40,137 bases of DNA from Anaerolineae bacterium (GTDB taxonomy: Bacteria; Chloroflexota; Anaerolineae; Aggregatilineales; Aggregatilineaceae), in contig JAFGTJ010000318.1 of NCBI GenBank assembly GCA_016934195.1, forward strand, positions 1-40,137, given 5' to 3'. A program made the translations under genes and the position numbers. Each line of letters opens with the position of its first letter. The first letter of the stretch is position 1. This document shows, in pieces, positions 1 to 40,137 of the stretch. The notes under the pieces are model-generated. The model was not told the origin of the DNA, ran no database searches, and was given only the letters and a program-made list of their open reading frames with translations.

Positions 1-179
1 CCAGCGGAAGTGGGGTCGGTCCCGGATTGGCTGGGGGCGGCAATCGAAGACGCCGGGGGAGATGTGCCGGAATTTGAAGACACGGACATGCCCGAACCGG
101 TGTTTGAGGACCTGTTCGGATCGGTGGATGACGCGCCGGATGCGCCAGCGGAAGTGGGGTCAGTCCCGGATTGGCTGGG
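1..179 (+). repeat. Direct repeat within CDS, 144 bp period (48 aa)
   Basis: ccagcggaagtggggtc[g/a]gtcccggattggctggg occurs at 1 and again at 145, encoding PAEVGSVPDWLGA twice. Confidence 0.85.
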
Positions 180-2742
180 AGCGGTAATGGAAGAACCGGA
201 AGAAGCTGCGCCTAGTGGTTTTACGGACCTCCTCGCGGCTTATGAAGCGCAGCACCCTGCCGCGAACCAGATTGATGATGTAGAGAGGGCGGGAGAAGGT
301 ATGCCGCCCGAATGGGAAACGGCATTGACCGGTGACGATGGGAAAGTTGTTTCTTCTGAGCCGGATGGATTTGAACGGGATGATGAAGCCGAGTTTTTTG
401 CTGCATTTGATGAGGTTGCTCCCGAATTTGACTTCGGCAGTGCGTTTGCTATGCCTGATGAGCCATCTTTCGACGAGGAGCCTGAGACAAGCTTCATGAC
501 ATCCGAATTGCCAGGAGACGACAGCGGCACGGTCACACCTGAAGAATTGGAAGCGCTGCGTCTGGCGACTATGCCACCGCCAGATACCGATTTTAGCGAA
601 TTTATGGAGCCTGAAGTTCCGGCTGATGTGGACTTTTTGGCTCCGGCAGTGGAATGGAGTGACCGGATTGCTCCGCCTCATGCTGAACAGACAGAGTTGG
701 ATGAAGCTTCTATCCAGACGGGGCAGTGGGTTGCTGAATCCGAATCTATGATAAGTGAAGCCTCGACAGAGATCGAGGAATGGGTCGCGGGATTTGAGGA
801 TGTGGTTTCACCCCCGATCTCAGCGATGCCAGATTCGGATGCCAGCGCAGAAGCGGAATGGGCTGGTATGAATGATGATACGGGCGAGGCGGCGGTGGAT
901 GATTGGCTTGATGATCTTTCGGTTCCAGATGAGGCCGAACTATTCGAGCCGGTTCCTGAAGTTGAGCAGGAGATTGCCCCGGTGCCGCCGGTTGAATCCG
1001 CATCCGTTGGTGAAGAACCGACTCAATTGTGGGTATCGGAGCAGGTGGAAGAGGACCCGGATTGGATGCCGTCTGGCGCACCAGATGATGATTGGTTAGG
1101 GTCATTTGCAAAGCCCCCAACCGGAGAATTATTTCCGGGTTATGAGGAGCCAGAAGAATCTGGCGTAGGGATGGAAGACGAGTGGGTTTCTCAGGAAGAT
1201 GACTTGACTGTTGGGTTTACCCCGACCGGTGAAGTGGATGATATGGCCCCGGCCCATTTAGACGATGTATTCGACAGTGTAGGTGGTGTGGAAGACGGCG
1301 AACTGGGAACAATACCTGATCTGGTAGAGACATTTGGCTCAGAGGAAATTGAATTTGCAGAATCCGGTGTCTCGCAGGCGGATATATTTCCCGATGACGA
1401 AGCTCCTGCTTGGATGGCGGATATTGCCCCGATTGAGATGTCTACCAGGAGTGTGTTAGACTCCGCTTACGATCCATTTGAGGGTGGGAGCGCTGATCAG
1501 GTGCCGGAATACCGGTCCGCCTCGGAAACTGGTATTTTGCAGCCTGATGAGAGTCCAGATTGGATGATGGCTTTTTCGGATGACGATCTGCCGGTGGATG
1601 GAGACCTGGAAAGCGCGGCATTCGGGGACGAGGCGGTTTCATTAGACGATTTGGACCTGGGATTTGATTTTGGCGCTGCGCCTGATGTGGTGTCACGGGA
1701 TAAACCTATTACGGATAGTCTGGCAGATATGACGTTTGATGAGCCGGATGATGTAGAGAGCGATTCTGCCGAATTGGATGAGCAAGCATTGGCGGCTGAG
1801 GGCGACGGTGAAATGCCTGATTGGTTGATGGCTATCACGAGTTCCGAATCCGACCAGTTGGAAGATACGGTTTGGGATGAACCCGATACCTATAGTTCTG
1901 CCGAGGACACCGGGGTCCTTCAACCGAGCAGCCAACCGGATTGGTTGGTGGATATGGCCGAATCGCCAGATGAAGAAGCGCCGCTTACAGGTGAATCGGG
2001 CGAGGTCGATGTGTTGCTGAACAACCTGTTTGACGACATGGATATCGACGAAGCACAGGGAACTCCGGGTTTAGGCAAGCGCATGGCAGATGCGGGTGAT
2101 GTGGTTGATGCGGACGAGGATTTCTTCGCCGCGCTGGGAGCAGCGGCGGGAGATGCCGGAACCGATCTGGACCTAGACGAGATGATGGCCGGAGTGGGTG
2201 ATGTCGGTGGAGACGCGGTAGAAATATCCGATGCGGACGATGATTTCTTCGCCGCGCTAGGAGCAGCGGCGGGAGATGCTGAGGCCGATCTGGACCTGAG
2301 CGAGATCATGGCCGGTGCGAGAGATGTAGCGGACGTGGCGGCAGTGCCGGATGCGGACGAGGATTTCTTCGCGGCGTTGGAAGCGGCAGATGAGGATGTA
2401 GAGATCGGGTTGGACCTGGGTGAGATCATAGCTGACGCGGCGGAAGCGGACGCCGAGTTCTTTGCCGCTCTCGATGCGGCTGAAGCTCAACCAGGGGTTG
2501 CGCAACCTGCCGATTTGCCCCATACTAAAGTGGTTGAGTTGGATGCGGACGATGACTTCGACGACGATCTGGGTGACGATGACTTCGGTCCAGGTAATTT
2601 TGCGTTTGATGGAAAGCAGCCTGCCTGGTTGCGTAAGCCCAAAGAGAGCGATAACGCGCCACTGATGGCAGATCAAGGACCAGCACCCGAATCACCGGAA
2701 TGGTTGCGCGATGCGTTTGAGAATGATGAGTCTGATAGTTAA
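1..2742 (+). CDS. Very acidic, probably disordered protein with repeated P-[DEA]-W-[LM] motifs (5'-truncated)
   Basis: Reading frame is open from base 1 (PAEVGSVPDWLG...), so the GTG at 10 is probably internal. Asp/Glu-rich, few Lys, no Cys seen. Motifs PDWLGAA, PDWLGAV, PDWMPSG, PAWMADI, PDWMMAF, PDWLMAI, PDWLVDM, PAWLRKP, PEWLRDAF. Confidence 0.85.
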   Translation, partial: PAEVGSVPDWLGAAIEDAGGDVPEFEDTDMPEPVFEDLFGSVDDAPDAPAEVGSVPDWLGAVMEEPEEAAPSGFTDLLAAYEAQHPAANQIDDVERAGEGMPPEWETALTGDDGKVVSSEPDGFERDDEAEFFAAFDEVAPEFDFGSAFAMPDEPSFDEEPETSFMTSELPGDDSGTVTPEELEALRLATMPPPDTDFSEFMEPEVPADVDFLAPAVEWSDRIAPPHAEQTELDEASIQTGQWVAESESMISEASTEIEEWVAGFEDVVSPPISAMPDSDASAEAEWAGMNDDTGEAAVDDWLDDLSVPDEAELFEPVPEVEQEIAPVPPVESASVGEEPTQLWVSEQVEEDPDWMPSGAPDDDWLGSFAKPPTGELFPGYEEPEESGVGMEDEWVSQEDDLTVGFTPTGEVDDMAPAHLDDVFDSVGGVEDGELGTIPDLVETFGSEEIEFAESGVSQADIFPDDEAPAWMADIAPIEMSTRSVLDSAYDPFEGGSADQVPEYRSASETGILQPDESPDWMMAFSDDDLPVDGDLESAAFGDEAVSLDDLDLGFDFGAAPDVVSRDKPITDSLADMTFDEPDDVESDSAELDEQALAAEGDGEMPDWLMAITSSESDQLEDTVWDEPDTYSSAEDTGVLQPSSQPDWLVDMAESPDEEAPLTGESGEVDVLLNNLFDDMDIDEAQGTPGLGKRMADAGDVVDADEDFFAALGAAAGDAGTDLDLDEMMAGVGDVGGDAVEISDADDDFFAALGAAAGDAEADLDLSEIMAGARDVADVAAVPDADEDFFAALEAADEDVEIGLDLGEIIADAAEADAEFFAALDAAEAQPGVAQPADLPHTKVVELDADDDFDDDLGDDDFGPGNFAFDGKQPAWLRKPKESDNAPLMADQGPAPESPEWLRDAFENDESDS
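2107..2490 (+). repeat. Tandem coding repeat, about 3.5 copies of a DADEDFFAALGAAAGDA...LDLxEIMAG unit
   Basis: Unit starts near 2107, 2230, 2350 and 2443 (periods 123, 120 and 93 bp, all multiples of 3). Nucleotide identity is high between the first two units. Confidence 0.85.
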
Positions 2743-2768
2743 TCATGACGCCCTGAGGAGGATATGGC

Positions 2769-5129
2769 ATGGTACCGCCCCCCGATAGTACGGGCGATGC
2801 ATTCCCCGATTTCGATAGCATGACTCCCGAAGAGCAAATGTCCTGGCTGGAAAGCTTGGCGAAGCGACAGGGTGTCACCGATGAAGAGTTAACCACTGCT
2901 GCCGATCAGGATATCCCGATACCGGAAAATGCGGTGATTGATGAGCCAGGCTACGTGCCGTTTTCGATAACGGGTGCGCCCAAACAAGATAAACTACGCG
3001 CTAAACCCGAACCGCCGCCGGTTGAAATGCCAGAGATGGTAGAACCGTTGGCGGCGGAGGAGCCTGAGTTGTTGGCGGATATTAGTGGTGGTGACGACCC
3101 GATGCAGTGGCTTGGATCGTTGGCGATTCAGTCGGAGGAGCCGGTTGCCGAGCCGGAGATGGTGCTTGAGTCTGCTCCCGAACCTGTTGATATTCCAGAA
3201 GTGGACCCGGATGACCCTCTGGGTGGACTTGATCCGATGCGCTGGTTAGAGAGTCTGGCTGCCCGGCAAGGGGCCAGCGTTGATCAGTTTACCACAGAAG
3301 CCGATCTGGATATCGAGGAATTACCCGAAGATACGGTGATTGATGAGCCGGGGTATGTTCCTTACGATATCATGGGGGGAACTTCCAAACCGGCGACTCG
3401 TCGGCCCGAACCCGAACCGGAACCAGTCGAAATCGAGTCTTTCGCTGAGGAGACTATTCTTGATCTGCCACCGCTCCCCGAATTGGAAATTGACCTGCCG
3501 CCGATGGTTGAATCGGAATTTGATCTGCTGGCGGATGCCGGACCAGGGTTTGATGTGTCCCCGGCTGCCCAGCCGGAATTAGAATTTGCGGGTGAGGGAC
3601 TATCCTGGTTGGAGGATTTGGCGGGCGAACCGGACGAGGATGTGTCCGATCTCCTGGCATTGGGTGATGATCTGCTGAGCGATCTGGAAACCTTTGTCGA
3701 TGAGGAAGTGCAAGCTGAATTGCCCCCGGTCGCGGCGGCTGACGCCGATTCGCTGAGTGACATGACGGATGAGGAAATCGCGTATGCCCAGGCGCGCGGC
3801 GAACTGACTCCTGCCCAGGAATTGGAATGGCTCACGCGCCAGGCATCGAAGCTGGCTGAAGTGCGCGAAGAAGCGCCGGTTGTTCCTGTTGCTCCGGTGG
3901 AACTGGAGATAGAGGAAGACCTCCTGTCAGTAGTGCCGGGAGAGCTTCCTGATTGGCTTCGGCAGATGCGTGAAGAGTCCGATGGGACTGGGGCGGTTTC
4001 TGAGAAGCCGCCCGCCTTTGAAGAAATAGCTTTGCCAGTTGGCGAGGATGATATCGCTGGATGGTTGGATGATAGCGCTGCCGAAGCGGAGTTTAACCTA
4101 TCCGAGCTAGAGCTTGACGCGGAAGCCGACGTCGAATCGCTGTGGGCCGAAACCCCGGAAACGATTGGGGAACTGGATGAGGAAGAAGCGCCCGCATCGG
4201 AACTTGAGGCGTTTTTGCAAGGCGATTCGGTGCCGGAAGAACCGGATCAACTGGCGGAAGCGCTCGATGCGGAGTATGAACGGCGCTTGATGGGCGATGA
4301 TGCCGAGCCGGGATGGTATACCGAAGCGGTAGAAAGAGCCGCCGAGGAATACGATTACGAGGCTGATGCGCCTGTTTCCGCGCGGGTAGTGATCAAGGAA
4401 CCGGAAGAAGCAGATGAGCCAACCGAAGAAATTTTGGCGGCGGCAGCTCCGATGGATATGCCCGACTGGTTGAGGGGCGTTGAAGAAACGGTCGGTGTGC
4501 CGGTCGAGGAAGAAATTCCTGACTGGCTGCGGGAAATGGATCAAGAACTGGCGTCTGCTGACGGGGTTCCCGCCTGGTTGACGGAAGGACTTGAGGCCGA
4601 ACTGCCAACGGATGCCGGGTTGGAATGGCTGGACGTGGAGTCTGAAGCGGGAACAATAGAGGAATTGTTCGCGTCTGAGCAGGCTCCTGAACCGGAACCC
4701 GCGCCGCCAGTGAAAGCCGCTGTTGAGCCTGCGCCTCCGCCGCGACCAACCGCACCGCCACCGCTGCCGCCGGTGTCCGTATCCGAACCGGAAATTGTGC
4801 TGCCAGAAGTCACGGCATCTATTCCCGAAGGCGAATTGTTTGAACAATACCGCCACCGGTTGGAAGCCGATCCCAACGATTACGCGAGTCGGCTTGCGCT
4901 GGCGCGCGCGCTGCGGACGAACCGGCGTTTGGAGCCGAGCCTGGATCACTACGAAATGCTGATCGGCAGTGCGCAGTTGTTACAGGACGTGTCGGCGGAC
5001 CTGGTAAGCCTGGTGGAGCAGCAGCCTGATATGCCGCGCGTCCGCCGTTTGTTGGGGGATGCCTTTATGCGGCGCGGGATGCTGTCACAGGCGCTAGAGG
5101 CGTATCGCGGTGCGTTGGAACAACTCTAG
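2769..5129 (+). CDS. Acidic W-motif protein with C-terminal TPR-like region
   Basis: 786 aa ORF; SD-like gaggagg at 2755-2761 upstream of ATG. PDWLRQM, PDWLRGV, PDWLREM, PAWLTEG motifs; C-terminal LEADPNDYASRLALARALRTNRRLEPSLDHYEML...RRLLGDAFMRRGMLSQALEAYRGALEQL is TPR-like. Confidence 0.85.
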   Translation: MVPPPDSTGDAFPDFDSMTPEEQMSWLESLAKRQGVTDEELTTAADQDIPIPENAVIDEPGYVPFSITGAPKQDKLRAKPEPPPVEMPEMVEPLAAEEPELLADISGGDDPMQWLGSLAIQSEEPVAEPEMVLESAPEPVDIPEVDPDDPLGGLDPMRWLESLAARQGASVDQFTTEADLDIEELPEDTVIDEPGYVPYDIMGGTSKPATRRPEPEPEPVEIESFAEETILDLPPLPELEIDLPPMVESEFDLLADAGPGFDVSPAAQPELEFAGEGLSWLEDLAGEPDEDVSDLLALGDDLLSDLETFVDEEVQAELPPVAAADADSLSDMTDEEIAYAQARGELTPAQELEWLTRQASKLAEVREEAPVVPVAPVELEIEEDLLSVVPGELPDWLRQMREESDGTGAVSEKPPAFEEIALPVGEDDIAGWLDDSAAEAEFNLSELELDAEADVESLWAETPETIGELDEEEAPASELEAFLQGDSVPEEPDQLAEALDAEYERRLMGDDAEPGWYTEAVERAAEEYDYEADAPVSARVVIKEPEEADEPTEEILAAAAPMDMPDWLRGVEETVGVPVEEEIPDWLREMDQELASADGVPAWLTEGLEAELPTDAGLEWLDVESEAGTIEELFASEQAPEPEPAPPVKAAVEPAPPPRPTAPPPLPPVSVSEPEIVLPEVTASIPEGELFEQYRHRLEADPNDYASRLALARALRTNRRLEPSLDHYEMLIGSAQLLQDVSADLVSLVEQQPDMPRVRRLLGDAFMRRGMLSQALEAYRGALEQL
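2838..3371 (+). repeat. Duplicated ~45 aa module WLESLAxRQG...VIDEPGYVP
   Basis: MSWLESLAKRQGVTDEELTTAADQDIPIPENAVIDEPGYVPFSI (2838-2970) and MRWLESLAARQGASVDQFTTEADLDIEELPEDTVIDEPGYVPYDI (3237-3371); a partial copy, MQWLGSLA, lies between. Confidence 0.8.
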
Positions 5130-5164
5130 GCGTGTTCAAGACGGCATAAAGTGAGATACAATGT

Positions 5165-5190
5165 GGGCCGGGTCAAGCAATCCCGGCCCG
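5165..5190 (+). terminator. GC-rich hairpin in the leader between the TPR-acidic gene and ndk (terminator or attenuator-like)
   Basis: gggccggg-tcaagcaat-cccggccc, 8 bp perfect stem, followed by gtttgttg (weak T tract). Confidence 0.45.
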
Positions 5191-5226
5191 TTTGTTGTGA
5201 CTGTCTGTTTAACATCAGGAGGACTT

Positions 5227-5676
5227 GTGGAACGTACACTCATTATCATCAAGCCCGATGCCGTCCAGCGCGGTCTGATCGGTGAGATCATTCGCCGGTT
5301 TGAGAATCGCGGTCTTCGGATGGCGGGTATGAAATTGATCCAGGTCAGTAAAGAATTGGCCGCGCAGCACTACGGCGAGCATAAGGGTAAGCCATTCTAC
5401 GAATCGTTGATTGCTTACATCACGTCTGCGCCGGTTGTGGTGATGGTGTTAGAAGGGAACAACGCGGTAGCGATTGCGCGGAACACCATTGGCAGCACCA
5501 GGCCGGTTGACGCGGCTGCCGGGACCATTCGCGGCGACCTGGGGATGGAAGTGGGACGCAATCTGGTACACGGCTCGGACAGCCCGCCAAGCGCTGACCG
5601 CGAACTGGCGCTTTTCTTCGCGCCGGGTGAATTGATCGACTGGACGCGGGATACCGACCGGTGGATTTTTGAGTAG
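5227..5676 (+). CDS. ndk: Nucleoside diphosphate kinase
   Basis: VERTLIIIKPDAVQRGLIGEII...NLVHGSDSPPSADRELALFF, with active-site HGSDS. GTG start after aggagg; the ORF track start at 5161 is upstream of this. Confidence 0.97.
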   Translation: MERTLIIIKPDAVQRGLIGEIIRRFENRGLRMAGMKLIQVSKELAAQHYGEHKGKPFYESLIAYITSAPVVVMVLEGNNAVAIARNTIGSTRPVDAAAGTIRGDLGMEVGRNLVHGSDSPPSADRELALFFAPGELIDWTRDTDRWIFE

Positions 5677-5770
5677 GGGGGAATTATTGCCCCGAATCAG
5701 GTACGCGAGGCATCTTGGGTTTACTCTAAGACGTCTCGTGTGCTTTTTGATCCACTGTATCTGAGACTCA

Positions 5771-6199
5771 TCATTGGATGCGAACCATGACCGGGGCTTC
5801 GCGCCACAATCCTTCGAAATCGTAATAGGATCGGCGTTCGGGCAGGAACGCATGAACCACCACGTCCCCAAAATCAAGGAGCACCCACCCGCCGGAAGCC
5901 TGGCCGTCCATGCGCCAGGGCCGAATGTTATGCTGCTGTTTTGTTTCCAGTGCGATGTGTTCTACGATGGCCTTAAGCTGCCGCTCACTGGTGCCGCTGA
6001 CGATGACGAAAAAGTCCGTTACAGGTGATACCTGCCGCATGTCCATTAAGATCACGTTTTCGCCCTTTTTGTCAGATGCCAGATCGACAATAATGCGGGC
6101 CAATTCTATAGGTTCCAGCGGTCTAACCTCCTGCACTGAATAACGGTAAGATTCATTGTAGCACAACTTGGTATCCGTGCCAGGGTGCGTAATGTCCAT
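5771..6199 (-). CDS. rsfS: Ribosome silencing factor RsfS
   Basis: DMRQVSPVTDFFVIVSGTSERQLKAIVEHI...GWVLLDFGDVVVHAFLPERRSYYDFEGLW is typical of RsfS/Iojap. The start may be internal. Confidence 0.93.
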   Translation of the reverse strand: MDITHPGTDTKLCYNESYRYSVQEVRPLEPIELARIIVDLASDKKGENVILMDMRQVSPVTDFFVIVSGTSERQLKAIVEHIALETKQQHNIRPWRMDGQASGGWVLLDFGDVVVHAFLPERRSYYDFEGLWREAPVMVRIQ

Positions 6200-6208
6200 G
6201 TCCCCTGA

Positions 6209-6808
6209 TTATGATCCGTCGGGTTGTTTCAGTGGCGCATAAAATAGCTGCGTGTAGATCGCGCCGATGGGTTTGAGTTCGCTGCGCATCAGGCTGATTC
6301 CGCTCACCGTCCAGCGTTCCGAGCCGGGTGGGGCGGTAGTGTTGATGAGTTCACCAAGCTTCGTAACATGCTCCCGCCGGGCTTCGCGCTGCACCCGTCC
6401 CAGGGTCAGGTGTGGATTGAATGGGCGCGTTTCGGTTGGAAATCCCAGCGGTGTAATGTATTGTTCCACCGATTGTTGCAGTGCGTTGAGTGCCGTCTGG
6501 CTGCCCTCGATCCCGATCCAGACGACGCGCGGGCGGTGTATGGTGGGAAAGCAGCCCGGTTTGCCGGTCCTGAGGGGAAATGGTGCGTGTTCTGCCACTG
6601 CTTTGGTGAGCGCGTCCTGGATCGAGTCGCGTTTGACAACGGCCACATCGCCCAAAAACTTCAGTGTGAGATGGATGCCTTCAGGCCGGACCCATCGCAC
6701 AGTGCTGGGCGGTATTTGTTGCTTGAGTTTTGCCTGCGTATCAGACAATATCGCTGATACCGGCGGTGGAAGTTCCAGCGCGATAAACAACCGCCATGTT
6801 TCGGCCAT
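6209..6808 (-). CDS. thpR: RNA 2',3'-cyclic phosphodiesterase
   Basis: Two HxTx motifs (HLTLKFLG and HLTLGRV); N-terminal WRLFIALELPPPV. Confidence 0.93.
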   Translation of the reverse strand: MAETWRLFIALELPPPVSAILSDTQAKLKQQIPPSTVRWVRPEGIHLTLKFLGDVAVVKRDSIQDALTKAVAEHAPFPLRTGKPGCFPTIHRPRVVWIGIEGSQTALNALQQSVEQYITPLGFPTETRPFNPHLTLGRVQREARREHVTKLGELINTTAPPGSERWTVSGISLMRSELKPIGAIYTQLFYAPLKQPDGS

Positions 6809-6942
6809 CTCTGGCAGCTCCTTTGTCTCGGAATATCTATCTTCGAGTATAACTCATGCTCGAATTGTTGGGGATGGCGATGTTGTTGTACAATGAGCGC
6901 ATCGCTTGATTGCACCTATCTGCAACCGGGGGGTTGAACTCG

Positions 6943-9291
6943 ATGGCTCAGGAACAGGCCCGACAATTGCTTCAGCAGGGAATCGCGGCAGCGCAAGCCG
7001 GTCAGAACGAGGCGGCTCGTCAGGTGCTGCAACAAGTCGTCCGGCTTGATCCCCAGAATGAAATGGCGTGGCTGTGGTTAAGCAGCGTGGCACGAGATAA
7101 CAAAGAGCGCCTTTTTTGTTTAAAACAACTTCTTGCCGTTAATCCACAGAATGAGCACGCGATTAAGGGGTTGCAGCGCCTGGGTGTAGAGCCAGAAGCG
7201 CGTGTATCGAACGCGCCCAGTTCCCCAATCCCCACCGTGAATGAAGAGAAAATGGCGCGTTTGCAGCAGGCCACCGATGAGTTTCTACGGCGTTTTAACC
7301 CGGAACCGGTTGATCACCTGCGCATCGAGTGGACGCGCAAGCAGCGGCGGCGCTACGGAGAATCGGGAGCCAGGCGGTTGCAGCGCATTTTGTATGCGGC
7401 GGCGGCTGTGTTGGTTATGGCGGTAGTGGGTGTACTGGTCCTGGTAGCCGCCAATGTTGATATTTTGGGAAGTGACGGGCAGGGATCGGCGGCGTTGGCG
7501 ACCTGGATTCCGACTGTGACGCCTACTCAAACCCTGATACCGACTCTGGGCGGTGCAACTCCCACGCCTTTCCCGGAGCAGATGGCCGTCCCCGTGACCG
7601 AAATGCCACCCGCTAACTGGTCACCAGGGGACCCGTATCGCCTCATTACGCCGACCGTGATTTATCCGCGTGTCGATTCAAGCCTGATTCGTATTTTTGA
7701 GAAGGGGATCAATTACCACGCCAACGGTGACTATGCCGAAGCTATCGAGATATTTGCCGCCGAACGCGAAAATTCCAAGCACTGCCGCCCGATTGTGTAT
7801 TATTACGAGGCGTTGAGTCTGGCAGAGCAGGGCAATTACGCCTTAGCAAAAGAGCGGCTCCAGGAAGCGCAAGATTTTCAGCCGGACCCAGGATTTGAGT
7901 CGTGCCAGGGATCGCCGTTGATCCCGGCGGCATTGGGATACGTGTGGTATCTGGAAGACTCCCGATCCCAGACGGCGCTTAATTACGCGAACCAGGCGCT
8001 AAGCATGGACCCTAAATTCGTGATTGCCAGCGTAATCAAAGCCGGGGTTCACCTGGCGAACGGGCAAATTCCAGAAGCGCGCAGCACCATTACCCAGGCG
8101 TTGTTGGAATGGCCCGCTGACACTAATCTGCTGGAAATGGCTGCAAAAATCGAGATTTCGGACGGGCAGTTCCAGGCGGCGCTGAATCACCTGGGTCGGG
8201 CGTTATACGTGGACCCGGCGTTGCATCCCGCATTGGTGCTTCAGGCCGAAACCTATCTCCGGCTGGGGGATGGCGCGCAGGCCGGAACCGAAGCTGAGGT
8301 TGAGTATTACGGATTGGCGGTGCTCAGCGCGCAAACGCTGCTGCTGTATTATCCGGGTGATTCGTTGGGGTATTTGCTGTTAGCTCAGGGCCGTGTGGGT
8401 GAGGGGAATTACGCGATGGCGGAAACGGCCCTCACCCGGATCATTGCGGTTGAGGACAGCTTGCCGTCTGAGGCGGTCCCGGTAGTGCGCGAGGCGTACC
8501 GCATGTTGGGCGAAGTGCAGTATGCTTATGGGCGCGACGAGGATTTGGAACAGGCGCAGCAGGCATTTCAGCATGTGTTGATCACGGATCGGGGGATTGA
8601 TCCGGTAGTGGCCGAGCGGCTGTATGATATTGCGCTCCGGTTGCGCGATTACCCAGAAGCCAGGAGTCAACTTGAAGCGCTGCTTTCCGTTGAACCGGGA
8701 AATCGTACCTGGCAGTTGCAGCGGACCAGGATGCAGGTCGAGATTTGTACGCTGTATTCGACTGGCGTGCCGTGTGATTATGATGGGATGCTGCGACTGT
8801 TAGGTGACGAATTTATCAACAGTCTGCCGGACGAGATGCAGCGCGCCGACGGGTATTCATACCGGGCGCAGGCGCGTTACCAGGATACCCGATCCAGGGG
8901 CGACAATCTCAGCGAGGCCGACCGTCATCTGGCGTATGGACTGGCGCTAAACGATGTCACGCAGGCGCTGGCGATGCGCGACTCAGCGGTTGACCATTAC
9001 TACCGGGGCTTGATTCTGGAAGCGTTGGCCGAACCGGTCAAGGCATTGGAGGAATACCAGTGGGTCCAGTATTGGGACGCACTGTATGCTTATCCGTTCA
9101 GTAATGCTGAATTCGACCGGCGGCTGGCTAATCTGGCTGAGCAGGTTGGCGAACTGGTAGTTGAACCAACTGGCGAGGCTTCGTCCACCGGCGCAACGGC
9201 AACGCCTGTTTCCAACCAACCCGTTCCCACTGCGACACCTGCGTTCACAGCCACGCCGGGATTGCCACCGGCTGCGCCGGAGCTGCCATAA
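6943..9291 (+). CDS. TPR-repeat membrane-anchored protein with Thr/Pro-rich linkers
   Basis: MAQEQARQLLQQGIAAAQAGQNEAARQVLQQVVRLDPQNEMAWLWLSSVA; one hydrophobic segment ILYAAAAVLVMAVVGVLVLVAA; multiple TPR-like units; TPT/ATPG-rich segments. Confidence 0.85.
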   Translation: MAQEQARQLLQQGIAAAQAGQNEAARQVLQQVVRLDPQNEMAWLWLSSVARDNKERLFCLKQLLAVNPQNEHAIKGLQRLGVEPEARVSNAPSSPIPTVNEEKMARLQQATDEFLRRFNPEPVDHLRIEWTRKQRRRYGESGARRLQRILYAAAAVLVMAVVGVLVLVAANVDILGSDGQGSAALATWIPTVTPTQTLIPTLGGATPTPFPEQMAVPVTEMPPANWSPGDPYRLITPTVIYPRVDSSLIRIFEKGINYHANGDYAEAIEIFAAERENSKHCRPIVYYYEALSLAEQGNYALAKERLQEAQDFQPDPGFESCQGSPLIPAALGYVWYLEDSRSQTALNYANQALSMDPKFVIASVIKAGVHLANGQIPEARSTITQALLEWPADTNLLEMAAKIEISDGQFQAALNHLGRALYVDPALHPALVLQAETYLRLGDGAQAGTEAEVEYYGLAVLSAQTLLLYYPGDSLGYLLLAQGRVGEGNYAMAETALTRIIAVEDSLPSEAVPVVREAYRMLGEVQYAYGRDEDLEQAQQAFQHVLITDRGIDPVVAERLYDIALRLRDYPEARSQLEALLSVEPGNRTWQLQRTRMQVEICTLYSTGVPCDYDGMLRLLGDEFINSLPDEMQRADGYSYRAQARYQDTRSRGDNLSEADRHLAYGLALNDVTQALAMRDSAVDHYYRGLILEALAEPVKALEEYQWVQYWDALYAYPFSNAEFDRRLANLAEQVGELVVEPTGEASSTGATATPVSNQPVPTATPAFTATPGLPPAAPELP

Positions 9292-9309
9292 GTAAGGTTG
9301 TTTGCAGAC

Positions 9310-10746
9310 TTACATTGGCTCAGGGCTGGCTTTTAGCGTTTCCCAGGCGGCGCGCACGGCTTCAACTTCGGCGGGGTCTTCGGGCACTTCCCCGTAGCGC
9401 ACCGCGATATAGGCTTCGGTGATGCTTTGAATCGCGTCGGGATGGTCTGGGAACGCCTGATGCAGTTCGCGGCGGTATTCATATGGTGTTTCGGCTTTCG
9501 CGCGCGGATAACCGCGCATCTCGGCAAGGTGTTCCATGCGGGCATAGATGCGCCGGATGGTCAGCGCGGTAAATAGATTTCGCCCTAAACCGAACTGGCG
9601 CAGCGCGTCTAACCAATTTGCCAACCGCTGCCAGTTATCGCGGAGGTTCCGTCGCAGCCCGCCTACTACCTCGCCGGTCCCCAGTGATTCTCGGTCCTCG
9701 TCCGAGTATTCTTTGCGTTCGCCGCGCGCGACCCACAGAAACCATACAAAAGCGATGATCGCAAATAGGATCAGCAGCAGTATTCCCACCACCAGCGCAT
9801 CGCCCAGCACAGAAAACAGGTCGGCCAGCCAGGGCGCTTCTGTTTGGCTGCCTGACGAATCCTCTTCAGTGGAGATATTGTAAGGTGTGCCGAACGTATC
9901 GGGCATGACGGATTTGACAGCGTTGAAAATCACCTGAGTCACCAGCAGCAGCGGCGAAATCAGCAGAAATAGCAGCGTCAACACCACTTCGGTTATTGTG
10001 CTTACCACCTGGGCAACCTGCCCCGTGTTCATGCCGGAAAGCCAGAGCGCCGCCACGTAACCGCCTCCCGTAACGAGTAGCGCCAGCGCCAGCAGCGAAA
10101 GCAACCAGCCGCGCCCAAATATCCCGCTTTTGGCCTGGTCGAGATTCAGGCTGTCGGCCCGCGCCAGACTTGATCCGAGCAGCCCAAAAAAGAAGAAAAA
10201 CGGGACTACGGCCAGGATATCTGTGCGGAGGTCCGAGGCGGCGGCAAGGATGACGATCAAAATCGATAGCAGGCCCAGGCGCATCCCAAAACTGGCTCGG
10301 ACCAGCGTTAAATAGGTGTGGCCGATAGCCGCGCCACGCCACCACAGAAACAATGCCCAGAATATCATTGCTGGCCCGCCGGGAACACGGTCTTCTTCGG
10401 CGAAATGGAACAGGTCGCCCAGGGTTAACCGGATGCCGCTGTCGTATTGTCTGGCAAGTGCGGGCGTGAGCAGGATAGTGATTCCGGTGGCAGCACCCAT
10501 CAACAGCAGCGTCGCAATGATGCGCGTATTGACGTCTGTGCGGCGGTAGATCGTCCACCGTACCAGTAGCATACTGGCTAGCAGGTGGATGGTGGTCAGT
10601 CCCAGCGCAGTTGGCAGCGAGATCGTGAGGAACCATTTCAACGACAGCGTGACCCATCCTGCCATCCAGATCGCCGTCATCAGGATCACGACGAGGTGAA
10701 TGTATTCCTGTCGCCAGTTGACCGGGCGGTCAGGCTTGTTTTGCAC
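9310..10746 (-). CDS. Multi-pass membrane protein with C-terminal DUF4129 domain
   Basis: Many TM segments; C-terminal YARMEHLAEMRGYPRAKAETPYEYRRELHQAFPDHPDAIQSITEAYIAVRYG is DUF4129-like. Downstream of DUF58 and MoxR genes. Confidence 0.85.
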   Translation of the reverse strand: MQNKPDRPVNWRQEYIHLVVILMTAIWMAGWVTLSLKWFLTISLPTALGLTTIHLLASMLLVRWTIYRRTDVNTRIIATLLLMGAATGITILLTPALARQYDSGIRLTLGDLFHFAEEDRVPGGPAMIFWALFLWWRGAAIGHTYLTLVRASFGMRLGLLSILIVILAAASDLRTDILAVVPFFFFFGLLGSSLARADSLNLDQAKSGIFGRGWLLSLLALALLVTGGGYVAALWLSGMNTGQVAQVVSTITEVVLTLLFLLISPLLLVTQVIFNAVKSVMPDTFGTPYNISTEEDSSGSQTEAPWLADLFSVLGDALVVGILLLILFAIIAFVWFLWVARGERKEYSDEDRESLGTGEVVGGLRRNLRDNWQRLANWLDALRQFGLGRNLFTALTIRRIYARMEHLAEMRGYPRAKAETPYEYRRELHQAFPDHPDAIQSITEAYIAVRYGEVPEDPAEVEAVRAAWETLKASPEPM

Positions 10747-12139
10747 GGTCGGCCTCCTCTTTGGTGCGGCGAAGCAGGTAGCGCTGGCGTGGAGTCAGGT
10801 TGGCGAACGCTTCCGAATCGTCGAGGTCGCCTTCAAAGTCTTCGGGAGGCAGGTCCGGTTCGACGTCCTGGATTGGTAAGTGGTAGGTCAACACGCCGGG
10901 GATGTGCGGCGGTTCCGGCTTGCCAAGCAGGATCAGCACCAAACGGCGGCCACTATCCCGCAGCCGGAGAATGGTTGCGGCGATGGCGTCATTCATAAAC
11001 GGCGTGATCAAAACCAGTGTCGCGCCCCAGGGCAGGCGGGGACTTTCCTCGATCAGAAAGCGGTCAAACGTGCTGCTGACGAAATAACTCACGGCGGCCA
11101 GCGCTTGCAGAATGTGCATAAGTTGGTCGCGGTTGCGGCTTGGCGGGATGCGGAAGGGTTGGTCCGCGTGGGCCAGCGTCCCGTTAGCCGACATGCCGAC
11201 CGAGTGCCCTTGTTCCAGGCTCCAGTGAGCCAGGGATGCTGCTACTTCCATTTCGTATTCCAGCATGGCGGGCCACACACCGCGCCAGTAACGCTCAAAG
11301 GTGGCGACGTTCAGACATAACACGGTGCGCAGGCTGCGTGTCGGTTCATAGACCCTGGTTTGCAGGGTGCCGGTATGGGCGGTGGCTTTCCAGTGGATGT
11401 GACGGAAGCTGTCACGCGGGGAATAGTCACGGATGCCCATTGTCCGGTTTGGGTCCTCGAACAGGCGGCGCTGTACGCGCCTGTCGCCAAAGGGGTCTTT
11501 CATGGGCAAACCAAGTTCGTCTAATGGCTTGATGCGCGGATAGACGATCAGGACTTCGTGGCGATCCGCCAGTGTCAGTTTCCGGTCGAACAGGCTGAAC
11601 GGGTCGCCGGATAGCAGCGAGGCGGGTCCGATTTGAAAAACGCCCCGGTGCCGGGCGGTAAATGTGTAGCGCCGCCGGATACGCTCGTACCAGCGCAGGG
11701 AATACGTGTTGATCAGGTAGCCCAGGTCGGGATCGTGCTCAGCGCGTGGCATGAACCGTTCGCCGCCCAGTTCCAGGTACATCGGCCATTCGTCTTCGAT
11801 CTGAAGCCACGAGATCGGCAGCAGTTTCCGGTTTTCGACGGTAATCGTCACCTCGAATTCTTCATCTGGGAAGAAGCGGCGATAGGGGAACCGGCGCTGG
11901 TAAAACAGGTTGCTGAGCGAACTCCGGCTCCAGAACCAGCCAACCAGCACCACGACTACCGTGAACGCCACGAGCGTGAGTAGTTCCTGGATTCCGGCCA
12001 AAATAGCGATGACCAGCGTGATCAGCGCGAACCCTATCCAGCGGTGATCGAGCAGGGCTTGCAGCGTGTCACCGCGCCCCTGAAGGGGTTGGATTTCCAA
12101 TTCCTCGCGTTCGGCATTCTCAAAATCAAAAAAGCCCAC
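10730..12139 (-). CDS. DUF58 domain-containing protein
   Basis: MGIRDYSPRDSFRHIHWKATAHTGTLQTRVYEPT signature; two N-terminal TM helices; adjacent MoxR ATPase. Confidence 0.93.
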   Translation of the reverse strand: MGFFDFENAEREELEIQPLQGRGDTLQALLDHRWIGFALITLVIAILAGIQELLTLVAFTVVVVLVGWFWSRSSLSNLFYQRRFPYRRFFPDEEFEVTITVENRKLLPISWLQIEDEWPMYLELGGERFMPRAEHDPDLGYLINTYSLRWYERIRRRYTFTARHRGVFQIGPASLLSGDPFSLFDRKLTLADRHEVLIVYPRIKPLDELGLPMKDPFGDRRVQRRLFEDPNRTMGIRDYSPRDSFRHIHWKATAHTGTLQTRVYEPTRSLRTVLCLNVATFERYWRGVWPAMLEYEMEVAASLAHWSLEQGHSVGMSANGTLAHADQPFRIPPSRNRDQLMHILQALAAVSYFVSSTFDRFLIEESPRLPWGATLVLITPFMNDAIAATILRLRDSGRRLVLILLGKPEPPHIPGVLTYHLPIQDVEPDLPPEDFEGDLDDSEAFANLTPRQRYLLRRTKEEADRAKQA

Positions 12140-12148
12140 ACCCGGCTC

Positions 12149-13084
12149 CTATTGCTCGACCGGCACAGGGATCGTATTCACCAGATCGCTGATCACGTCT
12201 TCGGCCCGCCGTCCACGCAGCCGCGTTTGTGGGTCGATGTGGATGCGATGGGTGAGCACATACGGGGCCAGGTATTTTACGTCATCAGGCAGCACAAAGT
12301 CCCGTCCTGCGATGGCCGCCCGCGCCTGCGCCGTCCGGTAGAGGGCAAGCGCGGCGCGCGGACTGGCTCCCAGTTCGATTTCCTCAAAGGTGCGGGTTCC
12401 ACGCACGATGGTTACGACGTAATTCTGGATCGCTTCGGCTACATGGACGCGGCGCACCTGCGCGATCAGGTCGCTGACGGCCTGCGGATCGGTGACGGCT
12501 TCCAGTGTGTCCAGCGGGTCGTCGATGCGGAAACGGACCAGGATTTCGTTTTCCTGCTCCTCGGTGGGATAGCCGATCATGACGCGCATCAGGAAACGAT
12601 CCAACTGGGCTTCAGGCAACGGGAAAGTGCCTTCCAGTTCAATGGGATTCTGGGTTGCCAGTACCACAAATGGGCGGGGCAGGGGAAGTGTTTCGCCATC
12701 GACCGTCATCTGGCGTTCCTGCATCCCTTCCAGCAGGGCGCTTTGCGTGCGCGGCGTGGCGCGGTTGATTTCGTCCGCCAGGACCACCTGGCTGAGAAGC
12801 GGACCGGGTCGGAATTCAAACGCCTGGTTTTTCTGGTTGAAATAGTTTACGCCGGTCACATCGCTAGGCAGCAGATCGGGCGTAAACTGGATGCGGCGGA
12901 AGGTGCAACCTAACGAAGTCGCCATCGCTTTTGCCAGCGTAGTTTTGCCGGTACCGGGTACGTCTTCCAGCAGCACATGACCTTCGCTGAAAACGGCCAC
13001 CATGATCAGGTCAATGATATTGTCCTTGCCCACGATCACGCGCTTCACGTTGTCTCGCACTCGTGTGGCAACTTCTGCAATCAT
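12149..13084 (-). CDS. MoxR family AAA+ ATPase
   Basis: VLLEDVPGTGKTTLAKAMA (Walker A), VVLADEINRATPRTQSALLEGMQERQMTVDG (Walker B / MoxR signature). Confidence 0.96.
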   Translation of the reverse strand: MIAEVATRVRDNVKRVIVGKDNIIDLIMVAVFSEGHVLLEDVPGTGKTTLAKAMATSLGCTFRRIQFTPDLLPSDVTGVNYFNQKNQAFEFRPGPLLSQVVLADEINRATPRTQSALLEGMQERQMTVDGETLPLPRPFVVLATQNPIELEGTFPLPEAQLDRFLMRVMIGYPTEEQENEILVRFRIDDPLDTLEAVTDPQAVSDLIAQVRRVHVAEAIQNYVVTIVRGTRTFEEIELGASPRAALALYRTAQARAAIAGRDFVLPDDVKYLAPYVLTHRIHIDPQTRLRGRRAEDVISDLVNTIPVPVEQ

Positions 13085-13205
13085 ATAATTTTCCTCCGGT
13101 GGTGGGAGAGGTAAGGGGTGCCCATATAGATCACTGGCGAACCGGCCCGCCGGTTCACTTTTGGGGTGGATTATATGGGGTTGGCGTGCAAATGGGGAAT
13201 TTTGC

Positions 13206-14000
13206 TTATACCGGCGGCCAGGGGTAACTCCGGCCAGGACCGGGCGCGGGATACGTTTTCTTCGCCAGCAGGTGTTTGGTCCGGTTGTGCAGCGCTTCGA
13301 TCTCCGCTGGACTCAGCAGCGGCGCGAGTTTGCGATGTGTCTCGTGATCCGGTGATGCAAGCCGGCCCTCAAATGCGCGCAGCGTTGCTAACAAGTCGTC
13401 CGCGATGGCGTCTTCGGCAAATTCCCAGATCACGGTACGCAGTTTGGGCATGGTGTGGAAAGTCAGCCCATGATCGATTCCCCACAGTTTACCGCGCGCG
13501 TCAAGCAGCAGGTGGCCGCCTTTGCGGTCGGCATTGTTGACCAATATGTCCAGGATGGCAAACCGCTGGAGTTGGGCTACAAAGCGATCATCGAGTGAGA
13601 AATAATTGATTTCCGGGTTGTGCTCGATGAAAAGTTGAAATGATCCCAGGCCGTGCGGTCCCTGGCGCAGCACGGTCGGCGGGACAAGCTGCCAGCCAAG
13701 CGCCTGAGATACAACGTAAGTTGCCACTTCGCGTCGGCAAAGTGTCCCATCGGGGAAATCCCACAGCGGGCGTTCGCCGCGCTGCGGTTTGTAAACGGCT
13801 GTTGCGAGCAGTCCGGCATCGCTGATTGTTACCAGCGCGGCGTAATTCGATCCCCACAGCATCGTGCCTTTCATTTCGATGCTGCCGTTAGCCAACAAGT
13901 GCTCGACGCGATCAACCGGAACGGCGTGGCTGTTTGGCTGTTCCGGGTCGGCGTCTGGTGGGCTGTCGGAAGGTGAGGGGAGTGGTTGGCCGGTCATCAT
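13206..14000 (-). CDS. SCO1664-family (TIGR03843-like) PI3/4-kinase-related protein
   Basis: YKPQRGERPLWDFPDGTLCRREVATYVVSQALGW, DILVNNADRKGGHLLLD, KLWGIDHGLTFHTMPKLRTVIWEF. ATG at 14000 overlaps the upstream gene's stop as ATGA; the longer ORF start at 14108 is less likely. Confidence 0.88.
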   Translation of the reverse strand: MMTGQPLPSPSDSPPDADPEQPNSHAVPVDRVEHLLANGSIEMKGTMLWGSNYAALVTISDAGLLATAVYKPQRGERPLWDFPDGTLCRREVATYVVSQALGWQLVPPTVLRQGPHGLGSFQLFIEHNPEINYFSLDDRFVAQLQRFAILDILVNNADRKGGHLLLDARGKLWGIDHGLTFHTMPKLRTVIWEFAEDAIADDLLATLRAFEGRLASPDHETHRKLAPLLSPAEIEALHNRTKHLLAKKTYPAPGPGRSYPWPPV

Positions 14001-14506
14001 GTCCAATAATAGATCATATAGCCGTTGGTCTTGGGATCGGCGCGCCCTTTTTTGATGACTGTTTGCGCGTATTCGCTGAGCGCGCGCATTTGCTCGCGGG
14101 TGGCCCACAGGCGCACGATACGCGGTTCTGGCGGGTTGAGCGCGGCCTCGTCCTCGTCAAAGGCCAGCAATTCCTGAATTACCAAAACGATTAAGTGGTG
14201 GATTTCATCGTAGCCCAGCCCCATCTGGGAAACGCGGAACAGGTCCTCTACCGGATCGCGCAGCGACATATCCCAACGAGTCAGGTTGACGGTTGACTCA
14301 GACTGGTCGGGGTATTTTTCCGCCAGACTGCTCAACATTTCGTTGATAGCTTCGGCCAGAGCTTGTGCTTGCTGCTTTTCGATGACCAGGGAAACGATCT
14401 GCGCATTTTTCCCGGCTTGCAGATAAAACACGCGCCGACCCTTTGGTCCGACGGTGCCAATTGTCACGAAATCAACGGGATTGAGTTCAATCTCGGAATC
14501 TGGCAT
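13997..14506 (-). CDS. DUF3090 family protein
   Basis: DFVTIGTVGPKGRRVFYLQAGKNAQIVSLVIEKQQAQALAEAI matches the DUF3090 (TIGR03847) pattern. Sits between partner genes. Confidence 0.88.
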   Translation of the reverse strand: MPDSEIELNPVDFVTIGTVGPKGRRVFYLQAGKNAQIVSLVIEKQQAQALAEAINEMLSSLAEKYPDQSESTVNLTRWDMSLRDPVEDLFRVSQMGLGYDEIHHLIVLVIQELLAFDEDEAALNPPEPRIVRLWATREQMRALSEYAQTVIKKGRADPKTNGYMIYYWT

Positions 14507-14533
14507 GACTCTGTCTGCTTTCTGTCTTAAGTC

Positions 14534-15202
14534 CTACAAGTGGATGATCTTTCGCACGCGGCCCCACCGGGATGGGCGGGCGGGACGATGGTTGGCCGGT
14601 GGAAGATAACTGGTATCGTTGACGCGCATGATGGTGGGCCGGTTGGCTCCCAACCGGATCAGTGTGAGTGACGCGGGCGAAATTTCGATCCGTTGGAACA
14701 TGTCCAGGTGCGCGCCAAGATAGTGCGCCACCATCAGCTTAATGATATCACTGTGCGAAACCACCACCACGCGATCAGTAGGGTGTTTGGCGACCAGCGT
14801 TTCGAGCGCATCCACAGCGCGGGACTGTGCTTGGCGAATTGCTTCGCCGCCAGGGAAATGTGCCCGGCTGGGATACACTTGCACCGTATGCCACATTTTT
14901 TCGCGGCGAAGATGGCTCAGTTTTTTTCCCTGCCATTGACCATAACGCACTTCACCCACGTCGTCCAGGGATTGTACCCGGAGCTTCGGGTGATGCGCGG
15001 CGATGGCCTCGGCGGTTTCCATGGTGCGTTCCAGCGGACTGGAATAAATCGCGACCAGCGGTGTTTTGGCTAGATGTTCACCGAGCGCCTGGGCCTGGGC
15101 CTGCCCGTCTGGATTCAGATGGACGCCCGGTGTCCAGCCCGCCAATCGACCGGTTTTTACCCAGTCGTTGATCGCATGTCGCACCAACAGAAAATCGGTC
15201 AT
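14534..15202 (-). CDS. Histidine phosphatase, MSMEG_4193-like
   Basis: FLLVRHAINDWVKTGRLAGWTPGVHLNPDGQAQAQALGEHL, IYSSPLERTMETAEAI, VVVVSHSDIIKLMVAHYLG. Likely start is ATG at 15202. Confidence 0.9.
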   Translation of the reverse strand: MTDFLLVRHAINDWVKTGRLAGWTPGVHLNPDGQAQAQALGEHLAKTPLVAIYSSPLERTMETAEAIAAHHPKLRVQSLDDVGEVRYGQWQGKKLSHLRREKMWHTVQVYPSRAHFPGGEAIRQAQSRAVDALETLVAKHPTDRVVVVSHSDIIKLMVAHYLGAHLDMFQRIEISPASLTLIRLGANRPTIMRVNDTSYLPPANHRPARPSRWGRVRKIIHL

Positions 15203-15360
15203 CCTAAAATTACCCAAATTATGCAAATGTCAACCCAGATAATAGCATAAACCCTGTACGCGGCCTAACGGAATATACGGCTTTTTTATTGCAAACTTAC
15301 GCATCCTGCACTAAGGTAAAAGATAGGTAGGAATATACAAAGTGCAGGTAGCAGCATTTT

Positions 15361-16419
15361 ATGGACACTCTCCAATGGCGGGCTTTTGAGGCGTGGTGTG
15401 AACATTCGGACGAAGGTCTGTTGGTGGTCGATTCATCAGGGAAAGTTTGCTTGATGAATGCCCGTTTGCAGGCGTTGCTCAAGATCGATCAGGTGCCGGA
15501 GTCGGCTGCGGAGTTACTGAGCCAGACCGAAGGGTCTATGCCTGAATTGCGAATTTTACTGGACCAGAGCAACCGGTTAGATCAAGCGCAGTGGGGCAGT
15601 TTACGAGTCCAGAAATACCCACCGCAGCGATTGGGGTGGCGGCAGGTGCCGCTTACCGAAAACGATGACGTGGTGGGATCGATCATTGTGTTTCAGGATG
15701 CCAGCGCTCAAGGGCAGCTTGAGATTGCCAAACAGTCATTTTTGAGCATGATCTCGCATGATTTGCGCACGCCGTTGAGCACCATTTTAGGATTCGCGGA
15801 ACTGCTGGATAACAACCGGGGCAAATTGTCGGACGAGGAGCAGCGCGAATTTTTGGGCCACATTATAAAAAACGCGAATCAACTCAGCCGTTATACCCAG
15901 ATTGCGCTGGATATCATGTACCTGGAAGCCGACTTGCAGAGCTTTGAAATTCAGCCAGTATTTTTAGACCGGTTTGTCAGACATTGGCTGACCGATGCGG
16001 TGCATCGTTTCCCGGCGGATCGTTTGTTGTTCCATAACGGCGCGCCGGGCGATCCCATGACACAGATTGCACCGGCTGCTCTGCATAAAATTCTATACAT
16101 CCTGGTCGAATTCGCCCTGACCGAAAGTCCGCCCGATATGCCGGTTGGCATCCATTTGAACTATGACGCGGTACGGGCGCATGTGACGATCCAGCATAAA
16201 GCGCCGGATTTGAGTGCAGCAGACGCGGCCTTGCTGTTTCGCCTGATGCATCCCCGCGATCTGAGTGAGATGGGACGACCTCACTTGCACCGGATGCAGC
16301 TTTATGTCGCCAGCTTGTTAGCCGAACGGCAGCAAGGGGCGCTGACGCTGCATGGAAAAGAGAACCACGAATACCATATCGATCTGGCCCTGCCTCTGAT
16401 GACAGCCGCTTCAGCTTGA
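15361..16419 (+). CDS. PAS/HisKA sensor-kinase-like protein with degenerate ATP-binding domain
   Basis: H-box FLSMISHDLRTPLSTILGFAELL; N-terminal PAS-like region; C-terminal region aligns to HATPase_c but lacks the N, G1 and G2 signatures. Confidence 0.82.
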   Translation: MDTLQWRAFEAWCEHSDEGLLVVDSSGKVCLMNARLQALLKIDQVPESAAELLSQTEGSMPELRILLDQSNRLDQAQWGSLRVQKYPPQRLGWRQVPLTENDDVVGSIIVFQDASAQGQLEIAKQSFLSMISHDLRTPLSTILGFAELLDNNRGKLSDEEQREFLGHIIKNANQLSRYTQIALDIMYLEADLQSFEIQPVFLDRFVRHWLTDAVHRFPADRLLFHNGAPGDPMTQIAPAALHKILYILVEFALTESPPDMPVGIHLNYDAVRAHVTIQHKAPDLSAADAALLFRLMHPRDLSEMGRPHLHRMQLYVASLLAERQQGALTLHGKENHEYHIDLALPLMTAASA

Positions 16420-16422
16420 TAC

Positions 16423-16451
16423 TTGACAGCCGCGCACTCTGCGATTATGGT
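16423..16451 (+). promoter_or_regulatory. Putative sigma70-type promoter for the downstream small ORF
   Basis: TTGACA (16423-16428), 17 bp, TATGGT (16446-16451); ATG at 16495. Confidence 0.45.
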
Positions 16452-16494
16452 TTCAGGGATGCTGGTTTGGTTTGGTTATTGGAGTATCGAACTC

Positions 16495-16914
16495 ATGAGT
16501 CGTGTTGTTAATACGAACAGCCCCGGCAAAGTTCGTAACCAGTTGATGCGTACTTCCGCCGAACTGCTGCGCCATCTCAGCCAAAAAACCGAGGTGGATG
16601 GCGAGGCTAAAGACATGGCGGCGCGATTGGTGCTTTGCTTGCGCGGAATTGATGATGGCATCGAGGCGTCGGCGCTGGTGTGGGAAAACCGGGATTATTG
16701 GGTTAAGGCCGAGCAGCTTCGCCAGCGATGGGTCTGGGCTGGAAACAGTGCCGCCCGGCTTGAACAGCTTGTCCGCGATGAGTCATGGGACTCGTTGCCG
16801 GGTCTCATGGCGGAATTGTTTGCCCATTTTGCCGATATCAAGGTTACGAAGCTGACTCGCCCCGCCAGCGAATGGCAGGGTGCTTACCAACAATTGCTTG
16901 ACGAGGCGACCTGA
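16495..16914 (+). CDS. Conserved-looking small hypothetical protein
   Basis: MSRVVNTNSPGKVRNQLMRTSAELLRHLSQKT...; ORF track start 16423 overlaps the putative promoter, so 16495 is preferred. Confidence 0.7.
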   Translation: MSRVVNTNSPGKVRNQLMRTSAELLRHLSQKTEVDGEAKDMAARLVLCLRGIDDGIEASALVWENRDYWVKAEQLRQRWVWAGNSAARLEQLVRDESWDSLPGLMAELFAHFADIKVTKLTRPASEWQGAYQQLLDEAT

Positions 16915-16926
16915 GCGCGGGAGTGA

Positions 16927-18204
16927 ATGTTGTCCGCTGACCAGTTGTTGTATGTTGTTGTAGCGTTGGTATTGGGCGGGATTGCAGCGGCTGCGAACTA
17001 CGCTGATTGGAATCGCAATGAGCGTGCGCGACAGGCTGTGCTGGTCGCCACGATCTTGATCAATCTAGCGGTGGTGGCATTGTACGGCGTACAACAGATC
17101 ATCGCAGCCTATGGCGGAGCATCGGATGATATTGTGCCGCCGGAGAAACCGGCAGCGTGGGCGGCGTTGGCCGGATCGCTGCTGTTGGCCGGAGTCGCGT
17201 CGGCATTGTTGTTCCGGCCAGTGCGCGAGTGGGTGGCGCGCCTATTTCCTGCCTACCAGGACAAGGCCAAACAACAGCCCGAAGACATGGAATCTACGGA
17301 ATTGCCGGATAATTTTGGCGTTGATGAGAATTTTCTGACGCCGCAAGATGGCACCCCCTTGTTTCCCCAGATGTTAAATTACTACACTACCGAATCAATT
17401 CTGGTGCCGCGCGCGCCTGTTTACCCGGTCGAGCAAGTGCCGGTCCAGCACGCGAGCATGTTCAGCCCTGGTGACGATTACGTGCTGCGTGGATTTAACC
17501 CTGCGTCGTATGTACATCTGGTTGCGCTGTTTTTCTGCCTGCATCTGTTGGGCACGCAGTTTATCGGCTTCCTGGTAGGTGGGCTGGAAAGCATTGCCGA
17601 ATCCTACGAAGAAGAGGGGATCGCCGCCGGGGATCTGCTGGCGAATGCTTTTCTGCTGGTGTTTGTAGCAGTTGTCGGTGTGGGGTTTGGCATCCGGCGT
17701 AATGGGCGGCAAACGCTCAGGCGTTTGGGCCTGGGAATGCCGTCGTTGGGAGGTATTGTGTCGGCGGTGCTCCTGACGATAGCTTTGATCATCTTTGTTG
17801 CTGCCGCTTCGATGGTATGGATGACGATGGTGTCCGACGAAACCCGCGAAGATCAGACCCAGGCATCTGAGGCGCTGGCCGACAGCGTGAATACGCTAGG
17901 TTTGGCGTTTTTGTTGGCAGCGACAGCCGCCGTCGGCGAGGAAATTGCGTTCCGGGGCGCATTGCAGCCGGTATTTGGTTTCTGGCCGACTGCGATTATA
18001 TTTGCGCTGACGCACGCCCAATATACGCTGACCCCGGCGTGGCTGATTATTTTTGGCGTGGCGGTTGGATTTGGCTGGATTCGACAGCGGTATAATACCA
18101 CTGTCGCCATCCTGACTCACTTCCTGTACAATTTTGCGCTGTTGTCAATAGCGTTGTCGGTCCCTGAAGAAACCGGCGAGACTATCCTGCGTTTGTTCTC
18201 ATAA
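16927..18204 (+). CDS. CPBP family intramembrane glutamic endopeptidase
   Basis: EEIAFRG motif, FALTHAQY, LTHFLYNFALLS; multiple TM segments. Confidence 0.92.
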   Translation: MLSADQLLYVVVALVLGGIAAAANYADWNRNERARQAVLVATILINLAVVALYGVQQIIAAYGGASDDIVPPEKPAAWAALAGSLLLAGVASALLFRPVREWVARLFPAYQDKAKQQPEDMESTELPDNFGVDENFLTPQDGTPLFPQMLNYYTTESILVPRAPVYPVEQVPVQHASMFSPGDDYVLRGFNPASYVHLVALFFCLHLLGTQFIGFLVGGLESIAESYEEEGIAAGDLLANAFLLVFVAVVGVGFGIRRNGRQTLRRLGLGMPSLGGIVSAVLLTIALIIFVAAASMVWMTMVSDETREDQTQASEALADSVNTLGLAFLLAATAAVGEEIAFRGALQPVFGFWPTAIIFALTHAQYTLTPAWLIIFGVAVGFGWIRQRYNTTVAILTHFLYNFALLSIALSVPEETGETILRLFS

Positions 18205-18218
18205 ACAGCGCGTTTATG
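18200..18218. terminator. Small symmetric inverted repeat spanning two convergent stop codons
   Basis: CATAAAC-AGCGC-GTTTATG, perfect 7 bp arms containing the CPBP TAA and the tdk stop. Weak stem. Confidence 0.35.
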
Positions 18219-18798
18219 CGTCCGGCTTGCCTGGAACCATGTGATGCTGGCGGCAGCGGGCCTCATACGATTCGGCTGCTCCCACCATGATCACGGGATC
18301 GTCATAGCGGGCTGGTTGGCCGTTGACGAGGCGCTGGGTGCGGCTGGCGTCTTCTCCACACACCATACAGATCGCGTGCAGTTTTTCCACTTCTTCCGCG
18401 CCGCTGATCAGAATTGGCATGGCTCCAAAGGGTTCGCCCCGGAAATCCAGATCCAGCCCGGCCACGATCACGCGGATATTTTGCGCGGCCAATTGTTCGA
18501 CAACGCGCGCAATGCCGGGATCAAAGAACTGGGCTTCGTCGATGGCGATAACGGTGGTTTCCGCTTCGACTTTGGCGAGCAGGTCTTCCGAGTTTTGGAC
18601 TGAGACGGCTTTAAAGTCCTGGCCGTTGTGGGACGTGATACGTTTGATCGAATAGCGTGTATCCATTTCCGGCTTGAAGACCTGCACCTTTTGTTTGGCG
18701 ATGGTAGCGCGGCGCACTCGCCGGATCAGTTCTTCGGTTTTGCCGCTGAACATGCTGCCGCAGATCACTTCAACCCGCCCGCTGTGGTGATTTGTCAT
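18214..18798 (-). CDS. tdk: Thymidine kinase
   Basis: [60 protein letters not shown] zinc-ribbon half site. Confidence 0.96.
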
Positions 18799-18832
18799 GA
18801 TTTCCCCTTGTGGTGTTCCCATACACATACAA

Positions 18833-18864
18833 AAGGGCAGGTCGCTGTATTCATACCTGCCCTT
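18833..18864 (-). terminator. Rho-independent terminator after rpmE
   Basis: aagggcaggt (18833-18842) / acctgccctt (18855-18864), 10 bp perfect arms; on the minus strand followed by a short TTTT run. Confidence 0.65.
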
Positions 18865-18891
18865 CGTTGATCGATTTATGGTTAGCCGGTG

Positions 18892-19359
18892 TTAGGCTTC
18901 TTCGTAGTCGGGCATCTCGTAGCCGCGCGCGCGCAGAAGTTTTTTGGTGTCGGCCAACACTTTGCGCCCGATCCCGGAGATTGCCAGGATCGCGTCGTCG
19001 CCACCTTCTTCCCACCGCGTCAACAGGTCGCCAATGACCGCGATGCCATTGTCGATCAGGATGTTGGTGTAACGCTTGTCGAGGCCTAATTCGGCAATCG
19101 GCACGTCGGGGGATGTACGCTCTTGCTCGCGGTTTTCGACATCGGCGAGGATTTCGTCGCGCACCCGCAGCCGCTTCATGAAGCGGTCTACCTGGCCCTC
19201 GGTGTCCACGATACGCTGCTCGCCTGTGTAGAAGGGATGGCACGCCGAGCACACGTCGGTCCGAATCTCAGGCACGGTCGATCCGACTGTCCAGGTATTC
19301 CCGCAGGCACAGATCACGCGCGCTTCGGGAAACCACTCAGGATGAATATCTTTACGCAT
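18892..19359 (-). CDS. rpmE: 50S ribosomal protein L31 with C-terminal RpoA-CTD-like helix-hairpin-helix extension
   Basis: MRKDIHPEWFPEARVICACGNTWTVGSTVPEIRTDVCSACHPFYTGEQRIVDTEGQVDRF is L31; C-term AELGLDKRYTNILIDNGIAVIGDLLTRWEEGGDDAILAISGIGRKVLADTKKLLRARG is alpha-CTD-like. Confidence 0.92.
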   Translation of the reverse strand: MRKDIHPEWFPEARVICACGNTWTVGSTVPEIRTDVCSACHPFYTGEQRIVDTEGQVDRFMKRLRVRDEILADVENREQERTSPDVPIAELGLDKRYTNILIDNGIAVIGDLLTRWEEGGDDAILAISGIGRKVLADTKKLLRARGYEMPDYEEA

Positions 19360-19449
19360 CGTACTCTTCTCAACCTTTCCTGCCACGGTTCCCGCACGCG
19401 GGGGATGCGTAGCGGTCTGTCTGGCTGACGGCTAGATAAGGCCCTGGCG

Positions 19450-19734
19450 CTACGACGCGGCCTGGGCGTCTTCTGTCACAATTTCGGGGTAAACGCTGAT
19501 GCGTTTACGTCCACGCGCAAACGTCTCGAAGACCACAAAGCCCTCGATCTTGGCAAAGATCGTGTAGTCGCGGCCCATGCCAACGTTCTCGCCGGGATGG
19601 AACTTGGTCCCGCGTTGGCGAACAATGATGTTGCCGGGGATCACGTATTCGCCGCCGAAGGCCTTCACACCGAGGCGCTTGCTGTTACTATCACGACCAT
19701 TGCGGGTTGAGCCGCCACCTTTTTTGTGGGCCAT
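19450..19734 (-). CDS. rpmA: 50S ribosomal protein L27
   Basis: [61 protein letters not shown]. Confidence 0.98.
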
Positions 19735-19769
19735 AACTCGTTCTCCTCTTTAACTTCTGCTTCCGCTTA

Positions 19770-20087
19770 TTATACGCCCGAAATGCTGTCAATTCGCAGG
19801 CTCGTAAAATACTGGCGGTGTCCCCGGCGGCGGCGATACCGCTCTTTGGGGATGTATTTCCAGACAAAGACTTTACGTTCGCGTCCTTGCTTGACAACGG
19901 TTGCTTTGACGACTGCGCCTTCGACCACCGGCTGCCCGATGATTGGATCACCTTCGTCGGGAGCGACGAGCAGCACGTCGGTTAGCTCGATGGACGCGCC
20001 TTCTTCATCTGGCAGGCGTTCCACATCAATGATTTGACCGGGTTCTGCGCGGAACTGACGCCCGCCGGTTCGTACAATTGCGTACAT
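19770..20087 (-). CDS. rplU: 50S ribosomal protein L21
   Basis: MYAIVRTGGRQFRAEPGQIIDVERL...KVFVWKYIPKERYRRRRGHRQYFTSLRI. Confidence 0.97.
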   Translation of the reverse strand: MYAIVRTGGRQFRAEPGQIIDVERLPDEEGASIELTDVLLVAPDEGDPIIGQPVVEGAVVKATVVKQGRERKVFVWKYIPKERYRRRRGHRQYFTSLRIDSISGV

Positions 20088-20212
20088 GAGATTGATCTCC
20101 AATCTTCGCTTTGCCACCGCTGGTCGCAGTCCTGATCCTCGGTCCTGATAAAGAAAAGAACGCCCCGACGGGGAAAATTGGCGTAATATAAGGCTTGGGA
20201 TATCGCCGCGCT

Positions 20213-20241
20213 ATTATAACGGTGCGATAGGGGGGCGTCAA
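20213..20241 (-). promoter_or_regulatory. Strong sigma70-type promoter for rplU-rpmA-rpmE
   Basis: Minus strand: TTGACG (20241-20236), 17 bp, TATAAT (20218-20213). Predicts a ~115-120 nt 5' UTR. Confidence 0.75.
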
Positions 20242-20248
20242 TGGCGGG

Positions 20249-20277
20249 TTGGTATTCGCTGTGGCCTGGAGTATTAT
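20249..20277 (+). promoter_or_regulatory. Putative divergent promoter for the M1 peptidase gene
   Basis: TTGGTA (20249-20254), 17 bp, TATTAT (20272-20277). Confidence 0.45.
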
Positions 20278-20309
20278 TCGTTCGCTAGAGAAAACAGGGC
20301 GAGGTGATT

Positions 20310-21875
20310 ATGTGGTCAAAGTGGAACTGGGCGGCGGTGTTATTTATTTTGAGCCTGGGATTGGTGGCTGCCTGTGCGCCCGAACCTCAAACCACACGGG
20401 AGTCAGGTCGCGCCGCGCTTACGCCTCGATCCTCCGGCCAGTTTCCGGTAGCGACAGCCGAACTGCCGCCCACCGTGCCTTTTCATGTGGATGGCGCATC
20501 TCCTGGAGCGTCTGGCATGGGACAACCGGCGACTCCGCGATCCTGGTTGCATTACGGGATTGACGCCGTGTTGGATTGGACGGCGCATACGGTACGGGTT
20601 GAGCAGCGGATCAGTTACCGTAACGAGACGGGCAGCCCGCTTGACCGGATTGTGCTGAATGTGCCGACGGATCAGTTTGATCTGCGTTTCGTAAAGATCG
20701 GTTCGCGGCGGATTCGGGATTACGTGTTGGACCAAACCCGTCTCGATGTGCCACTCAAAGAGGCGCTGCCGCCCGGTGATACGGTTGATCTCGTGCTGGA
20801 TTTTTCCCTGGACGTGCCGCCGATCAAGAACGGCTACCGGTGGGGGCACCTGGGCTATTGGGGATACAGCGAGCGGCAGGTCAATCTGGGAACATGGTTT
20901 CCAACGGTGGCCGTTTATACCGAGTCGCAGCGCTGGATCACGCCACGTTTTCATGCCATTGGTGAATATCTCGTGTTGGAGGCGGCAGATTTTACAGTGG
21001 ATATCACGGTAGATGGGGCGTCGGATAAGCTGCGTCTGGCCGGACCGGGAACCGTCACAAAGAGCGGGGATAATACCTGGCATCTTGAGTTAACCGGCGC
21101 GCGCGAAGTCACGCTGTCGCTCTCCGAAGAATTTCAGACGATGAGCACATCTACCACGAGTGGAGTAGAAATCCAGTTGTATTATTTCTCCGATTCTACG
21201 ACCGGAACATTGGATGCGCCACGCCACGCCCTGTACACGGCGGCGGACGCGCTGGCGTTGTACGAGGAGTTGTATGCTGCTTACCCATATGAACGGCTGG
21301 TGGTGGTGCAGGGCGATTTTCCCGATGGTATGGAGTTTAGCGGGCTGGTGTTTGTCAGCGATGACTGGTTCAGGACATGGCAGGGGATTCCGAACGACTG
21401 GTTGACGCTCATCACGGCCCACGAGGTCGCTCACCAGTGGTGGTACGCGCTGGTGGGCAATGATCAGGGGAATGTCCCCTATATGGACGAAGCGCTGGCG
21501 ACGTATAGCGAGTTTTTATTCCTGGAGCGGTACTACCCTGATTATCTGGCTTGGTGGTGGGAATTCCGGGTAGCGCCGTATGAACCACAAGGGTTTGTGG
21601 ATGTGCCGGTTTACAGCTTTGATGGACCGCGACCCTATATCAACGCCGTGTATTTGCGGGGCGCGCAGATGATGCAGGCGTTGCGGGACGCTCTGGGCGA
21701 CGAAGCGTTTTTTGAGTGGCTGCGCGCCTACGCTGCGGCAATGGGCGGAAAGGTGGCAGGTCCGGCAGACTTATGGGGAGCGCTGCCGGATGACGCTTAT
21801 GCTGCTATCGCCGATATCCGGCAGCGTTATTTACAGCAGTATAATGTGCTGCTGCCGGTGAGCGAACTGCCCTAG
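20310..21875 (+). CDS. M1 family metallopeptidase, probable lipoprotein
   Basis: Signal/lipobox-like MWSKWNWAAVLFILSLGLVAACAPEP; HEVAHQWW-(18 aa)-E zinc motif in ITAHEVAHQWWYALVGNDQGNVPYMDEALATYSE. Confidence 0.93.
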   Translation: MWSKWNWAAVLFILSLGLVAACAPEPQTTRESGRAALTPRSSGQFPVATAELPPTVPFHVDGASPGASGMGQPATPRSWLHYGIDAVLDWTAHTVRVEQRISYRNETGSPLDRIVLNVPTDQFDLRFVKIGSRRIRDYVLDQTRLDVPLKEALPPGDTVDLVLDFSLDVPPIKNGYRWGHLGYWGYSERQVNLGTWFPTVAVYTESQRWITPRFHAIGEYLVLEAADFTVDITVDGASDKLRLAGPGTVTKSGDNTWHLELTGAREVTLSLSEEFQTMSTSTTSGVEIQLYYFSDSTTGTLDAPRHALYTAADALALYEELYAAYPYERLVVVQGDFPDGMEFSGLVFVSDDWFRTWQGIPNDWLTLITAHEVAHQWWYALVGNDQGNVPYMDEALATYSEFLFLERYYPDYLAWWWEFRVAPYEPQGFVDVPVYSFDGPRPYINAVYLRGAQMMQALRDALGDEAFFEWLRAYAAAMGGKVAGPADLWGALPDDAYAAIADIRQRYLQQYNVLLPVSELP

Positions 21876-22408
21876 CGTTTCAGCTTGTCCAGGTATTGTT
21901 TGCGGAACTTTGCAACTTTTGGCTCGATGACCACCCGGCAGTAGCCCTGCTGCGGGTTGCGCTCGTAGTATTCCTGGTGATAATCCTCCGCCGGATAGAA
22001 TGTTTCCAATGGCGCGATCTCGGTGACGATGGGATCATTCCATATTCCCGCGCTGGTGATTTCCGCGATGACCTGTCCGGCAGTGACTTTTTGTTCCGGC
22101 GAGTGGTAGAAGATCGCTGAGCGATACTGGGTCCCAACGTCCGCGCCCTGCCGGTTGGGGGTGGTGGGATCGTGAATCGTGAAGAAGACTTCCAGAATCT
22201 CCTTGAACGTGACTGCTGCCGGATCAAACGTGATTTGCACCACTTCGGCATGGCCGGTCGTTCCGGCGCAAACCTGCTTATAGGTCGGCTTGGTGACGTG
22301 GCCCCCGGCATAGCCCGATACGACAGCACTCACGCCTTTGAGTTGATCGTAGATGGCTTCCAAACACCAGAAACACCCACCTCCCAATGTTGCGATTTCC
22401 GTAGACAT
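21872..22408 (-). CDS. msrA: Peptide methionine sulfoxide reductase MsrA
   Basis: TLGGGCFWCLEAIYDQLKGVSAVVSGYAGG...YHQEYYERNPQQGYCRVVI. Confidence 0.97.
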   Translation of the reverse strand: MSTEIATLGGGCFWCLEAIYDQLKGVSAVVSGYAGGHVTKPTYKQVCAGTTGHAEVVQITFDPAAVTFKEILEVFFTIHDPTTPNRQGADVGTQYRSAIFYHSPEQKVTAGQVIAEITSAGIWNDPIVTEIAPLETFYPAEDYHQEYYERNPQQGYCRVVIEPKVAKFRKQYLDKLKR

Positions 22409-22532
22409 CTGACGGTCCTTTTGCTATCCTGCGCCTTGTTTATTCCACTACACATACAAGATTATAGGAAGTTGAGCAGGCAACCGGGTATACTTTCGGC
22501 CAATGATTGGTTTTTAGAAAGGATGTTGTGCT

Positions 22533-23024
22533 ATGGATGCTTTGGCCGTGATTTGCAAGCGGCGCAGCGTGCGCGATTACACGGGCGAATCGATTCCGCG
22601 TGAGGACCTGGAAACTATCGTGGATGCGGCGCGATTGGCTCCGTCCGGTCATAATAACCAGCCCTGGGAATTTATCGTTATCACGGACCCGACCATGATC
22701 CAGCAGCTCAAAGTGGCGGCGCAGTGGATGGAGAAGGCCGGGGCGATCATCGCGGTAGTGATGGACCCGGAGTCGCGCTGGTGGGTGGAGGACGGTTCCG
22801 CCGCTGTGACCACTATGCTGCTTGCGGCGACGGCGTTGGGGTATGGTTCGTGCTGGTTGGAGGGCAATACCCTGTCGCGCGAAGAGAAGTTCAAGTCATT
22901 GTTGGGTATTCCCGATGATAAGCGGCTGCTGACCCTGGTGCCGGTTGGTGTGCCGCTGAGATGGCCGACTAAAGAAAAGAAATCGTTGGCCGAGGTCATT
23001 CACTGGGAGAGATACGGCCAGTAG
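22533..23024 (+). CDS. Nitroreductase family protein
   Basis: MDALAVICKRRSVRDYTGESIPREDLETIVDAARLAPSGHNNQPWEFIVI; C-term LVPVGVPLRWPTKEKKSLAEVIHWERYG. Confidence 0.93.
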   Translation: MDALAVICKRRSVRDYTGESIPREDLETIVDAARLAPSGHNNQPWEFIVITDPTMIQQLKVAAQWMEKAGAIIAVVMDPESRWWVEDGSAAVTTMLLAATALGYGSCWLEGNTLSREEKFKSLLGIPDDKRLLTLVPVGVPLRWPTKEKKSLAEVIHWERYGQ

Positions 23025-23109
23025 CCCGGCCTCTGCTTTTCTGATTCTGGTATCTGCGCTAGGATTGGATAGGTTTTCGACAGGTTTTCCGTGACGTCTG
23101 GATGGAATT

Positions 23110-24645
23110 ATGCTCTCAACCGTTTATTCGTGTGCGCTTGTTGGTCTGGAAGGTGAAATTGTCCAGGTCGAGGTGGATTTTAACCCGCTGTCGCTTCCGG
23201 CGTTTACCGTTGTGGGACTGCCCGATACGGCTGTGCAGGAAAGTCGGGAACGGGTCCGGGCCGCGATTCGCAACACCGGCTTGAGATTTCCCAACAAGCG
23301 CTACACGGTCAATCTTGCGCCTGCCGACTTACGGAAGGAAGGTCCCGTTTATGATTTGCCAATTGCCGTTGGGGTGCTGGCGTCAACCGATCAACTCCCG
23401 TTACAGAAGTTGGTCGGGGCGCTGTTTATCGGCGAATTGTCGCTGGATGGCAGCGTGCGGCATGTGAAAGGAATTTTGCCGGTAGCTTATCGCGCCTGGG
23501 AGGAAGGGTACGAACGCCTTTATGTGCCCGAAGAAGACGCGCCCCAGGCCGCGCTGGTGCCGGACATTGACATTATCCCTGTCAAGTCGTTGGGGCACCT
23601 GGTCGAGCATCTCTATGATTTGCAGGTGATTCCCCCCTATGTTCGCAGCGAACTCAATCTCCAGGTTCCGCCTGACCTGGACGGCTTGACTGATTTTGCT
23701 GATGTCAAAGGTCAGGAACATGTCAAGCGGGCGTTGGAAGTGGCCGCTGCCGGGGGACATAATGTGCTGATGGTTGGGCCACCGGGGGTAGGTAAAACGC
23801 TCCTGGCGCGCGCCTTGCCTGGAATCTTGCCCACCATGTCGCTTGACGAAGCGTTGGAAGTGACCCGCATTTACTCGGTTGCCGATCTGCTGCCGGCGGA
23901 TAAGCCGTTGATCCGTATTCGCCCCTTTCGTGCGCCGCATCATACGGTCAGCGAAGCGGGACTCATTGGCGGCGGATCGTGGCCGCGTCCCGGCGAGGCG
24001 TCGTTGGCTCACCGGGGGATTCTGTTCGCTGACGAGATTCTGGAATTTGGCAGTCATACGTTGGAAGTGCTGCGCCAACCGATTGAAGACAAGCATGTAA
24101 CCATCAGCCGGGCGCGGGTAGCGCTGACGTTTCCAGCCAACTTCATGCTGATCGCGGCGATGAATCCCTGCCCGTGTGGATATCATGGCGATCCGGTGCG
24201 CGAATGCACCTGTTCTTCATCGACGATCCGCCGCTACCAGCAGCGTTTGTCAGGGCCACTGCTGGACCGGATCGACATTTATATCGAAGTGCCGCGCGTT
24301 GATTACGACAAACTAACGGATGATCGGCGCGGCGAGTCGTCGGCTTCGGTGCGGGCGCGGGTGGAAAACGCCCGCGCTCACCAGCGCCAGCGCTTTCACA
24401 ATGAACGCCGCCTCCAGGCTAATGCCGACATGGGGGCCAGCGACATCCGGCATTTTTGCCAGCCGGATGCCGCCGGGAAACAATTGCTCAATATCACGCT
24501 GCGCCAGATGCAGCTTAGCGCGCGGGCGTATCACCGCATTCTCAAGTTGGGTCGGACAATTGCCGATCTTGCAGGCAGCGAGGTGATCGAAGTGGCGCAT
24601 CTGGCCGAAGCGATCCAATATCGCCCACGTAAGCTCATGTACTGA
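23110..24645 (+). CDS. yifB: YifB/ComM family Mg-chelatase-like AAA ATPase
   Basis: [90 protein letters not shown]. Confidence 0.97.
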
Positions 24646-26518
24646 TCAGGTCGGCGCGGCGTTTCCGTTCCTTCTGGCGATTTTCGTGATTGAGAATGCG
24701 CTTGCGGATACGCAGACTGTGCGGGGTCACTTCGAGCAGTTCGTCATCACCCAGGAACTCAATAAAATCATCCAGGCTCATATGGCGCGCTGGATTCAAG
24801 CGCAGTTCCTCGCCGTAATATTTGGTGTGAACCGCTGTGAGATTCTTGGTCTTCGTGACGTTGATCGGCAGGTCCTCAGCGCGAATGTGTTCTCCGATAA
24901 CCATGCCCTCATACACTTCGGCTTTGGGTTCGATAAAAAATGTGCCGCGTGTCTGGGAATGTGTCATGGCATAGGCGCTGGCTACACCAGTTTCCCAGGC
25001 TACCAGGCTGCCGAACTGACGCTCTGGCAGGGTGCCGACCAGCGGACTGTACCCGTGAAATAGAGTGTGCATCTGGCCGAGTCCTTTGGTGGCGCGCAGA
25101 AATTGAGATCGGAAGCCGAGTAGCCCTCGCGTGGGAACCAGGTATTCCATGTTGGTTGTACCGTTTTGAGAGTCCATATTCACCATTTGTGCCCGCCGCG
25201 CGCCCAATAGTTCGACGACGGTGCCGACCAGCGCGTCGGAGACTTCGATATAGACGTCTTCCATCGGTTCGAGTGTCTGGTCGGTTTTTGGATCGTGGCG
25301 GAAGATCACTTCCGGTTTGCTCACGTCGAATTCGTAGCCTTCGCGCCGCATCGTTTCGATCAGGATTGCCAGATGCAGTTCGCCGCGTCCGCTGACGATA
25401 AACCGGTCGGGCTGGCTGCTGTCTTCGACGCGCAGGGCGACATTGCTGCGTGTTTCTTCATACAGGCGTTGGCGCAGACGGCGTGATGTTCCCCATCCGG
25501 TTTTTCCCTCGCGCCCGGCAAAGGGCGAGGTATTCACGCCAAAGGTCATGCGTACCGTCGGTTCTTCGATGCTGATCGCCGTGAGTGGAGTCTCAATTAC
25601 CGGGTCGGCAATGGTGTCACTGATGCCGATTTCGTCAAGACCGCCAAATGCGAGGATATCGCCCGCTGCTACTTCCTCTACCTCTTGTTTTGCCAGGTTA
25701 TGATAGGTGAACAGGTAGGTGATCTTGCCTTCTGTGCGTTCGCCCTGCGGAGTCAGCCGGACGATGTTCATACCCTTACGCAACGTGCCCGACCGCAAAC
25801 GACCTACGCCGATTTGACCCTTATAGGAATCGTATTCGAGAGTCGTGACTTGAAGCTGCGCGGGCGCATCGAGTTCTACAGTGGGCGGCGGGACTTCCTT
25901 CAGGATCGTTTCAAACAGCGCGGTGAGATTGGGTTGGATATTATCCGACGAATAGCCTGAATGTCCTTCCAGGCCAATCGCGTAGATAATGGGGAAATCG
26001 GCCTGTTCGTCGCTCGCGCCCAGTTCGATGAACAGGTCAAATGTGTGGTTTAGTACGTCGCTGGCGCGCGCGTGGGAGCGGTCAACTTTATTGATGACCA
26101 CAATGATCCGCAGCCCTAGCGCCAGGGCTTTACGCAACACGAAGCGCGTCTGGGGCATCGGCCCTTCGACGGCATCAATCAGCAGCAGCGCGCCGTCTAC
26201 CATCGTCAGCACGCGCTCAACTTCGCCGCCGAAATCGGCATGACCGGGAGTATCCACGATGTTGATTTTGATATTGTTCCAGGTGATCGCGGTGTTTTTT
26301 GCCAGGATTGTGATACCGCGTTCGCGTTCAAGCACATTGCTGTCTAAAATGCGCTCGCCAGCGGTGGCAGCAGTGGCAGCGTCACGGAACACCAGGGCTT
26401 GCTTGAGCATTCCGTCTACCAGCGTAGTTTTGCCATGATCGACATGGGCAATAATGGCGATGTTGCGGATATCGGATCGCGTTTGGTTCACAGTGTTTCC
26501 CTGTTGCTTATTCGTCAT
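24635..26518 (-). CDS. typA: Ribosome-associated GTPase TypA/BipA
   Basis: [50 protein letters not shown]-terminal [50 protein letters not shown]. Confidence 0.98.
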
Positions 26519-26564
26519 TTGCGGGGCCAGCGCGATAGTGAGCGTGGTCCATCCAACTAATGAT

Positions 26565-26593
26565 TGTCGTTGAAAATCATGATATTGTATAGA
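26565..26593 (+). promoter_or_regulatory. Putative promoter for the O-antigen-ligase/TPR gene
   Basis: TTGTCG (26565-26570), 17 bp, TATAGA (26588-26593). Confidence 0.35.
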
Positions 26594-26606
26594 GGCAGGT
26601 GTAATT

Positions 26607-28916
26607 TTGACGGATTATTATCGTCAATTGGCCGCGCGCGCGCTGGTTTTGCTGCTGGTAACGTATGTGCTGGTGTTTGGCGGCACGTTCAACGGTATGT
26701 TGAATATGCCGTTTCCGGTAGTGTCGTTGGTCCTGCTGACGATCCTGGCGGTGGGCTGGTTGGTGATTTTGTGGATTCGCCCGCTTCAGGTTTTGCCCGG
26801 TGCGCTGCTGACTCCGGCAATAGCGTTATGGGCGGCGGCATTCATTTTTTCCACGCTGTATAACTCGTCTGGACGGACCTATACCGGGCTGTGGTATGCC
26901 GGACTTTATACGGCGGCGTGGTGGGTATTGAGCGATTGTCGGCAGCGGGGACTGCGCGGGCAGTGGATCACCGATGGCGCGCTGTTGGCTTCGGTTCCAC
27001 TGCTGATTTTTGGACTGGCCCAGGTGATGTCCTGGTTTCCGGTATGGTTGGTATTGGATGGAGTTGAGGTAGCCTTTATCCCACCGCGTCCGTCTGGCAG
27101 CCTGGGGAATCCCAATACGTTTGGAGCGGTGTTGGCGCTGCTGCTGCCGTTCGGCATTGTGCGGGCGCGTTGGTCCGAACGATCCCCGGATCGCGTGTTG
27201 TGGAGTCTGTGGGTGTTGGCCGCGTTGGGAATGCTGTATCTGACGTATTCACGCGGCGCGTGGTTGGCTGCCGGAGTCGCCCTGGTGACGCTCAGCGGGC
27301 TGGCGTTGCATCGCTGGAATCTGGTCAACTTCGCTGCGTGGCGCGCGTGGTGGAGACGACTGCCTCACCGTATACGGTTCGGAATCGGGGCGGGGGGATT
27401 GGTGGTGCTGGTGCTTGGCGTTGCATTGGTATTGGCTGCGTTGCGCGCATTTGATACGCCGCGCCGAGATACTGGCGAACGCATCCGGTTTTACGAAACG
27501 GCTGTGCGTGATTTCCGCGATCAGCCATTAACCGGAACCGGCCCATTTACGTTCGGTCTGAGCCTGCTCGAAGAATTTTCCGTCCCGCCCGATCATCCTC
27601 ATGCTCACGCGCATAATCTGGTCCTTAATGTCGCGGCGGAAATGGGACTGCCGGGCCTGATCGCGCTGGCGGCAACCGTGATGCTGATCGCACGGCATGG
27701 TTGGCGCGCGTTGGCCCGCGCGCGGGATGTGCGTGAATGGGCATATACGGCGGCGTGTGGCGCGGCGTTGGTGGCGATAGGCGCGCATAGCTTGATCGAT
27801 ATGCCGCTGATGACTCCGGCGGTGATGCTGCTGGTATTGGGCATTCTGCCGGTAGGGGCGTATAACCATACGCCCCCACAAAACCCATTTGTCAGCGGTA
27901 TCTTATACCGGCTTGCAGCACTGGCATTATGGGGATCGGTGCTTGTCGTGGGATGGTGGTCGGTGAGCATATACGCGGATTACGTGCGCGGCGAGCGGCT
28001 GTTAGTAGATGGCGAATACCGGGCAGGTGCGGACGTGCTGCGTGAGGTGGCCGCTGCACAACCCGATATTGCGCTGTATCACGCTCAATATGGCTATGCG
28101 TGCGGATTGGCGGTGTATGCCGGTGATGAAACCCTGTTGCAGCCGGGAATCGCCGCGTACCGGCGCGCGCTGGACCGTGAAGCGCCTCACGCGGTCTGGT
28201 GGACCAATCTCGCCGCGTTGTACTGGCAGGCGAACGAATACGATCATGCGATCAGCGCCATGTTGCAAGCGGTGGATTATGCGCCGGATGATCCCGATTT
28301 GTGGCTTAACCTGGGCGTGTATTACGAGGAATCGGGTCAGAATACGCAGGCGCAGGAAGTGTATCGCCGGGTATTGGCGCTGGATGTGCGGTGGGGACAT
28401 GCGTCGTTCTGGACCTTAACCCCACTGCGGCGCGAACTTCTGGCCACCAATCCACCGCTGCCCACGCCATCTATGCGTGCTGAACGTTTATGGCAGGCCG
28501 GGCAGCGTGACGCGGCGCTGGACATTCTCCAACGCGAAATCGACCGCGATCCCACGCAGCCGGACCCGTATACGGACATCGCGCGCCTGTACCTGTTAGC
28601 CGGGGAATTGGATCGCGCCGGGGATTACCTGGAGGCGGCGCGGTTGCTGATTCATACTGATTTGGGGCGAGCGTGGTTATATGCTGTTGAAGCTGAACTC
28701 GCGCTGGCAAAGGGGGATCATGAGATGTGGGCCGCACGCCGCGAGTCGGCGCGGGATTTGGTGCTGCCGGATAAGACCGGGCGCACGTTGTATTACGGGC
28801 GCGAGGTTGCGTATTTCCAGTTTTTGCGTGTGCGGGTGCGCGGATCGCTGCTGCCACAGGTCAACGCACTAGGACCTGATCCCATCCTGGCTGATCTGCT
28901 GTTCAGCCGCGAGTAA
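26607..28916 (+). CDS. O-antigen ligase/Wzy_C family membrane protein fused to C-terminal TPR region
   Basis: Many TM segments; [43 protein letters not shown] ligase signature; C-terminal TPRs ([49 protein letters not shown]). Confidence 0.88.
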
Positions 28917-29489
28917 CTGTTCCGGCGTGTTGATGTTCTGGAAGGATCGCCCTTCAGGGTCGAAGCGCATATATTCGACTGGTTCCAGGTGACGCACGCG
29001 CACATCATCATGGAAACCGATCACTTTGAGCCGGTCCGCGTCGAGTCGCGCGCGAATCGGCTGTAGACAGGCCCGGCTGTAGATCGCGTGCAGTCCTTGC
29101 GGGTGATCATTGACGACCGGCACGATCACGTCATACGGCCCGCCGTTTTCGTCCCGCAGATCGATCATGTAATGCAGCAGGGTCGGATTGAGAAACGGCA
29201 TATCACAGGCGACGGTCAGGATATAGTCGCTCTGGCTGTGGTAAATGGCCGAATAGATGCCGCCCAACGCGCCTTTACCGGGTAATACATCCCTGAACGC
29301 TGGCAGACTGAACCCGGCATATTTGTCGGGATGGTTGGTGCATAGAATCGTTTCGTCCTGGCCCAGACTGGCGATATGCGCCAGAATGTGCGCGATCATG
29401 GGTTTGCCGTCCAGCAGCACAAACGCTTTATCCTGGCCCATCCGGGAACTTTGCCCTCCGGCGATGATGGCAACAGTGAGAGTTGGCAT
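28869..29489 (-). CDS. mobA: Molybdenum cofactor guanylyltransferase
   Basis: MPTLTVAIIAGGQSSRMGQDKAFVLLDGKPMIAHIL...YILTVACDMPFLNPTLLHYMI...[11 protein letters not shown]. Confidence 0.93.
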   Translation of the reverse strand: MPTLTVAIIAGGQSSRMGQDKAFVLLDGKPMIAHILAHIASLGQDETILCTNHPDKYAGFSLPAFRDVLPGKGALGGIYSAIYHSQSDYILTVACDMPFLNPTLLHYMIDLRDENGGPYDVIVPVVNDHPQGLHAIYSRACLQPIRARLDADRLKVIGFHDDVRVRHLEPVEYMRFDPEGRSFQNINTPEQLLAAEQQISQDGIRS

Positions 29490-29532
29490 GTGATTTTCTC
29501 CTGAGTGTTTACCAGAATATAGCACTTGTGCC

Positions 29533-29562
29533 TGGACGGTGGCAGATGCGGCGCGCTATAAT
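29533..29562 (+). promoter_or_regulatory. Putative lipA promoter
   Basis: TGGACG (29533-29538), 18 bp, TATAAT (29557-29562). Confidence 0.5.
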
Positions 29563-29598
29563 CTGCGTGAATAAGAGTAACCGAGATGGAGCGTATGC

Positions 29599-30531
29599 GT
29601 GGCTGATATCATCAAAACGGACGACATTCAGATAGCCGAGCGTCCGAAGCGCCGCCCGGAATGGATCAAGGTGCGCGCGCCCAGCGGCGAGACGTATGAA
29701 ATGGTGCGCGGGTTAATGCGTGGCAAGCAGCTTCACACCGTCTGTGAAGAGGCGATGTGTCCCAATATTGGCGAGTGTTGGGGTAGTGGGACGGCCACGT
29801 TTTTGATGCTGGGCGATGTATGCACCCGGTCATGCCGGTTTTGCGACATCGCAACCGGGCGTCCGGCTCCGCTGGACTGGCAGGAGCCGAATCGCGTCGC
29901 GGAGTCGGTCCGGTCGATGAATCTGCGCCATGTGGTGATTACGAGTGTGAACCGGGATGAGCGCAAGGACGGCGGCGCGCCGATTTTCGCCATGGTGATC
30001 GAACGTATCCGGCAGGTGCAGCCGGGGTGCAGCATCGAGGTGCTGATCCCTGATTTTAAGGGACGTCCCGAAGCGCTCAAGATCGTGATGGATGCGCAGC
30101 CGGAAATCCTGAATCACAACGTCGAGACGGTGCCGCGCCTGTTCCGGCAGGTGCAGCCCCAGGATCATTATGAGTGGGCCGAGGCTACGCTGCGTAACGC
30201 GAAGGCGATGGATCCGTTGGTATTGACCAAGAGCGGCATTATGGTTGGTCTGGGCGAAACGTTCGACGAAGTGGTCACGGTGATGGAAGACCTCGCACAG
30301 TGGGGCGTCAATATTCTCACCATCGGGCAGTATTTGCAGCCGAGCAAAAAGCATATGCCCATCGACCGTTATTACACGCCGGACGAATTTGAGGAATTCA
30401 AGCGGATCGGCCTGGAATTGGGATTCAAGTGGATCGAGTCAGGACCGCTGGTGCGCAGCAGTTACCACGCGGAGCAGCAGGTCCGCCAGCTTTCCCAACT
30501 GAACCATTTTCGTCTGCGTGAGCAGGGTTAG
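29599..30531 (+). CDS. lipA: Lipoyl synthase
   Basis: [40 protein letters not shown]: both LipA cysteine motifs, including radical-SAM CxxxCxxC. GTG start. Confidence 0.98.
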
Positions 30532-30551
30532 GGTCTTGTGCCCTGAAAAAG

Positions 30552-30583
30552 AAAACGCCGGGGACCTGTCTCCGGCGTTTTTT
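30552..30583 (+). terminator. Rho-independent terminator of lipA
   Basis: aaaacgccgg-ggacctgtc-tccggcgtttttt: GC-rich stem followed by a T run. Confidence 0.85.
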
Positions 30584-30603
30584 CGTTGCTGGAGTATGCG
30601 AAT

Positions 30604-31791
30604 TTACGACTCGATGATTTTATCATCGATGAGCTGCTGCTGCACGCGCTGACCGCGTGGATCAAAGGCAAAGAAGGGCGCGTGAAGCTGGAATTCCATG
30701 TCTTGCATGGCGCGTCCGGCCCGGTTTTTCTCGATGGTGAAGACCACCCAATCCCGGTATTGGCGGGCCTGGTATGGGTTGAACGCGACATGTTCTTTTG
30801 ACAGAATGTGATATTTGTTGTTCATGATCACGGCGATATCGCACTCGTAGTCCAGCGCCGAAGACCCGCGCAGGTGGAACAAATGCAGGCGGTTGGCTTT
30901 TAACCCTTCGCGGTCGGCGGCGACGATGGCCCAGACCGGCACGCCCAATGCCAGCGCGATGTCTTTCAGGCCCTCGACCACAATCGTGACTTTTTCGCCT
31001 TCGTCGGTGGCGCGTTCGGGGTGGATGGCGACTTTTTGCAGGTAGTCCACGAAGACCGTGACGTTGCCGCCAGTTGCGTCACACAGTCGGGCGGTCATTT
31101 CTCGGATGGAACGCAGTGTTGTGACTGCCGGACTCGCTTTCACCAGGATGAGCCGGTCGGCGTAGCGGTTCATGCGGGCCAACGCCATTGACGTTCTGGC
31201 GTTTTCGCGCAGAATGCCTTGCAGCGATCCACCGCTGTCGCCGCCGCGCAGCGTGCTTTTGGCGCGTTCGGCGATGATCACGTCGTACAGGTCTTTGAGT
31301 CGGATACCGCCCTTCGCGTCAATTTCTGGCGGGTTGACGCTTTCCAGGCAGAGCAGGCGGTTCATGAGGTGGGTTTCAGTGTGTTCGTAGGACAGGTAGA
31401 AAGCAAACTGTCCGCCGCGCATGGCGACGTTTCGGGCGATTTGCAGGGTGGCGATGGTCTTGCCGATTCCCTGCGCGCCGCCCAGGAGGATCAATTCAGT
31501 TTTGCGCAGTCCGCCCCCGATCATGCCGTCCAGTGGATCAAACCCGGTGGGCAAAGGAACGTATTCGGTCAGGTCGCCGCGTACCACCATGTCATTGGCT
31601 TCACCCATCACTTGCGCCAGCGTGCGGGGCATGTGGGCTGCATTGCGGTTGGTGCGCTTATGCGATACTTGCCGCCGGGGTTCGCTGTATTGGGCGTCAT
31701 CATGGGTATAATTTTGCGGCGTGACGTCAGGCGTTTGCGAACTCGATGCGGGTTTGTCTGCCATGTCATCGTGGAAACGTCGTGTTGCCAT
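30604..31791 (-). CDS. Stand-alone DnaB C-terminal-like (RecA-fold) ATPase
   Basis: TGFDPLDGMIGGGLRKTELILLGGAQGIGKTIATLQIARNVA; VTVFVDYLQKV; HLRGSSALDYECDIAVIMNN...FTIEKNRAGR. No recognisable DnaB N-terminal domain. Confidence 0.85.
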   Translation of the reverse strand: MATRRFHDDMADKPASSSQTPDVTPQNYTHDDAQYSEPRRQVSHKRTNRNAAHMPRTLAQVMGEANDMVVRGDLTEYVPLPTGFDPLDGMIGGGLRKTELILLGGAQGIGKTIATLQIARNVAMRGGQFAFYLSYEHTETHLMNRLLCLESVNPPEIDAKGGIRLKDLYDVIIAERAKSTLRGGDSGGSLQGILRENARTSMALARMNRYADRLILVKASPAVTTLRSIREMTARLCDATGGNVTVFVDYLQKVAIHPERATDEGEKVTIVVEGLKDIALALGVPVWAIVAADREGLKANRLHLFHLRGSSALDYECDIAVIMNNKYHILSKEHVAFNPYQARQYRDWVVFTIEKNRAGRAMQDMEFQLHAPFFAFDPRGQRVQQQLIDDKIIES

Positions 31792-31827
31792 AACTTTATA
31801 CGTTCCTTTGTGTATTGTGTTTCTATG

Positions 31828-31856
31828 ATTCTACAGGTGTCATGAAATCTGTGCAA
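31828..31856 (-). promoter_or_regulatory. Putative promoter for the DnaB-like gene
   Basis: Minus strand TTGCAC (31856-31851), 17 bp, TAGAAT (31833-31828). Confidence 0.4.
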
Positions 31857-31971
31857 TAAGCGTTCGTTTGATTAGGGCGATCTTCTGGTTAGTTCCTGGT
31901 ATATTTGCGATGAGGAGTTGGTCTTGTGCTATACTTCTACGTGATTGATTTGTAAAGGTACGGTTGGAATC

Positions 31972-34089
31972 ATGACAGCTATCTCAGATGTTCAATCCGA
32001 AACACAGCCCGCTGTAAATCTGCGCGCTCCTGAGCTTTACATTAACCGTGAGCTTGGCATGTTGGAGTTCAATTACCGGGTGCTGGAAGAAGCGCTTGAT
32101 CCGAAACTGCCCCTCTTGGAGCGGGTGAAATTTTTAGCGATCTTTGCTAATAATCTGGACGAATTCTTTATGATCCGTGTTTCCGGGCTGCGCGAACAGG
32201 TGGCCGCCGGGGTGGTAGAGACGCCTGCCGACGGGTTGACGCCTGCCCAGCAGTTATCCGCGATTCGCAAACGCCTGATCCCGATGTTTGAGGCGCAGTA
32301 CCGCTGTTTGCGCGATGATGTGCTGCCCAAATTGCAGGAGCACAATATTTTTCTGGTCACGTATGACGAATTGACCGAGGATCGCAAAGAGGCGCTGCAA
32401 CTGTACTTCGAGAGCGAAATTTTCCCGGTATTGACGCCACTGGCGGTTGATCCGGGTCGTCCGTTCCCGCACATCTCGAATTTGAGTCTGAATCTGGCTG
32501 TGCTGCTGCAAGATGAGGCGGAGCACCAACGTTTTGCGCGCGTCAAAGTGCCGCAAACACTGCCCCGTATCATCCCGGTACATGAGATTGCCAGCAAGTA
32601 TTTAGGGAAGCGTGTTGGCAAGCGCCAGTTATTTGTTTTGTTGGAAGACATTATCGCGGCCAATCTCGAAACGCTCTTTCCGGGAATGCGCATTCTGGAA
32701 TCACATCCGTTCCGTGTCACGCGCAATGCCGATATGGAGATTGAAGAGGACGAAGCCTCGGATTTGCTGGAAACCATCGAAGCCGGGGTGCGCCAGCGCC
32801 GGTTTGGTCGCGTGGTGCGCCTGGAAGTGCGCACCGATATTCCTCAATTTTTGCTTGATATGCTGAAAGAGTATCTGAACGTCGAGCGGTCGGATATCTA
32901 TCATTTGCACGGCAGCCCATTGGGGATGAGCCAGCTATTTGAACTGGCCTCGATTGACGTGCCTGAACTCAAGTTTGCGCCGTATATGCCGCAGCGGTTG
33001 CCCATGTTTGATCATGAGGACGACTTGTTCTCCCTCATTCGCAAGCAGGATATTTTGCTGTATCACCCTTATGATTCATTCACGCCGGTTGTGCAGTTTT
33101 TCCGGGCCGCTGCCCACGATCCGAAGGTGCTGGCGATCAAAACGACGTTATACCGGGTGGGAAATAATTCACCGATTGTTAATGCGCTGCTCGAAGCTCA
33201 GGAAAACGGCAAACAGGTCGCGGTGCTGGTCGAACTGAAGGCGCGTTTTGACGAGGAGAATAACATCGTGTGGGCGCGCAAATTGGAGGCGCAGGGCGTT
33301 CATGTGGTGTATGGATTGTTAGGCTTGAAAACGCATTGCAAGGTGGCATTGGTTGTGAGGCGCGAGGATGACGGACTGCGGCGCTATATTCACCTGAGCA
33401 CCGGCAATTACAACGCCACAACTGCGCGCATTTACAGCGATGTCGGTTTATTGACCTGCCGCAACGATCTTGGCGCGGATGCCAGTGAGTTATTCAACCG
33501 TCTGACCGGGTACGCGCCGAATGCGACTTATCATAAGCTGCTGGTTGCGCCGGAATACTTGCGGGAACGCTTTGACCAGTTAATTCGGCGTGAGATCGAT
33601 CATGCGCGTGAGGGACGTCCTACCCACATCATTTTTAAAATGAATGCGCTGGTTGACGCAAAAATTATCCGGCGTTTGTACGAAGCGTCGATGGCGGGCG
33701 TTAAAATTGACCTGTTGGTACGTGGCATTTGTTGCTTGCGCCCTGGCCTTGAGGGGATCAGCGAAAATATCCGCGTGACGAGCGTGGTCGGTCGGTTCCT
33801 TGAACACCCGCGCATCTATTATTTTGCCAACGGCGGCCAGTCCGAAGTGTATATGGGGAGCGCGGACTTGATGCCGCGCAATCTGGATCGCCGGGTGGAG
33901 ACGATCTTCCCGGTCGAAGATGAAGCTTTGAAACGCCGCATCATTGACGAGATTCTGGCGATTGAGATGGTGGATAACGTCCAGGCTCGTGAACTGCAAT
34001 CAGACGGCAGCTATACACGGCTCAAGCCGGGGGATGGTGATACACCGCTTAACAGCCAGTCCTGGTTTATGGAGCAAACGCGCAGTTAG
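31972..34089 (+). CDS. ppk1: Polyphosphate kinase 1
   Basis: INRELGMLEFNYRVLEEALDPKLPLLERVKFLAIFANNLDEFFMIRVSGL; GLKTHCKVALVVRRE; HLSTGNYNATTARIYSDVGLLT; RGICCLRPG; GSADLMPRNLDRRVE. Confidence 0.98.
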   Translation: MTAISDVQSETQPAVNLRAPELYINRELGMLEFNYRVLEEALDPKLPLLERVKFLAIFANNLDEFFMIRVSGLREQVAAGVVETPADGLTPAQQLSAIRKRLIPMFEAQYRCLRDDVLPKLQEHNIFLVTYDELTEDRKEALQLYFESEIFPVLTPLAVDPGRPFPHISNLSLNLAVLLQDEAEHQRFARVKVPQTLPRIIPVHEIASKYLGKRVGKRQLFVLLEDIIAANLETLFPGMRILESHPFRVTRNADMEIEEDEASDLLETIEAGVRQRRFGRVVRLEVRTDIPQFLLDMLKEYLNVERSDIYHLHGSPLGMSQLFELASIDVPELKFAPYMPQRLPMFDHEDDLFSLIRKQDILLYHPYDSFTPVVQFFRAAAHDPKVLAIKTTLYRVGNNSPIVNALLEAQENGKQVAVLVELKARFDEENNIVWARKLEAQGVHVVYGLLGLKTHCKVALVVRREDDGLRRYIHLSTGNYNATTARIYSDVGLLTCRNDLGADASELFNRLTGYAPNATYHKLLVAPEYLRERFDQLIRREIDHAREGRPTHIIFKMNALVDAKIIRRLYEASMAGVKIDLLVRGICCLRPGLEGISENIRVTSVVGRFLEHPRIYYFANGGQSEVYMGSADLMPRNLDRRVETIFPVEDEALKRRIIDEILAIEMVDNVQARELQSDGSYTRLKPGDGDTPLNSQSWFMEQTRS

Positions 34090-36443
34090 TATATCCAGAG
34101 CGTTTGCCCATCCGTGACCATTTCAACCGTGCCGTGCTGATCTGTTCGATAGACCGGCACGGTTTTTATGTCTTCCAGACGTTGGAGCGTTTGATCGGAC
34201 GGCAGATTCGAGCGGTTGCCCGCCCCGACGATCACGACGGCGGCTTGCGGCGATACGGCCCGGAGAAACGCGGCAGGATTCGCGTCGTCGTCGCCGTGCG
34301 AGGGGAGTTCCAGTACCGTGCTGCCCACGTACCAGCCGGCTTTGCTCAGCGCGTCTTCGGCTTTTGTGCTCAGGTCAGGCGTAATCAGGAACGCGGTATC
34401 CCCATAACTTACCCGAATGATCATGCCCTCGTCTTCGATTTTGGCGTCGGTGTTTGGTGATGTTTGCGGGTGCAAAATTTCCAGCAGGACGTGATCGCCT
34501 GTTTCTAAGCGATATCCCGCTGTGACCGGCAGGACTTCGATATTGTGTTTTTTCCATGCCTGGACCAGCGCTTGGTAGCTGTCACTGTCGGCGACGTGAC
34601 CGTTGGTCAGCGCTAATTGCACATCGTAACGATCCAGCAGGGCTGGAATCGCGCTGATGGCGGTGGTTTTGGGCTGTGTGACGATCAACAGGTCGAGGTC
34701 CCGATCCCAGAAAGGCATTTGATCCCCGACGGCGCTGCGCAGTTGCGTTGGATTGGGACCCCCATCGATCAGAATTTGCGCGCCGTTGGGTGTTTGAATC
34801 AGGACGGCGTGACCGTGCCCTACGTCCAAAAACCAGACGTGCAGTTTACCGTCGGGCTGCTGCCATGCCATGAGCCATACCAGGATGGCTACGATCACTC
34901 CCACGATAATAACGGTATAGGCCGTGATGCGCTGGCGGAGTAAGCGGAACAGGTCCGCGCGATCTTCGGGATGTTGGATCATCATCAAGGCCAGCACGAG
35001 CAGGGCGCTGTAAAATCCCCAGGCATATGAGGACGAGAAGTCCACGTTCACCGATGCCCACTCCACTTTACTGAGCGCGCGCACGACTTCGATGGTGTAG
35101 GTCAGCGGAATCCAGACCACCCAGGCCAGCAGTTCGCCCAATGTGGACCAGATCATACCGACCAACACGGCCAGCCAACCGACCGTCATAATGTAGGACT
35201 GTACCGGCACGATCAGGATATTTGCCAGCAGCGATATAGCCGACAGCCGCCCGAAGTAGACCAGGATCAGCGGCGTTGTCGTGATCTGGGCGGCGAGACT
35301 GACGGCAATTGGTTCACTGAGCCACTGTGTTACCTTTCGCGCGGTATCCTGCGCAAAGACGAGGCGCAGCAGTTTTTCCAGCCAACGGGTGAAAATGTCG
35401 CCAAACAGGATCAAACCCGCCGTCGCCGCGATACTGAGTTGGAAACCCACATCCCACAGCGTCAGCGGATTCCACGCGGTCATCAGCCAGATGGCGAACG
35501 CCAGCGACGTGAGGCCATACGTTTTACGGCCCAATTGCGAGGCCATCACTGCCAGCCCGCCCATGATCGCGGCACGGACGACCGCCGGGTCAGCCCCCAC
35601 GAACAGGGTATACACGCCGACCCCGATCATCGTAACCCATCCGGCCCGCCGTTTGCCGAGTCCGGGTTCGAGCAGTTTCATCAGGACCCCGATCACGACG
35701 ATGATGTTAGCCCCGGAAATGGCGATGACGTGAGAGGTTCCGGTCCGGTTGAAGGCTTCGCGCACGTCATCGGAAATGCTGCTTTCGACGCCGAGCAGGA
35801 TTCCGCTCAGCAGCGGCGCTTGCGGGCTGGGCAGCAGGCGATCAATGGTCTGTTGGGCGCGTTCTTTGAGTTTGTACATCGCCGCATACCAGGGTTGGCC
35901 CTGGTCGTGTTCCAGGATGTCCACCTGGGCGTTAGGGATCATGGCGTGGATGCCGCGCCGGGCGAGATAATCCCGGTACGAAAAATCATCGAATTCCGGT
36001 GGCGTGAGCAGTTGGCCGCTGACGCGCACCCGGTCGCCATAACTGTATTCGCCATAGCGCGGCGCTTGAATCAGGATGCGTCCCTGAGCGGGATTGTAAG
36101 TGTCACCATCTTGCAGGGATTCGACTTCGATGTGCAGGTTGACGTGTTTATCGCGCACATCGGCGTCCTGAGCGATCAGGCCCGTCAGCGTGACGTAGCC
36201 GGAGTCCGTGTAGTGTTGGATGTGGTTCGCCGGGAGCGGGCGGGTGGCCCAGGCATAGCGTCCTGCGCCCAACATGAACAAGGCGGCACATAACAGTCCC
36301 AGACGGTGGGAGCGGCGGCGGCGAACCACGTAAGCTAAAACAAAACTGCCCGCTGCCAACGCCAGCCATACCCCGGTCGGTGATTCGCGGGGAGCAAAAA
36401 AGATTCCGGCGGCCCAGGCAGCAACCAGGTAAAGAAGTGTCAT
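34086..36443 (-). CDS. comEC: ComEC/Rec2-type DNA internalization protein
   Basis: DUF4131-like N-term; GILLGVESSISDDVREAFNRTGTSHVIAISGANIIVVIGVLMKLL ComEC signature; C-terminal MBL-like region. Confidence 0.93.
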   Translation of the reverse strand: MTLLYLVAAWAAGIFFAPRESPTGVWLALAAGSFVLAYVVRRRRSHRLGLLCAALFMLGAGRYAWATRPLPANHIQHYTDSGYVTLTGLIAQDADVRDKHVNLHIEVESLQDGDTYNPAQGRILIQAPRYGEYSYGDRVRVSGQLLTPPEFDDFSYRDYLARRGIHAMIPNAQVDILEHDQGQPWYAAMYKLKERAQQTIDRLLPSPQAPLLSGILLGVESSISDDVREAFNRTGTSHVIAISGANIIVVIGVLMKLLEPGLGKRRAGWVTMIGVGVYTLFVGADPAVVRAAIMGGLAVMASQLGRKTYGLTSLAFAIWLMTAWNPLTLWDVGFQLSIAATAGLILFGDIFTRWLEKLLRLVFAQDTARKVTQWLSEPIAVSLAAQITTTPLILVYFGRLSAISLLANILIVPVQSYIMTVGWLAVLVGMIWSTLGELLAWVVWIPLTYTIEVVRALSKVEWASVNVDFSSSYAWGFYSALLVLALMMIQHPEDRADLFRLLRQRITAYTVIIVGVIVAILVWLMAWQQPDGKLHVWFLDVGHGHAVLIQTPNGAQILIDGGPNPTQLRSAVGDQMPFWDRDLDLLIVTQPKTTAISAIPALLDRYDVQLALTNGHVADSDSYQALVQAWKKHNIEVLPVTAGYRLETGDHVLLEILHPQTSPNTDAKIEDEGMIIRVSYGDTAFLITPDLSTKAEDALSKAGWYVGSTVLELPSHGDDDANPAAFLRAVSPQAAVVIVGAGNRSNLPSDQTLQRLEDIKTVPVYRTDQHGTVEMVTDGQTLWIY

Positions 36444-37126
36444 CGTTTCAATGTCTGGTAGAAACTATCAATAGCTTGTTCGAGCGTGAGATCACTGGTA
36501 TCGAGATACACCGCGTCCGGCGTGCGGAGCAGGGGAGCCACGTCGCGCTGGCTGTCTGTTTCGTCGCGTTTGCGCAGCCCTTCGCGGATTTCGTCCAGAT
36601 CGGCGGGTTCGCCATTTTTTAAGCGCTGCTGGTAGCGCCGTTCGGCGCGTTGGTCCAGGCTGGCGTCAATGTAGATTTTGATATCGGCGTCCGGCAGGAC
36701 AACGGTAGCGATATCACGTCCGGCCATGATCACGTTGCCGCGCGCGGCGATGGAGCGTTGAGCGTCCAGCAGCGCGGCGCGCACGCCGGGATTGGCGGCG
36801 ACGGCGGATACATTAGCGTCCACCTGGGGCGCGTGAATGTCCAGGGTGATGTCGCGCCCATCGGCCAGCAGCGTATACTGGCGTCCGTCGGCGGCGAGAT
36901 CGGGCGTCATGTCGAGCTGCGCGCGCCGCGCCAATGTTGTAACGGCCTCGGCGTTGTGTACGTCAATATTTTCTTCCAGGGCCAACAGCGTCACGGCGCG
37001 ATAAAATGCGCCCGTATCCACAAACAAATACCCGATCCGTTTGGCGACGGCGAAGGATACCGCGCTTTTACCCGATCCGGCGGGACCATCGACTGCAATA
37101 GTGCTTGGTAATAACAAGATGCACTC
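36440..37126 (-). CDS. cmk: Cytidylate kinase
   Basis: STIAVDGPAGSGKSAVSFAVAKRIGYLFVDTGAFYRAVTLLAL; IMAGRDIATVVLPDADIKIYIDASLDQRAERRYQQ. Its stop overlaps the comEC start (ATGA, 36440-36443). Confidence 0.97.
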   Translation of the reverse strand, partial: ECILLLPSTIAVDGPAGSGKSAVSFAVAKRIGYLFVDTGAFYRAVTLLALEENIDVHNAEAVTTLARRAQLDMTPDLAADGRQYTLLADGRDITLDIHAPQVDANVSAVAANPGVRAALLDAQRSIAARGNVIMAGRDIATVVLPDADIKIYIDASLDQRAERRYQQRLKNGEPADLDEIREGLRKRDETDSQRDVAPLLRTPDAVYLDTSDLTLEQAIDSFYQTLKR

Positions 37127-37236
37127 CATAACGATGTGTGATGCACAAAACTTTCCCAACTATACCATCGCTGCGCTTGCGATGCACTACCCCGTGCCGT
37201 AAAATCACTGGCAGATATCGAGTCGGAGGTGTGGGT

Positions 37237-39888
37237 ATGGTCAAGAAGCATAAATGGGTTGTGTGGGTAATTGGTGTCTGCGTGCTGGCGGCGGGCGTGA
37301 TTCCGGTCCAGGCATCACCTGTTCGGCAGCAAGACCCGACTCAGTTGGTGTATGGGCAGACGGTCGATGGCAAACTGGACGCCGCAACGCCCAGCCAGTT
37401 TTACGTGTTTGAGGCCGCTACCGGCGATGTGGTCACGATTACGATGGTTGCCACTGCCGGGGAACTGGACCCGTTCCTGGTGCTGAATGATACCGACCAG
37501 AATTCGCTCACGACCGATGACAACAGCGGCGGCGGCGTGAATGCGCGCCTGACATTCACTATTCCGGCTCCTGGTCGTTACGTGATCCGGGCGACTCATG
37601 CGGGTGGTGTCGTGTCGCAAGGCGGCGGCTCGTTTAGCCTGAACCTGACCGCCGCCGTCGGTGATTTTACGTCTACCACCCCGCCAGCAGGGGATTTGCC
37701 CCAGGCCCAGGGCGATAGCACGCGCTTTGTTCCCGTGACTCCCGGCTCGACGGTGCGCGATACGGTAGACCGGCAGGTGGCGCTGCGGTTTTACTGGTTT
37801 GAGGCAGACGCGGGTGATCAGGTGGCCGTGATCCCGGAGCAGTTGGCGGATTTCCAACCGCTGCTGGCCCTCTATGACGCGGATTTTCAGGAAGTGGCGC
37901 GGGCAGAAGCCGGGACCGGCTTACGCGCGCGGTTAGAGGTGGAAGGTATATTTTTCCTGGTCGTGGCGCTGCCCGATCCCGGCAGCGCGGGGGGCAGTTA
38001 TGGTTTGTTGTTTGACGTGAGCGGCAACCCGGCGCGCCAGGGCAATTTTATCGATATGAGTTACGGGCAAAGCCAGCGCGGGAATATTGACGATTCGCTC
38101 TCAGCGGTGACGTACCGTTTTCAGGGATCGGCAGACGATGAAGTCACGATTGCCATGAATCGCGCCGGGGGTGATCTGAACAGTTACCTTTATCTGTTGG
38201 ATGGTGAAGGTCAGTTATTGTTTGAGGACAACGACAGCGGCGGCGATAACGGTAACGCGCGTTTGGTCTATATGCTTCCGGCGGATGGTGACTATCTCAT
38301 CGTGGCGACGCGCCTGGGGCAGGCGCAGGGCACGACCAGCGGCAGTTATCTTCTAGAATTACAATCCGATGCGGTGCCGCCGTCTCCAGTTGAAGAAACC
38401 GGGGAACCGGAAGAACCCACGCTGCCGACTGCTTATAGTGACTTTCCTATGCTGGCCTACGGCGAAACGGTCGAGGGTCAGTTGTCGAATGCGCGCTACG
38501 TGGACTTTTACGTGTTTTTCGGGATACAGGGTGACCCGATTACGGTGGAGATGGTCAGCGGGAGCAGTACCTCCGTTGGCGATCTCGATCCGCTGCTGAT
38601 TTTGTTGGATAATAACCGGATTCCCTTGATTGAAAATGACGATATTGAGGACGGCGTGCAGCGCGATTCTCGGATCGAATTCACACTGCCTTATACGGGC
38701 TACTACGCAGTGGTCGCCACGCGCTTTGAACAGGCCGACGGCACAACTGCCGGACCTTATACCCTGATGTTGAGTGGACCGGGTAGCGCAGCACCGGCAG
38801 GACAGCCCGCATCTGAACCGGCGCTGATCCGTAAATTGGACCCGATTCCGCTGGAGTCGGGTGTGCCTGCTCAGGATGTGTTTGACGGCGGGGCCGATCT
38901 GTACACCTTCACGGCGTCCGCCGGAACGCTGATCGACGTGGCGGTGACGACCGATCCCGGCCTGGACTCGGTGTTGATCCTGGCCGATGCCGGTTTGACG
39001 GAGATTGTGTCCAGCGGGACCGGCGCGTTGACCGGCATTACGGCCCCTGAAACCGGGCGCTACCTGATCGTGCTTGCGCCTCGGTTCGGTCCCTCTAATG
39101 TGACCGGCGGCGGGTACATCCTGGCCTTGACTCAGACTGGCGGTGATGATGCGGCGGTGACACAGCCAACCGGCCCGTTTGCGCTGGTATATGGTGATAC
39201 GGTCACGGGCGTGATTGATGATGATATGCCCAGCCAGACCTATACGTTTTCCGGCGTGGCGGGCGATACGGTCCGCATCACAATGGAAGCGATGCCCGGT
39301 TCGCCGTTGGATTGCTACCTGGAATTGCAGGATGCAACCGGCGCGGTGGTGGATGCCAATGACGACATTGATCCTGGCGTGATTCGTGATTCGGAGATCG
39401 TGACCGAACTTCCGGCGAATGGGGATTATGTGATCGTTGCTTCGCGTTACGTGGGACCGGATGCGGACGCCACCAGTGGTAGTTACGAGTTGCGTTTCGC
39501 CCAGGTGACTGAAGCGGATTTAACGGCGGATGGTGTCAGTTCGGATGTGGTTCCCCTGGTATATGGTCGAACCGAAGTGGGCGAAATCACGGACGATCAG
39601 TATCTGGTATTCTATGTATTTGAAGGTACGGCGGGGGATACGATTACGGTTGAAATCAACACGTTGTCTGGCAACCTGGATTCGGTGCTGCATCTCTATC
39701 GTTCGGCAGGGAGTGGATGGGCCGAAATTGCCAGCAACGACGACAGTCCGCGTGGGGGCACCTACGAGGCGCTGCTGGATCGCGTGGTGCTGCCCCAGAC
39801 GGGTAAATATCTGATTGCGGTCAGCCGCTATGGTCTGGATCGTGAGAATACGTTTGGCACGTTTACCGTGACTCTGACACGCGAATAA
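37237..39888 (+). CDS. Secreted protein with about seven PPC (pre-peptidase C-terminal)-like beta-sandwich repeats
   Basis: Signal peptide MVKKHKWVVWVIGVCVLAAGVIPVQAS; repeats of YGxTVxGxLxxxxxxxFYVFxGxxGDxVTIxM...LDPxLxLxD...NDD...GYYxIVATR. SD ggaggtg upstream of ATG 37237. Confidence 0.88.
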   Translation: MVKKHKWVVWVIGVCVLAAGVIPVQASPVRQQDPTQLVYGQTVDGKLDAATPSQFYVFEAATGDVVTITMVATAGELDPFLVLNDTDQNSLTTDDNSGGGVNARLTFTIPAPGRYVIRATHAGGVVSQGGGSFSLNLTAAVGDFTSTTPPAGDLPQAQGDSTRFVPVTPGSTVRDTVDRQVALRFYWFEADAGDQVAVIPEQLADFQPLLALYDADFQEVARAEAGTGLRARLEVEGIFFLVVALPDPGSAGGSYGLLFDVSGNPARQGNFIDMSYGQSQRGNIDDSLSAVTYRFQGSADDEVTIAMNRAGGDLNSYLYLLDGEGQLLFEDNDSGGDNGNARLVYMLPADGDYLIVATRLGQAQGTTSGSYLLELQSDAVPPSPVEETGEPEEPTLPTAYSDFPMLAYGETVEGQLSNARYVDFYVFFGIQGDPITVEMVSGSSTSVGDLDPLLILLDNNRIPLIENDDIEDGVQRDSRIEFTLPYTGYYAVVATRFEQADGTTAGPYTLMLSGPGSAAPAGQPASEPALIRKLDPIPLESGVPAQDVFDGGADLYTFTASAGTLIDVAVTTDPGLDSVLILADAGLTEIVSSGTGALTGITAPETGRYLIVLAPRFGPSNVTGGGYILALTQTGGDDAAVTQPTGPFALVYGDTVTGVIDDDMPSQTYTFSGVAGDTVRITMEAMPGSPLDCYLELQDATGAVVDANDDIDPGVIRDSEIVTELPANGDYVIVASRYVGPDADATSGSYELRFAQVTEADLTADGVSSDVVPLVYGRTEVGEITDDQYLVFYVFEGTAGDTITVEINTLSGNLDSVLHLYRSAGSGWAEIASNDDSPRGGTYEALLDRVVLPQTGKYLIAVSRYGLDRENTFGTFTVTLTRE
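37351..39885 (+). repeat. Seven tandem PPC-like coding repeats
   Basis: Unit starts approximately at 37351, 37735, 38055, 38451, 38845, 39184 and 39557 (YGQTVDG, PGSTVRD, YGQSQRG, YGETVEG, LESGVPA, YGDTVTG, YGRTEVG). Confidence 0.8.
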
Positions 39889-39901
39889 TTGACAATCACT
39901 G

Positions 39902-40137
39902 ATGGAAATGGCGATGAAGTGGCTTCGGGCGCTGTGGGTGATCGCTCTCGTAGCGGGCAGTATCGCTGTGCGAGGATCGTCTGCCGTTGCCGGTCCTGCT
40001 CGCCAGGGCGGGACTCCGCTGGTATTTGGCGAAGCCGTGACCGGAACTCTGAACGAGAATATGTTCCGGCAGGTGTATGTCTTTAGCGGACAAGCCGACG
40101 ATATCATCACCGTGAGCATGGAACGGATCGAGGGCGA
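39902..40137 (+). CDS. Second secreted PPC-like protein (3'-truncated; not in the ORF track)
   Basis: Frame from ATG 39902: MEMAMKWLRALWVIALVAGSIAVRGSSAVAGPARQGGTPLVFGEAVTGTLNENMFRQVYVFSGQADDIITVSMERIEG, open to the window end. Confidence 0.85.
   Translation, partial: MEMAMKWLRALWVIALVAGSIAVRGSSAVAGPARQGGTPLVFGEAVTGTLNENMFRQVYVFSGQADDIITVSMERIEG

Follow-up and report, generated by a model that had tools for sequence, protein, structure and literature searches.

Two adjacent acidic proteins encoded upstream of ndk in Anaerolineae as apparent halves of one ancestral Chloroflexota protein with TPR domains at both ends

What might a pair of long, acidic proteins studded with tryptophan motifs do in a bacterium, and are they by descent two proteins or one? 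This question is raised by the first two genes of the window, a stretch of 40,137 nucleotides that forms the start of contig C286 within a Chloroflexota MAG of 564 contigs, whose named relatives are Anaerolineae, Aggregatilineales and similar MAGs. The first-pass annotation had described a tandem acidic gene pair, and its placement of the two genes was correct. P1 (1..2742, + strand) is open at the contig start with its 5' end cut, and is represented here by its C-terminal ~913 aa, an acidic linker with PDWL, PAWM and PEWL motifs and a tail that reads ...PAWLRK...PEWLRDAFENDESDS; the PxWLR pair at this C-terminus is conserved in most orthologs. P2 (2769..5129, +) is a protein of 786 aa with WLESLA modules, a PxWL linker and a C-terminal TPR domain. 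The intergenic distance is 26 nt and, by direct reading, contains a ribosome-binding-site-like GAGGAGG (2755..2761, +) just 5' of the P2 start. The usual gene downstream of the pair is ndk, specifying nucleoside diphosphate kinase, which is found here at 5227..5676 (+; PF00334, E=5e-55, and synteny), with a GTG start and AGGAGG upstream, and it is followed by a convergent rsfS (5771..6199, -), a neighbour often kept within this bacterial order.

The missing start of P1 was located on another contig of the MAG, C431 (L005, G000:C431, minus strand), where the reading frame agrees. The terminal part of a 48-aa tandem repeat array (GSVPDWLGAAIEDAG...FEDLFGSVDDAPDAPAEV) occupies 1..260 (+) of the window and carries on into C431, and it is within this coding repeat that the two contigs overlap, with 93% identity over 260 bases and an exact match over the last 80 nt (181-260). 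The repeat is probably what caused the assembly to break between them. Joined at the shared anchor, P1 comes to ~1382 aa, the number of repeat units being uncertain. Its N-terminal ~260 residues are a TPR domain, so P1 is not wholly disordered, and since Cys is present in this domain the earlier description of the pair as cysteine-free applies to the linkers only, with zero Cys in the window part of P1 and in P2 residues 1-690. As the MAG divides one P1 gene between two contigs, an annotation of it would give two partial genes.

Within the order, P1 and P2 are adjacent and co-directional wherever one contig holds both, with ndk next at most of these loci and then often a convergent rsfS. At four further loci (L128, L136, L138 and L144) a single ORF has a P1-like TPR region at its start and a P2-like TPR region at its end, and is followed by ndk. 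Searching the phylum with L136 gave a strong match in 109 of 301 genomes, mostly on the N-terminal TPR domain (N-TPR), and among forty loci fetched from this search the untruncated ones proved, in the large majority, to encode fused TPR-linker-TPR proteins, with ndk downstream at most of them. The module WLExLAxRQG was found in none of 38 P1s and in 44 of 50 P2s, and in those fused Anaerolineae proteins that have it the module lies between a first PDWL stretch and the C-terminal TPR domain (C-TPR), at 0.49-0.85 of the protein's length. Because of this position, and the occurrence of the module in P2 only among split proteins, the fused form can be read as P1 and P2 in order, the collinear arrangement being TPR-PDWL-WLESLA modules-PDWL-TPR. 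The window pair has the features that define the family, an N-terminal TPR, an acidic linker and a C-terminal TPR, carried by one protein or by two adjacent ones, and on the sequence comparisons P1 and P2 are the halves of one ancestral Chloroflexota protein with the layout TPR7 - acidic linker - TPR3.

In a quick maximum-likelihood tree built from 79 N-TPR rows, all 38 split rows fell on one side of a single branch, of moderate support (82) and with some fused rows long-branched; on this tree the split or fused state required one change, vs about 26.5 with shuffled labels. Since all split forms make up one clade, one fission explains them, and the simplest history would be a single fission in the ancestor of the order. 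Whatever joined the two halves must now, following fission in this one order, act between two chains. Three other matches of the phylum search (L196, L199 and L206), with Cys in their C-termini and no ndk, were judged to be unrelated TPR proteins.

The association with ndk is frequent and can be lost. Among the ndk loci sampled in the order, a P2-type C-TPR was directly upstream in 18 of 30 by a strict pattern, a regular-expression scan that misses at least one true case (e.g., L225). In several genomes of family f7, P2 and ndk are on different contigs, and one locus (L060, in G023) has P1 and P2 together without ndk. Since the pair is kept at L060 and at other f7 loci while ndk is elsewhere, it needs no adjoining ndk, and because of these losses NDK is best regarded as a neighbour and not as a proven partner.

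The tryptophans of the linkers are far from randomly placed. Over the 913 aa of P1 that lie in the window there are 19 W and nine PxW[LM] motifs, against 0.15 expected (5000 shuffles, maximum 3), and P2 residues 1-690 have 13 W and four such motifs, against 0.2 expected (shuffles, maximum 3). The pattern is present in every listed ortholog, which bears out the repeated P-x-W-[LM] motifs noted earlier. Pooled over 38 P1 tails, W makes up 2.9% of residues, preceded by P at -2 in 40% and by D at -1 in 50%, and followed by L/M at +1 in 70%; in 50 P2s without their TPR, W makes up 2.2%, and the flanking values are ~40%, 34% and 77%, with L at +4 in 37% and A at +5 in 38%. The logo of the pooled family is PxW[LM] and favours no aromatic residue at +4, the window P1 taken alone having F at that position in 3 of 19. 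Such a profile suggests an N-capped amphipathic helix, as do the short helices that start at several motifs in the AlphaFold2 model of P2. In 13 comparisons of close orthologs, identity was 92.8% at W, 82% at +1 and 77% at both -1 and -2, vs 61% for the linker, and the values at the flanking positions are more telling than that at W, a residue that is widely conserved anyway. The motif is also found again in diverged proteins with non-alignable linkers. The first-pass annotation had left room for the W motifs to lie in a known Pfam domain or to be no better conserved than the acidic linkers around them; membership of a known folded domain was rejected, no Pfam family covering the linker, and the identities just given are well above that of the linker. 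In Pfam and NCBIfam the window P1 had no match and P2 had only TPR and chance matches, and the fused forms gave a few profile matches over linker modules with no single passing stretch. Clusters of PDWL-type DNA words in the window's genome were seen only at this locus among the matches listed. The idea that many proteins genome-wide carry PDWL found no support there, the other hits among the matches listed in that genome being scattered.

Alignment of the P2 proteins (A1) revealed, besides the PDWL motifs and the C-terminal TPR, several copies of a module DP[ML]xWLESLAxRQGA..EE..T.AD.DI....VIDEPGYVPY, a TDEEIAxAQAxGxLTPEQELAWLKRQA stretch and an EPxWYxE stretch. In the window P2, module 1 (aa 20-62; 2826..2954, +; WLESLAKRQG...VIDEPGY) has columns that are invariant in A1 and a predicted helix at 20-33 (pLDDT about 79-87), and module 2 (aa 155-198; 3231..3362, +; DPMRWLESLAARQG...VIDEPGYVP), also recognized from the alignment, has one at 156-166 (pLDDT 82-89). 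Two helical islands lie beyond these, one at aa 331-370 (3759..3878, +; TDEEIAYAQARGELTPAQELEWLTRQASKLAE) with pLDDT 93-94 and conserved in A1, the other at aa 490-532 (4236..4364, +; LAEALDAEYERR...PGWYTEAVERAAEEY) with pLDDT about 81.

AlphaFold2 predicted the window P2 (48 rows) to have islands at 15-45, 155-185, 330-370 and 490-530 (pLDDT 79-94) and a C-terminal domain at 689-786 (4833..5126, +) of six helices, or three TPRs, at pLDDT 96-98, with the remainder, including most PDWL sites, at 40-60. The C-terminal domain, which gives a sub-threshold Pfam TPR match in the window P2 and passes the threshold in an ortholog, agrees with the TPR-like region recognized in the first-pass annotation. 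In L136, a minimal fused homologue of 636 aa, residues 7-242 were predicted to form 14 helices (seven TPRs), mostly at pLDDT 92-98, and 539-635 six helices (three TPRs) at 93-98, the linker between them, with its six PxWL motifs, being mostly below 50 except for a helix at 457-475. Both models are of single chains, from shallow alignments of 41-48 rows, and in them, where docking could appear in cis only, the PDWL motifs appeared as short undocked helix starts with no docking apparent. The picture of a pair dominated by acidic linker is accurate for the linkers of P1 and P2, which are predicted to be largely disordered, and has to be amended for the N-TPR of P1 and for the conserved modules and helical islands of P2. 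The N-TPR, the relation of P1 and P2 as halves of one protein, and the P2 modules (WLESLAxRQG...DEPGYVPY) had not figured in the earlier description.

Both ends belong to the TPR superfamily: Pfam TPR was above cut-off in one orthologous P1, in one orthologous P2 and in fused forms, and helices at pLDDT 92-98 and TPR matches in Foldseek agree with the fold. Foldseek with both models found generic TPR proteins only, and so did sequence searches of Pfam, NCBIfam and PDB, with no NCBIfam equivalog at its cut-off. MamA, PilF/PilW, LapB and PrsT resemble the family in their TPR fold, through weak NCBIfam matches far below cut-offs and through Foldseek matches; to our knowledge, none of them has an acidic W-motif linker between two TPR domains. 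Several residues of the N-TPR are conserved across the phylum (P38, P72, A101 and D167 100%, R165 98%, E99 93%, N203 91%), which suggests a specific interaction. The literature searched contained nothing relevant to the family or to a comparable signature protein of Chloroflexota. The family is widespread in a large, poorly cultivated phylum and has neither a name in the libraries searched nor a describing paper among those found.

The motif content of the linker differs between lineages. Fused proteins from the same class are mostly PxWL-rich and most of those from other classes have few PxWL motifs or none; with PxWL-rich defined by a cut-off of 3 motifs per 1000 aa, chosen by the analyst, this state needs five changes on the N-TPR tree. 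In seven homologues (L170, L178, L180, L181, L183, L186 and L193), PFSLEELGLSPEEIA-like repeats, in up to about 24 copies, stand in place of PDWL. The linker repeats of L183, L186, L178, L181, L170 and L193, all from outside the class, are PFSLEELGLSPEEIA(Q/A)LE-like units, and several PFSLEELGLSPEEIA-repeat homologues have a single [FY]SWQ[QE]P motif instead of PDWL. The TPR-end signature is constant throughout, including in lineages without PxWL linkers, and because the ends are conserved where PxWL is absent, binding of PDWL is not their sole conserved role. Judged from these sequences, the linker looks like a multivalent array in which the motif has been exchanged. The family could serve as a natural experiment on the evolution of disordered multivalent linkers, as the folded ends are kept and the motif differs by lineage.

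The reading favoured here, with a probability of roughly 0.6, is that P1 and P2 are the products of one gene fission and act together as a cytosolic multivalent scaffold encoded upstream of ndk. No signal peptide or membrane segment was apparent on reading the family sequences. The TPR ends of such a scaffold would take folded proteins or peptides as partners. Its linker would offer a partner many weak, similar docking sites, which in Anaerolineae may be short N-capped amphipathic helices of the form P-[DEA]-W-[LM]-x-x-[LMA] and in another lineage have apparently been replaced by PFSLEELGLSPEEIA-type repeats. These sites could gather a partner, or several copies of a complex, into a cluster, and the P1 and P2 halves may be joined by module-module or motif-TPR contacts. 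Against a scaffold, the disordered acidic tail could act instead as a spacer or solubility tag. Should it prove to be a scaffold, it would join the few large disordered hubs of bacteria whose motif grammar can be read. It could be speculated, as a tentative and somewhat doubtful extension, that the protein is a scaffold found throughout the Chloroflexota, divided once into two proteins that cooperate, in which PDWL was swapped for PFSLEELGLSPEEIA between lineages and both TPR ends were kept, and that it acts as a bacterial organiser of a cell structure or of a condensate, its motif code evolving more rapidly than its folded ends.

It is rather unlikely that the docking site of the W motifs is on a folded protein other than P1 and P2, which could be a membrane protein or a metabolic enzyme and possibly NDK, and that the TPR ends take cargo, in the manner of a PEX5-like receptor. 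PEX5, the eukaryotic peroxisomal import receptor, shares the general layout of disordered, repeated W motifs and a cargo-binding TPR domain (PMC9795577, PMC8086558), and its WxxxF/Y motifs give multivalent weak binding (PMC9795577). With its long disordered region of repeated W-centred short motifs and its TPR domain, it is the closest working analogue. The greater constraint on the motif than on the linker, and the usual position of ndk downstream, would also suit an external partner, but part of one family keeps P1 and P2 without the link to ndk, and the window TPR protein at about 6946-9291 adjoins the pair in only part of the loci. The differences from PEX5 are considerable: the motif here is PxW[LM], WxxxF/Y having failed to hold when tested, TPR domains are present at both ends, the linker is strongly acidic, and the protein is bacterial with no known translocation partner. 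The C-terminal TPR domain of PEX5 binds the PTS1 peptide, and PEX5 TPR structures were seen only among many generic Foldseek TPR matches, a similarity that is itself only generic, and the P1/P2 family is PEX5-like in layout without being a member of the PEX5 family.

The docking originally proposed, of W-L motifs on TPR, would place the PDWL motifs in the concave groove of the family's own TPR domains, in cis or across the P1-P2 pair, giving a self-crosslinking network or an autoinhibited state, and we consider it improbable. There is a precedent in the kinesin-1 light chain, whose TPR groove binds W-acidic/LFP motifs, including in cis autoinhibition (PMC6224480), and the motifs described here are similarly acidic and W-centred, and numerous; the conservation of N-TPR residues beyond the TPR consensus would be in keeping with it. 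The present family differs from kinesin in having tens of motif copies within the protein itself. Against the docking, no sign of it in cis is apparent in the AlphaFold2 models of P2 or L136, where the motifs have pLDDT 40-60, the TPR ends are conserved in proteins without PxWL, and the TPR domains have a slightly negative net charge, averaging about -2 to -3 per 100 aa, so that they make no obvious acceptor for acidic peptides. A largely disordered, multivalent pair with conserved W-L motifs outside Pfam is what stands of the earlier proposal. That the linker is a low-complexity acidic spacer under essentially no selection, its W motifs arising by chance or by mutational expansion of a tandem repeat, is very improbable, for although a 48-aa tandem repeat of recent origin makes up part of the array and similar near-identical repeat strings occur in other species, this is largely refuted by enrichment far above shuffles and by conservation of W, +1, -1 and -2 beyond that of the linker in ortholog pairs. 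The motif is, moreover, shared by diverged proteins with linkers that cannot be aligned.

Some minor observations concern the surroundings of the pair. The window TPR protein at about 6946-9291 has one apparent membrane segment and a Thr/Pro-rich C-terminus; its counterpart is close to P1-P2 in the close relatives L077, L079, L085, L092 and L094, and on the opposite side of P1 in L083 and L084. Further along, at 26607-28916, the window encodes a membrane protein that, on reading, resembles an O-antigen ligase and has C-terminal TPR-like repeats. Finally, a contig labelled 'Bacteroidetes bacterium' carries a P1-P2-ndk locus (L127) with an N-TPR almost identical to that of a Chloroflexota MAG locus (L131), and this contig has probably been mis-binned.
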